Assembly (NCBI GenBank): GCA_022449545.1
Contig: JAKUPN010000001.1
Span: forward strand, 62,001-126,000
Direction of reading: 5' to 3'
Length of the DNA stretch: 64,000 bases
Source of the DNA: Alphaproteobacteria bacterium
GTDB taxonomy: Bacteria; Pseudomonadota; Alphaproteobacteria; UBA6615
Shown in pieces: positions 1-64,000 of this stretch (position 1 is its first letter; every line of letters begins with the position of its first letter). The notes under the pieces are model-generated. The model saw only the letters and a program-made list of their open reading frames with translations. It was not told the origin of the DNA and did no database searches. The position numbers were made by a program, and so were the translations under genes.

Positions 1-107
1 ATGTCAGAGATCTTACAGGAGTTACATTTAACCCAATAAATGGTCTGTGGGATGCGAACTCTAACGATTTAGAAGTAAACTATATGGGATACGGAAAAAA
101 AATTTAA
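1..107 (+). CDS. 3' end of an unidentified protein (partial)
   Basis: A reading frame is open from the window edge and ends at a TAA at 105-107. It gives about 34 residues ending in MGYGKKI. It is too short to assign to a family. Reading direction converges on the DUF1178 gene on the other strand, 27 bp away. It could be the tail of a real upstream gene or chance; the preceding sequence would decide. Confidence 0.4.
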   Translation, partial: VRDLTGVTFNPINGLWDANSNDLEVNYMGYGKKI

Positions 108-134
108 CACTTAATTTAAGTTAACTTACAATAT

Positions 135-551
135 TTAACTATTAGGACGTTTAATCCAAGGTAACCTTCCAACCGGCACACCCTCTTCAACTAAGTCTTC
201 TGCTTCCTCGTCAGAGGCATTACCATAAATATCTCTGGCTTCGCTTTCTCCATAGTATATTTTACGAGCCTCTTCCGGAAATTGATCGCCCACATCATCA
301 AAGTTCTTTTCAACATGATCCCTAACTTCTGAAAGAAGCTTACGAAATTTTGTAGAATTGACTTTGGGTTCGGATTTATTGACACTTTTTGAGGAAATAG
401 CTGGTGCCATTATAGACTTTGACACAGAGGTATCACCACAATCAGGACAAGAAATCTGTTTTTTCTTTACCTGCTCTTCAAAACTATCAGAGTTCGGGAA
501 CCAACCACCGAACTCATGTCCCCTAGAACAGATCATGTTAAAGCTAATCAT
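135..551 (-). CDS. DUF1178 family protein
   Basis: Small cytoplasmic protein of unknown biochemical function that is widespread in Alpha- and Betaproteobacteria. The N-terminus reads MISFNMICSRGHEFGGWF, followed by a CPDCG pair. This gives the family's zinc-ribbon-like C-x3-H ... C-x2-C layout and the typical SKSIMAP segment just after it. The rest is acidic and low in motifs. The track begins at an in-frame ATG at 560 (MYEMISF); I prefer the ATG at 551 because family members start MI and neither start has a good ribosome binding site. In related genomes this gene lies close to grxC and a nitrilase gene; here the nitrilase is not between them. Confidence 0.88.
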   Translation of the reverse strand: MISFNMICSRGHEFGGWFPNSDSFEEQVKKKQISCPDCGDTSVSKSIMAPAISSKSVNKSEPKVNSTKFRKLLSEVRDHVEKNFDDVGDQFPEEARKIYYGESEARDIYGNASDEEAEDLVEEGVPVGRLPWIKRPNS

Positions 552-649
552 TTCATACAATAATTGTTTAATCGGTTTGTTATGTGCTTACATTTTCCAA
601 CCATTTAAATAAAATGGATTATTAACATGAATACAAGAACTACTATTTT

Positions 650-1228
650 ATGATTAAATCAAGTGAAAATATTAAGTTTCATGACAAACCGTCATCCTGG
701 GTAATTAGATTCGCACCCCTTATCACCGGAGAAGTTCTTGATGTGGCTTGTGGCAAAGGAAGACATACTCGATTCTTTTTATCCAAAGGAAACTCTGTTA
801 CTGCCGTAGATAAAGATTTATCGGGACTAAACGATATAGAATCCTGTAGTCGATTAAAACTTATAAAAATAGATCTTGAAAAAAAAACCAATAAAGGTAA
901 AAACCCTTTGCCAATTAGGCCGGTCGGCAGTGTCGTAGTAACCAACTATTTGTGGCGACCACTTCTACCTCACATTGTTAGCTCTGTAGCAAAAGGCCAT
1001 TTTCTTATTTATGAAACGTTCGCAACAGGTAACGAAGTTTTCGGAAAACCTAAAAACCCTGATTACCTACTTAACCCTCGAGAACTAATAGAAGCTGTAC
1101 AAGATGAATTATTCATAGTGGCATATGAAAACTTATTTTCTCAAGAGCCAAGGCCATCCGTTTTGCAAAGGATCTGCGCAGTTAGAACAAGGAATAATTT
1201 GAAACCTGAGGTGCAATTAATTTATTGA
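650..1228 (+). CDS. class I SAM-dependent methyltransferase (TehB-like)
   Basis: 192 residues with a class I Rossmann methyltransferase core. Motif I is LDVACGKGRHTRFF at about residues 30-43, and an acidic AVDKD at the end of strand 2 would bind the SAM ribose. The later NYLWRPLLP segment is the typical post-motif of short TehB-like methyltransferases found beside grxC in Alphaproteobacteria. The substrate is unknown. The last 12 bases overlap the convergent grxC stop region, so the two transcripts meet tail to tail. Confidence 0.78.
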   Translation: MIKSSENIKFHDKPSSWVIRFAPLITGEVLDVACGKGRHTRFFLSKGNSVTAVDKDLSGLNDIESCSRLKLIKIDLEKKTNKGKNPLPIRPVGSVVVTNYLWRPLLPHIVSSVAKGHFLIYETFATGNEVFGKPKNPDYLLNPRELIEAVQDELFIVAYENLFSQEPRPSVLQRICAVRTRNNLKPEVQLIY

Positions 1229-1477
1229 TAGTTTTAAATCAAGCTTTCCTTCTTGTTCCAAAGCATACAAATCATCACACCCTCCGATATGTTCTCCATT
1301 AATAAAAATTTGTGGAACAGAGCGCCGTCCACCTGAACGATCAATCATCTGAACCCTTGCTTCTTGATCGGAAGAGACATCTTTTTCGATAAATTCAATG
1401 CCTTTCGAATCCAACAAACGCTTAGCTGCAGTACAGAAACCACACATAATGGTAGTATATATCTCAACGTTCGCCAT
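1217..1477 (-). CDS. grxC: glutaredoxin 3
   Basis: 86 residues with a complete glutaredoxin fold. The redox site is CGFC at residues 12-15, the cis-proline segment is VPQIFING, and the glutathione-binding GGCDDL follows. It reduces protein disulfides and glutathione mixed disulfides in the cytoplasm. The active site is unusual: classical GrxC has CPYC, and monothiol Grx has CGFS, so CGFC has features of both while keeping both cysteines. It overlaps the convergent methyltransferase gene by 12 bp. Confidence 0.93.
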   Translation of the reverse strand: MANVEIYTTIMCGFCTAAKRLLDSKGIEFIEKDVSSDQEARVQMIDRSGGRRSVPQIFINGEHIGGCDDLYALEQEGKLDLKLSIN

Positions 1478-1624
1478 TTTGAAAAATACTCCGTAACTTT
1501 AATTTAATTTATATACTATAGTAGATGTACAAACAAATCACTGAGGATCTATCTACATACTATTTTATAATATTTCTAAGAATAAATTTACAAAGATAAT
1601 ATAATTAAACAAAACCGAAACAGA

Positions 1625-2542
1625 ATGGTTGATAAAATTAATATATTTGATCGTCACCTATTGTTAAAACGTCGTGAAAAGGCATCAGTAACTTTTCATG
1701 ATCACGATTTTTTATTCAAAGAAGTGGCCACCAGACTTGTCGATCGGGTGAAAGATATTAATCGTAAATTTCCTCTTGCCCTTGATTTGGGATGTCGAAA
1801 TGGCCTTTTAAGTAATACTTTTAGTGAACTAGCCCCAAAAAAAATTGGGACATTAGTTCAGGCAGACCTTTCTCCGGGCATGGTTACTAGTGCTATGTTA
1901 AACACTGGTTTATGTTCGCTCGTGATTGACGAAGAACGTTTACCAATGGGCGAAGGATGTCTCGATCTCATATTAAGTTGTCTTAATCTACATCATGTAA
2001 ATGACCTGCCCGGGACATTAATTCAAATTTGCCAAGCCCTAAAACCTGATGGAGTTTTTATAGGAGCAATTTTTGGCGACCAAACTTTACAAGAACTGAA
2101 ACAATCTTGGTTGCAAGCTGAATCAGAAATAGACGGCGGAGCAAGCTTCAGGATTTCACCTTTCGTAGACTTGCAAAATGCTGCTGGCCTAATGCAGCGG
2201 GCTGGGTTTGCTTTACCTGTCGCAGATATTGATACTATAAACGTAACTTATGATCATCCTCTTAGTCTTATGCATGATCTAAAGGGAATGGGTGAAACAA
2301 ATATTCTAATAGATCGAAAACGCATACCAACTAAACGCGAAACATTACTTTCTGCTGTAAAAACTTATATCACTCAATATTCCGACAATCATGGACGCAT
2401 CTCAGCTACTTTTGAAATTATTTACCTGATTGGCTGGGCTCCTGCAAAAAATCAACAAAAGGCATTAAAACCGGGAACCGCAGCTTTAAGACTGGCTGAT
2501 GCTCTTGAAACAAAAGAAATTTCAGTGGAAGAAAAAGTGTAA
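1625..2542 (+). CDS. NDUFAF5/BioC-like methyltransferase-fold protein
   Basis: 305 residues. Motif I is ALDLGCRNGLLS at about residues 52-63. The N-terminal IFDRHLLLKRREKA matches the basic FDRxLxRxRRxRA signature of the alphaproteobacterial/mitochondrial NDUFAF5 group. In mitochondria NDUFAF5 hydroxylates an arginine of complex I subunit NDUFS7 during assembly; the bacterial orthologs are often mislabelled BioC. The middle carries the usual SCLNLHHVNDLPG motif. A complex I assembly role is inferred from the family; no nuo genes lie in this window. It is transcribed alone toward the membrane protein gene 40 bp downstream. Confidence 0.8.
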   Translation: MVDKINIFDRHLLLKRREKASVTFHDHDFLFKEVATRLVDRVKDINRKFPLALDLGCRNGLLSNTFSELAPKKIGTLVQADLSPGMVTSAMLNTGLCSLVIDEERLPMGEGCLDLILSCLNLHHVNDLPGTLIQICQALKPDGVFIGAIFGDQTLQELKQSWLQAESEIDGGASFRISPFVDLQNAAGLMQRAGFALPVADIDTINVTYDHPLSLMHDLKGMGETNILIDRKRIPTKRETLLSAVKTYITQYSDNHGRISATFEIIYLIGWAPAKNQQKALKPGTAALRLADALETKEISVEEKV

Positions 2543-2582
2543 TTTTTGTAAACCTAAATAACGTGATTGAGATAATTAAGAC

Positions 2583-3356
2583 ATGAAGCTAAAAATAATT
2601 GAAATAATAAGTTTTGCTTTTAAAGACATATGGGAAAACCGTCGAGATTTTAGCTCATTGGCATTTATACCCGTGCTTATGGTTTCAATTGTTGGCACGC
2701 TCGTAGCAGCATTAGTGGGAGACCCGAAGGTTCTACTAGAAGACACAAGGTCGGTTCCAACTGATTTGCTAACTAAATTAGTTCTTGGCACTATAATTAA
2801 CTGGATATTTGGACTTATTTTCTACACTTTGTTTGCAGTAACCTGGTTTAGGCGTACTTTGGTAGGACCTGAAAACATTACTATTGCTGGTGCTATAAGC
2901 TGGAAGAAAAGACATTGGAAGTTTTTTAGCCGATTAATATTAATAATTGTAAACCTATTTGGGCTTTTCTTGATCTTATCTTTTTTGTTCATGATGATAC
3001 TTCCAATTTCACCAGTTTTGATAATTTTGATTCTCTTGATAGGGCTTACCTATGGAAGATTATGCCTTGTCCTTCCTGCAGAAGCAGAAGATAGAAAGAT
3101 AAGCTTTAAAGATTCTATACAACTGACAAATGGAAACACATTGCCTTTGTTAATTGGCGCCGTGGCCTTGCCTTTCTCTGTAATGCTGTTCGGTAGCGTA
3201 ATTATTTTAAGTATAGCATCGGGATTGACTAGTGCGATAGGATCGTCAGTAACAGCGCAGTTTTTGCTGCTGTTTACTGTCCAATCTATTAACTACATAG
3301 GTTTTGCAATCAGCATCACTACACTAGCCATAATCTATCGACAATTAATCAACTAA
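2583..3356 (+). CDS. polytopic inner-membrane protein of unknown function
   Basis: 257 residues with about six hydrophobic helices, near residues 24-44, 68-90, 115-145 (possibly two), 188-215 and 225-252. No enzymatic motif is visible. A basic amphipathic stretch (SWKKRHWKFFSRL) follows the second helix, so this part is probably cytoplasmic. The layout resembles conserved alphaproteobacterial membrane proteins annotated only as hypothetical. It lies downstream of the NDUFAF5-like gene and converges on mutT. I do not assign a function. Confidence 0.75.
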   Translation: MKLKIIEIISFAFKDIWENRRDFSSLAFIPVLMVSIVGTLVAALVGDPKVLLEDTRSVPTDLLTKLVLGTIINWIFGLIFYTLFAVTWFRRTLVGPENITIAGAISWKKRHWKFFSRLILIIVNLFGLFLILSFLFMMILPISPVLIILILLIGLTYGRLCLVLPAEAEDRKISFKDSIQLTNGNTLPLLIGAVALPFSVMLFGSVIILSIASGLTSAIGSSVTAQFLLLFTVQSINYIGFAISITTLAIIYRQLIN

Positions 3357-3371
3357 GGAATTAAATAGTTT

Positions 3372-3779
3372 TCAGAGAAGGTCCCTTAAAATCGGTATTA
3401 GAGGCTTATCTGCTGGAGGCATTGGGTATGATGACAATTCTGTAAGAGTTACCCAAGCAATTCTCTGCCCCTCTTTGGGTTGAGGGATTCCTTCCCACAC
3501 ACGGCAGACAAAAACAGGCATGAGGAGGTGAAAATCATCATAACTATGACTAGCAAATCCTATCGGAGCCAAGCAGCTTTCTTTAGTATCAATGCCTAAT
3601 TCTTCACTTAATTCACGAATAAGGGCCTGTTCCGGTGTCTCATTTTCCTGTAATTTTCCGCCTGGAAACTCCCACAATCCAGACATAGACTTCCCTACTG
3701 GTCTCTGCGAAATCAAAACCCTATTATCTGCGTCTATTAATGCGACTGCACTAACCAATAAAAGGGAGAGATCACACAT
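3372..3779 (-). CDS. mutT: MutT-type 8-oxo-dGTP diphosphatase (Nudix)
   Basis: Hydrolyses oxidised dGTP to keep 8-oxoguanine out of DNA. The Nudix box is complete: GGKLQENETPEQALIRELSE followed by ELGI, with the G-x5-E-x7-RE-x2-EE-x-G pattern. The track starts at 3806 (MLTIGANAV), overlapping argJ by 20 bp. I choose the ATG at 3779 because the sequence AGGAG lies 11 bases upstream, inside the last codons of argJ, and the product then starts MCDLSLLLVSAVALID as Nudix enzymes do. Translation is therefore probably coupled to argJ. Confidence 0.9.
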   Translation of the reverse strand: MCDLSLLLVSAVALIDADNRVLISQRPVGKSMSGLWEFPGGKLQENETPEQALIRELSEELGIDTKESCLAPIGFASHSYDDFHLLMPVFVCRVWEGIPQPKEGQRIAWVTLTELSSYPMPPADKPLIPILRDLL

Positions 3780-3786
3780 TACTGCG

Positions 3787-5034
3787 TTAGCTCCTATAGT
3801 CAGCATTAATACTAATATATTTGTGAGTTAAGTCGCAGGTCCACACTGTAGCCTTTGAACGACCCACGCCAACATCTAGACTAATCTCAATATTTTTATT
3901 CTTCATATAAGAAGCGACGATAGCTTCGTTATAATCTATCGAACGCTCCCCTTTATGAGTTATTGGAATACCACCAATATTTATGGAAAGCTTGTCACGA
4001 TCTGCCTTTTCACCAGCTTTCCCAACTGCCATTATAATTCGACCCCAGTTAGGGTCCTCGCCAGCGACAGCTGTTTTAACTAGAGGAGAATTGGCAACCG
4101 ATAAGCCTATATTACGAGCAGCTCTTTTAGACTCAGCTCCAGAAACATTAAGAGTTATAAGTTTTCGAGCCCCTTCACCATCACTGACTATCTGTTTAGC
4201 CAAATTAATACAAACTGATTCTAATGCGTTATAAAACTCTTTTAAATCTGGATCGTTCGATTTAAGAATTCTTTTTTGCCTAGCATTCTTCCCAGTTGCA
4301 CATAGAAACAATGTATCCGAAGTAGAGGTATCACCATCTACAGTAATAGAATTGAAAGAAGAGTCAGCCGCACGACGTAATAGTCTCTGCAAAACTTGAG
4401 CAGGCAGTCGCGCGTTAGTAAAAATAAATCCAAGCATGGTCGACATATCAGGAGCAATCATACCAGACCCTTTGGCGAATCCTGAAATTACCACTTCAGA
4501 ACTTCCTATTTTTGTCTTTACTGATGCCGCTTTGGCGAAGGTATCTGTGGTCATTATAGCCTCTGAAGCCGACTTCCAAGAAGTTGGACTTAGGCGAGTT
4601 ACAACTTTAGATAACTTTTCGGCTATTTGATCTTCCAACAAAGGTTCACCAATCACTCCTGTTGAAGCAATATAGACTTCATTTGGATTACAATTAAACA
4701 ATTTACTCGCTCTGGAAACTGTACTGGTCACTACTTTATTTCCGGAGGCTCCAGTAAAGGCGTTTGCATTTCCTGAATTTACAATTATGGCCCTCGCTCT
4801 GCCTTCAGGCAGGATAGTTCTACACCAATCGACTGGAGCTGAAGGACATCGTGAGTTTGTCATTACTCCAGCTATTTTTGTTCCTTTCACTAGCTCTGCA
4901 ATCATTAAATCCTTATCTCCACTAGACTTGAGGCCTACCGCTTGACCACATAATCTAAGACCGGGTACAGGTTTGATATTAGGAAATTTCTTGGGAGCTA
5001 ATGGCGAAATTTCTATAGTAGTAGGGTTTGCCAT
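3787..5034 (-). CDS. argJ: bifunctional ornithine acetyltransferase / N-acetylglutamate synthase
   Basis: 415 residues, normal for ArgJ. It transfers the acetyl group from N-acetylornithine to glutamate in the cyclic arginine pathway. Recognisable blocks are NSGNANAFTG (about 86-95), STGVIGEPL, KGSGMIAPDMSTML and TVDGDTSTSDT. ArgJ is made as one chain and cuts itself before the threonine of the (A)TML motif to give two subunits. Here the residue before that Thr199 is Ser where most relatives have Ala. mutT follows on the same strand, as in many Alphaproteobacteria. Confidence 0.95.
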   Translation of the reverse strand: MANPTTIEISPLAPKKFPNIKPVPGLRLCGQAVGLKSSGDKDLMIAELVKGTKIAGVMTNSRCPSAPVDWCRTILPEGRARAIIVNSGNANAFTGASGNKVVTSTVSRASKLFNCNPNEVYIASTGVIGEPLLEDQIAEKLSKVVTRLSPTSWKSASEAIMTTDTFAKAASVKTKIGSSEVVISGFAKGSGMIAPDMSTMLGFIFTNARLPAQVLQRLLRRAADSSFNSITVDGDTSTSDTLFLCATGKNARQKRILKSNDPDLKEFYNALESVCINLAKQIVSDGEGARKLITLNVSGAESKRAARNIGLSVANSPLVKTAVAGEDPNWGRIIMAVGKAGEKADRDKLSINIGGIPITHKGERSIDYNEAIVASYMKNKNIEISLDVGVGRSKATVWTCDLTHKYISINADYRS

Positions 5035-5132
5035 AATTACTGATTTCTAAATATGAATTTAATATTTATCACATTAATTTTTTTCATCATTAAACATTCT
5101 TAAGTTAAATAGTTTGTTAAGCGAATTAGATT

Positions 5133-5199
5133 ATTCTAAATGTCATGTTATTCTATTTATTCTGATTGGATACCAATCCTAGTCTATTTCATTTAGAAT
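5133..5199. repeat. nested inverted repeat in the argJ-secA gap
   Basis: The outer arms ATTCTAAAT (5133-5141) and ATTTAGAAT (5191-5199) are perfectly complementary over 9 bp. Inside them GATTGG (5164-5169) and CCAATC (5173-5178) form a second perfect 6-bp hairpin with a 3-base loop. No T-run follows either side, so a terminator is unlikely. It could be an operator, a cruciform or part of an argJ leader RNA. Confidence 0.45.
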
Positions 5200-5455
5200 C
5201 AACAAAATTAAGACAATGTAAAAAATGTACAACCGAAATGGACAGGTAATAATTTATTTTGATAATTATATATCTTAATTCTTAATTTTGCACTTTTTAA
5301 TCAAAAGCTATATTCGTATATATTTATGATTCATTAATATATAAAAGATGCACAGATGAAAGACTACTCAATGTAATATGAACGAAATGAAAAACTAGAA
5401 GTACAGTGATAATAAACTGAATAATTTGATAAATTGTATTATAGATGCATAAATA

Positions 5456-5484
5456 TTGACAGTTACACATAAGGTACTTAGACA
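5456..5484 (+). promoter_or_regulatory. candidate secA promoter
   Basis: A perfect TTGACA -35 box is at 5456-5461. A 17-base spacer leads to TAGACA at 5479-5484, a poor -10 box. It would give a leader of roughly 115 bases before secA. The evidence is only the -35 match and spacing. Confidence 0.25.
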
Positions 5485-5605
5485 GACATTTAGTATCTTT
5501 TAATTGCCTACATGACCCTTTAATGACTCTGAGTTTGTCCACCAAGGCGTTCCTAAAATCTGAATTTATTTACTATTAAATATTACAAGGAAACAAAACG
5601 TTAAG

Positions 5606-8344
5606 ATGGTAGTAAATCTCGTTAAGCAATTTGTTGGTTCTGCGAATGATCGTTATCTAAAAAGGTTAACGAAAGATGTCAAAGAAATTAATGCACTTGA
5701 ACCTTCAATTGAGATCCTTAGTGACGAAGAGTTAAAGGCCAGAACAGAATCATTTCGGCAACAAATCACTGATGGATCGACACTAGATAGTATTCTAATC
5801 GAGGCATTTGCAACAGTTCGAGAGGCAGCAAAGCGCACACTTGGACAGCGTCACTTTGATGCCCAATTATTGGGCGGAATAGTATTACACAATGGCATGA
5901 TTTCTGAAATGAAAACTGGAGAAGGAAAAACTCTTGTAGCAACTTTAGCGGTCTATTTAAATGCGCTAGAAGGAAAAGGTGTCCATGTAGTAACTGTAAA
6001 TGACTACCTAGCTCAACGCGATGCCGAGTGGATGGGCCAAGTATATAAATTTCTGGGATTAAAAGTCGGGTGTATTTTTCATGGCCTCTCGGATGAAGAG
6101 CGGAGAGAAGCTTATGCAGCTGACGTAACCTACGCAACAAACAATGAACTCGGATTTGATTACCTTCGGGATAACATGAAATTTCATCTTGAGGAGATGG
6201 TTCAAAGGGATTTTAATTTTGCTATTGTAGATGAGGTTGACTCTATTCTCATAGATGAAGCTCGTACTCCACTTATAATTTCTGGCCCAATTGAAGACTC
6301 ATCTGAAACTTACAGACAGGTCGACGTTATAATTCCTAATTTAAATGCATCCGATTATGAAATAGACGAAAAATCACGTTCTGTAACTATGACTGACGAA
6401 GGTGTAGAACACGCAGAAGAGCTACTTAGGGAAGTAAAACTACTCGAGCCAGATGCAAGTCTTTACGATATGACAAGTGTAAGTGTGCTCCACCACGTGA
6501 ATCAGGCACTTCGTGCACACAAATTATTTAGTCGTGATACCGATTACATAGTCAAACAAGACCGGGTTATAATCATTGATGAATTTACTGGCCGCATGAT
6601 GGAGGGGCGACGTTACTCTGATGGTTTGCATCAAGCATTGGAAGCAAAAGAAAATGTTTCTGTTCAAGATGAAAATCAAACATTAGCGTCCATCACGTTT
6701 CAAAATTATTTTCGTATTTATCCTAAACTCAGTGGAATGACTGGTACGGCCATGACAGAAGCTGGTGAATTTTCTGAAATTTATAACTTAGATGTAATAG
6801 AAATTCCTACCAATAAACCTATGATTCGAAACGATAATAATGATGAAGTGTATAGAACACTGAATGAAAAATATGATGCGATCGTAAATCACATAGTCGA
6901 GTGTTATAAAAAAAAGCAACCAGTATTAGTGGGAACTGTATCTATAGAAAAATCAGAACAAATAGCGAAATTATTGAAAGAAAAAAATATTCCTCATCAC
7001 GTTCTTAATGCCCGATACCATGACCAAGAGGCCGCTATCATTGCGAGAGCTGGAGAGCCAGGAGCGGTAACCATCGCTACGAACATGGCAGGGCGTGGAA
7101 CGGACATACAGCTGGGTGGAAATATAGATGTCAGAATTCATGAAGAACTAAAAGAAATTAAAGACCAAGATGAATATGAACAAAAAAGTAACTTAATCCG
7201 TGAAGAAGTGTCGACTAAACGAGATTTAGTTTTAGGAGCAGGGGGACTCCAAATTATCGGTACCGAGCGCCATGAAAGCCGCAGGATTGATAATCAATTG
7301 AGAGGCCGTTCCGGCAGACAAGGAGATCCTGGTCGCTCCCATTTCTTTTTATCTTTAGAAGACGACTTAATGCGTATATTCGGCTCGGAACGAATGGATT
7401 CGATGTTAATAAAATTAGGACTAGAAGAAGGTGAGGCTATCGTACACTCATGGATCGACAAAGCCCTTGAGAAAGCACAACAGAAAGTAGAAGGTCGTAA
7501 CTTCGAAATTCGAAAACAGCTGTTACAATACGATGATGTGATGAATGATCAACGCAAAGTTATCTATGAACAACGAAAAGATCTAATGAAAAGCAATGAT
7601 GTTTCTGAAACCATCGAATCTATGAGAGAAGAAACTCTAGAAAATTTGGTAGCACTATGCATTCCAGAAAAGGCTTTTTCAGAACAATGGGACACCAATT
7701 TTCTTCAGGAAGAATCTTCAAAACTCTTCGACATAGACGCCCCAGTTTCTGAATGGGCTAAAGAGGAGGGAATAGCCGATCAAGAAATTCTTGAAAGGCT
7801 ACGAAAATTATTAATAGAAAAAACAGCCGCAAAAACTGCTCAGTTCGGTCCTGACTTGATGCGTATGGCTGAAAAAAACTTACTATTACAATTGCTGGAT
7901 CAATATTGGAAAGACCATTTACTGCGATTAGACCATCTCAGACAGGGTATAGGTTTGAGAGCATTCGGTCAAAAAAATCCACTTAACGAGTATAAAAGAG
8001 AAGCCTTCGATATGTTTGAGGATATGTTAGAACGTCTTCGAGAAGGTATTACTTCACTGCTAAGTCATATTGAACTACAAACAGATAACCTTGAAACAGT
8101 TCCTAACTCTCAGGGAAGCCAAGTAACCGAAGAAACCCATCTGGCATTTAATCAATTTTCTGAATCTGAACAGCTCCCCGAAAGAGATGACGAACCGAGC
8201 CTAAAAAAGCAACCTATGCGTTATGCACGAGGCAATCAAATAAACCCAAACAATCAAGAAACATGGGGTAAGGTGCCAAGAAACGCTCCCTGTCCCTGTG
8301 GTTCTGGAAGTAAATATAAGCATTGCCATGGAAAACTAAAATAA
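5606..8344 (+). CDS. secA: preprotein translocase ATPase SecA
   Basis: 912 residues, full length. SecA is the peripheral ATPase that drives unfolded preproteins through SecYEG. The Walker A motif MKTGEGKT is at 102-109. The DEAD-like Walker B segment is [18 protein letters not shown], and nucleotide-binding domain 2 has [14 protein letters not shown] and [17 protein letters not shown]. The C-terminal SEC-C zinc motif [13 protein letters not shown], which binds SecB and lipids, is present (C896, C898, C907, H908). An AAGGA box lies about 13 bases before the ATG. The gene stands alone after the long AT-rich gap. Confidence 0.98.
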
Positions 8345-8413
8345 AAGACTGAAGAAAAGTTAGTTCAATTTATAAATATTATAGGTGAGTCAGAAATTTT
8401 CAATCACAGCTAA

Positions 8414-9430
8414 ATGAGCTATAAAATGGAATTTGGTGTATTTGACCATCTTGATCTAAGGCATGGAGTCCCACTGGAAACAATTTATCAGGAAAGACTG
8501 AAACTAATCAGTCGATATGAGTTTTCAGGAATATCGACATACCATCTAGCAGAACATCATGCGACACCTTTAGGTCTTGCCCCTTCACCTGGCATATTCC
8601 TAGCTACGGTTGCGCAATGTACAAAAACACTTCGCTTCGGACCAATGGTTTATTGCTTACCTTTGTATGAACCACTTCGACTTATCGAAGAGATCTGTAT
8701 GCTTGATCAAATTAGTGGTGGCCGCTTTGAGTTTGGCATTGGCAGAGGTATTTCCCCACATGAGGTAGCATATTTCGATATAAATTTTAATAACGCAAAC
8801 GACATTTATATGGAAGCATACGAAGCTTTAATGACTGGACTAACCAAATCAAAATTGGAATATAGAGGAAATTATTTTAAGTACGATTCAGTTCCAATGA
8901 TTTTAGAAACCAAACAAAAGCCTCATCCACCAATCTGGTGTGGAATTGGAGCCCCTAAGGGGGTTAAGTGGCCAGCAGAAAATGGTTATAATATAATAAG
9001 TAACGCATCCTGCGAACCAGTTCGGGAGTCCATTGAGCGTTATAAAGAGATTTGGTTTTCTAATCACCATACAGAGAAGATTTTACCTAAAATGGGAGCG
9101 GCCAGACATATATATATAGATGAAACAGATGAAAAAGCTATCAATCGCGGGCGCAGAGCATACACCGCATGGCACAAGAATTTTATGAAATTGTGGAATT
9201 TTTTTGGAGATGATCCAAAGGTTTATCCCAAAGAGTTTGAGCAAGCACGTAAAGATGACTTGATAATTACTGGCTCCCCAGAAACCGTACGAGAAGAAAT
9301 TAGAGAACAGATTCATAAAACTAGTCTCAACTATTTCGTTTGTAGATTTGCTTTTGGCGATCTCAGTTATGAAGAATCTATGAGCTCTCTTGAACTGTTT
9401 GGAGAAGAAATATCACCACATATTAATTAA
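8414..9430 (+). CDS. LLM-class flavin-dependent oxidoreductase
   Basis: 338 residues of the bacterial luciferase-like TIM-barrel family, which uses reduced FMN to oxygenate or oxidise small organic substrates. Visible family features are the N-terminal FGVFDHLDLR strand, YHLAEHH after strand 2, and the SGGRFEFGIGRGISPHE segment that forms the flavin pocket. Substrate cannot be read from sequence. It follows secA by 69 bp and precedes a methyltransferase by 35 bp, so the last two could share a transcript. Similar enzymes are abundant in marine Alphaproteobacteria. Confidence 0.85.
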   Translation: MSYKMEFGVFDHLDLRHGVPLETIYQERLKLISRYEFSGISTYHLAEHHATPLGLAPSPGIFLATVAQCTKTLRFGPMVYCLPLYEPLRLIEEICMLDQISGGRFEFGIGRGISPHEVAYFDINFNNANDIYMEAYEALMTGLTKSKLEYRGNYFKYDSVPMILETKQKPHPPIWCGIGAPKGVKWPAENGYNIISNASCEPVRESIERYKEIWFSNHHTEKILPKMGAARHIYIDETDEKAINRGRRAYTAWHKNFMKLWNFFGDDPKVYPKEFEQARKDDLIITGSPETVREEIREQIHKTSLNYFVCRFAFGDLSYEESMSSLELFGEEISPHIN

Positions 9431-9465
9431 TTAGATAAAAAACCATAAAGGAAAAAATAAAAAAA

Positions 9466-10194
9466 TTGATTGAAAACATCTGTCAAGTTTGTGCAGGACA
9501 AATTACATTTAAATGTAACAAAAATGGATATAGCATTTTTCGATGTAATGATTGCGCTTTTCTGTTTGTTAGCCCTTATCCAACTGATGATGAAATAACA
9601 AACTTTTATTCATCATCATATAGAGGGGCTAAAAAAGATTTTTATCCCAAACTAAATTCTCGAAGACGTAGAGCGTTTCTAAAAGCTCTAAAATTTACCC
9701 GCTTCATTTATGGAAAAAAGACTATTGATATAGGCTGTGGAGGAGGAATAATGGCTGAAACCTTCCGTCGCATGGGTGCTGATTCCTCAGGCTTAGACAT
9801 TAGTAAAAATTCGATAAATTTTGCGAAAACGAATTATCCTAAATGCAAGTTTTACTGCGAAACTTTTGAAGAAAATATGAAAAGAGATCTACGTTTTGAC
9901 TTTATCTTTACAACTGAGTTAATGGAACATCTTGCGGGGCCTCATAACTTTATGAGGCTTATAAAAGCTTCATCAAAACCAAAAACACACGTGTATATAG
10001 CAACACCAGATTCTAGCCATAATGTTGTACCATCAGATATATCTCTATGGAGTGATATTTGTCCCCCTGAACATTTACAATGGTTTAATGAGTCTAATTT
10101 AAAAAAACTATTTTCTGACTACGGCTTTGTGTTAGTTAAATCGTATAAAAAAACAAGCCCTGCTTTATCACTATTATTTATGAAATCAGAATAA
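9466..10194 (+). CDS. zinc-ribbon class I methyltransferase
   Basis: 242 residues. The N-terminus has two Cys pairs (CQVC at 6-9, CNDC at 27-30) that form a zinc ribbon, followed by FLFVSPYPTDDEI. The methyltransferase core has motif I IDIGCGGGIMAE and a later FTTELMEHLAGP. This architecture belongs to the methyltransferase-13/C-methyltransferase-like family seen in sugar and secondary-metabolite pathways. The start is a TTG codon, supported by AAAGGA 13 bases upstream; no in-frame ATG lies nearby. The substrate is unknown. Confidence 0.8.
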   Translation: MIENICQVCAGQITFKCNKNGYSIFRCNDCAFLFVSPYPTDDEITNFYSSSYRGAKKDFYPKLNSRRRRAFLKALKFTRFIYGKKTIDIGCGGGIMAETFRRMGADSSGLDISKNSINFAKTNYPKCKFYCETFEENMKRDLRFDFIFTTELMEHLAGPHNFMRLIKASSKPKTHVYIATPDSSHNVVPSDISLWSDICPPEHLQWFNESNLKKLFSDYGFVLVKSYKKTSPALSLLFMKSE

Positions 10195-10217
10195 CTTAAT
10201 AAGTTTTGTAAAATTAA

Positions 10218-11174
10218 TTATATTAAGTTAGCTCTGCCCATATTTAAAAATTTATCTCGCCGATGTTTTTTTAGAGTATCCCCATCTAGTTTTCTTAGCT
10301 TATACAACTCTTCAGATACTGCATCTCCTACACTAGAAGTTATTTTCTTAGCATCTCTGTGAGCCCCCCCTAGTGGTTCATAAATTATACGATCAATAAT
10401 AGAAAAACCAAGCAAATCACTAGCTGTAATTTTTAGCGCTTCAGCAGCCGCGAGACTCTTGGTAGCATCACGCCATAAGATAGATGCACAACCCTCTGGG
10501 GAAATGACCGAATAAACCGAATGTTCTAGCATTAATACCTTATTTGCTGCAGCTAATGCTATAGCTCCTCCCGACCCACCTTCACCAATTACGACAGATA
10601 TAAATGGCACCCTCATAGACATACACGATCTTATAGTTTCAGCGATTGATTCAGCCTGTCCTCGCTCCTCAGCTCCAGCTCCTGGGTATGCTCCAGGAGT
10701 ATCAATAAACGAAATTATTGGTAACTGGAATCTATCAGCTAGTTCCATAACTCTCTGAGCTTTACGATACCCTTCAGGCCTTGCCATTCCAAAGTTGTGG
10801 ACGATCCTTCCATCCGTATCTATCCCCTTCTCATGACCGATTATTATTGTTGACCAACCACGAAACCTTCCTATCCCTGCAATTATAGCCCTATCTTCCG
10901 CGTAGGCACGATCACCGGCTAATGGGGTAAAATCCGTAATAAGATTTTTTATATAGTCTGATGAATGAGGACGATGAGGGTGTCTAGCAACCTGCACTCG
11001 TTGCCACGGTGTAAGTCTCTCATAAGTCTGTTTTAATAGCTTATTTAGTTGATTTTGGAGTTTTCCAACTTCTTCAGCAATACTAATTCCATCTCCATCA
11101 GAGAGATGGCGAAGTTCCTCGATTTTACTCTCCAGATCAGCAATCGTTTTTTCGAAATCTAAGAAATGACGCAT
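10218..11174 (-). CDS. accA: acetyl-CoA carboxylase carboxyltransferase subunit alpha
   Basis: 318 residues, matching the usual AccA length. With AccD it moves the carboxyl group from carboxybiotin to acetyl-CoA, the first committed step of fatty acid synthesis. Recognisable segments are DFEKTIADLESKIEEL at the start, SFIDTPGAYPGAGAEERGQ, the oxyanion-forming GEGGSGGAIALAAAN, and SVISPEGCASILWRD. It lies 6 bp downstream of xerD on the same strand, and xerD-accA is a common alphaproteobacterial pair. Confidence 0.97.
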   Translation of the reverse strand: MRHFLDFEKTIADLESKIEELRHLSDGDGISIAEEVGKLQNQLNKLLKQTYERLTPWQRVQVARHPHRPHSSDYIKNLITDFTPLAGDRAYAEDRAIIAGIGRFRGWSTIIIGHEKGIDTDGRIVHNFGMARPEGYRKAQRVMELADRFQLPIISFIDTPGAYPGAGAEERGQAESIAETIRSCMSMRVPFISVVIGEGGSGGAIALAAANKVLMLEHSVYSVISPEGCASILWRDATKSLAAAEALKITASDLLGFSIIDRIIYEPLGGAHRDAKKITSSVGDAVSEELYKLRKLDGDTLKKHRRDKFLNMGRANLI

Positions 11175-11180
11175 GGAAAA

Positions 11181-12152
11181 CTACTTAGCTTCTTCCGTGA
11201 ATTTACCTAGTGGATGGCTGGTGGCAATTAGCTTCCTAAGTCGGTAGTCTAGAACGTGAGTATATATTTGAGTAGTTGATATATCAGAATGGCCAAGCAT
11301 TTTCTGTACAGATCTTAGATCAGCCTCATTGTTTAATAGATGAGTAGCGAACGCGTGGCGTAAAATATGCGGACTCACTTTTGATTTGGGAATATCGGCC
11401 AGTACAGCTAACTCCTTCAGCAACTGAAAAAATCTTTGTCTTGTTATGGGAAGGCCTTTAGTCCCAGGAAATAAATAATTATTTACTTGTCCTTTATTTA
11501 CAAAAACATCACGTACCTTCATATATTCATTTACAGAATCTTTTGCCGCTTTATTAAGTGGAACCATTCTTTCACGATTACCTTTTCCAACTATTATTAT
11601 CACATTTGGATCTCTTTTCAGAACAGACACTGGTAATCCAATCAGTTCACTTGCCCGCATCCCAGTTGCATAACACAATTCCACCATCGCCTTAAGCCTT
11701 AAACCTTCTGCTCCTGGTAATTGGCTAGCTGATTTGATAAGTTTTGCAACTTCATTTTCAGTCAAAACTTTAGGAAGTTGACGACCCTTTCTAGGGCTTT
11801 TAAGAACAGCAGATGGATTGTCATCTCTTAAACCCTCAGAATTAAGAAACCTGTAAAAGGATTTCATAGCCGATAATCTTCTAGCAACAGTTCGAGAACT
11901 TATTCCTCTTTTCTGAAGATTAGCTAGATACTGTCGCAAATGTTCAGTTTCTGCAGTGTCAAGTGCCGCCACAGAAGAGTTCCTACCCTCTATTATGAAA
12001 CGTGCTAAGTCTTTGAGATCATGTCTGTAAGCGTCTAAAGTATTAGTAGCTATTCCTCTTTCAGCCAAAAGCATTTCAAGAAAGGCTTCCAGATACCTAC
12101 TACACCGCTCATTAGGTAGATTTCTTAAAATAATCTTTTGATCTTTATACAC
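11181..12152 (-). CDS. xerD: tyrosine recombinase XerD
   Basis: 323 residues. It resolves chromosome dimers at dif together with XerC. An N-terminal SAM-like core-binding domain (about 18-105) precedes the catalytic domain. The catalytic set is complete: R166 (GMRASEL), K190 (GKGNRERMVPL), H262 and R265 (HILRHAFATHLL), H288 (LGHSDISTTQ) and Tyr297 (IYTHV). The annotated start is GTG. It follows the unknown exported protein gene by 18 bp and precedes accA by 6 bp, so the three may be one operon. No mobile-element context is present, which supports a housekeeping Xer role. Confidence 0.93.
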   Translation of the reverse strand: MYKDQKIILRNLPNERCSRYLEAFLEMLLAERGIATNTLDAYRHDLKDLARFIIEGRNSSVAALDTAETEHLRQYLANLQKRGISSRTVARRLSAMKSFYRFLNSEGLRDDNPSAVLKSPRKGRQLPKVLTENEVAKLIKSASQLPGAEGLRLKAMVELCYATGMRASELIGLPVSVLKRDPNVIIIVGKGNRERMVPLNKAAKDSVNEYMKVRDVFVNKGQVNNYLFPGTKGLPITRQRFFQLLKELAVLADIPKSKVSPHILRHAFATHLLNNEADLRSVQKMLGHSDISTTQIYTHVLDYRLRKLIATSHPLGKFTEEAK

Positions 12153-12170
12153 CTTATCTCTAACCAGTTT

Positions 12171-14126
12171 TCATGGATTTGTGTTCAAAGAAATTTCCAA
12201 GGCAATAGCTCTGGCTGTCCTGTGTAAACCAACTTTTTTCAATGACTCAATAATTGTATGGATAGCAATAGGGTGTAATCCAAAAACATCTCCTTCCCCA
12301 ATTGAAGAAAGAGTATAAAAAGCTGTCTCCGCAACACTACCTGATTCTGCAGCTCGCTTAAGCCCAAAATGTACTTCCAACGAAGGAAAAGTTATTTTTT
12401 CTATATCATCCGTGTTAGCTCGTAACCATAATTCCTTGGCTAATGGTTCTCCCAAGGCATCAAATAAAGCCAACATATTAGCAATATTTTTGGCTCCGCC
12501 GGGGCCTTCTTCCTCTTGAATAGCAATCCATTTAGAAAGCTTTTGATTATTCCACGCTAGTTGTTTTTTAGTCAGAATATAAGATTTCTGTTTTATTTTT
12601 CTTCCACTGTTTTCAGTTTCCTCATTGTGATTAAGCTTTAACGACTTTTCATCTTCATTATACGTTTTCTCACTCATATTAGGTGATAACTCTTTCCCAT
12701 ATGCTAATCGCAAGGAAGGCCACATTTTGGTATAAGTAACATCGGCATCAGGATCTGAATTCACTACTGAGCTAATTTCCCGAAACCATTCCAAAGCTTG
12801 ACTATTTTGTCCAACAGCTAAATTTGCTGATATGGCGTCACTCGCAAACCACAAAAGACTTGAAGAAGGTTTTATAAGGTTAAGCTTTGAAGATGTTAAT
12901 TTTACTGCTATGTGCCATTCGTCATATTCCTTTGCCAAATACCACATCTGCTGAAGTCCCTCAGCTCGAGAAATCGCCATATCATCACTAATCGAAGCAA
13001 GGTAAATGACGGCAAGACGAAGACCTGCAGAAGCATTTCCAGGCTCCAACAGAACCTCAACTATTTCATCCTCAGTAATTCCAAGTTCAATATAAACATT
13101 AGCTATTTCCTCAGGTGAAAGAGCACCCCATTTTGCAGCACGTCGAATTGCCATTAAACGCGATTGGCGGCTCGCATCCGATGTTGTTGCTATTGCTTTC
13201 AACAAACTAGGGGACTCTGAGCTAGCAAACCAATGTGGAACCTGCGCTCCAACAACACGTATCATTGCTAAATTCAGTGCATTTGCCTTACCTGGCGAGT
13301 TTAACACTTCAAGTGCAGGAGGCTTTCCTGAAATAATTGAGTTTGATAGCTCAAAAAAAATTTCGTCAGCAACTAAGTTTTGTTCACTAAGCAACTCGAG
13401 ACCTCTTCTAGCTCCCTCATACTCCATATTCAAAAGTTGGCAGAACACAACAAGTTTCTGTCCAAACTCTGATACAAACCCTGTTTCAAATTCTCTTACT
13501 AACTGGCAAGCTCCAGAAAGGTTAGAAGTCAGTAACTTCACACTAACTTTTTGCTCAACAAGAGCGTTCTTAACTGATTCGTTTGTAAGTTCATCTAATA
13601 TTAAAGAAGCATCCTGAAGCGCTCCCATCGAAATCAATTTTTCTAGTCTAAGTCTCAATAAACTCACACTGCCTTCGGAGTTATAATCAGAATAAAAATT
13701 CATCAAAAGTATTCTACGGGCCAAATTATTAGCAGCACTACTTCTTAAACGGTTGGGAATAGATGAAATTAAGCGAACTGCTGATTCTTGTGAAATCCCC
13801 TTCCAAAAGTTTTCATCTATTTTGTCTTCTTTTTGCCCGACTAATACTTCTCCTATACTGCTTTGTGACACTTCAGGGTTTGGCAAACGGTCTGGTGTCT
13901 CCGACACTTGCACTGATTTTATTGTAATCTCAGGTTTAACTTGAGAAGAAAAGCTTTTTGATGGGCGGGGCTTTGTAACTTCAACTTTTGGTACGAGTGA
14001 TACTGGGCCAGGTAAATTATTTGCTTCTTGCCCCAAAGCCGCAAGATTAGAAATAACACAAGTGCTTATTACAACCGTCAAAGCTATTGTCACTCTATAG
14101 AAGAGATCAACGCGTGAACCGATCAT
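12171..14126 (-). CDS. large exported or membrane-anchored protein of unknown function
   Basis: The track starts at a TTG (14177, 668 residues). I prefer the ATG at 14126, giving 651 residues and the N-terminus MIGSRVDLFYRVTIALTVVI, a basic segment followed by a hydrophobic signal or anchor helix. The mature part is rich in Leu, Ala, Ser and Glu and looks alpha-helical, possibly repeat-like (short helices around RLRLEKLISMGALQDA and similar), but no catalytic motif is visible. Its position between aroK and xerD matches an uncharacterised alphaproteobacterial protein. Its start overlaps the end of a 43-residue membrane protein gene by 20 bp. Confidence 0.75.
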   Translation of the reverse strand: MIGSRVDLFYRVTIALTVVISTCVISNLAALGQEANNLPGPVSLVPKVEVTKPRPSKSFSSQVKPEITIKSVQVSETPDRLPNPEVSQSSIGEVLVGQKEDKIDENFWKGISQESAVRLISSIPNRLRSSAANNLARRILLMNFYSDYNSEGSVSLLRLRLEKLISMGALQDASLILDELTNESVKNALVEQKVSVKLLTSNLSGACQLVREFETGFVSEFGQKLVVFCQLLNMEYEGARRGLELLSEQNLVADEIFFELSNSIISGKPPALEVLNSPGKANALNLAMIRVVGAQVPHWFASSESPSLLKAIATTSDASRQSRLMAIRRAAKWGALSPEEIANVYIELGITEDEIVEVLLEPGNASAGLRLAVIYLASISDDMAISRAEGLQQMWYLAKEYDEWHIAVKLTSSKLNLIKPSSSLLWFASDAISANLAVGQNSQALEWFREISSVVNSDPDADVTYTKMWPSLRLAYGKELSPNMSEKTYNEDEKSLKLNHNEETENSGRKIKQKSYILTKKQLAWNNQKLSKWIAIQEEEGPGGAKNIANMLALFDALGEPLAKELWLRANTDDIEKITFPSLEVHFGLKRAAESGSVAETAFYTLSSIGEGDVFGLHPIAIHTIIESLKKVGLHRTARAIALEISLNTNP

Positions 14127-14238
14127 TTGGAACCACCTTTTCAATAAGCTGACTTGGTGCAGGTATATCCCAGGCAATCAGAAAAACAGCTCCACCAATA
14201 AGTATAACTATTATCGATATTATTAATATTTTTAGCAA
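14107..14238 (-). CDS. small single-pass membrane protein (43 aa, not in ORF track)
   Basis: A TTG-started frame encodes 43 residues. A strong transmembrane helix (LKILIISIIVILIGGAVFLI) is followed by a short polar tail, AWDIPAPSQLIEKVVPNDRF. TAGG lies 7 bases before the TTG, and an in-frame stop lies upstream. The frame ends in a TGA inside the start region of the 651-residue exported protein, a 20-bp overlap that suggests coupled translation. The tail is not the composition of random AT-rich sequence, with Trp, three Pro and a charged DR. I infer a small membrane partner of the downstream protein. Confidence 0.6.
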   Translation of the reverse strand: MLKILIISIIVILIGGAVFLIAWDIPAPSQLIEKVVPNDRFTR

Positions 14239-14397
14239 CTTTACGCCTATTCTTATTTTTTAATCTATTATTTAAAATGATACATCAGGTATAAAATTCA
14301 TAAAACGTCAAAAACGGGACAAAAACTTAGTTATTGTGATAAATTTAAAAAATGGCAATTCCGCGGCAAAGATAAAGAAACTATATAATAATAGAGA

Positions 14398-14991
14398 ATG
14401 ACTAGATCTGATAAAATTACTGATAATATAGGCAAAGAAAACGATTCTTGTCTAAAACGCCCTTCTATTAAAAAGACTATTGTAATAATTGGTCTTATGG
14501 GCGCGGGAAAAACCTCTATTGGTCGTAGATTGGCAGAACAGTTAGATCTTACATTTAAGGATTCCGATGAAGAGGTTGAAATAGCGGCAAGACTATCCAT
14601 AAATGAAATTTTTGCCAACCTAGGTGAAAAAAAATTCAGAGAGGGCGAACGTCGGGTAATTAGTCGTTTACTAGACGATAAACCTATAGTTTTAGCCACA
14701 GGTGGAGGAGCGTTTATGGACAGATTCATACGTAATAAGATTGCAAATAACGGCATCTCTATATGGCTCAAATCAGATCTACCTACTCTAGTCAAAAGAA
14801 CTTCTAGACGTAATAATAGACCTCTATTAAATAATACCGACCAAAGATCAACTTTAAAAAAATTAATTGATGACCGTTATCCCACTTATAAACTGGCTGA
14901 CATAACCATAGAAAGCAATGATGAATCTGTGGAGAACACCTTAAGAAAGGCTATGGAAGCTTTGGACAACTATCTAGCAGAAAGAAAATGA
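14398..14991 (+). CDS. aroK: shikimate kinase
   Basis: 197 residues. It phosphorylates shikimate at the 3-hydroxyl with ATP. The P-loop is GLMGAGKTSIGRRLA at about 32-46. The shikimate-binding DSDEEVE follows, with LATGGGAFMD and the lid-region RNNRPLL. The N-terminus has about 20 extra residues before the kinase fold, common in Alphaproteobacteria. Its stop overlaps the aroB start as ATGA, so translation is coupled. It is divergent from the small membrane protein gene, with 159 bp between the starts. Confidence 0.96.
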   Translation: MTRSDKITDNIGKENDSCLKRPSIKKTIVIIGLMGAGKTSIGRRLAEQLDLTFKDSDEEVEIAARLSINEIFANLGEKKFREGERRVISRLLDDKPIVLATGGGAFMDRFIRNKIANNGISIWLKSDLPTLVKRTSRRNNRPLLNNTDQRSTLKKLIDDRYPTYKLADITIESNDESVENTLRKAMEALDNYLAERK

Positions 14992-16121
14992 AATTAAGCT
15001 CTAAAATTGAGCCGGCTGAACAAATAAGAGTCAGCCTAAAAGAACGAAGTTATGATATTTTAATTGGATCTGATCTCTTGGATGCAGCCGGCACACTTAT
15101 CGCAAAAGGTATTGAAACCTCAAAGGCCTACATAGTTACTGACTCCAACGTCTCAACTCACTACGCTAATCGATTAATTTCAAGTTTGAATAATGCTGGA
15201 ATAGAAAACGATATAATTATTCTTGAACCAGGTGAAAAAACGAAATCGTTTAAAGTGTTTGAAGGTTTATTAAATACAATTATTGAAAAAGGGGTCGAGC
15301 GCTCAAATACTTTAATCGCCTTGGGAGGGGGTGTAGTAGGAGATATAACCGGATTTGCTGCAAGTACAATTTTAAGAGGCATTAATTACGTTCAGATTCC
15401 CACAACTTTATTAGCTCAAGTAGATAGTTCAGTTGGTGGTAAAACGGCTATCAACTCTTCCTCAGGAAAGAATCTGATTGGTAGTTTCTATCAACCTAAG
15501 CTTGTCTTAGCAGATTTACGGACTCTAGAAACTTTGCCTGAAAGAGAATTATTAGCTGGGTATGCAGAAACTGTAAAATATGGTCTTATTGGCGATTCCG
15601 TATTTTTCTCATGGTTAGAAAAAAATGGAGAAAATTTACTCAAAGGTGAACAGTCCTATCTAATTCATGCAATCGCCACCAGTTGTAAAATGAAATCGGA
15701 GATAGTTGCCCAAGATGAAAAAGAAAAAGGGGAAAGAGCACTATTAAATTTGGGCCATACCTTTGCTCACGCACTAGAATCAGAAGTAGGATTCGATAAT
15801 CATATACTGCATGGAGAGGCTGTCGCCATAGGCATATGTCTAGCTTTCAATCTGTCAACAAATTTGGGTTTGTGTCCAATTTCTGATACAGAAAGAGTAC
15901 AAAAACATTTTCGTTCGATTGGATTATCCGTTGAACCGCCAGAGCACCCCTCAGGAGAATGGAAGATCGACGCAATAATGAAGCTTATAGGACTGGATAA
16001 GAAAGTAGTAAATAATCACCCTGTTTTCATACTTTCCAAAGGAATTGGAAGTTCTTTCATAGCAGATGATGTGCCCCTTAATGAGGTTAGACAACTTCTA
16101 GAAAATACATTCCTTGGATGA
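14988..16121 (+). CDS. aroB: 3-dehydroquinate synthase
   Basis: 377 residues. It converts DAHP to 3-dehydroquinate using NAD and a divalent metal. The NAD-binding GGGVVGDITGFAAS, the TTLLAQVDSSVGGKTAIN block and the metal ligands are visible: Glu in AGYAETVKYG, His in NLGHTFAHALE and His in LHGEAVAIG. It shares the ATGA overlap with aroK, the standard arrangement. It ends before a 160-bp gap with no terminator hairpin that I can see. Confidence 0.97.
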   Translation: MKLSSKIEPAEQIRVSLKERSYDILIGSDLLDAAGTLIAKGIETSKAYIVTDSNVSTHYANRLISSLNNAGIENDIIILEPGEKTKSFKVFEGLLNTIIEKGVERSNTLIALGGGVVGDITGFAASTILRGINYVQIPTTLLAQVDSSVGGKTAINSSSGKNLIGSFYQPKLVLADLRTLETLPERELLAGYAETVKYGLIGDSVFFSWLEKNGENLLKGEQSYLIHAIATSCKMKSEIVAQDEKEKGERALLNLGHTFAHALESEVGFDNHILHGEAVAIGICLAFNLSTNLGLCPISDTERVQKHFRSIGLSVEPPEHPSGEWKIDAIMKLIGLDKKVVNNHPVFILSKGIGSSFIADDVPLNEVRQLLENTFLG

Positions 16122-16282
16122 TAAATTAATATTCATAATTTACTGACTTATATGTACTGTTTTATTTCTCCCTGTATCTATTTTCAGCTGCCCTCAACAT
16201 CACTGAATAACAAACATCTGATGATAATAAATCAAACGGTTATTATAAATCCTTCACAAATTTTAGCTAAAGGAGTTAGTTG

Positions 16283-16837
16283 ATGCCTCTATCTTCTCCA
16301 CAGACAAGAGAAACCATGCACACCAGGAGGGTCACATGTACAGGCCATCGACGTGATGATGGTCTATGGGACATCGAGGGACATCTCATTGATGAAAAAA
16401 CCTATGAATTCTGTAATGATGAAAGAGGTAAGGTTCTTCCAGGTGAACCAGTACATGAAATGTGGATTCGTCTAACTATTACCGAAAAAATGGAGATAAA
16501 AAAAGTTGAAGCAGTCACTGACCATAGTCCTTTTAGCATATGTCGTAATATAACTCCGAACTTTCAAAAATTAATCGGAATAACTATTGGCCCTGGATGG
16601 CGTAAGCAAGTACTTTCAAGGGTAGGTGGAATCGAGGGGTGCACTCATATTGTAGAACTACTAGGGCCTGTTGCCACAACAGCTTTCCAATCTATAACCC
16701 CTGTCAAGAACCGCGAAGAAAAAGTTAATCGTGTTTCATCCGATAAGCCACCACGATTATTGAACACTTGCCACGCATTTAGAAGTGATGGGGAAATAAC
16801 TAAAAAATACTGGCCTAAGTTTTATGATGGTTCATAG
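16283..16837 (+). CDS. DUF2889 family protein
   Basis: The track starts at a TTG (16280); I use the ATG three bases later because AAAGGAG lies 7 bases upstream of it. About 184 residues. The protein starts with HTRRVTCTGHRRDDGLWDIEGHLID, the hallmark of DUF2889, and continues with IRLTITEKMEIKKVEAVTDHSPF and the PGWRKQVLSRVGGIEGCTHIVELL block. No biochemical role is established for the family. The conserved Arg, Cys and His residues hint at a ligand or metal site, but I cannot say which. Confidence 0.85.
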   Translation: MPLSSPQTRETMHTRRVTCTGHRRDDGLWDIEGHLIDEKTYEFCNDERGKVLPGEPVHEMWIRLTITEKMEIKKVEAVTDHSPFSICRNITPNFQKLIGITIGPGWRKQVLSRVGGIEGCTHIVELLGPVATTAFQSITPVKNREEKVNRVSSDKPPRLLNTCHAFRSDGEITKKYWPKFYDGS

Positions 16838-16915
16838 CAACATAAATAGATGGTCTTCAGTAATTGCTAACAGAGAGCTAAGATAAACTAAATAAAATTT
16901 TTTCTTTTGATTGAA

Positions 16916-17185
16916 CTAAATATCACTTGGCGAACTAGCTTTTATTGAGATTGAATGAAGACCAGCTGAAAACTCATCAGCTAGTAGACCATGGATAAGC
17001 CTTTCACGATCAATCCTAGTCTTATTTGTAAATTCCTCAGATATAATTTCAATTCGGAAGTGGGTTTCTCCTACTCCTGATGCTTCTGCATGACCAACAT
17101 GAAGGTCCGAATCGTCAATTATTTTAATCTTGATTGGCCTTAAAGCCTGAGAAAGAATAGAATGCATTTTATCCAAGCGTTTCAA
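16916..17185 (-). CDS. bolA: BolA family protein
   Basis: 89 residues with the BolA fold. The signature is the DDSDLHVGHAEASGVGETHFRIEI strand-turn region followed by an RIDRERLIHGLLADEF helix. BolA proteins pair with monothiol glutaredoxins around [2Fe-2S] clusters and act in iron homeostasis and cluster trafficking. It is divergent from the DnaJ-domain gene, 125 bp apart, and this BolA-DnaJ-CobS-CobT order is a known alphaproteobacterial block. Which BolA subgroup (BolA1 or BolA3-like) is not decided. Confidence 0.92.
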   Translation of the reverse strand: MKRLDKMHSILSQALRPIKIKIIDDSDLHVGHAEASGVGETHFRIEIISEEFTNKTRIDRERLIHGLLADEFSAGLHSISIKASSPSDI

Positions 17186-17310
17186 ATTAGTCTCCCGATG
17201 ATGTTTAATTTCTTATAAACAAACATAAATTAATATACTTGTTGTATTGTTATTGCAAAAATTAAACTGGATGTCTTGCAGTAACAAAACAATCCCTACA
17301 TATTAATAGG

Positions 17311-17883
17311 ATGCGTGAAGGATTTGACGGCAATTATTCAATGGAAAAGGAGACTACCGATCCGATTAACGATCGGGAGAACCGCAAGTGTGATCAAGCT
17401 AATTGTAAACGTCAGGCCGAATACCGTGCTCCAAAATCGCGCGAAAACCTTCAAGAATATTACTGGTTTTGCTTAGAGCATATTAGACTCTATAATAGTT
17501 CGTGGAACTATTATAAGGGCATGACTGATGTTGAGGTAGAGTTAGAAAGACGCGCAGATGCATACTGGCATCGTCGTACCTCGCCTCTCGGAAGCAATAG
17601 TAGACATAAGGTTAATATAGAAGATAATTACGGTATTTTTGATAAAGAAAAGGAAGATAACAAAAGAAAAAGTGATTTTTTTAAATTGACTGCACCCGAG
17701 CTAAGTGCTCTATCAGTTTTAGGCTTGTCACCTCCTGTAATCATAAAGGAGTTGAAAAGTAAATATAAAGAGCTTGTTAAACTCTATCATCCAGACACTA
17801 ATGGTGGCAGTAAATCAGCCGAGGAAAAGTTGAAATCAATCAATAGAGCCTATGAGATACTTATGCGACGTACTAATTCTTAG
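17311..17883 (+). CDS. DnaJ-domain protein
   Basis: 190 residues with the J domain at the C-terminus, about 130-188: LGLSPPVIIKELKSKYKELVKLY, the invariant HPD, then KLKSINRAYEILMRR. The N-terminal part has cysteines in CDQANCKRQAEYRAP and WFCLEHIR, which could bind a metal. It should stimulate DnaK ATPase, but it lacks the G/F and zinc domains of DnaJ. It sits 43 bp upstream of cobS and is conserved there in Alphaproteobacteria. An alternative ATG at 17341 would remove ten residues. Confidence 0.9.
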   Translation: MREGFDGNYSMEKETTDPINDRENRKCDQANCKRQAEYRAPKSRENLQEYYWFCLEHIRLYNSSWNYYKGMTDVEVELERRADAYWHRRTSPLGSNSRHKVNIEDNYGIFDKEKEDNKRKSDFFKLTAPELSALSVLGLSPPVIIKELKSKYKELVKLYHPDTNGGSKSAEEKLKSINRAYEILMRRTNS

Positions 17884-17926
17884 GAAAAACCCTAGGCCCA
17901 CTCTTAATTATAAATTGGAAGTTTAA

Positions 17927-18952
17927 ATGGATCCGAAAGAACCAATAATGCCCCCTGAATCAATATCTAGCGGTGATATGCCCTCTAATAGCGTTCCCGA
18001 TATGACTGTATCTGCAAGACAAGTTTTTGGTGTAGATACTGACATGGAGATTCCAGCTTTTTCTGAGCCAACAGTACACGTGCCAGAACTCGACGAAAGC
18101 TACCGATTTGATCCAGATACCACTTTAGCCGTTTTAGCTGGCTTTTCTCATAATAGGAGAGTCCTAATACAAGGATACCATGGAACCGGAAAATCAACTC
18201 ATATTGAACAAGTTGCAGCTCGCCTAAATTGGCCTTGTATTCGTATAAACCTCGACAGTCATATTAGTAGAATTGATCTTATTGGAAAAGATGCCATAGT
18301 TTTAAAGGACGGTCAGCAGGTGACTGAGTTTAGGGAAGGATTGTTACCGTGGACCTTACAACATCCTTGCGCGCTAGTATTTGATGAATATGACGCAGGT
18401 CGGCCTGACGTAATGTTTGTGATTCAGCGTGTTCTTGAAGCAGACAGTAAACTGACACTGTTGGATCAAAATAAAGTAATAAGGCCCCATAGCAGCTTTC
18501 GACTTTTTGCAACAGCTAATACCGTTGGATTGGGAGATACAACAGGCCTCTATCACGGAACACAGCAAATTAATCAAGCCCAGATGGATAGATGGAATAT
18601 AGTGACTACGCTAAATTATCTTCCACACGAACAGGAAGTGGAAATAGTCATTTCTAAAAGTCCAGAATACGACAATGAGGAAGGACGCAAAACAATTGCA
18701 GCCATGGTCGCTACGGCAGAGCTGACTCGTGCAGGCTTCGTTGCAGGAGACATATCAACTGTAATGTCACCCCGTACAGTCATGACTTGGGCTGATAACG
18801 CAAATATATTTGGATCCATCTCACTTGGGTTTCAGGTAACGTTTTTAAATAAATGTGATGAAGTAGAACGCACTACCGTAGCCGAATATTTTCAAAGGTG
18901 TTTCGGGGTGGAGCTTACAGACAGTATTATTGAACAACCTATAGAACAATAG
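17927..18952 (+). CDS. cobS: cobaltochelatase subunit CobS (AAA+ ATPase)
   Basis: 341 residues. With CobT it forms the AAA+ ring that powers CobN in inserting cobalt into hydrogenobyrinate diamide. The Walker A motif GYHGTGKST is at 83-91, the Walker B is ALVFDEYDAGRPDV, and sensor 1 lies in FRLFATANTVGLGDTTGLYHGT. The N-terminal RQVFGVDTDMEIPAF segment is typical of CobS. cobT follows 22 bp downstream. No cobN or other cobalamin synthesis gene is in this window, and CobS/CobT also occur in genomes without CobN. Confidence 0.95.
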   Translation: MDPKEPIMPPESISSGDMPSNSVPDMTVSARQVFGVDTDMEIPAFSEPTVHVPELDESYRFDPDTTLAVLAGFSHNRRVLIQGYHGTGKSTHIEQVAARLNWPCIRINLDSHISRIDLIGKDAIVLKDGQQVTEFREGLLPWTLQHPCALVFDEYDAGRPDVMFVIQRVLEADSKLTLLDQNKVIRPHSSFRLFATANTVGLGDTTGLYHGTQQINQAQMDRWNIVTTLNYLPHEQEVEIVISKSPEYDNEEGRKTIAAMVATAELTRAGFVAGDISTVMSPRTVMTWADNANIFGSISLGFQVTFLNKCDEVERTTVAEYFQRCFGVELTDSIIEQPIEQ

Positions 18953-18974
18953 GTTATAGGAAGCTATCTCAGCA

Positions 18975-20852
18975 ATGGTTAAAGGTAATAATGATGGCCC
19001 TGTAGAAGAGTTCCGCCGAATTACAGAAGCGGCTATGCGGGCTATTGGACGTAATGCTGAAATTTCGGTTAGATTTTCACCTGACCCACCCAGTTCAAAG
19101 GGAAATGAAGCGTGTTTGCCCCTGCCAAGCCGCGATTTACCTCATGAGGAAGTCAGTGTTGTACGTGGAGAATCAGATTCCATAGCCCTGAAGCAACGTT
19201 ATCACAACCCAATCATTCACAATGATAGGTTGCCTGCTACTTCAACAGCACAAGAGCTTTATGACACAGTAGAGCAAGTACGCGTTGAGTCGATCGGTAC
19301 AAAATATATGACAGGCGTAGCAAACAACTTAGATGCCGCATTAGAGGAACGCTGCCGGTCTAAAGGTTTTGCTAGAGTTACTGAAAGAGAGCAAGTTCCT
19401 ATAGCAGAAGCTGTAGGCTTGCTAGCTAGGGAAGCAATAACTGGGCGTCAGCCACCTCCTTCGGCTCGTCAAATGTTAGATTTATGGAGACCTTTTATTG
19501 AGTCTAAAGCAGGTTCTGTTCTAAATGAACTAGAAAAAAGCCTATATGATCAAGCTGAGTTCCAAGATGTAGTTAGAAAAATCATAACTGATTTAGGGTT
19601 TTCCGATGATGAAATGAATGCTTCTCCAGAAACCGATGGTGCAGAAGGAGAAAACCAAGAATCAGGAGAAGGTCAACAAGACGGAGAAAATGAAACAGAA
19701 GGTGATGCTTCAGCTACAGATGGAACCGGAGAGCAGCAAGAGGGTGATGAACAATTTGAAGAAACAGACATGCTCACTGAAGATGGAGATGGAGAACTTC
19801 AACCTGGTTCGGGAGAAGAAGATCCTGAAGCTCCTGGAAGTCCATGGCGACCGCCTGATGGAACACATAACCAAGCCAACCATTTTAATTATAAAATATT
19901 CACAGGAGAATTTGACGAAATAGTTGAAGCAGGTGACTTATGTGATCATGACGAGTTAACACGCTTGCGACTGCAACTGGATCAACAAATTGGGCATCTC
20001 CAAAGCGTTATTTCTCGACTAGCAAATAGGTTACAACGCCGATTAATGGCGAAACAAACAAGATCGTGGGATTTTGACTTAGAAGAGGGCTTACTCGACA
20101 CTGGACGACTGTCTCGGGTAGTAACAAACCCGACGCATCCGCTAAGTTTCAAACAAGAAAAAGATACAAACTTTAGAGATACTGTTGTAACACTCCTTAT
20201 CGATAATTCTGGTTCAATGCGAGGTAGGCCCATCTCGGTGGCTGCAATGAGTGCAGATATACTAGCTCGAACTCTTGAAAGATGTGGAGTAAAAGTAGAG
20301 ATATTGGGCTTTACCACAAGAGCTTGGAAGGGCGGACAATCTCGTGAAAAATGGCTTACTGCAGCCAAGCCCACAAGCCCAGGGAGGCTAAACGATTTGC
20401 GTCATATAATCTATAAATCAGCTGATGCACCCTGGAGGAGAGCTCGCAAAAACCTAGGTCTAATGTTACGAGAGGGCCTTTTGAAAGAAAATATCGACGG
20501 AGAGGCGCTAATTTGGGCTCATGAAAGACTATTAGCTAGATCTGAACAACGACGTATTTTAGTAATTGTATCCGATGGAGCGCCGGTCGACGATTCAACT
20601 TTATCGGTCAATGCTGGTAACTATCTAGAACGTCATCTTAGACAAGTAATAGAATGGATAGAAACTTACTCACAAATAGAATTGCTCGCTATAGGAATTG
20701 GTCATGATGTGACCCGTTACTATCGACGTGCAGTAACTATTGTTGATGCTGAACAGCTTGGTGGAACAGTTATGGACCAATTAGCCGAGCTATTTGAGGA
20801 GGAAGATTCTTCTTTTATGACTAACCGGCCACGCAGAAAGAAAATCGCCTAG
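18975..20852 (+). CDS. cobT: cobaltochelatase subunit CobT (VWA domain)
   Basis: 625 residues. The N-terminal helical region, the highly acidic Glu/Gly/Asp-rich centre (about 215-290) and the C-terminal von Willebrand A domain match CobT. The metal-ion-dependent adhesion site is [11 protein letters not shown] at about 407-417, with [15 protein letters not shown] later. It assembles with the CobS ring next door. AGGA lies 16 bases upstream of the ATG. The C-terminus converges on tgt. Shadow ORFs in its acidic centre are not genes. Confidence 0.95.
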
Positions 20853-20873
20853 AACAAAGTTGTCTATATACTA

Positions 20874-22112
20874 TCAACTAGAAAACCATATTTCACGAGA
20901 TGAAGCGTAGTCATCATTCATTATTGATGTCCTTATAAAGTCCATGAGGCGATTCATAAACGAAACGTTGTGAATAGCTATGTACTGGCTCACGGTAATC
21001 TCACCCGCCTTAATAAGGTGGTGCAAATAGGCTCGAGTAAATTTTCTACATGTGTAACAATTGCAGTCTAAATCGATAGGAGAGTTGTCATCTCTAAAGG
21101 ACGAATTCTTGAGGTTTATGTGATCGCGATCAAGAGAATTATTTAAAGACTTTGGACGAACATAGGCTCCTCCATGACGCGCTAAACGAGTTGGATTAAC
21201 ACAATCAAAAGTATCTATTCCCATAGCGACACCATCCCAAATGTCAACGACCCCACCAATTCCCAGTAAATGTGTCGGATGAGGTTTCTTTGTAGCTGCA
21301 TTTAACGGCGCCATGGCCATTCCCATCACATCCTTTAAATCAAACTTATTACTACCCAAACAACCTCCAATGGCATATCCAAAATAGTCTTGAGAAGCTG
21401 TAAACTCCGCACTCTCTAGACGTAGATCTTCATAGACACCTCCCTGAACTATTCCGTATAAAGCTTGTTTTCCAGCAGATCCCACTTTTTCCTTTTCAAA
21501 CTCTTTGATACTTCTTAACGCCCATCTATGAGACATGCTCATTGATTCAGCAGTATAATCTCTGCCCACCTCATATGGAGAGCACTCATCAAGAACTAAT
21601 ATTAGATCTGCCCCTAATTTTCTTTGAACCTGAACAGAAGATTCAGGAGTTAATGTATGGATACTGCCATCTATATAGGATTTAAAGACAGCACCTTCCT
21701 CCTCAATTCTAATTAATAAGGGCTTTCGCTTGGTTTTACGATTTCCCTTTATTTCTGCAGACGCACTGCCACCACCAAGAGAAAATATTTGAAAGCCTCC
21801 TGAATCTGTTAACATGGGTCCATTCCAAGCAACCATTTTATGTAAACCACCGAGCTTAGCTACTATTTCTGGACCAGGCTGCAACATAAGATGGTATGTA
21901 TTAGACAAAATCACTTGCGTACCAGCTTCTTTCATCTGATCCGGTGCCACACCACGAATGACTCCATTAGTGGCACAAAAAATGAAGGAAGGAGTGTTAA
22001 TAGAGCCATGGGGCGTATGAATCACGCCCGCCCTAGCTGCGCCAGGCCAAGACTGTTCCGCTGTAGTTTTGTGCTGAATAATGAAATCAAACGATGTTGT
22101 TTTTTTATCCAA
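20874..22112 (-). CDS. tgt: tRNA-guanine (queuine) transglycosylase
   Basis: 412 residues, longer than the usual 370-380 because of insertions. It exchanges guanine-34 for preQ1 in tRNAs for Asp, Asn, His and Tyr. The catalytic aspartates are in MLTDSGGFQIFSL and GIDTFDCVNPTRLARHGG. The substrate loop GYAIGGCLG and the zinc-binding CNCYTCRKFTRAYLHHL are present. It lies downstream of rpmB on the same strand; the rpmB terminator separates them, so it probably has its own promoter in the 60 bp before it. Confidence 0.95.
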   Translation of the reverse strand: MDKKTTSFDFIIQHKTTAEQSWPGAARAGVIHTPHGSINTPSFIFCATNGVIRGVAPDQMKEAGTQVILSNTYHLMLQPGPEIVAKLGGLHKMVAWNGPMLTDSGGFQIFSLGGGSASAEIKGNRKTKRKPLLIRIEEEGAVFKSYIDGSIHTLTPESSVQVQRKLGADLILVLDECSPYEVGRDYTAESMSMSHRWALRSIKEFEKEKVGSAGKQALYGIVQGGVYEDLRLESAEFTASQDYFGYAIGGCLGSNKFDLKDVMGMAMAPLNAATKKPHPTHLLGIGGVVDIWDGVAMGIDTFDCVNPTRLARHGGAYVRPKSLNNSLDRDHINLKNSSFRDDNSPIDLDCNCYTCRKFTRAYLHHLIKAGEITVSQYIAIHNVSFMNRLMDFIRTSIMNDDYASSREIWFSS

Positions 22113-22172
22113 ATTTTTTGTCCTATAAAGCAGAAAACTCTATTTACAATCCATTTTAGTACATATTTATAC

Positions 22173-22200
22173 TCAGAAAAAAGCCCGCATAAAGCGGGCT
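22173..22200 (-). terminator. intrinsic terminator of rpmB
   Basis: Read on the minus strand, AGCCCGC TTTAT GCGGGCT is a perfect 7-bp GC-rich stem with a 5-base loop, followed immediately by a run of six T. It starts 33 bases after the rpmB stop. It is the only textbook rho-independent terminator I found in the window. Confidence 0.88.
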
Positions 22201-22232
22201 GAATATCAACTTAAAAGAATCAAAAGCCCTGA

Positions 22233-22523
22233 TTAATTCATCTCTGATGTTACCTCAGGCAATTGCTTTTTTAATCTACGTAATTCAGCCGGCAGTTCTG
22301 ATGCTGCTGCGTTCCGCAAATAAGCATCAAGTCCTCCCATATGTTCAATTGTTCTTGCTGCGGATGTTGAAACCCGCATACGAACTCTTTTTTCAAGGGC
22401 CTCACTATAGAGAGTCATCGATTGAAGATTAGGAAGGAAACGACGACGCGACCTGTTTTTTGCGTGACTAACATTGTTTCCAGTTAATACACCTTTTCCA
22501 GTAATACTACAGCGACGAGCCAT
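22233..22523 (-). CDS. rpmB: 50S ribosomal protein L28
   Basis: 96 residues, the long alphaproteobacterial form. It starts ARRCSITGKGVLTGNNVSHAK after the initiator, with the NRSRRRFLPNLQ core. GGAG lies about 10 bases before the ATG. It is monocistronic, judging from the terminator after its stop and the opposite or distant neighbours. The position near cobS-cobT is conserved in Alphaproteobacteria. Confidence 0.97.
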   Translation of the reverse strand: MARRCSITGKGVLTGNNVSHAKNRSRRRFLPNLQSMTLYSEALEKRVRMRVSTSAARTIEHMGGLDAYLRNAAASELPAELRRLKKQLPEVTSEMN

Positions 22524-22576
22524 AAAAGTTTCTCCAAATCTAATAATTTTTTTAGCAGTACATCACCAGTAGTGGG

Positions 22577-22605
22577 GTCTTAAACGAGGAAGTAATTTTG
22601 GTCAA
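22577..22605 (-). promoter_or_regulatory. candidate rpmB promoter
   Basis: On the minus strand, ACTTGACC supplies a CTTGAC-type -35 box, followed by 17 bases and TAAGAC as a weak -10. The site is about 55 bases upstream of the rpmB start and the gene needs its own promoter. Only the -35 and spacing are convincing. Confidence 0.3.
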
Positions 22606-22638
22606 GTACTTACTATTTGACTAGGTTAAACAAAAAAC

Positions 22639-23622
22639 TTATAAATCTTTCTTAAATACACTAAGCAATTCTCTTGCGGCTTGAGCAGGGCTTTTCAAAC
22701 CAGATTTAACTTTATCTTCCATTTCTATAATAACTGAATTAACTGCTTCACTTGAATAAAAATCATTAAATAGCAGGTCATCTAATTCTCGTCTCATCCA
22801 ACTTAGTGCTTGTTGCATTCTTCTTTTATCGAAAAGGTCATCTTCTGTCAGAGAATTACGAAATTGTAAAACAATTTCCCATATATCACTAATGCCCTTT
22901 TCTTCGGTGGAAGAACATGTGATTACTTGGGTGGTCCACTGAGTTGGAGAAGACTGTAACAGTCTAAGCGCACTTGAGTAGTCTGAAGCAACACTTTTCG
23001 CAGCATTCACTAAATCACCGTCTGCTTTATTAACGATAATAAGGTCAGCTAGTTCAACAATTCCACGTTTAATTCCTTGTAATTCATCGCCACTTCCAGG
23101 CAAAAGCATAAGGAAAAACATGTCAACCATTTCTGAAACAGCTGTCTCCGATTGTCCTACGCCAACTGTCTCAACCATTACTACATCATAACCCGCTGCC
23201 TCACAAACCAATATCGACTCTCGAGTACGGCGAGCCACCCCACCCTGTACCCCCGATGTAGGCGTAGGTCTAATAAAAGCCTCACTTTGCTGTGAAAGAC
23301 CATCCATTCTAGTTTTATCACCCAGTATCGATCCACCACTGATTTTTGATGACGGATCGACAGCGAGCACCGCGACCTTTTTACCCAAAGATATAACGTG
23401 TTTTCCGAAAGCTTCTATAAAAGTTGATTTACCTACCCCAGGAACTCCCGAAACGGCAATTCTCATAGATTTTCCTGTATAGGGCAAAAGTTCTTCTATT
23501 AGATTCTCTGCCCGCTCCCGGTGATCGTCACGAATTGATTCTATCAAAGTTATAGCCTGAGCTAACGCACGACGATCGCCCTCTTGAATATGTTTCATTA
23601 GATATGTGTCTGACTGGGCCAT
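22639..23622 (-). CDS. meaB: methylmalonyl-CoA mutase-associated GTPase MeaB
   Basis: G3E-type P-loop GTPase that loads adenosylcobalamin into methylmalonyl-CoA mutase and protects it. The P-loop is GVPGVGKSTFIEAFG. Also visible are AVDPSSKISGGSILGDKTRM, the switch-like VETVGVGQSE and NKADGDL. The track begins at 23697 inside the lrp gene; I prefer the ATG at 23622 (327 residues, MAQSDTYLMKHIQEGDRRAL), which matches the family N-terminus and leaves a 28-bp gap. The ribosome binding site is weak. Its client mutase is two genes upstream on the same strand. Confidence 0.93.
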   Translation of the reverse strand: MAQSDTYLMKHIQEGDRRALAQAITLIESIRDDHRERAENLIEELLPYTGKSMRIAVSGVPGVGKSTFIEAFGKHVISLGKKVAVLAVDPSSKISGGSILGDKTRMDGLSQQSEAFIRPTPTSGVQGGVARRTRESILVCEAAGYDVVMVETVGVGQSETAVSEMVDMFFLMLLPGSGDELQGIKRGIVELADLIIVNKADGDLVNAAKSVASDYSSALRLLQSSPTQWTTQVITCSSTEEKGISDIWEIVLQFRNSLTEDDLFDKRRMQQALSWMRRELDDLLFNDFYSSEAVNSVIIEMEDKVKSGLKSPAQAARELLSVFKKDL

Positions 23623-23650
23623 AAAACTATTAGAAATTCCAAGCTCTTTT

Positions 23651-24097
23651 TTACGTAATTGGAGAGGACAGTACAACAGATGTGTGTGCGGTACCAAACT
23701 GACGAAACAGTGAGATTACATCTTCCAATTCTAATATGCTAGAAACACATAATTTAATCAAAAAACAATCATCACCAGTTATATGATGACATTCAATTAC
23801 AGATTCCACTGAATTACAAAGACCAATTAGTCGCTGATAGCTAGAAGTAGTCGCAGTTAATCTCATATAAGCAGTAATTTTACGATTTAACATGCACTGA
23901 TCTATTGCAGCATGATAACCAGTAATAACTCCAGATTCCTCTAGTCGTTTCACTCTCTCTGCAACGGCAGGAGTAGACATACCGACCAGGCGACCAAGTG
24001 CGTTAAAAGATAGACGTCCATTAATTTGGAGTTCTTTTAATAATTGAAGACTCTTTTCATCTATAACATTTTCTGGTTCTAATTTCTCTTTGATCAT
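23651..24097 (-). CDS. Lrp/AsnC family transcriptional regulator
   Basis: 148 residues. An N-terminal winged helix-turn-helix (about 12-60) contains LLKELQINGRLSFNALGRLV and GMSTPAVAERVKRLEESGVI. A C-terminal RAM domain for effector binding and oligomerisation follows, with ECHHITGDDCFLIKL. Lrp-type regulators sense amino acids and bind AT-rich palindromic sites. It sits between the mutase and meaB, so control of propionate and branched-chain amino acid breakdown is a fair inference. An ATTGTTAACAAT palindrome is 75 bp upstream. Confidence 0.93.
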   Translation of the reverse strand: MIKEKLEPENVIDEKSLQLLKELQINGRLSFNALGRLVGMSTPAVAERVKRLEESGVITGYHAAIDQCMLNRKITAYMRLTATTSSYQRLIGLCNSVESVIECHHITGDDCFLIKLCVSSILELEDVISLFRQFGTAHTSVVLSSPIT

Positions 24098-24171
24098 TAT
24101 TTTTCTGGAAAATATTAAGTTATGTAATTATTTACTTAAATATATTAACAATATTTAATATTATAGATTCT

Positions 24172-24183
24172 ATTGTTAACAAT
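24172..24183. promoter_or_regulatory. 12-bp palindrome upstream of the Lrp-family gene
   Basis: ATTGTTAACAAT is a perfect palindrome in a strongly AT-rich region, with a related ATATTAACAATATT about 22 bases closer to the gene. Lrp-family dimers favour such AT-rich inverted repeats, and they often regulate themselves. In this composition a chance palindrome is possible. Confidence 0.35.
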
Positions 24184-24334
24184 TATTAGTTTATACCATG
24201 AATCTATTTATAATCAATAATAATAATGATAATTGAATAAAATATTTTATCTAATTTCTAATTTAAGGAAAAAGAATGAACTTGACTGAACGATTCACCG
24301 ATCAAACAACTGTAAATTCTATTTCAAATTATTA

Positions 24335-26485
24335 TCAAGATTTATGTTGGGATCTTATTAACTCAATGACCTGAGATGCCGCTTCAGGGATATTCGTACC
24401 TGGACCATATATAGCAGAAACACCTTTATTCTTTAAAAATTCGTAGTCCTTTGGAGGAATCACCCCGCCGCATATGACAATAATATTCGATGCTCCTTTA
24501 TCACAAAGCATTTCTATTAGCTTGGGCACTAGAGTTTTGTGACCAGCAGCCTGACTTGAAACACCAATTACATGCACATCATTTTCTATAGCTTGTTGAG
24601 CAGCCTCTTCTGGCGTAGCAAATAAAGGCCCTATATCCACATCAAAACCAATATCTGCAAAAGCTGTAGCTATCACTTTAGCACCCCTATCATGACCATC
24701 TTGTCCCATTTTGGCCACAAGCATCCTGGGTCTTCTGCCCTCTTTATCAACAAATAAATCAATCTGAGCTTTTACTTTCTGGAACATTTCATCTTTTTCA
24801 TACGCCTTACCGTAGACACCGGAAATCGAACGAATTGATGCCCTATGCCGTGTAAAAACATCTTCCATAGCATTTGAAATTTCTCCCACTGTTGCCCTTG
24901 CTCTAGCCGCTTCTATGCATACATCAAGAAGGTTACCTTGTTTATTCTCAGCAATAGTCGTAATTTTATTGAGAGCAGCAATACATCGATTTTCATCTCG
25001 TTCTCTTTTAAGTTTCTCTAATCTCTCAAGCTGAGATTCTCTAACCTTGGAATTATCTATGTCTAAATATTCTAGAGATTCTTCTTCATCCAGACGATAC
25101 TTATTCACACCAACAATAACATCTTCCCCCTGATCGACTCTAGCCTGCCTACGAGCAGCTGATTCTTCTATTCGTAATTTGGGCATGCCAGATTCGACTG
25201 CCTTAGTCATACCCCCAAGAGCTTCCACCTCATCAATAAGTTTTTTTGCCTCCAAAACAACACTTTGTGTTAAATTCTCAACATAATATGAACCCGCCAG
25301 TGGATCTGAAACATTGGTAATACCTGTCTCGTGCTGTAAAACTAATTGCGTATTTCGAGCAATACGCGCTGATCTGGGGGTTGGTAAAGCTACTGCCTCA
25401 TCAAAAGAATTTGTATGCAAAGACTGAGTGCCACCAAGAGTTGCAGCCAGGGCTTCAATAGTCGTTCGAATAATATTATTATAGGGGTCTTGTTCTGTAA
25501 GTGACACCCCAGAAGTCTGACAGTGTGTGCGCAACATTAGAGACCGTTCATCTTGAGCCGAAAAAATGTCAGACATCATATTAGCCCATAGATATCTAGC
25601 AGCTCGAAGCTTAGCTATTTCCATGAAAAAGTTCATGCCTATTCCAAAGAAAAACGAAAGACGTGGGGCAAACCTATCAACATCAAGTCCAGAAGAGTGG
25701 GCCGCACGCACATACTCAATTCCGTCGGCTAATGTAAAAGCTAATTCCTGTACTGCTGTCGCACCCGCTTCTTGCATATGATATCCGGATATAGAGACCG
25801 AATTAAATTTCGGCATATAATTGGCTGTATAAGATATTATGTCTGAAACGATTCTCATTGAGGGCTCTGGTGGATAAATATATGTATTTCGAACCATAAA
25901 TTCCTTTAAAATATCGTTTTGTATGGTGCCTGCTAGTTTATCTTTTGTTACTCCTTGCTCCTCAGCAGCAACCACATATCCAGCTAAAACAGGTAAGACA
26001 GCACCATTCATAGTCATTGAGACACTCATCTGATCTAGGGGAATCCCATCAAATAAAATTTTCATGTCTTCTACTGAATCAATTGCGACCCCTGCTTTGC
26101 CAACATCGCCAACCACCCTAGGGTGATCACTGTCATAACCCCTATGAGTTGCTAGATCAAAAGCAATTGAAAGGCCTTTTTGTCCAGCGGCTAAATTAGC
26201 CCTATAAAAAGAGTTTGATTCTTCAGCAGTTGAAAAGCCAGCATACTGTCTAACTGTCCAAGGTCTTCCAGCGTACATAGTCGCTTTAGGACCTCCAACA
26301 AATGGAGGAAAACCTGGAAGACTATCGAGCCATCCGATCTCTTCTAAATCAGCTGAAGTATAAGCGGGTTTTACACCAATTCCCTCAGGAGTATGCCATA
26401 TAAGATTTTCTGGAGAATTGCCCTTAAGTTCTTGCTTAGCGAGCATTTTCCAGTCATCAAGTGTTTTTTTAGAAAAATTTGCCAT
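24335..26485 (-). CDS. scpA: methylmalonyl-CoA mutase (single-chain)
   Basis: Interconverts (R)-methylmalonyl-CoA and succinyl-CoA with adenosylcobalamin, the last step of propionyl-CoA use. The N-terminal TIM barrel has [20 protein letters not shown] and [15 protein letters not shown]. The C-terminal B12 domain has the cobalt-ligand motif DGHDRG in [18 protein letters not shown]. The track start at 26506 is a TTG; I use the ATG at 26485 (716 residues, MANFSKKTL), preceded by AGGA. This is the fused ScpA/MutB large-subunit form that works as a homodimer. Confidence 0.95.
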
Positions 26486-26616
26486 TTGTCCTGTCTTTCC
26501 GAACAAAAGATATAGCCAATGAATGATATATCCTAATTAGCACAAACATTAAAATTTAAAAAAATCATTTATTAAATCAATGAATTTAATCAAATAAGGC
26601 TGTAAAGTTAAAATAA

Positions 26617-27492
26617 TTACCATGATAGGTGTGTTGCCGCAAAGTTAGGTGCCTGACCATATTTTCGTAAAAGCTCTACTAGCGATGTCTCTTTTACCTC
26701 ACCTGCCTTATCAACTCCAATTGCATCAGCATGTATCCCCCCACATAAAAATAAAGAATCAATATCAGCTCCTTTTGCACCCGCAACATCTGTGAGAATT
26801 CCATCTCCGATCATTAAAACTTTCTTTCTTTGCGGATGACTCAAAAGCTTAATCATTTCATCAAATATAGGTCGGAACGGTTTGCCATACCAATAGACTG
26901 CTCCTTTGTGCTGAGTCTCGTAATAAGCGGCTATAGCTCCAGCACATATTTCTCGTTGCTGGCCTCTCATTACTTCTCTGTCCGGATTAGCACATATCAT
27001 TGGCAATGAGAGATTAGCAGCTTCAGACAGCTCAGAAAAATAATCTTTGATTGTATCACTTTTCTTTCGAGGACCAGTGCATAATATGAAATCCGCATAT
27101 TTGATACTTTTTACTTCTTCTATATTAGGATTTTCTAGCATCGATCGGTGTCTTTCATTTCCTATAAAAACAACCCTCTTACCTAAAGACTTAAAAGAAT
27201 TATTTGAACGGTCTGCTATAGCGTTCCAGGCCACCTCACCGGATGATAAAACATTATCATACAGATCATCAGGAACACCAATCTGAGTTATAACCTTTAC
27301 TACGACTTCAACTCTGAAAGGAGCGTTTGATAGTAACGCTATGGACTTTCCTGCTTTCTTTAATTTTTTTAAGCAATCTAAAGCCTCTGGAAAAGGTTCA
27401 ATCCCATTATGTAATGTGCCCCACAGATCAATTATGTAAAAATCATAGGAATCTGCTATTGGAGACAGTCTTGATATGAGTTGTGTGTTCAT
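26617..27492 (-). CDS. HAD-superfamily class IIA phosphatase (TIGR01459-like)
   Basis: 291 residues. HAD motif I is DLWGTLHNG (nucleophile Asp in YIIDLWGTLH), motif II is ALLSNAPFR, and the C-terminal motif is MIGDGILTDVAGAKGADIDSLFLCGG. A class IIA cap lies between. Alphaproteobacterial members of this subfamily act on small phosphorylated metabolites, but the substrate is not settled. It is 132 bp upstream of the mutase on the same strand and 56 bp downstream of the amidohydrolase. Confidence 0.88.
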   Translation of the reverse strand: MNTQLISRLSPIADSYDFYIIDLWGTLHNGIEPFPEALDCLKKLKKAGKSIALLSNAPFRVEVVVKVITQIGVPDDLYDNVLSSGEVAWNAIADRSNNSFKSLGKRVVFIGNERHRSMLENPNIEEVKSIKYADFILCTGPRKKSDTIKDYFSELSEAANLSLPMICANPDREVMRGQQREICAGAIAAYYETQHKGAVYWYGKPFRPIFDEMIKLLSHPQRKKVLMIGDGILTDVAGAKGADIDSLFLCGGIHADAIGVDKAGEVKETSLVELLRKYGQAPNFAATHLSW

Positions 27493-27547
27493 AAAAATGA
27501 CTTACCTAAAAAATATTTTAAACAATAGATAATAATAAAATATTCAT

Positions 27548-28735
27548 TCATCGATAATGAGACGCACCTTCAGCACAGAGTATTTGTTCTACCAAAGTCG
27601 CCCAATAACTAGCGCCGATTGGCAGTATATCATCATTAAAATCATATTCCGGATTATGGAGCATACAATTATTTTCAGCTGGTCCATTACCCAACCAAAC
27701 GTAACATCCTGGACGTTCACGCAACATGTAAGAGAAATCTTCTGATCCCATACTTGGTGCTGGATTTAAGTCAATGTTTTCCTCTCCAACAATTTCTGAT
27801 GCAGCAGTCACAGCTAATTCGGTTTCTTCTTCATGGTTAATAGTAGAGGGATATCTGCGTTCATAGTTCAATTGATATTTGCTTCCGGTAGCTTCACAAA
27901 TACCTTCACAAACTCGTCGTATAGCTAATTCAGCATCGTTCCTGACCCGGTCCTTAAAACTTCTCACTGTGCCTTTCAGTTCGACCGTTTCAGGAATCAC
28001 ATTATATGCATCACCTCCATGTATTTGAGTTATCGATACGACCAAAGCATCAAGTGGATCAGTGTTTCTACTAGTAATTGTTTGTACTGCAGCAATTATT
28101 TGCGAGGCTGCAACAATTGGGTCTACTCCTTGATGGGGCATAGCGCCATGACTTCCTTTGCCTATGACTTTCAAATCAAAAATATCAAAAGCAGCCATCA
28201 TAGGACCCGAAGAGATGCCAAATTTACCCATCTCCATTCCTGGCCAATTATGTAATCCAAATACCGATTCTACCGGGAATTTTTCAAATAATCCCTGCTC
28301 TATCATTACTTTACCACCACCTTCTCCTTCCTCTGCAGGCTGGAAAATAAAGTACACTACACCATCAAAATTTAAACTTTCTGAAAGATATTTTGCTGCC
28401 CCAAGTAACATCGTAGTATGGCCATCATGGCCGCAGGCATGCATCATTCCTAGATTCTTGGAACGGTGCTCAAAATCATTCTTTTCAATTAAAGGGAGGG
28501 CATCCATATCTGCTCTAAGTGCTATGGCTCTATTTCCTTTACCAGCTTTTAATCGCCCTACCACTCCAGTTCCAGCAAGACCTAAATGCACTTCTAGCCC
28601 AAGATCTTCAAGTTTATTTACCACAAACTGAGATGTTTCACGCTCCTTAAAAGCAATTTCCGGATTAGCATGCAGATAACGCCTCCACTCAGTCATTAGA
28701 GCCTTTTCTTTATATATTTCTGGTTTAACTGGCAT
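27548..28735 (-). CDS. M20-family amidohydrolase (hippurate/N-acyl amino acid hydrolase type)
   Basis: 395 residues. Two-metal M20D peptidase fold with LRADMDALPL, HACGHDGHTTMLLGAA, QPAEEGEGG, the SVFGLHNWPG block and the late MGSEDFSYM. It cleaves N-acyl or aromatic amides of amino acids in the cytoplasm; no signal peptide is present. A dimerisation lid domain occupies about 185-295. The exact substrate is unknown. It is divergent from the class III aminotransferase, with a 205-bp gap that seems to hold only promoters. Confidence 0.92.
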   Translation of the reverse strand: MPVKPEIYKEKALMTEWRRYLHANPEIAFKERETSQFVVNKLEDLGLEVHLGLAGTGVVGRLKAGKGNRAIALRADMDALPLIEKNDFEHRSKNLGMMHACGHDGHTTMLLGAAKYLSESLNFDGVVYFIFQPAEEGEGGGKVMIEQGLFEKFPVESVFGLHNWPGMEMGKFGISSGPMMAAFDIFDLKVIGKGSHGAMPHQGVDPIVAASQIIAAVQTITSRNTDPLDALVVSITQIHGGDAYNVIPETVELKGTVRSFKDRVRNDAELAIRRVCEGICEATGSKYQLNYERRYPSTINHEEETELAVTAASEIVGEENIDLNPAPSMGSEDFSYMLRERPGCYVWLGNGPAENNCMLHNPEYDFNDDILPIGASYWATLVEQILCAEGASHYR

Positions 28736-28940
28736 CGTTGCTCCTTCTAATATTACAGGCTAATATAACTTTATTTTTTATTAGCTTAAAGCGATGGAAT
28801 GTAAATTAATAATTTGATTTACATGTTTAACTGCTAGCGTTGATCATATTAATGCTATTAAAAAATATACTTATATAAGTTTTTATGTGATCCTATGTTC
28901 TAAATTAAACAAAATCTATTTATTGAGGAAACGCGCAGTC

Positions 28941-30344
28941 ATGGCAACTTCAGATCAAGCTCAATTTGCTCCCAACTCTGCTGCTGCAAGAGACATAGCC
29001 TACTATTTACATCCTTATACAAACATTAAAGCTCATGAAGAGAGTGGTCCTCTCATCATTAATAGTGGAAAAGGCGTATTTGTTTACGACGATCAAGGCA
29101 AAGAATACATAGAAGGTATGGCTGGACTCTGGTGCACGTCTCTTGGATATGGGGAAGAGCGTTTGGCCAAAGCGGCTTATGACCAACTTCTTAAAATGTC
29201 ATACACTCAAGGGTTTACACACCGCTCAAACGAAACTGCAATTGATCTAGCTGAAAAATTGATATCTATAGCCCCAAAAGGAATGAGCAAAGTTTTTTTT
29301 ACAAATTCAGGGTCAGAAGCAAATGACACTCAAATTAAAATTGTTTGGTACTATAACAACGCAATAGGACGTCCGAATAAAAAGAAAATTATTGGTCGTA
29401 AAAGAGCTTACCATGGCATTACTCTAGCTGCCTCGAGTTTGACGGGGGTTGAATACGCACAAAAAGGTTTTGATGTGCCCCTAGAGCGTTTTTTGCATGT
29501 CTCCTCAGCTCATTATTGGAGAGATGGAGAGGACGGTGAATCAGAAGAAGAATACACAGACAGACTGGCAGAAGAGTTGAATCAACTAATAATTTCTGAG
29601 GGAGCGGATACTGTTGCGGCTTTCATCGCCGAACCAGTAATGGGAGCCGGAGGTGCAATTCCACCTCCAAAATCCTATTTTCCTAAAATACAGACTGTTT
29701 TAAAAAATCATGACGTTTTGTTTATAGCCGATGAGGTAATAACGGGATTCTGCAGAACAGGAAACATGTTTGCTACTGAAACCTATAACCTTGACCCAGA
29801 TTTAATATCTGTGGCAAAGGCCTTGTCTTCCGCTTATTTGCCAATAGGGGCAGTAATGATGAAGGATGAAATTTATCAAGGCCTTCGTTCTGGAGGAGAT
29901 AAGTTTGGGATGTGGAATACTGGCTACACATATTCAGGACATCCTGCTTCAGCTGCAGTCGCGCTAGAAACTCTAAAGATTTATGAAGAAAGAGAGATTC
30001 TAGACCATGTCAGAAGCGTAATGCCCAAGTTTCGAGAGCGTCTTATGAGCTTTGCTGAACATCCTTTAGTGGGAGACGTGCGCAACGTAGGGCTTATTGG
30101 AGGCATAGAACTGTCGCCCGATAAAAAAAACAAAGGCGTATTCGATCCAAACGAAAAAGTTGCTCCCTATTTTGTATCTAGGGCTCACGAATATGGTCTT
30201 ATATTAAGAGCCGCCCCATCAGACGTTATAGCTTTTTGTCCACCTCTGATTATTAGTGAAAAAGAGATTAACTTAGTCATGGATCGTGCTGAAAAGGCAT
30301 TAGATGACACTTGGAATCATGTTCAAAAAAAGGGATTAGTATAA
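28941..30344 (+). CDS. class III aminotransferase (omega-amino acid:pyruvate type)
   Basis: The track starts at 28887; I use the ATG at 28941, preceded by GAGGAA 10 bases upstream, giving 467 residues starting MATSDQAQFAP. PLP fold type I: the substrate helix TNSGSEANDTQIK, the FIAEPVMGAGGAIPPP block, the PLP-binding IADEVITGFCRTG, and the Schiff-base lysine in SVAKALSSAYLPIGAV. The YLHPYTNIKAHEESGPLII N-terminus is typical of beta-alanine/taurine/amine:pyruvate transaminases. The amino donor cannot be read from sequence. Confidence 0.92.
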   Translation: MATSDQAQFAPNSAAARDIAYYLHPYTNIKAHEESGPLIINSGKGVFVYDDQGKEYIEGMAGLWCTSLGYGEERLAKAAYDQLLKMSYTQGFTHRSNETAIDLAEKLISIAPKGMSKVFFTNSGSEANDTQIKIVWYYNNAIGRPNKKKIIGRKRAYHGITLAASSLTGVEYAQKGFDVPLERFLHVSSAHYWRDGEDGESEEEYTDRLAEELNQLIISEGADTVAAFIAEPVMGAGGAIPPPKSYFPKIQTVLKNHDVLFIADEVITGFCRTGNMFATETYNLDPDLISVAKALSSAYLPIGAVMMKDEIYQGLRSGGDKFGMWNTGYTYSGHPASAAVALETLKIYEEREILDHVRSVMPKFRERLMSFAEHPLVGDVRNVGLIGGIELSPDKKNKGVFDPNEKVAPYFVSRAHEYGLILRAAPSDVIAFCPPLIISEKEINLVMDRAEKALDDTWNHVQKKGLV

Positions 30345-30345
30345 G

Positions 30346-30373
30346 TTAATCGAATAAAATTTATTCGGATTAA
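30346..30373. repeat. AT-rich inverted repeat after the aminotransferase gene
   Basis: TTAAT-CGAATAAA and TTTATTCG-GATTAA form a nearly perfect inverted repeat with a one-base centre and one bulged G. It begins two bases after the aminotransferase stop. It could be a weak terminator hairpin or a protein-binding site; there is no T-run. Confidence 0.4.
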
Positions 30374-30464
30374 GTATAGCAGTTCAACTTTGTTAAGAAG
30401 TTTTGATTATTTGATAAGCAAAGCTTTCTCGGTGTTTTAGTTTAGATGCGTCACTCCGCCACCG

Positions 30465-30493
30465 TGGGCAAAGCTGATAGCTCTGGCTATAAT
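30465..30493 (+). promoter_or_regulatory. candidate hemA promoter
   Basis: A perfect TATAAT is at 30488-30493, with TGGGCA 17 bases upstream as a poor -35. It would give a leader of roughly 35-40 bases containing a hairpin before hemA. Confidence 0.35.
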
Positions 30494-30505
30494 AATTTTA
30501 TAAAA

Positions 30506-30522
30506 ACCGAGATGAAATCGGT
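30506..30522 (+). promoter_or_regulatory. hairpin in the hemA leader
   Basis: ACCGA and TCGGT flank a GATGAAA loop, giving a perfect 5-bp stem that ends 14 bases before the hemA ATG and just before its CAGGGC ribosome binding region. It could affect hemA translation; the stem is short. Confidence 0.35.
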
Positions 30523-30536
30523 CTGGCAGGGCTTTA

Positions 30537-31748
30537 ATGCAATACGACAAATTTTTTGCTGAAAATTTGGGAGGCTTACGAGCAGAAGGTCGGTACCGAG
30601 AGTTTGCTGACTTAGAGCGTAATGCTGGTAGTTTTCCCAATGCTGTTCGCTACGCTAATGGCAGGCGTCAGGATATAACTGTATGGTGTTCAAACGATTA
30701 TTTGGGTTTTGGACAACACCCATCTGTCTTAGAGGCCATGCACGAAGCTATAAACCGTTGTGGAGCAGGCGCAGGTGGCACTCGTAATATATCTGGCACC
30801 AATCACTATCACGTCTTACTAGAAGAAGAACTAGCTGATTTACATGCAAAGGAAGCTTCACTTTTATTCACATCTGGATATGTTGCTAATTGGACTACAT
30901 TAAGCACTTTAGCGTCCTGTCTACCAAACTGTTTGGTTATTTCAGACGCTCTTAATCACAATTCCATGATAGAAGGGATCCGTCATGGACGATCAGAAAA
31001 AACAGTATTTCGCCATAACGATGTAGCACATCTTAAAGAAATTCTTTCCAATCAAGACCTCGATCGGCCAAAAATTGTTGCTTTTGAGTCAGTATATTCC
31101 ATGGACGGTGATATATCTCCAATTGCAGATATTCTGGATTTATGTGAAAGACATAATGCACTTTCATATTTGGATGAAGTTCACGCTGTAGGCATGTATG
31201 GAGAAAGAGGCGGAGGTGTAGCCGAACGCGAAGGTGTGATGGATAGAGTAGATATAATACAGGGAACTTTAGGTAAAGCCTTTGGAGTAATGGGCGGTTA
31301 TATCGCATCCTCTGATAACCTGATAGACTTTATCCGTTCCAACGGTAACGGTTTTATTTTTACCACTTCCTTACCTCCTGCATTAGCTGCAGGAGCACGA
31401 GCTGCAATAAAAATATTGAAGGAACGCAATGATATACGAAACAGGCATCAAGAAAGGGCGTTTACGCTCAAGAAAGGTCTACTTGATGCAGGAATAGAGG
31501 TAATGGCATCTGATTGCCATATAGTACCAGTTTTAGTAGGAGATGCTAGACTGTGTAAGATCGCTAGTGATGAACTGTTAGATCGCCATAACGTCTATGT
31601 TCAACCAATCAATTTTCCTACGGTACCTAAAGGAACAGAGAGACTTCGCATAACCCCTACTCCATTGCACACCGATGAAGCAATGGACCATTTGATTTCT
31701 GCCTTCCAGGATGTCTGGGTCCGCCTTAACTTACGTAAAGCTGCATAA
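30537..31748 (+). CDS. hemA: 5-aminolevulinate synthase
   Basis: 403 residues. It condenses glycine with succinyl-CoA to 5-aminolevulinate, the C4 (Shemin) route into haem and cobalamin found in Alphaproteobacteria. The start [21 protein letters not shown] is typical. Also present are [13 protein letters not shown], the PLP-site [18 protein letters not shown], and the catalytic lysine in [13 protein letters not shown]. Succinyl-CoA supply by the nearby methylmalonyl-CoA mutase fits, though no direct link is shown. Confidence 0.97.
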
Positions 31749-31781
31749 CAAACTAAATCTAATGGCCCTTAGTAGATTAAT

Positions 31782-32258
31782 TCAGTCGGCAACAGCCTCA
31801 GCAGCTGTCATTGTCGGCAAAATGCCATGAGACTCTGCCTCAGTAGAATCAAAATTCAGCTCTACTCGCATCCCATCAGGACCTGTTATAAATAATTGAT
31901 AGAGGTCTCCTTCATTAGCTTGCCTCTGTATAAATTCAACACCATTACTTTCTAAACGATCTATCATTTCTGGTAATCCAGTGCACCTAAAAGCTACGTG
32001 ATCAATTATGCCAGTTCCAGTGTTTTGTTCAGATAATCTCCCGCCTAGATAACGATCTTGAAAACGTTTTTCTTTTTCTTCGACAGGTAATTGCGCGATG
32101 TGAAGAACGTCACGGTTACCTATATATAACCAAACCACTTTAACCCTAAAATCCGGTGTATGACCCTCTTCAAGACCGATGTTTTCTATAAACCAGTTAG
32201 CTGTTGATTCAACGTCGTCAACCAGTAAGAGTAGATGTTCTATATAGCTTAAGGGCAT
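31782..32258 (-). CDS. VOC (glyoxalase/dioxygenase) family protein
   Basis: 158 residues with the paired beta-alpha-beta-beta-beta VOC modules. The first has IEHLLLLVDDVESTANWFIENIGL, and the second has IDHVAFRCTGLPEMIDRLESNGV. The closing FITGPDGMRVELNF supplies the usual metal Glu. His8 and the later His and Glu would bind a divalent metal. Members include lyases, epimerases and extradiol dioxygenases; the reaction is unknown. It lies 49 bp downstream of pdxH on the same strand. Confidence 0.85.
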   Translation of the reverse strand: MPLSYIEHLLLLVDDVESTANWFIENIGLEEGHTPDFRVKVVWLYIGNRDVLHIAQLPVEEKEKRFQDRYLGGRLSEQNTGTGIIDHVAFRCTGLPEMIDRLESNGVEFIQRQANEGDLYQLFITGPDGMRVELNFDSTEAESHGILPTMTAAEAVAD

Positions 32259-32307
32259 ATCTAGTTTCCAATTTATTTAAAGTAGATAACACAAATAATA
32301 CTGTTAC

Positions 32308-32898
32308 TTAAGGATAAAGTTTACTTGCATTCCAATGACCCTGTCCCGTAAGTTCAAACAAAAGTCGGTCGTGCATCCTATCATCTTTTTCTGTCCAAAA
32401 TTCGATCCGACTTGGTTTTAGTCTATAGCCTGACCAGAAAGATGGACGGAAAACTTTCTCCGATGCAAATTTTTTTTCAAATTGCGCGGCTTTTTCCTCA
32501 AATTCTTCTCGCGTCTTCATCAATTTAGATTGATCAGATGCCCAAGCTGAAATCTGACTGCCTCTTGACCGTGAGCTAAAGTATAGATCTGCTTCTTCAT
32601 CGGTCACTTCCATTACGGATCCGTCTATGCGCACCTGTCTACCTAGCTGTCTCCAATAGAAACATAATGAAGCGAGAGGTTTCTTTTTTAAATCTTGAGC
32701 TTTTTTACTTTCCATATTTGTGTAAAAAACAAACCCATCCTCTCCGTAACCTTTCAATAGAACCATACGCACGGAGGGGACCCCCTCGGAACTTACTGTG
32801 GCTAGTGCCATTGCATCTGGATTCTTTTTCTCAGAGACGATAGCATCATCATACCAATCACTAAATTGTTTGATTGGGTCTATTTTTGGCTCAGACAT
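32308..32898 (-). CDS. pdxH: pyridoxine/pyridoxamine 5'-phosphate oxidase
   Basis: 196 residues, a normal PdxH length. The FMN enzyme oxidises PNP or PMP to pyridoxal phosphate. Key segments are PSVRMVLLKGYGEDGFVFYT, NMESKKAQDL, LCFYWRQLGRQVRIDG, ASDQSKLM and the C-terminal FWTEKDDRMHDRLLF. Its product is the cofactor of several enzymes encoded in this window (hemA, aminotransferase, threonine aldolase). It is divergent from the lipoprotein gene. Confidence 0.95.
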   Translation of the reverse strand: MSEPKIDPIKQFSDWYDDAIVSEKKNPDAMALATVSSEGVPSVRMVLLKGYGEDGFVFYTNMESKKAQDLKKKPLASLCFYWRQLGRQVRIDGSVMEVTDEEADLYFSSRSRGSQISAWASDQSKLMKTREEFEEKAAQFEKKFASEKVFRPSFWSGYRLKPSRIEFWTEKDDRMHDRLLFELTGQGHWNASKLYP

Positions 32899-33046
32899 GT
32901 CTTTTTTCTGCCATTATAGTTTTTTAATTAATTATATACCTAATTCCTGCTTTTCTCATTTATCAGTTTTGAAGGCCTGTACCACTAAAAAACAAGAACA
33001 TAAAGTCACTATTAAAAAATGAATCATAAAACTAAGGTAAATAAAA

Positions 33047-33520
33047 ATGAAATCAAAGGTTACTATAGCAATAATTGTTGCAATATTTTCTCTTTCCTCT
33101 TGTGCTAATGAAATTGGTCAAAAAGAAGGTCTGGGAACCATTATTGGAGCAATGGGCGGCGCAGTTATTGGATCAAATATAGGTAAGGGTAAAGGACGTA
33201 CAGCAGCCATTGCTCTTGGCACTCTAGCTGGCGCAGTTCTGGGCGCAGATATAGGCAAAACTCTAGATCGGAAAGATCGATTAGCTATGAAATCTGCAGA
33301 ATCAAAAGCCCATAAAGCAAAAATAGGTGAACAAATCACCTGGAATAATCCGAAAAGTGGAAATTCTGGATCAGTTACACCCATACGAGAAGGTAAAAGA
33401 AAATCAAGCGGCGCCTACTGCCGTGAATATCTTACTCGAGTAGAAATAAATGGACGCACGCAACAAGCGTATGGAACAGCTTGTCGACAACAGGATGGGA
33501 GTTGGAAAATAGTAAAATAG
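33047..33520 (+). CDS. glycine-zipper outer-membrane lipoprotein (17 kDa antigen family)
   Basis: 157 residues. A lipoprotein signal peptide ends in the lipobox LSSC with Cys19. Next is a glycine-zipper 2TM segment (GTIIGAMGGAVIGSNIGKGKGR then LGTLAGAVLGADIGKTLD) as in SlyB and the rickettsial 17 kDa antigen. The C-terminal domain has CREYLTRVEINGRTQQAYG with a second Cys in TACRQQDGSWKIVK, the typical end of the family. It is anchored in the outer membrane and probably structural. Confidence 0.92.
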   Translation: MKSKVTIAIIVAIFSLSSCANEIGQKEGLGTIIGAMGGAVIGSNIGKGKGRTAAIALGTLAGAVLGADIGKTLDRKDRLAMKSAESKAHKAKIGEQITWNNPKSGNSGSVTPIREGKRKSSGAYCREYLTRVEINGRTQQAYGTACRQQDGSWKIVK

Positions 33521-33595
33521 TTTATTGCCTTGCCGCAATCAAACTTTGGTGTAGGATGCCCGCAATCTTGAAAAACTTCTAATCTGCAGGATTCT

Positions 33596-34438
33596 ATGAA
33601 TACTAAAAAAGAGTTAATGTCGGGGAAACGAGGCCTGATCATGGGCGTTGCTAATGAGCGCTCTATTGCTTGGGGCATAGCTCGGTCAATTGCTGATCAT
33701 GGAGGAACTCTTGCTTTCACTTATCAAGGTGAAGCACTAGAAAAACGAGTTCGACCACTAGCTGAACAAGTAAACTCTGACATAGTCCTTCAATGCGATG
33801 TCTCGGACAACAAAAGCTTAGATAGTCTTTTCTCAGAATTAGAAGAAAAATGGGGAGGTATTGATTTCCTTGTCCATGCGATAGCTTTTTCTGATAAAGA
33901 TGAGTTGAAAGGTCAGTATTTAGACACCACAAAAGAGAACTTCCTTCGCTCATTAGAAATATCTTGTTATTCTTTCACTGACCTTTGCAGGCGAGCATCA
34001 AAACTTATGTCCGAAGGCGGCAGTCTTTTGACACTGACTTATTATGGTGCAGAAAGCGTTATGCCCCATTATAATGTCATGGGAGTTGCTAAAGCAGCTC
34101 TCGAAGCTAGTGTTAGATACCTAGCTGTGGATTTAGGAAATAAATCAATTCGTGTTAATGCGATATCGGCTGGCCCTATTAAAACCTTGGCTGCAAGCGG
34201 TATTGGGGATTTTCGTTATATACTTAAATGGAATGAGCTTAATTCCCCCCTGAAACGCAACGTGACAATTGAGCAGGTTGGTAGTGCAGGGCTATATTTA
34301 CTTAGTGATCTCAGCTCGGGGGTAACCGGTGAAGTTCATCATGTTGATAGCGGATATAATGTAGTAGGTATGGTAGCAGTAGATGAGGCATCCGAAGTCG
34401 CAAATTTGCTATCAAATATAAAAACAGACGAGGACTGA
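33596..34438 (+). CDS. fabI: enoyl-[acyl-carrier-protein] reductase (NADH)
   Basis: 280 residues. Last step of each fatty acid elongation round. It is an SDR-type FabI with the atypical NAD site GVANERSIAWGIARSI, and the catalytic Tyr-x6-Lys in HYNVMGVAKAALEASVRYLA. The upstream TYYGAESVMP and downstream RVNAISAGPIKTLAASGI are classical FabI signatures. GCAGGA is 8 bases before the ATG. fabI and aroC are 21 bp apart, a conserved alphaproteobacterial pair. Confidence 0.96.
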   Translation: MNTKKELMSGKRGLIMGVANERSIAWGIARSIADHGGTLAFTYQGEALEKRVRPLAEQVNSDIVLQCDVSDNKSLDSLFSELEEKWGGIDFLVHAIAFSDKDELKGQYLDTTKENFLRSLEISCYSFTDLCRRASKLMSEGGSLLTLTYYGAESVMPHYNVMGVAKAALEASVRYLAVDLGNKSIRVNAISAGPIKTLAASGIGDFRYILKWNELNSPLKRNVTIEQVGSAGLYLLSDLSSGVTGEVHHVDSGYNVVGMVAVDEASEVANLLSNIKTDED

Positions 34439-34459
34439 AAGTCATAAAGGAGAGCTTTC

Positions 34460-35554
34460 ATGTCAGTTAATAAATTTGGTCGAATACTTAATTTCACTAC
34501 CTGGGGGGAGAGTCATGGCAGTGCAATTGGCTGTGTTATAGATGGAGTGCCCCCTCGCATCAATCTTTCTGAAGAAGATATCCAAACATGGCTTGACAGA
34601 AGAAAGCCTGGTCAATCTCGTTTTACTTCTCAAAGGCAAGAACCAGATAAAATAGAGATCCTGTCGGGAGTCTTTGAGAATAAAACAACTGGAGCACCAG
34701 TTAGTCTAATCATCAGGAATGTAGATGCCCGATCACGAGACTATGGAGAAATTGCTGATAAATATAGACCAGGACATGCGGACTATACCTATGATGCAAA
34801 ATATGGCATCCGTGATTACCGAGGAGGAGGTCGTTCGTCAGCAAGAGAAACTGCTTCGCGGGTAGCAGCTGGCGCCATAGCACGTAAAGTTCTTGATAGT
34901 ATCATCCCAGGGAAAATAAATATTCGTTCAGCATTAATCCAAATAGGAAACCAGTCAATAAATAGGCAACACTGGGACAATTCCGAGATAGAAAAAAACC
35001 CTTTTTGGTGTCCCGACGCCATCGCCGCAAAAAATTGGGAAAAATATTTAGAAAAAATTCGAAAAGATGGATCTAGTGTTGGAGCTATAATTGAAGTTAC
35101 TGCAACCGGGATACCAGTAGGGATTGGGGAGCCTATTTATGGAAAAATTGACTCAGAACTTGCTATGGCCATGATGAGCATAAACGCGGTTAAAGGCGTA
35201 GAAGTAGGCGAAGGCATGGCAGCTGCTTCCCTAACAGGCGAAGAAAATGCTGATGAAATGTATACTGAAAATGGCAATGTTAAATTCAAATCAAATAAAT
35301 CCGGTGGTGTGTTGGGAGGGATAACGACAGGACAGGATATCGTCGTAAGATTTGCTGTTAAGCCAACTAGCTCAATTTTATCAGAACGAAAAACGATTGA
35401 TAAAAGCGGTGTAGAAACAAAAATAAGCACTAAAGGTAGACACGATCCTTGCGTTGGCATAAGAGCCGCACCAGTTGGAGAAGCAATGATGGCATTAGTA
35501 CTGGCTGATCAACTACTTCGACACCGTGCACAAATAGGAAGTATTGATTTCTAA
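34460..35554 (+). CDS. aroC: chorismate synthase
   Basis: 364 residues. It converts EPSP to chorismate with reduced FMN, the final shikimate pathway step; aroK and aroB lie elsewhere in this window. The three family signatures are visible: [17 protein letters not shown], the [25 protein letters not shown] region with [12 protein letters not shown], and [24 protein letters not shown] lies about 8 bases upstream of the ATG. It probably forms an operon with fabI. Confidence 0.97.
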
Positions 35555-35622
35555 TTTATCAGATAATTCATATTACTACACAGTCCATTGCTTAAATTTT
35601 TATCAAGCACAAAGAAACTCCC

Positions 35623-36681
35623 ATGCAAGATGCAATAAATCAAAAAAAAATAGCAATACTTGCAACAGGTGCAAATGGGTGCTGCATTGCAGCAGACCTG
35701 ACTACGTCCGATCTTGATGTGGTTTTGATTGATCAATGGGCAGAGCATGTCGATAAAATGCAACGAACAGGCTTATCCATCATCACCAATGAAGAAAGTT
35801 ATAACATAAAGGTAAGAGCCTATCACCTTGGTGATGTTTGTACGATCAAAGATAAGTTTGATATAGTTTTTCTTACCTCAAAAGCATATGACTCTCGTTG
35901 GTTAACTGAATTTATAAAGCCCTACCTTGCTAAAGATGGCCTTCTAATAGCTGTTCAGAACTGCATGACAGCAGAGATGATTGGGAAAATAGTTGGTGTC
36001 GAACGCACTCTTGGATGTGTAGTAGAACTTTCTTCTCAGTTATTTCAGCCAGGTGAAGTAAAGAGAAACACTCTCAAGGAAAATACCTGGTTTGGGTTAG
36101 GTTCTTTTGACATTTCTCACACAAAAAGGTTACCAGAGGTACAACAGATTCTAAGCTATTCAGGAAAAGTTGACCTTACCGATGATATATTGTCAGCGAA
36201 ATGGATGAAATTAATTGTGAATGCAATGACAATGGCTATAAAAGCAATACTCGGAATGACAAATGAAGAGGTATTTCATCTAAACGGTAACGAATATGCC
36301 CAAAAGGTCCAAAGATTATTTATTAAAGCAGGGGAAGAGGCCTTAACAGCGGGACAAGTCATGGGATACAAACTTGTTCCTATTTTTGGTCTAGAAGCTG
36401 ATGAAGTTAAAAATACAAACAACCTGTTAGAAACATTGCTTGACAAAATAGTTACTGACGTAGGACCCACAGCTGTTAATACCGTTCTTCAAGATCATAT
36501 AAAAGGTCGATATAGTGAGGTAGATATGATTAATGGAATTGTTGCCGAAGAAAGTTATAGTAAGAATAAGGCTGCCCCTGTCTCAGAAATGCTTGTGGAT
36601 CTAACACATCAGATTTATAGCGGAGAATTGAAACCAAGTAAGGACAATCTACAACTGATGTATAAGAACTTAAATTTGTAG
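35623..36681 (+). CDS. 2-dehydropantoate 2-reductase family protein (PanE/ApbA-like)
   Basis: 352 residues. An N-terminal Rossmann domain is followed by a helical ApbA_C domain (about 195-330) with the family's KWMKLIVNAMTMAIKAILGMTNEEV block, carrying the catalytic Lys. The nucleotide motif is IAILATGANGCCIAADL: the usual GxGxxG reads ATGANG, so the first Gly is replaced by Ala. It is longer than E. coli PanE (about 300), so a relative acting on another 2-oxo acid is as likely as a true ketopantoate reductase. It stands between aroC and hisZ. Confidence 0.8.
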   Translation: MQDAINQKKIAILATGANGCCIAADLTTSDLDVVLIDQWAEHVDKMQRTGLSIITNEESYNIKVRAYHLGDVCTIKDKFDIVFLTSKAYDSRWLTEFIKPYLAKDGLLIAVQNCMTAEMIGKIVGVERTLGCVVELSSQLFQPGEVKRNTLKENTWFGLGSFDISHTKRLPEVQQILSYSGKVDLTDDILSAKWMKLIVNAMTMAIKAILGMTNEEVFHLNGNEYAQKVQRLFIKAGEEALTAGQVMGYKLVPIFGLEADEVKNTNNLLETLLDKIVTDVGPTAVNTVLQDHIKGRYSEVDMINGIVAEESYSKNKAAPVSEMLVDLTHQIYSGELKPSKDNLQLMYKNLNL

Positions 36682-36762
36682 GAAGAGTTTTGTGAACATT
36701 TTTACCTTTAGTAATTAGCTCTAATAAAACGAGAAACAATAAACTCTATAAGTCTAAAAAAC

Positions 36763-37965
36763 ATGTCAACCGAAACAGAAAACAAGGGCTTACTGCCCTC
36801 AGGCCTACACGATCTCCTTCCTCCAAACGCAGCTCTGGAGGACAGAACGATACGTGCACTAATAGATACGTTTAGCTCGTTTGGTTATGACCACGTTAAA
36901 CCTCCCCTTGTCGAATTTGAGAGCACCTTAACAGCTTCAGAGGAGAACGGCGGCGGAACTCTCTCAGGGCAAATGTTCCGAATAATGGATCCGACAAGCG
37001 AAAAAATGATGGGAGTAAGAGCTGACATCACTTTACAAGTGGCAAGAATTGCTGAAACACGACTTAAGTACAAAGCCCGTCCTCTTCGACTATCATACGC
37101 AGGTGAAGTTTTAAGAGTGAAAGGAAGTCAACTAAGACCTGAACGTATGTTTGCTCAAGCAGGAGTTGAATTGATCGGTTCAAATGATATCTCTTCAGAT
37201 GTTGAGATGGTTGTTTTAGCAAGCAATGCTCTTGCCGCTGCTGGCATCAGTGACCCGACTATAGATTTAAATTCTCCTGCTTTAGTCACAAATATATTAT
37301 CAGATATCGATATCGATCAGAACATAATTAAGCATTTACGATCAGCATTAGACCATAAAGATGCAACTGAGGTTCATAACGTGGTTCGTAAATACGAAAC
37401 CGCTTTAGGGAAAAAAGCTGATGCACTATATGGCCTGGTAGGAGCCATAGGCTCTGCAGAAGATGTTATTTCTAAATTACGGCATTTGGAATTGCCAGAT
37501 TTGGCCGTTGTCGAATTAGATCGATTGGAATCAGTTGTTACAGGGGTTATAGAGGCAGGCAGTAAACTATCCTTAACAATTGATCCTGTCGAATATAGAG
37601 GTTTTGAGTATCACACTGGCGTTAGTTTTACAATTTTCGCTGCTGGGGTTAGGGGAGAGTTAGGTAGAGGTGGACGCTACATAACTTCTTCTAACGAGCC
37701 TGCTACTGGATTTTCTTTATATCTCGATTCAATCATGAGGGCATTACCAGACCCACCTAGTCCCCAAAAACTCTATTTACCATCCGAAGTCACCGCTGAA
37801 GTTGCTAAAGTATTAAGGTCCGACGGATGGATTACTGTGACAGGTCTAACACCAATTAATGATATATCCGCAGAGGCCAGAAGGCTGGAATGCAGTCATT
37901 GTTGGATTGAGGGGAAAATATTATCTTCGATTGACCAAACCGACATCAGTCCAAAGGAGGCATAA
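36763..37965 (+). CDS. hisZ: ATP phosphoribosyltransferase regulatory subunit
   Basis: 400 residues, related to class II histidyl-tRNA synthetase but lacking tRNA-binding. It partners with short-form HisG in the first step of histidine synthesis. It starts LLPSGLHDLLPPNAALEDR and has LEFESTL-like FESTLTASEENGGG, RADITLQVARIAETRL and LRLSYAGEVLRVKGS. The C-terminal part has YRGFEYHTGVSFTIFAAGVRGELGRGGRY. It ends one base before the purA ATG, with the purA ribosome binding site AGGAGG inside its last codons. Confidence 0.93.
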   Translation: MSTETENKGLLPSGLHDLLPPNAALEDRTIRALIDTFSSFGYDHVKPPLVEFESTLTASEENGGGTLSGQMFRIMDPTSEKMMGVRADITLQVARIAETRLKYKARPLRLSYAGEVLRVKGSQLRPERMFAQAGVELIGSNDISSDVEMVVLASNALAAAGISDPTIDLNSPALVTNILSDIDIDQNIIKHLRSALDHKDATEVHNVVRKYETALGKKADALYGLVGAIGSAEDVISKLRHLELPDLAVVELDRLESVVTGVIEAGSKLSLTIDPVEYRGFEYHTGVSFTIFAAGVRGELGRGGRYITSSNEPATGFSLYLDSIMRALPDPPSPQKLYLPSEVTAEVAKVLRSDGWITVTGLTPINDISAEARRLECSHCWIEGKILSSIDQTDISPKEA

Positions 37966-39258
37966 ATGGCTAATGTTGCTGTCGTAGGCTCCCAATGGGG
38001 TGACGAAGGAAAAGGAAAAATAGTAGATTGGTTATCTGAAAGAGCTGATATAGTTGTTAGGTTTCAGGGAGGGCACAATGCAGGCCACACTCTTGTAATC
38101 GGAGATCGCACTTATAAGCTTAGTCTACTGCCTTCCGGTGTAGTTAGACCCAAAAAAATAGGGGTTATAGGTAATGGTGTTGTTGTAGATCCTTGGGCAT
38201 TAATCAAAGAGATTGAGACCGTATCAAGTCAGGGTGTTTCTATCACACCAAATAATTTAAAAATAGCTGATAGTGTTCCTCTAATATTACCTTTACATCA
38301 ACAACTAGATAACGCACTTGAAAAGGCTAGGGGTAATAGTAAAATCGGCACCACAGGACGTGGCATAGGCCCAGCTTACGAAGATAAAGTAGGAAGGAGA
38401 GCAATACGTTTATGCGATCTAAATGACAGAGAAACGCTAAATTCTCGACTAGAACAGCTTTTGTTCCATCACAATGCATTACTTAGAGGATTGGGAGTCA
38501 AAGAAGCTAATCCAGAAGAAATACTTAACAATCTAGAGAGTGTTGCATCTAAACTACTACAGTTTTCATGTCCAGTTTGGAGTTGGTTAGATGAAGCAAA
38601 AAAATCAGGGAAACGAATCCTTTTTGAAGGCGCACAAGGTGCGATGTTGGACGTCGACCACGGCACATACCCATTTGTTACCTCATCAAATACAGTAGCT
38701 GGTCAAGCTGCCGCTGGATCAGGTGTAGGGCCAAGTTCAATAGGCTACATTCTAGGAATTACCAAAGCTTATACCACTCGTGTTGGTAGTGGCCCATTCC
38801 CAAGTGAACAGGATAATGAGATAGGAGAGTTATTAGGACAAAAAGGACATGAATTTGGGACAGTAACAGGTCGCAAACGACGGTGCGGCTGGTTTGATGC
38901 AGTTATGGTACGGCAAGCCGTTACTATTGGCGGAATTGATGGTATAGCCTTAACTAAAGTTGACGTATTGGATGGTTTAGAGAAAATAAAAATGTGTACA
39001 GGATACTTACTTAACGGCAATAGAATTAATTACTTACCACCAAGCATCTTAGAACAGGGTCAAGTCGAGCCCATCTATGAAACTTTTGAAGGGTGGAGCG
39101 AAAGCACCGTTGGTGCGAGGAGCTGGATGGATCTGCCAGCAACAGCAATAAAATATGTGCGTCGAATAGAAGAATTAATTGGTGCGCCAGTTGCACTACT
39201 ATCAACTAGCCCAGAACGTCAAGACACTATACTAGTTAAAGACCCATTTAGTGATTAA
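37966..39258 (+). CDS. purA: adenylosuccinate synthetase
   Basis: 430 residues. It makes adenylosuccinate from IMP, Asp and GTP, the committed step to AMP. The P-loop-like start [76 protein letters not shown] and [14 protein letters not shown] are all present. Strong AGGAGG 7 bases before the ATG, placed in the end of hisZ, indicates coupled translation. hisZ-purA is a typical alphaproteobacterial pair. Confidence 0.98.
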
Positions 39259-39304
39259 CTAACCTAATATTTTATCGGAATTTCTTATATGTAGAGCGAA
39301 TATT

Positions 39305-40195
39305 CTAAGAAAGAGCTGCGTTCTGTTCACTAACCTGACTATGAATAGTTTTTTGCAATTTTTCAAATGCTCTTACTTCTATTTGTCTAACACGCTCACG
39401 GCTAATACCATACGTTTTTGACAGTTCTTCTAAGGTAAGAGGATTTTCCTTAAGTCTTCTTTCCGTTAGAATGTGCTGCTCACGGTCATTCAAACCTGAC
39501 ATAGCCGCACTAAGCATTTCTCGTCGCTTCTCTAGTTCGTCTTCTTCAGCAATCACTATTTCTTGAGAATCTGACTCGTCAACCAGCCAGTCCATCCACT
39601 CGCCCTCACCTTCACCATCTGTCCTGACAGTAGCGTTAAGAGAAGCATCCGGCCCTGAAAGACGACGATTCATTGAGATTACATCTGCCTCAGCAACGTT
39701 CAGTTCAGTAGCAATTTTTTCAACATTTTCCGGTGAAAGATCACCCTCATCCAACGCTTTTAATTTCCCTTTCATCCGTCTTAGGTTAAAAAATAACTTT
39801 TTTTGAGCCGCTGTAGTGCCCATTTTAACTAGGCTCCATGAATGAAGTATATATTCCTGCATAGAAGCCCTTATCCACCACATGGCATAAGTAGCCAAAC
39901 GAAATCCTTTATCAGGATCAAACTTTTTAACGGCCTGCATTAACCCTATGTTCCCCTCAGAAATCATCTCCGCTAGTGGAAGTCCATAACCCCGATAGCC
40001 CATAGCTATCTTCGCAACTAACCGAAGATGACTAGTGACTAATTTGTGAGCGGCATCAACATCTTCATGCTCAATCCACCGTTTGGCTAGCATGAATTCC
40101 TCATCATGAGAAAGCATCGGAAACTTCCGGATCTCATTCAAGTACCTCGAAAGATTACCCTCAGGAGTCAAACTTGGAAGGTTAGGTGTTGCCAT
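39305..40195 (-). CDS. rpoH: RNA polymerase sigma factor RpoH (sigma-32)
   Basis: 296 residues. Heat-shock sigma factor. Region 1.2 (NLSRYLNEIRKFPMLSHDEE), region 2 with GNIGLMQAVKKFDPDKGFRLATYAMWWIRASMQEYILHSW, the RpoH box region QKKLFFNLRR, and region 4 helix-turn-helix LTLEELSKTYGISRERVRQIE are visible. The QKKLFFNLRR stretch is characteristic of RpoH over RpoD. It follows rluD by 146 bp on the same strand, and rluD-rpoH is a conserved pair in Alphaproteobacteria. Confidence 0.96.
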   Translation of the reverse strand: MATPNLPSLTPEGNLSRYLNEIRKFPMLSHDEEFMLAKRWIEHEDVDAAHKLVTSHLRLVAKIAMGYRGYGLPLAEMISEGNIGLMQAVKKFDPDKGFRLATYAMWWIRASMQEYILHSWSLVKMGTTAAQKKLFFNLRRMKGKLKALDEGDLSPENVEKIATELNVAEADVISMNRRLSGPDASLNATVRTDGEGEGEWMDWLVDESDSQEIVIAEEDELEKRREMLSAAMSGLNDREQHILTERRLKENPLTLEELSKTYGISRERVRQIEVRAFEKLQKTIHSQVSEQNAALS

Positions 40196-40341
40196 CTTGT
40201 GTTATCCCAACGTATTTGGACTGAAACGTATACAAAGTTTTCTTTAAATATTACAAAAAAACACTAATTAAAACCCATCAGAAACAGTTTATCTGATCCT
40301 ATAATTAACCATATAAAGACTTTTTTCTATGATTCAAGGCT

Positions 40342-41382
40342 CTAAAACGATTCTAAACTATTTATTAAGTTTTCCATGTCATTTGGTAATTTTGTTTCGA
40401 AATGAAGCTTTTTATTGAATCTAGGGTGTTTGAAACCAAGTTGAAATGCATGCAGGGCTTGACGATTAAAGTTTTTCAGAACAAATAAACTCTCTGATTT
40501 TTTCTTAAAATCAGTATTGTTGTATTTATTTTTTAGAAACGATTTTTTACCCCCAAAATATAGAGGATCTCCAATAATGGAGTTACCTATATAATTTAAA
40601 TGTACGCGTATTTGATGAGTGCGACCGGTAAGTAATTTACAAATCAAAACGCTAGCAAAAGGAGGAACTGAAGTTCCCAACACCCTTTCTATTTTATAGT
40701 TAGTGATAGCGGTTTTTCCATTGCGATTTACAACAGCCATTTTTTTTCGGTTGTTAGGGCTCCTTCCAATAAGAGTTTTTATTTCATTAGTTGCTGCTTT
40801 TGGGGAACCAAAGACAATAGCTCTATATGCACGATCGACAGATCGATCGCTAAATTGTTTTGAAAGAGACTCATGAGCCAACGAGGTTTTAGCCACAACC
40901 ATGGCGCCACTTGTATTTTTATCCAGCCTATGAACAATTCCTGGGCGAGCCTCACCGCCTATGCCCTTTAGGCTTTCTCCACAATGAGAAATAAGTGCAT
41001 TTACTAAAGTGCGATCTGGATTTCCTGGTGCAGGATGAACCACTAATCCAGCAGGTTTATCAATAACAATAAGATCTTCATCTTCAAACAAAATATTTAA
41101 AGGTATATTCTGACCTTGAGGGATAGCAGATTGAGTTATTGGAATAATAAAATTAAAACTATCTCCTTCAGATACTCGACGAGAAGGTTGTTTTAGGGTT
41201 TTTCCATTTTGAGTTAAATTCCCTTCTAAAATAAGTGTTTTAACACGTGAACGGGACATGCCATCGATTAAACCTGCCAAGGCCATATCTAGCCGTTGAC
41301 CAGACTCAGCCTGAGTAAAGTCTATATTAATCGCTTTACCTTCCAGACCTTCAACAGAGATTTTCTTGCGTTTATTGTCCAC
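40342..41382 (-). CDS. rluD: 23S rRNA pseudouridine synthase (RluD type)
   Basis: 346 residues. An N-terminal S4 RNA-binding domain (about 27-80, QRLDMALAGLIDGMSRSRVKTLI) is followed by the RluA-type catalytic domain. The catalytic Asp154 is in GIVHRLDKNTSGAMVVAKT. Additional family segments are VIDKPAGLVVHPAPG, HQIRVHLNYIGNSIIGDPLYFGG and the C-terminal RQALHAFQLGF. It modifies 23S rRNA helix 69 uridines. The start is only 11 bp from the divergent start of the next gene. Confidence 0.94.
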   Translation of the reverse strand: MDNKRKKISVEGLEGKAINIDFTQAESGQRLDMALAGLIDGMSRSRVKTLILEGNLTQNGKTLKQPSRRVSEGDSFNFIIPITQSAIPQGQNIPLNILFEDEDLIVIDKPAGLVVHPAPGNPDRTLVNALISHCGESLKGIGGEARPGIVHRLDKNTSGAMVVAKTSLAHESLSKQFSDRSVDRAYRAIVFGSPKAATNEIKTLIGRSPNNRKKMAVVNRNGKTAITNYKIERVLGTSVPPFASVLICKLLTGRTHQIRVHLNYIGNSIIGDPLYFGGKKSFLKNKYNNTDFKKKSESLFVLKNFNRQALHAFQLGFKHPRFNKKLHFETKLPNDMENLINSLESF

Positions 41383-41393
41383 GGCTCTAGACT

Positions 41394-41720
41394 ATGATGA
41401 CCACACATGCAGGGAGTATGCGCAAAGTGCAACTTATTAAAGGTCTAGTTATTTTCATGTCGATACTTATTTTTCTCGGTTTAATAGCTTTGGTATGGAC
41501 TATTTTCAACTTAAATGAACCTTCTAACAACATAAACAATTCAACACTTCCTGAAAAGATATCGCTTGGAATACCTAAACATTGTGAAATATCCGAAATA
41601 AAATTGAATACAAAATTTTTAACAGTAAGAACTTATTCATCCAACAAATTAATTGAGTGTGATCAGATCTATATAATAAATTTATCAAAAGGCCGGGTAG
41701 TAAGTACGGTGGGTCGTTAA
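41394..41720 (+). CDS. small single-pass membrane protein (DUF6476-like)
   Basis: 108 residues. One N-terminal transmembrane helix (LIKGLVIFMSILIFLGLIALVWTI) and a periplasmic tail with a Cys pair (HCEISEIKLN, ECDQIYIIN). It resembles the short DUF6476-type proteins found beside rluD and rpoH in Alphaproteobacteria, but the family call is from memory of length and position. An alternative ATG at 41418 has AGGGAG almost touching it. The gene ends exactly where the threonine aldolase ATG begins. Confidence 0.72.
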   Translation: MMTTHAGSMRKVQLIKGLVIFMSILIFLGLIALVWTIFNLNEPSNNINNSTLPEKISLGIPKHCEISEIKLNTKFLTVRTYSSNKLIECDQIYIINLSKGRVVSTVGR

Positions 41721-42761
41721 ATGACAGTGAACCTTAGCAGTGATAACGTTAGTGGCGCTTCTCCTTCAATTCTAGAGGCGTTAGTTTCAGCTGCCAATGA
41801 AGTGGCGATGCCATATGGTAATGATAAATGGACTAGAGACGTCGAAGAAAAACTAAGCCAAATATTTGAAACTAAGCTTGTAATAATTCCTGTATCAACA
41901 GGCACTGCAGCAAACGCTATAGCTTTGAGCGCAATCACACCAGCCTATGGCGCCATCTATTGTCATTCATCGAGTCATGCATATAAAGACGAATGCGGTG
42001 CCCCGGAATTTTATAGCGGAGGAGCAAAAATGATTCCGCTTGAGGGCAGAAATGGCAAAATTTTCGAACCCGATTTAAAAGAAAAACTTAAAAATTGGCG
42101 ACCCAATGGGGTTCATAACGTATTGCCTGCAGCATTAACAATATCTCAAGCGACTGAGTTTGGGACTATTTATAACATCGAGGAAATTCAGGCCTTAACG
42201 AAAACTGCTCACGAACATTCGATGATGGTTCATATGGATGGAGCCCGGTTTGCAAACTCACTTGTACAACAGAATATAAGTCCTGCAGATGCGACGTGGA
42301 AAAGTGGTGTAGATGTAATGAGTTTAGGTGCCACCAAAAATGGCGCATTGGCTGCAGAAGCAATAATATTTTTTAAAACTGAGCTTGCAAATAGAATTCC
42401 CGAAATTCATAAACGTGGCGGTCATTTGCTTTCAAAAATGCGTTTTATTACTTGCCAGCTCGATGCCTATCTAACAAATGACTTATGGAAAACCAACGCA
42501 TCAAATGCGAATAATGCAGCCAAGATTCTGGCTGAAGGTTTGAGTGCCTTTAACTTCGCAACTTTAAAATATCCAGTAGAGGCAAATGAAATTTTTGTAT
42601 CTCTTCCTGAATACATAATTGATAAATTGGAGAAAAATGGATTTGGATTTTATAGAATAGGAGACGAAGGAGTAATTCGACTAGTTACCTCTTTTAACAC
42701 CGATGTGTCCGATGTTGATGCTTTCTTATCAGCAATTAACCATCATTCTAAATATTTATAA
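41721..42761 (+). CDS. ltaE: low-specificity L-threonine aldolase
   Basis: 346 residues, fold type I PLP enzyme that splits threonine (and allo-threonine) to glycine and acetaldehyde. VHMDGARFANS supplies the PLP-binding Asp173, and the Schiff-base lysine is K206 in MSLGATKNGALAAEAI. The start MTVNLSSDNVSGASPSILEAL is typical. The ATG directly abuts the stop of the small membrane protein gene, so translation is probably coupled. Glycine from this enzyme is also the co-substrate of HemA. Confidence 0.93.
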   Translation: MTVNLSSDNVSGASPSILEALVSAANEVAMPYGNDKWTRDVEEKLSQIFETKLVIIPVSTGTAANAIALSAITPAYGAIYCHSSSHAYKDECGAPEFYSGGAKMIPLEGRNGKIFEPDLKEKLKNWRPNGVHNVLPAALTISQATEFGTIYNIEEIQALTKTAHEHSMMVHMDGARFANSLVQQNISPADATWKSGVDVMSLGATKNGALAAEAIIFFKTELANRIPEIHKRGGHLLSKMRFITCQLDAYLTNDLWKTNASNANNAAKILAEGLSAFNFATLKYPVEANEIFVSLPEYIIDKLEKNGFGFYRIGDEGVIRLVTSFNTDVSDVDAFLSAINHHSKYL

Positions 42762-42880
42762 GAATAATATGTAAATAGATGCTAATTATTTACCTACGGT
42801 TTGTAAAATTTGACTTAGATCACAAGGTTGCGCTTGAATTGCTAGACCAGTTTCGATATTGAATTATATATGCTGAAAGA

Positions 42881-42956
42881 GTCCCCTTCGTCTAGTGGCC
42901 TAGGACAACGGCCTCTCACGCCGTAAACACGGGTTCGAGTCCCGTAGGGGACACCA
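42881..42956 (+). tRNA. tRNA-Glu (CTC)
   Basis: Full cloverleaf with encoded CCA. Acceptor GTCCCCT pairs with AGGGGAC. The anticodon stem ACGGC/GCCGT closes the 7-base loop CTCTCAC with anticodon CTC (reads GAG). The T arm CGGGTTCGAGTCCCG is standard. The discriminator is A and CCA follows at 42954-42956. It lies between threonine aldolase and the dioxygenase gene and marks the edge of the accessory part of the window. Confidence 0.97.
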
Positions 42957-42997
42957 ATTTCAGCTAAGAACTGCAACTAACAGCAGGGGGACGAAAC

Positions 42998-43888
42998 GTG
43001 TCCTTTAGCCTACACCCTATAACGCCAGACTTTGCAGCTGAGATAGGGGATATTAACCTCAGAGAACCTCTTTCAGAGGAGGAATTCACATCGCTAGAAA
43101 GCGCTTTCAACACCTACTCAGTTTTAATTTTTCCTGATCAGAAGCTTTCTGAAAAACATCAGATGAAGTTTAGTTCTCGGTTCGGCCCATTAGAAACATC
43201 AATACAAAAGTTTCGAAAAGGAGTTAAGTTACGTTTAGGGCCAAAGTTTGCTGATGTTTCGAATCTCGGCCCAGACAATAAATTATTAGGAGAGGATAGC
43301 GAGCGACGCTTGTTTAACTCAGGAAACCAATTGTGGCATACCGATAGCTCTTTTATGGAAATACCTGCTAAGTGTTCTTTGCTTTATGCAAAATCGATTC
43401 CCCCAGTGGGGGGGCATACAGAGTTCGTTGACCTAAGAGCAGCGTATGATGCTTTACCAAAAAAAATTAAGGACGATATAAAAGGCCTTGTTGCAGAACA
43501 CTCTATTAGAGAATCACGAATAAAAATAGGTTATAAGGAATTTACATCTGATGAAGTCTCAAGCATGCCTCCAGTTCCTCAAGTTTTAGTTAGAAATCAT
43601 GCTGGATCTGGGCGTAGGACACTTTATCTGGCTTCGCATGCAGCCCGAATTATTGGATTATCAGATAAAGAAGGTAAAGCATTATTAGCGGAATTAATTG
43701 AGCATTCTACACAAAGGCGGTTTGTATATATTCATAGGTGGCGAGCTAATGACCTAGTTATGTGGGATAACCGAAACACTATGCACAGAGGAAAACCTTT
43801 TGAAGATTTAAGATACAAGAGGGACATGCGACGAACTACCGTTAGAGATGTTGCCTCCACCTGTGAACAAGAAGGCATACACCCCTAA
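42998..43888 (+). CDS. TauD/TfdA-family 2-oxoglutarate dioxygenase
   Basis: 296 residues. Fe(II)/2-oxoglutarate dioxygenase with the metal triad H114-x-D116 (LWHTDSSF) and His263 (NTMHRGKPF); the Arg of RDMRRTTV binds 2-oxoglutarate. The length and SRFGPLETSI, GGHTEFVDLRAAYDALP are close to the TfdA-like subgroup that hydroxylates aryloxy or other carboxylates. The start is GTG with GGGGGA 7 bases upstream. It is the first gene after the tRNA-Glu and has no obvious partner. The true substrate is unknown. Confidence 0.88.
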   Translation: MSFSLHPITPDFAAEIGDINLREPLSEEEFTSLESAFNTYSVLIFPDQKLSEKHQMKFSSRFGPLETSIQKFRKGVKLRLGPKFADVSNLGPDNKLLGEDSERRLFNSGNQLWHTDSSFMEIPAKCSLLYAKSIPPVGGHTEFVDLRAAYDALPKKIKDDIKGLVAEHSIRESRIKIGYKEFTSDEVSSMPPVPQVLVRNHAGSGRRTLYLASHAARIIGLSDKEGKALLAELIEHSTQRRFVYIHRWRANDLVMWDNRNTMHRGKPFEDLRYKRDMRRTTVRDVASTCEQEGIHP

Positions 43889-44057
43889 ATTCATTCCATT
43901 AAAGTTAATCTATGGGTATCATCTCTAAATAGTCGACTTAATGTTGCGGCTGATCACTTATATTAATTAATAGAAAATTTTAACCGGATCTTTTTATGCT
44001 TCTCTGAAAAGATTATTGACTTAATAGAGGTTTTATTTTTACGAAATTGTTTATGAT

Positions 44058-45299
44058 ATGGAACATGCATTATTAGATCTGTCAGCTTTACTTCTGACTT
44101 TAGCCTCTATATTTGGCTACATTAATCATATTTGGATCAAGCTTCCGCATACTATAGGAATCTTGGTTATCACACTGTTATTTTCTTTGTCTGTGATAGC
44201 AATTGATCTTATGGTCCCTTCATTAAATTTGGGTGGGATAGTCTCCGGAATAAAATATAATATTAACTTCTCCGATACTTTAATGACAGGATTATTAAGT
44301 TTTTTACTTTTTGCTGGAGCTCTACATGTAGATTTGGAATATTTGGCAAAACAAAAATGGACCATTGGTACGATGGCCAGTGTGGGTGTTATTTTATCCA
44401 CCTTAATTATTGGCTATTTTACTTATTTGCTTTTCAACTTTTTGGGAATTCAGATTCCGCTAGAATACTGCCTTGTGTTTGGCGCCTTAATATCCCCTAC
44501 CGATCCTATTGCTGTTCTTGGAATTATGAAAACTGTAGACGCCCCTAAATCACTTGAAGCAAAAATCTCCGGTGAAAGTTTGTTTAATGATGGCGTCGGA
44601 ATTGTTGTTTTCACAATACTTGCAGCAATTGCTATCTCTAGCGGAAATGAGACTTCATTATCAACGACAAGCATAATTCATTTATTCGTGAGAGAAGCTA
44701 TAGGTGGGATCATACTTGGTTTAGTTACTGGCTTCATTTCATATCGAGCAATAAAATTGATAAATGAATATAATCTTGAGATACTGATTACCCTTGCTCT
44801 AGTAACGCTAACTTATTCTATTGCACTTAACCTCCATGTATCGGGACCTATAGCCGTTGTTGTGGCTGGTATAATGATAGGAAACCAAGGCAAGAAATTT
44901 GCCATGAGTAAAACCACGAGCGATCATCTCTTTAAATTTTGGTCACTAATAGACGAAGTTCTAAATTCTGTTTTATTTTTGATGATTGGATTCGAATTAA
45001 TAGGTATATCATTTACAAAACCAATTTTATTGGCGGTGATTTTCTCAATTCCTATAATGTTAATAGCCCGATTAACCTCAATATCGTTACCTATACTAAT
45101 TTTTTCCCAACCGCGTAATTTTATCCCTCTACTCACTTGGGGCGGCCTAAGAGGGGGTATTTCAGTGGCCTTAGCTCTTTCACTTCCAGACTCCCCTGAA
45201 AAAAATTTCATTCTCGCTATGACATATGGTGTAGTAATTTTCTCAATTGTTTTTCAGGGATTAACTTTTCGACCACTTCTACGACAAATAATTAAATAA
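44058..45299 (+). CDS. CPA1-family Na+/H+ antiporter (NhaP-like)
   Basis: 413 residues with about 11-12 transmembrane helices. The transport core has GALISPTDPIAVLGIM and GESLFNDGVGIVVF, the paired signatures of the CPA1/NHE family, whose Asp residues carry the ion. LTWGGLRGGISVALALSLP near the C-terminus is also typical. No long cytoplasmic regulatory tail is present. It exports Na+ for H+ and fits a saline habitat. It is followed by the enolase-type gene after 62 bp. Confidence 0.93.
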   Translation: MEHALLDLSALLLTLASIFGYINHIWIKLPHTIGILVITLLFSLSVIAIDLMVPSLNLGGIVSGIKYNINFSDTLMTGLLSFLLFAGALHVDLEYLAKQKWTIGTMASVGVILSTLIIGYFTYLLFNFLGIQIPLEYCLVFGALISPTDPIAVLGIMKTVDAPKSLEAKISGESLFNDGVGIVVFTILAAIAISSGNETSLSTTSIIHLFVREAIGGIILGLVTGFISYRAIKLINEYNLEILITLALVTLTYSIALNLHVSGPIAVVVAGIMIGNQGKKFAMSKTTSDHLFKFWSLIDEVLNSVLFLMIGFELIGISFTKPILLAVIFSIPIMLIARLTSISLPILIFSQPRNFIPLLTWGGLRGGISVALALSLPDSPEKNFILAMTYGVVIFSIVFQGLTFRPLLRQIIK

Positions 45300-45361
45300 T
45301 CAGCTCTAAAAAATGTTGGAATTTAAATTATTTTGTTTAAAAACTTAAAAGAGATGTCTCC

Positions 45362-46462
45362 ATGAAAATTTCAAAAATAGAAATATTAGCCGCTGATCTT
45401 CCACTTATCCAACCTATAAAAATGTCTGGAGTTGAAATTGGAGTTTCACAAAATGTTTTTGTCCGGATAGAAACAAATAATGGTTTAACTGGATGGGGAG
45501 AAGCTTCATCTTCACCTGAAATGACTGGAGAAACAGTTGAGAGTATGGTCTCTGTTATCAAATATCTTGTCCCTTTTTTAGTCGGAAGAGATCCATCTGC
45601 CTTTAGTGAAAATCTTCTCGAAATGGACCGTAGAGTTTATGGAAATTCTAGCGCTAAAACTGTAATAGAAATGGCCTGCTATGACATTACAGGAAAGTGC
45701 TTCGAAAAATCAGTTGCAGAATTATTGGGTGGCACTAAAAATTATAGAATGCCCGTAGTACAGATGTTGGCGTCTGGTGATTTAAATAATGATTTAGATG
45801 AAGCTCTACATAAAGCAGACCTCGGTTTTTCTGCAATGAAAATAAAGGTCGGCGGAAAACCTCTTTGTGAAGACATAAAACGCACAGAAACAATTAGTAA
45901 AGAGCTAGATGGGAAAGTCCAACTTTCCGCCGACGCTAATCAGGGCTGGGGTCTGGAGAATGGTATTCTATTTGCTGAAGAGGCAAGCGAATTTCTCGAT
46001 TTTTTAGAACAACCAATAATCGGACATGACATTGAGGGCATGGCTAAGATTGCTAAAATTTCAAATTGCAAAATAAGTGCAGATGAAGGCTTACACAGTT
46101 TGGATGACATTAAAACACATCATGCTGCTAGAGCAGCTCATGGTGGCAGTTTGAAAACAATTAAACTAGGGGGAATTACTAGAGCATTTCAAGCAATAGA
46201 ACTTTTCAAAAAACTGGGCATGAGTGTTAATCTTGCGGGAAAAACAGCTGAAACTAGTATTGCAAGCTCAGCGATCTTGCATATAGCAGCTGCGGCACCA
46301 GATCTTTCTTGGGGGGTCAGTCCTACTGCACCCTATCTTAGTACGGATATAGTCAAGAGCCCTATTAAGGTATATGAAGGTCACGCTGATCCTCCAGAGG
46401 GATGGGGCCTTGGAATCGAGGTAGATGAGGACAAACTATCGGTATTAACGCGCACAATTTAG
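45362..46462 (+). CDS. mandelate racemase/muconate-lactonizing enzyme (MLE subgroup)
   Basis: 366 residues of the enolase superfamily. The catalytic KxK pair is K160-I-K162, Mg2+ ligands are D191 (SADANQGW), E216 (FLEQPI) and D241 (SADEGLHS), and the acceptor lysine is K268 (KTIKLGG). This pattern is the MLE subgroup, which includes cycloisomerases, N-succinyl/N-acyl amino acid racemases and betaine epimerases. A hot-dog thioesterase lies 22 bp downstream. I do not choose a substrate. Confidence 0.9.
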   Translation: MKISKIEILAADLPLIQPIKMSGVEIGVSQNVFVRIETNNGLTGWGEASSSPEMTGETVESMVSVIKYLVPFLVGRDPSAFSENLLEMDRRVYGNSSAKTVIEMACYDITGKCFEKSVAELLGGTKNYRMPVVQMLASGDLNNDLDEALHKADLGFSAMKIKVGGKPLCEDIKRTETISKELDGKVQLSADANQGWGLENGILFAEEASEFLDFLEQPIIGHDIEGMAKIAKISNCKISADEGLHSLDDIKTHHAARAAHGGSLKTIKLGGITRAFQAIELFKKLGMSVNLAGKTAETSIASSAILHIAAAAPDLSWGVSPTAPYLSTDIVKSPIKVYEGHADPPEGWGLGIEVDEDKLSVLTRTI

Positions 46463-46484
46463 TAATATCTTAGGAACATTATCA

Positions 46485-46991
46485 ATGAAAGAGAGTGTTG
46501 AAGAAAACCCTAAAACTCAGGTATCCCCCTTACAGCTTCACAGGGAGTACGTTAATGGAGAGTGGATTGATTATAATGGACATATGAATTTGGCTTATTA
46601 TGTTTTAGCTTTTGATCATGCAACGGATGCTTTCTTCGATCACCTTGGGCTTGGAGTTGATTATCTAAAAAGTAATAATTGCTCTACTTTCACCCTAGAA
46701 GCTCACATAACATATGACAGAGAATTGATGGCAAATGACCCAATGCGTTTTGAAACTCAACTTCTGGATCATGACGCCAAACGAATTCACTACATACACA
46801 TGATGTACCATGAGGAAAAAGGTTATTTAGCTTCAACAAATGAACTGATAAGTTTGCACGTCAATATGACTAAACGTAGATCAACTCCATTACCAAACTC
46901 AGTAACTAAAAAGCTAGAAACAATAATGAAATCACATAAACTACTCCCTCGTCCAAAACAAACAGGTCAGGTGATATCTCTTGCGAAGTAA
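46485..46991 (+). CDS. hot-dog thioesterase (betainyl-CoA/carnitine-pathway type)
   Basis: 168 residues. The N-terminal REYVNGEWIDYNGHMNLAYYV carries the YNGHMN motif of 4HBT-like thioesterases; LEAHITYDRELMANDPMRFET and IHYIHMMYHEEKGYLASTNE are like the thioesterase fused to L-carnitine dehydrogenase in some bacteria. A betainyl-CoA hydrolase role is inferred from that likeness. The stop overlaps the next gene by 11 bp, and it probably shares a transcript with the upstream enolase-type gene. Confidence 0.8.
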   Translation: MKESVEENPKTQVSPLQLHREYVNGEWIDYNGHMNLAYYVLAFDHATDAFFDHLGLGVDYLKSNNCSTFTLEAHITYDRELMANDPMRFETQLLDHDAKRIHYIHMMYHEEKGYLASTNELISLHVNMTKRRSTPLPNSVTKKLETIMKSHKLLPRPKQTGQVISLAK

Positions 46992-47547
46992 AATATTATA
47001 TAAAAGAAACAAGACGGCTAAAGCTTCCCGAGTGTTAGGTTCAGTGCGAGAGCTATCGGATAAATGGGGATTAACCGAACAACTGGAGAAAGGAGAGATA
47101 TTAGGGCCTCCGTTTCGTGAAGTATTAGAATGTGCCGTAGAAATAAGCAAACGAGCTAAAATTTTAGCAGGAGCTGCATACAGTCAAGAGCGGCGGATAG
47201 TTCTTAACGTCGCCTTATTAGAAATGGGAAGGGAAAACGATCGCAATGTTACTTTTATGCATGAATGTGCACATATTTTAACTGATTTATTTTATGGACG
47301 CTCTTGTAAACACAACCAGTCATGGCGAGACATAATGCGACTACTAGGTCAAAAACCTGTTGTTAGACATAATCTTTCTTACCTTTCACGTGCTTCACAA
47401 GCGGTTGTGGCTTGGCAATGCAACAACTGCATTAAAAAATACTATTTTGTGAGAAGACCACGCCGTAATCCGTCAAAATGTTTTTGCCAATCTTGTGGCC
47501 CTGAGCTAGGTCATCTTAAAGTTATACCTGTTTCTTCTGACAATTAA
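46981..47547 (+). CDS. SprT-like zinc-binding protein
   Basis: 188 residues. The metalloprotease motif is H94-E-C-A-H98 (FMHECAHIL) with a possible third ligand H111 (CKHNQSW). The C-terminal zinc ribbon has WQCNNC and CFCQSC. This layout is that of SprT/Spartan-like domains, which cut proteins bound to DNA in eukaryotes; bacterial roles are poorly known. The start is TTG inside the thioesterase gene (11-bp overlap). Another start would not change the domain call. The next gene encodes a coiled-coil protein 6 bp downstream. Confidence 0.87.
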   Translation: MRSKILYKRNKTAKASRVLGSVRELSDKWGLTEQLEKGEILGPPFREVLECAVEISKRAKILAGAAYSQERRIVLNVALLEMGRENDRNVTFMHECAHILTDLFYGRSCKHNQSWRDIMRLLGQKPVVRHNLSYLSRASQAVVAWQCNNCIKKYYFVRRPRRNPSKCFCQSCGPELGHLKVIPVSSDN

Positions 47548-47553
47548 AGTTCT

Positions 47554-47997
47554 ATGAATAAAAGTTCACAGACCATCGAAAGAAAGTTTCCCATCGAACT
47601 TAGAATCGTAGTTTGGGAATTTGTAAGAATTATGGTGCAACTTGAAAAATCGACGAAATCTAAAAACCATAAAAATTCTTTATCGATTTACCATGCTTGG
47701 CTACCTGCATGGCACGAAATAGACGATCGTCTAACAGAATCTGGTAAAAAGGATGTGTCAGAATTTTCCGAACTAATGATGGAAAAAGAGGTTTTATTAC
47801 AATGTAGAAGTAATAAACAACTGAATGAATTATATAGAGTACTTGAGAATGTTATAAATCAGCTTAAGGTAGAAACAAGACTAGCCTCTGGAAACGCAGA
47901 AAAATTAACCAGTCTAAGATATGAAAAAAGTGAGCTAGAAACACTTCTAAGAAAAACACGAAGAATGAGAAAGTCGCCGAATAGAAATAAACGTTGA
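47554..47997 (+). CDS. small coiled-coil protein of unknown function
   Basis: 147 residues. No known domain recognised. The C-terminal half (LNELYRVLENVINQLKVETRL and RYEKSELETLLRKTRRMRKS) looks like a long amphipathic helix or coiled coil ending in a strongly basic tail, suitable for nucleic acid binding. It starts 6 bp after the SprT-like gene on the same strand, so the two are probably co-expressed. It is convergent with the 6PGDH-like gene. Confidence 0.65.
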   Translation: MNKSSQTIERKFPIELRIVVWEFVRIMVQLEKSTKSKNHKNSLSIYHAWLPAWHEIDDRLTESGKKDVSEFSELMMEKEVLLQCRSNKQLNELYRVLENVINQLKVETRLASGNAEKLTSLRYEKSELETLLRKTRRMRKSPNRNKR

Positions 47998-48013
47998 CTA
48001 TAAAACAAGCCCC

Positions 48014-48919
48014 TTAAGACTGGTTGGATTCTTCGGGATTTATTCTTATCATCTCTGCAAATATATTAATTGCCTCATCTAAAGTCCTACTTCTATCTGC
48101 ATTTTCAACTGTCTCTATAGCCAATGGTGATTCGGACAATAAACTAAAAATCTCTGCAGCTCCTCGGTGAAAACCTCCGGGAAGTTGAGAAACTTCAAGA
48201 GTATTTCTTATTTCATTCATCTCTCCAATCCAGCGTCTCGCGTCAGTACTTAGCCACGGAATGCGGTTATTCATCCTATTAAAAGCCTCTGGCTGACTTT
48301 CCGAGAACTCAGTCTTTAACTCTTCATAAACGCCTAATTGTTTTCCAGCTAACAAAACTGCCGTATCCAACGTCATTGTTCCTTTAGTTAGAGCCGCGTA
48401 ACACATTTTTAAAGCTGAAGATCGGGCCCAATCCTTACCCAATGATATTATTTTTAGGTTTTCTCCCCCAAGTGGAAGAATCTGCTCAGCATACTTACCA
48501 GAAACATATAACCTAGTAGCTTCTCCCCTTCCTGGTGGTGGCCCAATTATGCCAGCATCAACGTATAAGGCACCTGCAGAACTAATTAATAACCTTATCC
48601 TTTCAGAGGTGGAGGGAGCGATTGCATTACATTCAGCGTAGAGAGGTTCTACCTTCAAATCCTGAATAATTTTCATAACTTCATTAGCAAAAACTTCGGC
48701 CTCACTAGGAGGCATTATCGAAAGTATTAGATCAGATTCATTGACCACCATATGAAGATCTCGTAAGTCTTCAATTCCAGCTTTGAAACAGAGATCACGA
48801 GTCCGATCACTTCGTCCGTTTAAAGATGTAATTACCCTATATTTATTCTTTAATAGTACTTTTCCTATCTCATTACCCATATCGCCAGGGCTCATCAAAC
48901 CAATAGTTTTTATGGCCAC
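48014..48919 (-). CDS. NAD(P)-dependent 6-phosphogluconate dehydrogenase-like reductase (DUF1932)
   Basis: 301 residues. The nucleotide-binding start is TIGLMSPGDMGNEIGKVL, and the NAD(P) domain runs to about 165. LSIMPPSEAEVFANEV and DAGIIGPPPGRGEATRLYVSG follow as in beta-hydroxyacid dehydrogenases with the C-terminal DUF1932 domain (about 195-265). The lysine of KMCYAALTKG is in the place of the family's catalytic Lys. Substrate is unknown. It is divergent from the sulfurtransferase gene. Confidence 0.85.
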   Translation of the reverse strand: MAIKTIGLMSPGDMGNEIGKVLLKNKYRVITSLNGRSDRTRDLCFKAGIEDLRDLHMVVNESDLILSIMPPSEAEVFANEVMKIIQDLKVEPLYAECNAIAPSTSERIRLLISSAGALYVDAGIIGPPPGRGEATRLYVSGKYAEQILPLGGENLKIISLGKDWARSSALKMCYAALTKGTMTLDTAVLLAGKQLGVYEELKTEFSESQPEAFNRMNNRIPWLSTDARRWIGEMNEIRNTLEVSQLPGGFHRGAAEIFSLLSESPLAIETVENADRSRTLDEAINIFAEMIRINPEESNQS

Positions 48920-49039
48920 AGAGTTTACCCTCCAAATTGATTTAATAGTAATTATTGATTTTATTGCGCCCTAAGAGTTTACTTGAGTAAATCAGTTATT
49001 CCTACGGTCAGAATAAGAATCTAATTTAGGAAACAGAAA

Positions 49040-49882
49040 ATGAAATCTAATAACCTTGTAAGTCCTGAATGGTTAATGAATAACCTAGAAAATCCAAGCA
49101 TAAGGATACTGGAATTCAATTGGAACGGTACCGATTCATATGATTCGTGGCATATACCAGGCGCACAGGGCTGGTACTGGAAAGACTGGCTTTGGGATGA
49201 AAATATTCGGGATTTTCCAACCCAAGATGATTTTGCCAGAAGGTGTTCCCTTAGCGGAATTGAAAATAAGACCAAAATAGTTTGTTATGGAGATCCTCCT
49301 CAATTTGGAACATACGGCTGGTGGGTTATAAAATTTCTTGGTCATATGGATGTATGTGTGCTGGATGGTGGTCGAGTAAAGTGGGAGAAAATGGGTTTTC
49401 CGAAATCACTTGAGCTCCCTAAGATCACTGGGGCTAATTATTTACCTAATTCCAATCGAAATAATAACATGCGTATTAGACGTGATGAAATTCTGGATAA
49501 AATTGAGGAAATTGATCAAGAAAAAATCATATTACTTGATCATAGGTCAGCGGAAGAATATCGAGGTGAAAGGGTCAATATGTTAGGGGTCCCTGATGTA
49601 GGGGCGGAAAGAGCCGGACGTATACCTGGCGCTAGGCATTTATACTTCGAAAATCTTCTAGATAAAAACATGTGCTTCAAATCTGCTGATGAGTTGTCTA
49701 GCTTGTTTGAGGCAAAAGGCGCTACAGCCGATTCAGAGATTATTTCGTACTGTCGTCTTAGTCATCGAGCTACCCTCGCATTTTTCGCAATGACCGAACT
49801 CTTAGGTTATAAAAATGTAAGAAGTTATGATGGGTCATGGACCGAGTGGGGAAGTCTTGTCGGCGTTCCAATAGAACGTTAG
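49040..49882 (+). CDS. two-domain sulfurtransferase (rhodanese, SseA-like)
   Basis: 280 residues with tandem rhodanese domains (about 5-125 and 150-275). The C-terminal domain has the active cysteine in ISYCRLSHRAT, forming the persulfide during sulfur transfer. The first domain lacks a Cys in the matching loop (VCYGDPPQFGTYGWW) as usual for the structural half. The CRLSHR loop is typical of thiosulfate sulfurtransferases; 3-mercaptopyruvate enzymes differ here. The gene has its own promoter space, divergent from the reductase gene. Confidence 0.88.
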   Translation: MKSNNLVSPEWLMNNLENPSIRILEFNWNGTDSYDSWHIPGAQGWYWKDWLWDENIRDFPTQDDFARRCSLSGIENKTKIVCYGDPPQFGTYGWWVIKFLGHMDVCVLDGGRVKWEKMGFPKSLELPKITGANYLPNSNRNNNMRIRRDEILDKIEEIDQEKIILLDHRSAEEYRGERVNMLGVPDVGAERAGRIPGARHLYFENLLDKNMCFKSADELSSLFEAKGATADSEIISYCRLSHRATLAFFAMTELLGYKNVRSYDGSWTEWGSLVGVPIER

Positions 49883-49921
49883 AACAGTATTTATTTTACT
49901 TAAAATTATTCAGGAATTATT

Positions 49922-51100
49922 ATGACTTTAACTGGACCGGGCGTTGAAAAGTTTCCTACTCTTTTTTCATCATATAAATTGAAAAACTTGAATATATCAA
50001 ATCGCTGTATTGTGTCTCCCATGACAAGAACCAGTGCAACTGAGGACGGATTGGTTACTAACCAAATAGCAGACTATTACGCTAGATATGCAAGGAGTGG
50101 TTGGGGACTAATCATTACCGAGGGTACCTATATTGATTTTCGATATAGCCAAGGTTACACATATCAGCCTGGCATAGCTGATGAACGTCAGCAAGAATCG
50201 TGGAGAAAAGTAGTCGAAGCCTCACACGCAGCCGGAACGCCTATTTTTATGCAAATATTTCACTGCGGAGCCATTAACCAAGGTAATTATTGGGTTGAGG
50301 GGTCTATAGCACCATCTGTTGTGAAACCCAAAGGCGAACAAATTCCTCGCTATCGAGGAGCGGCTGGAGGCTTTCAAACACCGAGAGAAATAACAAATGA
50401 AGAAATCGAGACTGTCGTGGAAAGTTTTGGAGAAGCAGCCAAAAGAGCAGATGAAGTAGGTTTCGATGGTATAGAAGTTCATGGGGCAAACGGTTATCTA
50501 CCTGATCAATTTCTAACAAAATACACAAATCAAAGAGAAGATGACTATGGTGGGCCAATAGAAAATCGTATTAAGTTTCATTGTAAAATAATGAACGCTG
50601 TGAGGAGCGCAGTCCCAAACAAACCTGTTGGAGTACGAATTTCTCAAACCAAAGTAAACGACTTTGAGTATAATTGGCCCGGTGGAATATCAGATGCTGA
50701 GGTTATTTTTTCGAAATTGGCAGAAACGGGAATAGACTTTATTGATTGCAGCGCCCACTTGGGCGTTACCCCTATATTTGACACTAAAAATAGTCTTTCG
50801 GGTTTAGCTAAAAAGTATTCGGGTCTTACTGTCATATCTAACGGAAAGCTACAGGATCCAATTGTAGCCGAAAAAGCTTTAATCGAAAGTGAAGGAGATT
50901 TTGTAGCTATAGGCAAAGGTGCTCTCGCTGACTTCGAGTGGCCTCTTAAAATAGCTGCAGAAAACGATCCATTTCCATTTGATCCGGGTATGATAACACC
51001 ATATGCAACTTTGGATTGTAACAAAGATTTTTGGACAAAAAATCCTGATGGAGTATCAAGTGAAATTGTAGAAGCGAGGGATGCTGGTGAGAGGGCATAA
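49922..51100 (+). CDS. Old Yellow Enzyme family NADH:flavin oxidoreductase
   Basis: 392 residues, an FMN-binding TIM barrel. NRCIVSPMTRTSATEDGLVT near the start, the active-site VEVHGANGYLPDQFLTKYTN-like segment, and RPVG...GVRIS are family features, with phosphate-binding VISNGKL and VAIGKGALADFEWPLK at the end. Most relatives reduce activated C=C bonds such as enones and nitro compounds. It is 40 bp after the sulfurtransferase gene and converges on the efflux operon. Confidence 0.9.
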   Translation: MTLTGPGVEKFPTLFSSYKLKNLNISNRCIVSPMTRTSATEDGLVTNQIADYYARYARSGWGLIITEGTYIDFRYSQGYTYQPGIADERQQESWRKVVEASHAAGTPIFMQIFHCGAINQGNYWVEGSIAPSVVKPKGEQIPRYRGAAGGFQTPREITNEEIETVVESFGEAAKRADEVGFDGIEVHGANGYLPDQFLTKYTNQREDDYGGPIENRIKFHCKIMNAVRSAVPNKPVGVRISQTKVNDFEYNWPGGISDAEVIFSKLAETGIDFIDCSAHLGVTPIFDTKNSLSGLAKKYSGLTVISNGKLQDPIVAEKALIESEGDFVAIGKGALADFEWPLKIAAENDPFPFDPGMITPYATLDCNKDFWTKNPDGVSSEIVEARDAGERA

Positions 51101-51109
51101 ATATCGTCT

Positions 51110-52648
51110 TTACTTTCCCGATTTCATAGCTAAACCTATAATAATTGATAAAGAACAAACTATAAAAAGAACAATAAAAGTATCCTTAAAACCGAACATG
51201 TTTGACTGTACGTTAATAACTTTTTCTAAGTACTGAAGCGCCATTGGCGCCTGATCTAAAACAGGTAAACCAGCGTGAGAAAGCAGATTCTTAACTTTTT
51301 CCAATAGGTCCAAAGTTTGGGGGTTTCCTGCATTTTGCAATGGAGTCAACATTTCACTAAAAAATTGTGTTCTTCTCTCTAAAAAGACAGCAAAGAGATT
51401 TACTCCAAAAGCCCCTCCAAGTTGGCGCATACAATTTACTGTTCCAGAGGCTTGAGCAACCATATCTGCTGAAACTGGTCTAAGTGCACCAACGCTCACT
51501 GCTGGAAAAACAAATGTATTGCCTATACGACCGATTAAAACCCACAAAGTCAGCAGCCAAAAACTTGTGTTCAAATCAGCAAAAGATGTCAAAAGGGCAG
51601 AAACAGCTATTAAAGCCATACCTATTGAAGACAAGAAAGCGATAGACACTTTATCGCTTAAATAACCTCCTAGAGGGAAAAGAAACACCAAAAGCACCTG
51701 CGGAAATAAGATCAAACCGGCTTGAGTAGCTGATAGCCCTTGAACAGTTTGCACAAATAGTGGAACCATATAAGTGGTAACAAAGATAGATAGGCCAAAG
51801 ACAAAACTAACAATAGCTGCCGAAGCAAATCGTAGGTTTAAAAAAAGCCTTAATTCTATTAAAGGGTCGTTTACCTTTAACTCCCAAAAAATAAAAAACA
51901 CAGAAGCAAAAATTGATGTCCAGAAGAGAAGTATAACTTCAAGAGAGCTCCAACCTAACCTCTGACCATTTACAAAAGCCGTTAGAAAACCAACTGTTAC
52001 TATCAACATTAGTATAAAACCGAGCCAATCAAACTTTGGGATTTTTATTGATCGGTCTCGACCAGGAAGGGTAAAAGGCGAAAGCAACAAGCCGATTAAA
52101 GCAAAAGGAAGGGCAACGTAAAAGGTATGACGCCAGCCATAAAAATCTACAACAATTCCGCCAAAAAGGGGAGCAACAGCGGGAGCAAGAACTGTTCCCA
52201 TGGCGAATAGTCCCATCGCTTTACCGCGTTGCTCGGGAGGAAATACTCTGAACATTGCCAACATTGAAATTGGTTGAACTATTCCAGCAGCGGCACCTTG
52301 TAAAACTCTAGAAAGAATCAAAATATCTTGGTTCGGAGATATGGCACCCAGTAATGACGCAAAAACAAATAATGTAAGTACCAATATAAATGTTAGCCTC
52401 AATCCTATTGCTTTATCTAACCAATCAATCATGAGCATTGTTGAGGTCATAGCTGCAAGAAAGGCTGTTGACATCCATTGGGCTGTTATTTGTCCCATAC
52501 CGAAGTAACCCATGATGTCAGGAATAGCAGTGTTAATTACGGTAATTGCCAGCGTAACCGCTACTCCAGATGCAATGGCGGTGATAGAGACCAGCCACCT
52601 TTGCAAGTGACTATTATGCTCTGACATTGAGCTAACCGTCGTCAGCAT
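51110..52648 (-). CDS. emrB: DHA2-family MFS efflux permease (EmrB-like)
   Basis: 512 residues with 14 predicted transmembrane helices, the DHA2 count. Drug/H+ antiporter motifs: motif A-like region after helix 2, motif C GLFAMGTVLAPAVAPLFGGI in helix 5, and the FRVFPPEQRGKAMGL loop. With EmrA and an outer-membrane channel it pumps hydrophobic compounds out. It overlaps the emrA stop by 17 bp if it starts at the track ATG; an ATG at 52627 would remove the overlap. marR-emrA-emrB is one operon. Confidence 0.93.
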   Translation of the reverse strand: MLTTVSSMSEHNSHLQRWLVSITAIASGVAVTLAITVINTAIPDIMGYFGMGQITAQWMSTAFLAAMTSTMLMIDWLDKAIGLRLTFILVLTLFVFASLLGAISPNQDILILSRVLQGAAAGIVQPISMLAMFRVFPPEQRGKAMGLFAMGTVLAPAVAPLFGGIVVDFYGWRHTFYVALPFALIGLLLSPFTLPGRDRSIKIPKFDWLGFILMLIVTVGFLTAFVNGQRLGWSSLEVILLFWTSIFASVFFIFWELKVNDPLIELRLFLNLRFASAAIVSFVFGLSIFVTTYMVPLFVQTVQGLSATQAGLILFPQVLLVFLFPLGGYLSDKVSIAFLSSIGMALIAVSALLTSFADLNTSFWLLTLWVLIGRIGNTFVFPAVSVGALRPVSADMVAQASGTVNCMRQLGGAFGVNLFAVFLERRTQFFSEMLTPLQNAGNPQTLDLLEKVKNLLSHAGLPVLDQAPMALQYLEKVINVQSNMFGFKDTFIVLFIVCSLSIIIGLAMKSGK

Positions 52649-53801
52649 CGATCTCTATATTTAATTCAACCATCATACCAGGCCGCAGATGATTGCTTCT
52701 TTGCTTAATTTCAATACGGACAGGAATACGCTGAGTAACTTTTGTAAAGTTTCCACTAGGATTGGGAGCAGGCAATAATGCAAACTGGCTGGTAGTAGCA
52801 TCTCCGATTCTAACTAATTTTCCGGAATATATTTGATTCGGATAAGCGTCCACCTGAACCGAAACCAATTGTCCAATCTTTAGATTGCGCAATCTGGTTT
52901 CTTTAATATTAGCTTCAATCCATACGTAACTGGGGTCGTGCATCAGGAAAAGTCTCTGCCCCGATTGAGCCATTTCACCCGACGATATAAAACTCTTATC
53001 AATAACTCCGTCAATCGGGCTAAATATATTAGTCTTATCTATCTGTATTTTCTTACCATCAATTTTTGCAACGAGATGTGCCTTCTGAGCCATATGTCTA
53101 GATAGCTCATGTTGCAAAACATCGATTTCATCACGTGTAATTTTTGCTGACCTCAGAGCGGCTTCTGCTACCTTGACCTTAGCAGCAGCTTTTCTCGCCT
53201 CTTGATTTTTCATTTCTACTCTAGTTTTAAGAAAACGCCATTTTTTTATGGAAATAACGCCCCTATCTTTCAAAGAATCAGCCCGATAAAAATCATCTTT
53301 AGCCAATTTAATATTTAACTGACGAGCTGAAAATTCAGCTTTAGCCGCAGCAAGTTCCGATTTTCTTTCAACTACCAAAGCTGCTGTTCTACGATCTAAC
53401 ATCTTTATCTGAGACTCAATTTGACGAATTTGTGCTAGTTTTCCATCCACTAGAAAATTGAGTTCTCTCAATTCTATTATCGCTTCCCGATCATCAATTT
53501 TAAGCAAAAGGTCTCCAGGCCTAACTTTATCCCCCTCTTTAACATTTACGCTAATAATATTGCCTGCTGCACGAGAGCTGATAGTTTTCATCTCGGTGTC
53601 AATCCGAGCGTCAACCACATGAATATTATTTATTTGATCGAGGTACCAGCTTACAGCTCCCGCAGCTGCAGCAAGGATTAACAAAAGAGTTAAACCAGCT
53701 TTAAGGTAGAATTTACTCCCCAAAGATCTCGTCTTTGGTTTTATGTTGGGATTAGTATCAGAATTATTGGAGAGTTCGCTATTGGGCATCGGTTCAACCA
53801 A
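52632..53801 (-). CDS. emrA: HlyD-family membrane fusion protein (EmrA-like)
   Basis: 389 residues. An N-terminal membrane anchor (LKAGLTLLLILAAAAGAVSWYL) is followed by a lipoyl half-motif near VNVKEGDKVRPGDLLLKIDD, a long coiled-coil hairpin (about 115-240), and the second lipoyl/beta-barrel half with FSPIDGVIDKSFISSGEMAQSG. This links the EmrB permease to the outer membrane channel. It lies between marR (10 bp) and emrB. Confidence 0.93.
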   Translation of the reverse strand: MVEPMPNSELSNNSDTNPNIKPKTRSLGSKFYLKAGLTLLLILAAAAGAVSWYLDQINNIHVVDARIDTEMKTISSRAAGNIISVNVKEGDKVRPGDLLLKIDDREAIIELRELNFLVDGKLAQIRQIESQIKMLDRRTAALVVERKSELAAAKAEFSARQLNIKLAKDDFYRADSLKDRGVISIKKWRFLKTRVEMKNQEARKAAAKVKVAEAALRSAKITRDEIDVLQHELSRHMAQKAHLVAKIDGKKIQIDKTNIFSPIDGVIDKSFISSGEMAQSGQRLFLMHDPSYVWIEANIKETRLRNLKIGQLVSVQVDAYPNQIYSGKLVRIGDATTSQFALLPAPNPSGNFTKVTQRIPVRIEIKQRSNHLRPGMMVELNIEIDADDG

Positions 53802-53811
53802 GATTGTAAGG

Positions 53812-54270
53812 TTAATTAACCTTCTTATATGAAGAAACCTTAAGACCTATATGCTTAAAAACATTTAAGCAGACGCTGATTTCTTCTTTGGTAAGGTCGC
53901 TAAGAAACTCATCTCTAAAATCATTAATCGTTGTTTTAATCTCTTCTACTAATGGTCGACCTTTCTCAGTAATTGATATAACTTTTCGTCTTCGGTCACT
54001 TTTAGATTCACGTCGCTCAATAAGGCTCATACTCTCTAAAGCATCGAGTAAACGGACTAACGTTGGTCCCTCAATACCCATACTTAAAGCAAGATCTTTT
54101 TGAGAAAGCTCTTCACTGCTTCGAGAAATATAATAGAGTGTTAACCACCGCGACTGAGTCATTCCTACAGACATCAGATGTTTGTCCACAAGGCTTCTCC
54201 AAGACCAGTAAAGTCTCGCAAGCTCAATATTAAAATTTTCTTTTTCTTCTGCATTAATAGTCATCGACAT
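53812..54270 (-). CDS. MarR-family transcriptional regulator
   Basis: 152 residues. Winged helix-turn-helix at about 30-100, with TQSRWLTLYYISRSSEELSQKDLALS, recognition helix GIEGPTLVRLLDALESMSLI and wing RRESKSDRRRKVISITEKG. MarR-type proteins repress adjacent efflux genes until a phenolic or similar ligand binds. It is first in the marR-emrA-emrB operon. Two TAGYATACTA repeats start 6 bp before its ATG and are likely its operator. Confidence 0.93.
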   Translation of the reverse strand: MSMTINAEEKENFNIELARLYWSWRSLVDKHLMSVGMTQSRWLTLYYISRSSEELSQKDLALSMGIEGPTLVRLLDALESMSLIERRESKSDRRRKVISITEKGRPLVEEIKTTINDFRDEFLSDLTKEEISVCLNVFKHIGLKVSSYKKVN

Positions 54271-54275
54271 ATACT

Positions 54276-54300
54276 TAGCATACTATTAGTTAGTATACTA
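54276..54300. promoter_or_regulatory. paired TAGYATACTA repeats, probable MarR operator
   Basis: TAGCATACTA (54276-54285) and TAGTATACTA (54291-54300) are 10-bp near-palindromes separated by TTAGT, 15 bp centre to centre. They lie immediately upstream of the marR start. Spacing and position fit an autorepression site for a MarR dimer pair; not tested. Confidence 0.5.
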
Positions 54301-54422
54301 TCCTAATCTACATTTATTCTCTTTTGGTATGATTATTGCAATTTAGTAGCTTTAAATTCCGTATCTTTGTCTCTATTGTTCAGGTAATAATCTCTATAAA
54401 TAATTCAAAGGGAGTTCCAAGA

Positions 54423-55631
54423 ATGGCTGAAGCATTTATATGTGATGCAGTTCGCACACCGTTCGGACGTTATGGTGGAAGCCTATCAGAAGTGAGAACC
54501 GACGATCTTGCCGCCACCCCACTGAAGGCTCTTGTTACCCGAAATGAAAAAGTTGATTGGGAAGCTGTAGATGACGTCATTTATGGTTGTGTAAACCAAG
54601 CCGGAGAGGATAATCGTAATGTTGCCAGAATGGCCTCATTACTGTCCGGACTGCCAACTTCGGTCACTGGCGCCACAGTAAATAGGCTTTGTGGTTCAGG
54701 TCTTGAAGCATTAACAGCAGCTGCAAGATCAATTAGAACGGGCGAAGCGGAAGTAGTTATCGCCGGAGGTGTAGAGAGCATGTCGAGAGCTCCTTTCGTC
54801 ATGCCAAAGGCAACATCAGCCTATAGTAGAAATACAAAAATAGAAGATACAACTATAGGATGGAGATTTGTTAATCCCAAAATGAAGCAAGAGTACGGAA
54901 TAGATTCTATGCCAGAAACTGCTGAGAATGTTGCAGTTGAGTTCCAAATTAATCGTAAAGACCAAGACTCATTTGCCTTTAGATCCCAACAAAGAGCTAA
55001 AAATGCACAAAGTAATGGACGTCTCTCAAGAGAGATCATACCTGTAAGTGTACCTAAAAGACGAAGTGAGCCAGTTATAGTTGACGCTGATGAGCACCCT
55101 AGAGGAGACACAACCCTGGATGTTTTGGCAAAATTACCAACACCATTTAGAGAAGATGGAACGGTAACCGCTGGAAATGCATCAGGCGTAAATGATGGGG
55201 CCTGCGCCATGATAATAGCTTCGGAGGATGCAATAAATAAATACAGTCTTAATCCCTTAGCCAGAATTTTAGGAACAGCAACTGCAGGTGTACCTCCCAG
55301 AATCATGGGCTTTGGTCCAGCGCCGGCAACAAGAAAACTTTTAGAACACCTCAAAATTAAAGTCAGTGATATAGGAGTGATTGAATTAAATGAAGCTTTT
55401 GCCGCTCAAGCTTTAGCCGTGACACGAGACCTAGGTCTTCCCGATGATGCAGAACATGTAAACCCTAACGGAGGAGCAATAGCGCTAGGACATCCTCTTG
55501 GAGCAAGTGGCGGCCGCCTGGCAATGACAGCAGCATATGAATTGCTGGATCGTAATGAAAAATATGCACTGTGTACGATGTGTATAGGGGTGGGGCAGGG
55601 AATCGCTACTTTGTTGGAAAGAGCTGCGTAA
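54423..55631 (+). CDS. pcaF: 3-oxoadipyl-CoA thiolase / acetyl-CoA acyltransferase
   Basis: The track starts at 54336; I use the ATG at 54423 preceded by AGGGAG, giving 402 residues starting [19 protein letters not shown]. The thiolase cysteine is in [12 protein letters not shown], with [18 protein letters not shown] (His) and [10 protein letters not shown] (second Cys). The [15 protein letters not shown] start and [18 protein letters not shown] are typical of PcaF, which splits 3-oxoadipyl-CoA to succinyl-CoA and acetyl-CoA. No other pca gene is in view, so a general thiolase remains possible. It stops 2 bp from the convergent flavoprotein gene. Confidence 0.87.
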
Positions 55632-55633
55632 GT

Positions 55634-57112
55634 TTATTCATTAGGCTCATCTGGCGGGACAATAAGATCTATTTCATCATGTTCCATTATAGCTCTTAGA
55701 TAGTGACCCTTGTCATCCAGAAATAATTGTCTGGTAATTCCCTCAATAACTCTGGGAATTCCGTAACGCATGGTAGTTACCGAGCTACCTGTCATTCCTA
55801 AACTAATTAGTGTGCCTATTGTAAAGCAGTGGATATGATGAAGGTAGGGCGCGTCACCTAGGTTTTTTTCAATAAATTCAAAATTTTTTCCAAGATATGG
55901 GTAGCTTGATGCAGACACAGACTCTTCCCCTGCTGGAGGAACAAATCTATCCTCCCACAAAGCAATTTTATCTGATAATAAAGAAGTTTCCGTTCGTAAA
56001 CTAAAATCATTAATGTGACCTGTAGCAGCTATTATAAAATCGACCAGATGCTTATTACCCCCGCAAGTTTCAATTAGAATTTCATTTCCACTATCACCAC
56101 TTAATGAAACATTTTTCCAGGCGGCATCCTCATGCATTCGAAACCCTTCAAGAGTATGCGCTCTATCAAATGATTCTTGTGGAGGGGGCTGGTGAGTTTG
56201 TAAAATATGCACCGCGATGCGCCAACGTTCCAAATCACTAAAATCAGAAAAATGCTTCAAGTAGGCAATATCGTCAAACGGCTTATGCGCGTTTATTTTA
56301 GCTATCTCACGCCTTCTAACAAACACATGGGCTTCTTTCGCTCCGGCCTCTAGTGCCGTCGCCGCATTGTCAAAAGCTCCAGCATTCGCACCCAGGACCG
56401 CTATCCTTTTTCCTTCAAGTAAATGAAAATCAATTTCACGATTAGCCTGCGAATAGCGTTCTTCGGGTAACGCATTTTTAATCAGCTCAGGAACGTGCCA
56501 TTCACCACAACCTTCCAAACCATTTGCCAAAATAACTTCTCTGGCAAAAACTATGCCATCTTTCCCTGTAACACCGGTTGATTTCAGAGGAACCTTTATC
56601 AGACTACTACTAGAACTTGGCTCATCCGCCTCTAAGGGACCCACTTCTGTCTCATTCCATACGGGTATGTTAAGAACGTCTCTGTACCAGGTCAGATATT
56701 GATGCCAGTCTAATGTAGGAAACCTCTCTAACTCATCCCAGGCTTTAGACCCATATTTAGCAGTAAACCAAGCGCGGGGAGTCAGAGATGGGATACCGAG
56801 ATCAGGACCTGTTAAATTAAGGGCCGTTCTCAAATGATGCATTCGAGCGTAGCTGTTCCAGGGACCCTCCTTGCCCTTTGGTTTAGAGTCTATTGCAATA
56901 ACATTATTTATATTTTCTCTTCTCAAGGCGAACGAAAGAGCTAGACCACTCTGACCAGCACCAATTATCAGAACATCAAAAACCGGGGTCCCGGAATGAT
57001 GATGACGCTTCACGAGCCAAGGCTTTTTGGGGTGATCTAACAGGTCTAAATCAACGAGGACCTGTTTGCTAAGTTTATTTAATTGTGTTGTTTCTTGTAA
57101 ATCTTCAGGCAT
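55634..57112 (-). CDS. FAD/NAD(P)-binding monooxygenase-like flavoprotein
   Basis: 492 residues. An FAD-binding GxGxxG is in VLIIGAGQSGLALSFALRRE and a second nucleotide site is in IAVLGANAGAFDNAATALEAGA, the two-dinucleotide layout of FMO/Baeyer-Villiger-like enzymes. AREVILANGLEGCGEWHVPEL and DFIIAATGHINDFSLR close the FAD domain. The classical BVMO fingerprint FxGxxxHxxxW is not seen. Substrate is unknown. Its stop nearly touches that of pcaF on the opposite strand. Confidence 0.8.
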   Translation of the reverse strand: MPEDLQETTQLNKLSKQVLVDLDLLDHPKKPWLVKRHHHSGTPVFDVLIIGAGQSGLALSFALRRENINNVIAIDSKPKGKEGPWNSYARMHHLRTALNLTGPDLGIPSLTPRAWFTAKYGSKAWDELERFPTLDWHQYLTWYRDVLNIPVWNETEVGPLEADEPSSSSSLIKVPLKSTGVTGKDGIVFAREVILANGLEGCGEWHVPELIKNALPEERYSQANREIDFHLLEGKRIAVLGANAGAFDNAATALEAGAKEAHVFVRRREIAKINAHKPFDDIAYLKHFSDFSDLERWRIAVHILQTHQPPPQESFDRAHTLEGFRMHEDAAWKNVSLSGDSGNEILIETCGGNKHLVDFIIAATGHINDFSLRTETSLLSDKIALWEDRFVPPAGEESVSASSYPYLGKNFEFIEKNLGDAPYLHHIHCFTIGTLISLGMTGSSVTTMRYGIPRVIEGITRQLFLDDKGHYLRAIMEHDEIDLIVPPDEPNE

Positions 57113-57702
57113 GAATAGCTCAAACTCACTAATCTATTATCATATGTATAGCAAATATATTCTATTATTTGTAGTTACGCCTACTTGCAAGAATTATGGC
57201 CTAACACTCGATAGCCTCAGAAGCTGAAGGTCCAAGGATAAATCCTCTTCCTTCTCCGCAATTAATTTAATATCTGCATTTTATACAATAAACCAAAAAT
57301 CTGTGATTTACTTGAGGCATCGCCTGTTAGCGTTTATGTGGACCGATATCAGAGAGAACCAAGAAAGTTTATTAAAGTAAGTTCTAACCTGTTCATTTTT
57401 TTTAAAACATCCGGTTCAGAACTTAAAATTAAAAATCAGTCACCAGCAAGATCATTACACGACTGGAACCAACACCAAAGATACTTTATACAATGTGGGA
57501 GAAAGAAGCCACCACTCGAATTTTCTTCGATCCATTCCTTATTTGGCGCTGAGTGGAGTAGTCCGGTAACTAGTCAGGACCAGAACCTGAAAGTCGTAGG
57601 TTCAAATTCTACCTCGTTTCTGATACCTTAATTAATATAATGGGTTCGGAATGAATATTCCGCCATTAGTTCTTATGCTGAATACAAATCCAGGATACTA
57701 AA
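57113..57702. other. 590-bp intergenic region
   Basis: The region between the flavoprotein start and the HpaI aldolase start contains a degenerate tRNA-like element at 57550-57619. A 97-codon ORF (57338-57631) covers that element and looks like a chance frame: its protein has no family features and its end lies in the tRNA-like arm. I see no terminator hairpin or other gene here. Confidence 0.6.
57550..57619 (+). pseudogene. degenerate tRNA-like element
   Basis: Three tRNA arms can be folded: a D arm TAGT-CCGGTA-ACTA with the conserved GG, an anticodon arm TCAGG-ACCAGAA-CCTGA with 5 perfect pairs, and a T arm GTAGG-TTCAAAT-TCTAC with a consensus T loop. Loop position 33 is C rather than T, the apparent anticodon would be CAG, and only about four of seven acceptor positions pair. 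No CCA follows. I read it as a tRNA relic or tRNA-like RNA, not a working tRNA. Confidence 0.5.
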
Positions 57703-58464
57703 ATGCGCCCGAATCACCTCAAGAAAATCTGGAAATCCGGTAAACCTGCTCTCAATGGCTGGTGTCAAATACCCCACTCTTTATCCACCGAGATGATGGC
57801 TCATCAAGGATGGGATTCTATAACAATAGACCTACAGCACAGCGGGGTTACTGAGTCAGATGTCATATCGATGCTGCAAGCGATCTCAACAACTGAAGCG
57901 GTTCCTATGGTTCGCACACCGTGGAACGAACCTGGCGTTATAATGCGTCTATTAGATGCAGGCGCCTACGGTATTATTTGTCCGATGATTAATAATCGCG
58001 ACGACGCAGAAAATTTCGTGGCTGCATGCAAATATCCACCCGTGGGAATTCGTTCGAATGGTCCATTCAGAGCATTAATGTACGGCGGAAGTGATTACCA
58101 AAAGTTCGCAAATGGAGAAATAGTGACCTTAGCTATGATAGAGACACAAGAAGCAATGGAAAACTTAACTGAAATAGTGGCAACTCCTGGTCTAGATGGC
58201 GTTTATATCGGCCCATCCGATTTATCTATATCCCATGGAGAAGCCCCAATTCTTGACCATTTTGATGGACCAATAGTTCCATTAATAGCTCGCATCAGAG
58301 AAGAAGCTCATGCTGCAGGCAAAGTTGCTGGCATTCATGGAGCCAGTTCGAAATATGCCATAAGAATGATATCAGAAGGGTTTAATTTAGTAACACCAAC
58401 TTCCGACATTCGGCTAGTTGCAGCTGGGGCCTCCCAAATGGTTGATGAAATAAGAAGAGGATAA
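57703..58464 (+). CDS. HpcH/HpaI-family class II aldolase
   Basis: 253 residues, TIM-barrel pyruvate aldolase. Recognisable segments are MAHQGWDSITIDLQHSGV, VPMVRTPWNEPGVIMRLLDAGAYGIICPMI, the metal Glu in AMIETQEAMENL, and GVYIGPSDLSIS with the metal Asp. The family cleaves 2-keto-3-deoxy sugar acids or 4-hydroxy-2-oxoheptanedioate to pyruvate and an aldehyde. The length and GPSDLS motif match; the natural substrate cannot be told. It stands alone between the tRNA-like relic and the RND operon. Confidence 0.9.
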   Translation: MRPNHLKKIWKSGKPALNGWCQIPHSLSTEMMAHQGWDSITIDLQHSGVTESDVISMLQAISTTEAVPMVRTPWNEPGVIMRLLDAGAYGIICPMINNRDDAENFVAACKYPPVGIRSNGPFRALMYGGSDYQKFANGEIVTLAMIETQEAMENLTEIVATPGLDGVYIGPSDLSISHGEAPILDHFDGPIVPLIARIREEAHAAGKVAGIHGASSKYAIRMISEGFNLVTPTSDIRLVAAGASQMVDEIRRG

Positions 58465-58535
58465 TCGATAAAGTTATATTATAAAAAACTGATATATAAG
58501 GAATATATCTGGAAAACGATCACAACATATTAACT

Positions 58536-61500
58536 CTACTTACTCTTTCTCTCCCACACCGCAACACTAATTGACATCATTGGTGGAACAACAGCCAATG
58601 TAAGTACAGCAGATAACGCCAGTCCTCCAATCACAACGGAGCCCAGACCACGGTACAACTCAGAGCCCGCTCCTGGAAAAACTACCAAAGGCAGCATACC
58701 AAAGACCGACGTTAAAGTTGACATAAAAATCGGTCTAATCCTGTTTCGTGTAGCCAGAGTTATGGCCTCGTCTGCCGACATTCCCTGTTTGCGGATATGT
58801 AATAAGGTTTGATGAACAAGGAGTATCGCATTGTTTACAACTATACCAATTAGAATAATAAAACCTAACATGGTCAACATATCCAATGGCTGAAAAACCG
58901 ATTTATTTAATAAGGCTAAGCCAGCCAACCCTCCGGCAGCTGCTATGGGCACAGAGAGTAAAATTATCAGAGGATAGACAAAACTCTCAAACAAAATAGC
59001 CATTACTAAATAAACTATAACTACTGCTAGAAGTAGATCAATAATAATCTCATTCCAGGTTGCTGTTAACTTATCAGCCGTACCACTAACCCTAAAACGA
59101 ACTCCTTCAGGCACCCCAGCTGCCTCAATAGGTTCTATAACCTGCTCTTTAATTAGCTCAATAGCTTTTTGCAAAGGCATAGAATCTGAAGGGGTCACTC
59201 TCAATGTCATAGTTCTAACTCGTTCCGATCGGCGAATTTCAGTCGGACCACTCGTTACTGTTACTTTTGCAAGGCTATCTACAGATATTAAACGACCTTC
59301 GCGCGTCACCATAGGCAAAGAACCAATTTTCTGGGTTGTGTTAATTTGATCCAGTTCGCCCATAAGCATCAGATCAATTCGTTTCCCGTCCACTGTAATC
59401 TCAGAAACTCTTACCCCGTCATTAAATGCATCTATAGAATGGCCCAATTCCTGCGCAGTTAAACCATTGTCTGCAAGAGCAGTTGGATCAGGTTCTACCC
59501 TTATCTCAGGTGCCCCTAGTGTTAGGCTCGGGAGCGGACGTGTTCGGTGTCCGTCTTTGGGAGGCAACAGTTGCATTAGCTTAAAAAACGCCTTTTTTCC
59601 TACTTCATAAATAAGAGGTAGCTCAGGTCCAGACACATCAATATCCACCGCACGCCCTCCTCCTACCGAGCGACCAAATAATGAGGGTTGAAAAACAAAT
59701 GCAAATGTCCCAGGCTCTTGAAAGGCTGCCTTCTGCATAATGGGGATGAGATCCCTCACTCGTGTTGAGTCTTGCGCTGTTCCACCAATGAAAGCCCTAC
59801 CATTAAAATCGACTCGCAAAAATCGTTGGAATTTTGGAGAATCATCTTTTACATCTGTTTCTCTTGATTCAGTCACCCAATTTTTACGAGTTCTATCTGC
59901 GATTTTTTCTGTGAGCTCGCTCACTGTATCGAGATTATAACCAGCAGGTGGTTGAACAAAACCAAATACAAAATTCCGATTTCCAGTAGGTAAATAATCG
60001 AGCTTTGGCAAAAATAAAATTGTTGAAGCAACAGAAATACCAGTAATTAGAACAACAACTCCAACGGCAGAAATTTTTGATCTTACAACCAGTCGAGCAA
60101 AAAATATCCAGAACCTGGTAAACCCACTTGCAAAATAATCTAGCACAGGAATTCTGAGAGATTCATTCTCACTGTAGTTTTTAACTAAAAGTCGATTTGA
60201 TAAAGCAGGTATCAAGGAAATTGAGACTAAAAGAGAAAGAAGCACTGATACAGATATTGCAACTGCGATATCGCGAAAAAGCTGCCCTACTTCCAGATCC
60301 ATTAAAAGGATTGGAATAAAAACCATAACTGTAGTCAGAGCGGAAACTAATACAGCTGGCCAGACTTCAATTGCCCCTTGATAAGCTGCTTCGGACCGGG
60401 AAAATCCACCCTGCCTAAGTCGAAAAATATTTTCGAGAACAACTATTGCCGCATCAACAACCATACCCACTGCGAAAGCAATGCCCGCTAGGCTAATTAC
60501 GTTTAGTGAGCGCCCCAACAAAGCCATGGCAACAAATGAGCCGATTACAGATACAGGTATAGCTAAAGAAATAACAAGAGTTGGACGCCAAGACCTTAAA
60601 AACAAAAGCAATATAACTGCTGCTAATACTCCACCAACAAATATATTCTGCTGAACCAATCTAATTGCAGAGTTAATATAAACTGTTTCATCAAATACAT
60701 TTTGTACCTTCAGTCCCACATCATTTAGGACTCCTTCACCTAACTCTTTTACTGCTAAGTGCACTTTAGACATTGTTTGTAAAACGTTCGCGCCTTGAGA
60801 ACGAGTCATGTTAAAAGCCATAGCTCTCTCGTCAAAGTTATGGGCTATAGCGCGAGCTTTCTTATATGACAGGTAAACTTTTGCTACATCACCAACAGTT
60901 ACTCTGCCAATTCTTTCTTTACCTGATATGTACTCTGAACGAAGGACTATATTTCGGACCTGCTCAGGCCTGTTTAAATCTCCTTCAGTGCGAACAACAT
61001 AACTTCTTTTACCCTCCTCAACATTTCCCCCAGATATAGAAGCATTTTCTGCCCTAACACGCTTTAAAACATCCGAAATAGTCAGGCGATATTGTGCTAA
61101 TCTCTGTGCGTCAATTACGATTCTTAATTCACGCTTAGTTTCTCCATAAATATTAACAGCAGATATACCTTCAATACGTTCGATTCTTTCCTGCACAACA
61201 TCTTCTAAAAAATCACCATAGGTTATCATATCACGATCGTTTCCTGGCTTACGTGTAAGCAAAAACCAGGCTATGGCATTGTCATCTGTTCCTGATGTTC
61301 TTAATAGAGGTTCATTCGCCTCTGCGGGGTATCCTGTGACACGATCAAGCCGATTAGCGACCAATAAAAGAGCTCTGTCCATATTCTGACTGGGAGCAAA
61401 TTCTAGAGTAACTTCAGCTCTTCCAGTTCTACTTCGACTTTGCATTGAGCGAATTCCCTCAAGTCCCTTTAGCACCTCTTCTTGACGGTTAACTATCTCA

Positions 61501-61682
61501 CGTTCAACTTCTGCCGGCGCCGAACCTGGCCAGAAAGTTTGTACAATTATCACTGGTTGACGCACATCAGGAGCCATCTGTATTGGTATACGTTGGAGGG
61601 CAACATAACCAAACAAAACAACCATCAACACAACTGCGACTATCGCAACCGGTCGATTAATGGAAAAAGAGATGAGATTCAT
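58536..61682 (-). CDS. RND efflux transporter, inner-membrane pump
   Basis: 1048 residues with the RND layout: helix 1, a large porter domain, helices 2-6 with the family signature, a second porter domain and helices 7-12. In helix 4 the sequence is AVGMVVDAAIVVLENIF: AcrB has two Asp here, this pump has Asp-Ala. In helix 10 the AcrB Lys position is Asn (GIVVNNAILLVHQ). It exports compounds by proton drive with the adaptor encoded just upstream (30 bp). Substrates are unknown; drugs and lipids are both possible. Confidence 0.93.
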   Translation of the reverse strand: MNLISFSINRPVAIVAVVLMVVLFGYVALQRIPIQMAPDVRQPVIIVQTFWPGSAPAEVEREIVNRQEEVLKGLEGIRSMQSRSRTGRAEVTLEFAPSQNMDRALLLVANRLDRVTGYPAEANEPLLRTSGTDDNAIAWFLLTRKPGNDRDMITYGDFLEDVVQERIERIEGISAVNIYGETKRELRIVIDAQRLAQYRLTISDVLKRVRAENASISGGNVEEGKRSYVVRTEGDLNRPEQVRNIVLRSEYISGKERIGRVTVGDVAKVYLSYKKARAIAHNFDERAMAFNMTRSQGANVLQTMSKVHLAVKELGEGVLNDVGLKVQNVFDETVYINSAIRLVQQNIFVGGVLAAVILLLFLRSWRPTLVISLAIPVSVIGSFVAMALLGRSLNVISLAGIAFAVGMVVDAAIVVLENIFRLRQGGFSRSEAAYQGAIEVWPAVLVSALTTVMVFIPILLMDLEVGQLFRDIAVAISVSVLLSLLVSISLIPALSNRLLVKNYSENESLRIPVLDYFASGFTRFWIFFARLVVRSKISAVGVVVLITGISVASTILFLPKLDYLPTGNRNFVFGFVQPPAGYNLDTVSELTEKIADRTRKNWVTESRETDVKDDSPKFQRFLRVDFNGRAFIGGTAQDSTRVRDLIPIMQKAAFQEPGTFAFVFQPSLFGRSVGGGRAVDIDVSGPELPLIYEVGKKAFFKLMQLLPPKDGHRTRPLPSLTLGAPEIRVEPDPTALADNGLTAQELGHSIDAFNDGVRVSEITVDGKRIDLMLMGELDQINTTQKIGSLPMVTREGRLISVDSLAKVTVTSGPTEIRRSERVRTMTLRVTPSDSMPLQKAIELIKEQVIEPIEAAGVPEGVRFRVSGTADKLTATWNEIIIDLLLAVVIVYLVMAILFESFVYPLIILLSVPIAAAGGLAGLALLNKSVFQPLDMLTMLGFIILIGIVVNNAILLVHQTLLHIRKQGMSADEAITLATRNRIRPIFMSTLTSVFGMLPLVVFPGAGSELYRGLGSVVIGGLALSAVLTLAVVPPMMSISVAVWERKSK

Positions 61683-61712
61683 ATTAGTTTTGTCCTGACC
61701 ACCTAAAATTTA

Positions 61713-63059
61713 TTACTGACGAGACGTTCTAACACTTTGCCCGGGGCGAAGATTCTCATTCCCTCTGATAACCACAGAGTCTCCCACCTTTAAACCAGAT
61801 AGAACAACAAAACGACTACCAGTTGACTGACCAAGTTTTACTGTTTTGGGTATACTCTGCTGATTGCTGATCAAAAAAACCTTATCAACTCCATCACGTT
61901 GAATAACTGCGTCCTTAGATACTGTTATAACCTTAGAACTTTTTCCAATTGGGACGTTTAAAGTAACATTTTGATTTGTAGCCAACGGTAAATTCAAAGA
62001 AGAAAAGTCTGGTTCAAATCTTACCATTCGCGTTCGAGTTCTCGGATTTTCGTCAGGTATAACTGCATATACTGATGCTTTATAATAAATTTTCCCATTG
62101 AATGTTAATTGTAGAGTTTGACCAGGTTTAAGTTTTCCTAGTTTTGTGCGAGGAACCTCGGCCTCAACCATAACACTTTTGTCGTTAATTAAACCCAAAA
62201 CTGGGTTACCTACTTTCAAAAATGCCCCTACCTCGGTATATTTTGTACTTACTACACCAGGATAAGGTGAGCGAATCTGACTGTCTTTTAGATTAATTAT
62301 TGAACGTCTTAACTGTGCTCGAGCCTGAAGTAATTGTGCAGCTGTTTCATCCACTTTACTTTTTTGTTTTACCACCTCCTGAATAACCTCTAAGTATTTT
62401 GCCTGAGAGAAAGAAGATGACTTTCGAATAACTTTTAATCGGTTTAGCTCTAGGCTGCGTTTCTCAAAATCTGCTTTTGCACTATCAAGCCTCGCAATTT
62501 GCTGTGAAACAATGGCCTCGTTTCGATCACGTTCAACTAATAAAACTTCGGTATCCAGCTCAGCTAGTAATTGGCCCGTTTTAACTCGGTCTCCAACTCC
62601 AACATAAATCTTTTTTACAGGGCCACTAATCCGTGTTGCTACAGGCCCAAACTCATTAGACACAACACGGCCTAAAATTGGTACAGTTTGGGTCATAACC
62701 TCCTCTATTACTGCATCAACAACTACATTAGCTATTGGACCACCTTTATTTTGTTTCTTTCCAGCACCACCACGAAAAAAGTTGAATAACTCCGTGCCAT
62801 TAAGGGAACCATTTTTATCCTTATCAATCACATCGAAGTTTGAGCTTACTGGCCCTCTAGCTTCATTGCGCTCAATTAAATTATTATTATTTTTATCTAG
62901 AATTTTTGCCATTGCAGACAATTTTCTAACTTCCTGGGCATCTAATACATAGGAATCATTTAAACCAGATTCAGAAACGAAAAAAACTAAAAAGCTGATT
63001 AAAATAATTCCAATTTTAATAAATGTTGTTTTCAATTTTTTTCCTAATATTTTATTCAT
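61713..63059 (-). CDS. RND periplasmic adaptor with N-terminal EF-hand pair
   Basis: 448 residues. After an N-terminal signal/anchor helix (about 13-29) comes a pair of EF-hand loops, D55-x-N-x-N-x-L-I-x3-E66 and D79-x-D-x-N-G-S-L-x3-E90, with Ca2+-ligand spacing and the hydrophobic residue at position 8. An RND adaptor follows: lipoyl half GPVKKIYVGVGDRVKTGQLLAELD, coiled-coil hairpin (about 180-260), second lipoyl half SPYPGVVSTKYTEVGAFLKVGN and beta-barrel. Most adaptors lack EF-hands. The pump gene is 30 bp downstream. A calcium-sensing role is inferred only. Confidence 0.9.
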   Translation of the reverse strand: MNKILGKKLKTTFIKIGIILISFLVFFVSESGLNDSYVLDAQEVRKLSAMAKILDKNNNNLIERNEARGPVSSNFDVIDKDKNGSLNGTELFNFFRGGAGKKQNKGGPIANVVVDAVIEEVMTQTVPILGRVVSNEFGPVATRISGPVKKIYVGVGDRVKTGQLLAELDTEVLLVERDRNEAIVSQQIARLDSAKADFEKRSLELNRLKVIRKSSSFSQAKYLEVIQEVVKQKSKVDETAAQLLQARAQLRRSIINLKDSQIRSPYPGVVSTKYTEVGAFLKVGNPVLGLINDKSVMVEAEVPRTKLGKLKPGQTLQLTFNGKIYYKASVYAVIPDENPRTRTRMVRFEPDFSSLNLPLATNQNVTLNVPIGKSSKVITVSKDAVIQRDGVDKVFLISNQQSIPKTVKLGQSTGSRFVVLSGLKVGDSVVIRGNENLRPGQSVRTSRQ

Positions 63060-63238
63060 GTTTATCAGTAATAATTAAGGAACAAGTGAACTCCACTCCA
63101 AAAAAGATTTTTTTAGTAGATAAAAATAGAATCCTATTTCAAAAAATAGATAATTTTGGCATTATAGGTTTAATAACTATTATTCCTTATATCAATGTAT
63201 AGATATATTTACTTATAAAACTAATTTCAAAAATATAA

Positions 63239-64000
63239 ATGACTACAATTTTATACACGCATCCTGTCTGTCTGGATCACGACACCTCCCCTAACCATCC
63301 CGAATCGGCAAATCGATTAAGGAAAATTCTGGAGGCTTTAGAAACACCAAATTTTGATGGCCTTATTCGAAGAGAATCACCTCTTGCTAGCCTAGAACAA
63401 ATACAAGCTATACACCCCAAGGAACAAGTAAACCTTATTTTTTCTAAAATCCCTTCTTCTGGCTACAGCAAAATTGATGCAGACACTATTGTATCAAAGG
63501 ATTCTAAGGAAGCAGCTTTGAGATCTGCTGGCGCTGTGATTGCAGCAGTTGATTCTGTAATGTCCCAAGAGGCTAATAATGCCTTTTGCGCCATAAGGCC
63601 ACCTGGGCACCATGCAGAGACCAATCAATCTATGGGTTTTTGTCTGTTCAATAATATAGCGATTGGTGCAGACCATGTCATGAAGACTTATGGACTGAAA
63701 AAAGTAGCGGTAATTGACTTTGATGTTCACCATGGTAACGGAACTCAAGAAATATTTTTGAAAAATCCGAACCTGTTTTATGCTTCCACACATCAATCTC
63801 CACTTTATCCAGGAACAGGTAACGTTAAAGAAATAGGATCTAATAAAAATATAATTAATTGTCCTCTACCCCCGGGTTCGGGCTCTAAGGAATTTAGAGA
63901 GGCAATGAATTCATCAATTTTACCATCGTTAGTTGAGTTTGCCCCTGAGTTTCTTTTTATCTCAGCTGGATTCGATGCACATGTCAAAGACCCGTTAGCA
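63239..64000 (+). CDS. HDAC-family deacetylase (5' part, runs off window)
   Basis: An open frame from ATG 63239 to the window end gives 254 residues with no stop, so it is missing from the ORF track. It starts TILYTHPVCLDHDTSPNHPE, the usual class II HDAC/acetylpolyamine amidohydrolase start. The charge-relay RPPGHHAE (H124, H125) and zinc ligands D162 and H164 in VIDFDVHHGNGTQEIF are present, and SAGFDAH near the edge supplies the third. It may act on acetylpolyamines, acetoin-related or lysine substrates. It is divergent from the RND operon across 179 bp. Confidence 0.93.
   Translation, partial: MTTILYTHPVCLDHDTSPNHPESANRLRKILEALETPNFDGLIRRESPLASLEQIQAIHPKEQVNLIFSKIPSSGYSKIDADTIVSKDSKEAALRSAGAVIAAVDSVMSQEANNAFCAIRPPGHHAETNQSMGFCLFNNIAIGADHVMKTYGLKKVAVIDFDVHHGNGTQEIFLKNPNLFYASTHQSPLYPGTGNVKEIGSNKNIINCPLPPGSGSKEFREAMNSSILPSLVEFAPEFLFISAGFDAHVKDPLA

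Follow-up and report, generated by a model that had tools for sequence, protein, structure and literature searches.

RND adaptors form a crowded and well-solved family, and the solved members matched in this analysis show no Ca2+-binding domain. The adaptor described here shares its whole core, and the pairing of its gene with that of an AcrB-family pump, with MexJ, TriA, MacA, AcrA and MexA (TIGR01730), but none of the matched PDB adaptors aligns to its EF-hand segment (aa 45-96), the alignments starting at aa 102 or later. The heavy-metal RND systems of CusB and CzcB differ from it at the level of the pump, which fails the heavy-metal class (TIGR00914, 302 bits against a cut-off of 701). Compact, short-linker EF-hand pairs of small secreted or periplasmic bacterial proteins have in common with the pair described here 12-residue loops, a period of ~24 residues and the motif E-A-x-G-P/x...F-x-x-x-D; elsewhere, however, they are mostly small stand-alone proteins, whereas this pair is fused to an efflux adaptor. 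Of 399 Pseudomonadota genomes searched with the pair profile, 72 contain compact EF hands, and among about 39 EF-hand matches other than our own that were read by eye (the best plus ten mostly long frames, of some 100 listed) none was adaptor-like. The one other EF-hand_7 match found in the genome under study is a 157-aa secreted four-loop protein (L117:1324-1797, contig C15). EfhP (PA4107), a Ca2+ sensor of Pseudomonas aeruginosa, resembles our module in having two EF hands and a predicted periplasmic location, but is a stand-alone regulator outside any pump (PMC9132961).

Among solved proteins, the pair profile matches lanmodulins best (8fns, 1.2e-12; 6mi5, 1.3e-12), owing to the short spacing of the loops. 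The stated hallmarks of a lanmodulin are that it has four EF hands, that neighbouring hands are separated by 12-13 residues and that one or more of them has a Pro at position 2 (PMC10232371), and the period of exactly 24, with 12 residues between loops, in all 35 pairs that we read likewise agrees with the second of these, although short spacing is common among ordinary bacterial EF-hand proteins. Loop 1 also has E9, which Hans-LanM uses, in 24 of the 35 pairs. Lanmodulin carries its four EF hands within fewer than 200 residues, whereas the present adaptor has two in 448 aa and its relatives up to six, and, unlike lanmodulin, the EF-hand adaptors have no Pro at position 2 (0/70 loops), an Asn-rich loop 1 (N at position 3 and mostly N at 5, rather than carboxylates) and no XoxF context. 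Such lanmodulin-spaced pairs outside lanmodulin should be useful for learning the determinants of metal choice. Open-licence PMC text yielded no paper that brings EF-hand and RND together with either periplasmic adaptor or membrane fusion protein. Both parts of the protein are thus known families, and the new element is their conserved, tandem-copy fusion.

The adaptor and its partner pump lie on the minus strand of the window, by which we mean the whole 64,000-nucleotide stretch of DNA that was analysed, with the following features:

61713..63059, minus strand: RND periplasmic adaptor (membrane fusion protein) with N-terminal EF-hand pair, 448 aa (TIGR01730; HlyD_D23 and HlyD_3)
62934..63059, minus strand: signal sequence, aa 1-42 (sequence, A-x-A/Q ends of orthologs, lipobox pattern absent)
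62772..62927, minus strand: EF-hand pair module, aa 45-96 (AlphaFold2 model)
62862..62897, minus strand: EF loop 1, DKNNNNLIERNE, aa 55-66 (sequence and ortholog alignment)
62790..62825, minus strand: EF loop 2, DKDKNGSLNGTE, aa 79-90 (sequence and ortholog alignment)
62733..62771, minus strand: Gly/Lys-rich linker from EF module to adaptor core, aa 97-109 (pLDDT below 50 at aa 98-105; column identity 54%)
61725..62732, minus strand: adaptor core with membrane-proximal, lipoyl, alpha-hairpin and barrel parts, aa 110-445 (TIGR01730 at aa 113-444; Foldseek to MacA, AcrA and MexA)
58536..61682, minus strand: AcrB/AcrD/AcrF-family RND pump, 1048 aa, second gene of the pair (ACR_tran, 2.2e-201)

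The assignment of the core is secure by profile, with aa 113-444 matching the NCBIfam profile TIGR01730 (RND_mfp) at 160.9 bits (cut-off 94.9) and the protein also exceeding the Pfam cut-offs for HlyD_D23 and HlyD_3; in Foldseek, the adaptor model matches AcrA, MacA and MexA at E 1e-22 to 1e-26, and TMexC was matched as well. The adaptor gene lies 30 bp upstream of the pump gene, and in relatives the pump comes after the adaptor at every locus long enough to tell. Relatives found in a plasmid search matched the adaptor core only, all at less than 60% identity. The signal sequences of orthologs terminate in A-x-A/Q, the slash marking the cut, and in the window protein cleavage by signal peptidase I is probable near LDA/QE, as predicted from the sequence. 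The lipobox pattern was found in none of 61 adaptors searched, with or without the EF module, and the idea that the module is a plain replacement for a lipid anchor is ruled out, as EF-less sister adaptors also have no lipobox.

An earlier note on this DNA had placed two complete EF-hand loops at 62790-62897, N-terminal to the lipoyl core of an RND adaptor, and had called such a module out of the ordinary for the family. The coordinates are exact, and the loops, 12 residues apart between the signal sequence and the lipoyl core, are complete as described, with positions 1, 3, 5 and 12 occupied by D/N/N/E in loop 1 and D/D/N/E in loop 2 and a hydrophobic position 8 in both (I and L, respectively). 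The fusion itself is borne out by profile matches, ortholog alignment and AlphaFold2, and the sister adaptors do not have the module. Loop 1 departs from the canonical pattern in having N60 rather than Gly as its sixth residue, which could weaken that site. When the N-terminal 110 aa were shuffled (n=200,000), 0.15% of the shuffled sequences gained a single loop and none a pair with a spacing of 24; together with the orthologs, these shuffles rule out a chance match as the source of the pair. EF-hand_6 scores 3.3e-5 and 23.7 bits on the window protein, just below the curated Pfam cut-off of 25, a gathering score that is a threshold and not a structural feature, so that threshold-based annotation misses the domain. 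The same profile matches all 19 aligned orthologs at E<=0.01, the best at 3.9e-14.

Structure prediction, which the earlier note had proposed as a check, gave an EF-hand pair both in the full-length protein and in the module alone. The full-length AlphaFold2 model (27 sequences; mean pLDDT 84.4) places helix 49-54, strand 62-63, helices 70-73 and 75-78, strand 86-87 and helix 88-96 in the EF segment, at a pLDDT of about 85-88, and falls below 50 at aa 98-105. Modelled by itself (aa 41-100, 34 sequences; mean pLDDT 90.8), the module has helices at its residues 9-14, 29-38 and 48-55, each of the two loops contains a short strand, and its Foldseek matches are nearly all EF-hand Ca2+ proteins, though at E > 0.1 for this 60-residue query. 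The models therefore predict an EF-hand fold attached to the core through a disordered linker; as a consequence of that disorder and a pTM of 0.50, they do not fix the placement of the module relative to the pump, the membrane or the core.

All 19 aligned orthologs retain D55, N57, E66, D79, G88 and E90, among them all four ligands whose conservation the earlier note had singled out for checking (D55, E66, D79 and E90). Across the 35 pairs, loop 1 has D1, N3, N or D5 and E12 without exception (35/35 each), and loop 2 has D1 in 34/35 and D or N3 and E12 in 35/35. The EF module has a mean column identity of 71%, close to the 73% of the adaptor core, compared with 54% for the linker and 33% for the signal part. 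In a comparison with an 88%-identical relative, pN/pS is 0.14 for the EF module, a value based on 11 differences in 52 codons; the core gives 0.19 and the signal part about 1. Signal and linker have drifted, whereas the EF module evolves at the slow pace of the core; the EF domain is real and conserved by selection.

Our ortholog survey covered 60 related genomes, 24 of them in the same bacterial family, and adaptors that align over the EF segment are present in 19 of those 24. They also occur in another family within the class, f30, represented by L019 and by further genomes found later. The named relatives are metagenome-assembled alphaproteobacteria, the nearest being MarineAlpha12_Bin1 at 88% identity, and the titles of some mention Tara Red Sea samples. 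The group is mostly uncultured and several members are explicitly marine; for the others, whose titles give no habitat, a marine origin is presumed. The EF module is missing from sister adaptors that work with a pump of the same kind. A tree uniting the fusion adaptors in one clade, as a single origin of the fusion would produce, is not rejected (AU p 0.31). With the EF-less sisters as built-in controls, the clade lends itself to asking whether the adaptor-pump joint is stabilised or controlled by divalent cations.

The number of EF-hand pairs varies within this group. We read 21 complete adaptors, taken from the window genome and the named loci; there is one pair in 8 of them, two in 12 and three in a single protein (L053, six loops), 35 pairs in total. 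One-pair and two-pair forms are intermixed in the main EF clade of a tree built on the adaptor core with the EF part excluded, indicating that pairs have been gained or lost repeatedly. Copies within one protein are on average 78% identical, versus 64% between proteins at either position, which is consistent with repeated duplication or conversion of pairs, as judged from the sequences. In a deeper EF-adaptor lineage (L053:8001-9791 and L057:1172-2719), each pair contains two cysteines (MDCDKNGG...GCPK), perhaps forming a disulfide that closes each EF module.

Of the two roles that the earlier note had raised for the module, a structural, always-bound part or a gate of adaptor-pump assembly, we favour the former, on account of the copy-number change, the Gly-rich tether and the published micromolar Kd of a periplasmic EF-hand protein. 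We propose that the adaptor of a two-gene RND efflux operon acquired a compact bacterial EF-hand pair at its mature N-terminus, and that, on balance, the pair is probably a constitutively Ca2+-loaded, folded and tethered N-terminal domain with a structural or docking role rather than one in Ca2+ sensing. Sea-water Ca2+ is about 10 mM. Each pair would bind two Ca2+, and we read the sites as constantly loaded since a periplasmic bacterial EF-hand protein has a Kd for Ca2+ of 13.7 uM (PMC9132961), far below the sea-water concentration; permanently filled sites would in turn make the module a constitutively folded tethered domain. It may sit on its flexible tether where the adaptor ring comes closest to the membrane, near the membrane-proximal ring of the pump. 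Its likely job there would be to steady the N-terminal end of the adaptor, or to dock it, on lipid head groups or the base of the pump. Rings of six are known from other RND adaptors, and we assume one here; six adaptors per pump would then provide 12 Ca2+ sites in this system and up to 36 in the three-pair relative. Close relatives share the adaptor and the pump yet have one, two or three pairs, a variability that is easier to reconcile with a modular tether than with a gate of fixed stoichiometry. Counted against a structural docking role are the sister adaptors, which work without the module, the N at position 6 of loop 1 in the window protein, and the pumps themselves, since those paired with EF adaptors showed no feature that their EF-less sisters do not have.

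Weighing the evidence, we rank four alternatives below constitutive loading. The best placed, though still unlikely, is that a portable, compact EF pair was spread by recombination and is folded but has no specific role in efflux. Such pairs are common in small secreted proteins, their copy number here is unstable, and a genome of the same family that has no EF adaptor (G009) encodes a similar pair within a 347-aa protein resembling an MBL-fold hydrolase (L119:1221-2264; an assignment by motif reading rather than by profile), from which we take the module to be portable. A mere passenger would not, however, be expected to show ligands under strong purifying selection across a divergent clade, nor retention of the EF adaptor in 19/24 genomes of the family.

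A Ca2+ gate or sensor, in which binding or loss of Ca2+ alters the module and thereby switches adaptor-pump assembly or efflux, is somewhat less probable again, even though EF-hand pairs are classical switches and the ligands are strongly conserved; in addition, the title of a reference cited in PMC9132961 reports Ca2+ acting on RND pumps in Pseudomonas. Against this, sea-water Ca2+ is near constant and far above the sole measured Kd of a periplasmic EF hand, the number of pairs goes from 1 to 3 without other change in adaptor or pump, and the flexible linker offers no obvious means of transmitting a switch. We give the same low standing to its fullest form, a Ca2+-controlled RND pump in which loading of an EF ring with 12 to 36 sites per hexamer would let the adaptor dock or seal, periplasmic Ca2+ thereby licensing drug or lipid efflux.

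CusF-like domains deliver metal to Cu/Ag pumps, and by analogy the module might gather a divalent cation and pass it to the pump as substrate. Heavy-metal RND systems do have metal-binding adaptors, and CusB and ZneB are among the structural matches of the adaptor core, but delivery of this kind is decidedly improbable here: the pump scores best with the drug-type model RND_permease_2 (592 bits), its heavy-metal score lies far under the class cut-off as given above, and EF-less sister pumps retain the same motifs. Least probable of all, and unsupported, is lanthanide handling, in which a lanmodulin-like module would bind rare earths for the pump to move, as such or as chelates, since despite the kinship in spacing and E9 there is no Pro at position 2 and, with 25 genomes searched, no XoxF-type dehydrogenase or other PQQ alcohol dehydrogenase exceeded the cut-off in the own genome or in those that encode an EF adaptor.

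The pump has the motifs VDAAIVVLEN in TM4 (about aa 400-418) and VVNNAILLVHQ in TM10 (about aa 946), where AcrB has Asp407-Asp408 and Lys940, and pumps of this clade may use a different proton path from AcrB. Comparison of EF-hand pumps with EF-less sister pumps brought out no distinguishing feature, and co-adaptation of the pump to the EF module was rejected, both motifs being alike with and without EF hands (TM10 as read in part of the loci). A second export set, at 51110-54270 of the window, comprises a MarR-like regulator (called by reading of the sequence alone), an HlyD-type adaptor and an MFS transporter in EmrAB-like order, with no EF hands. The window pump has no adjoining Crp-type regulator, unlike several relatives, in which such a gene (cNMP_binding plus HTH_Crp_2) lies just downstream of or near the pump (L037:12472-13170; L033:13786-14553).
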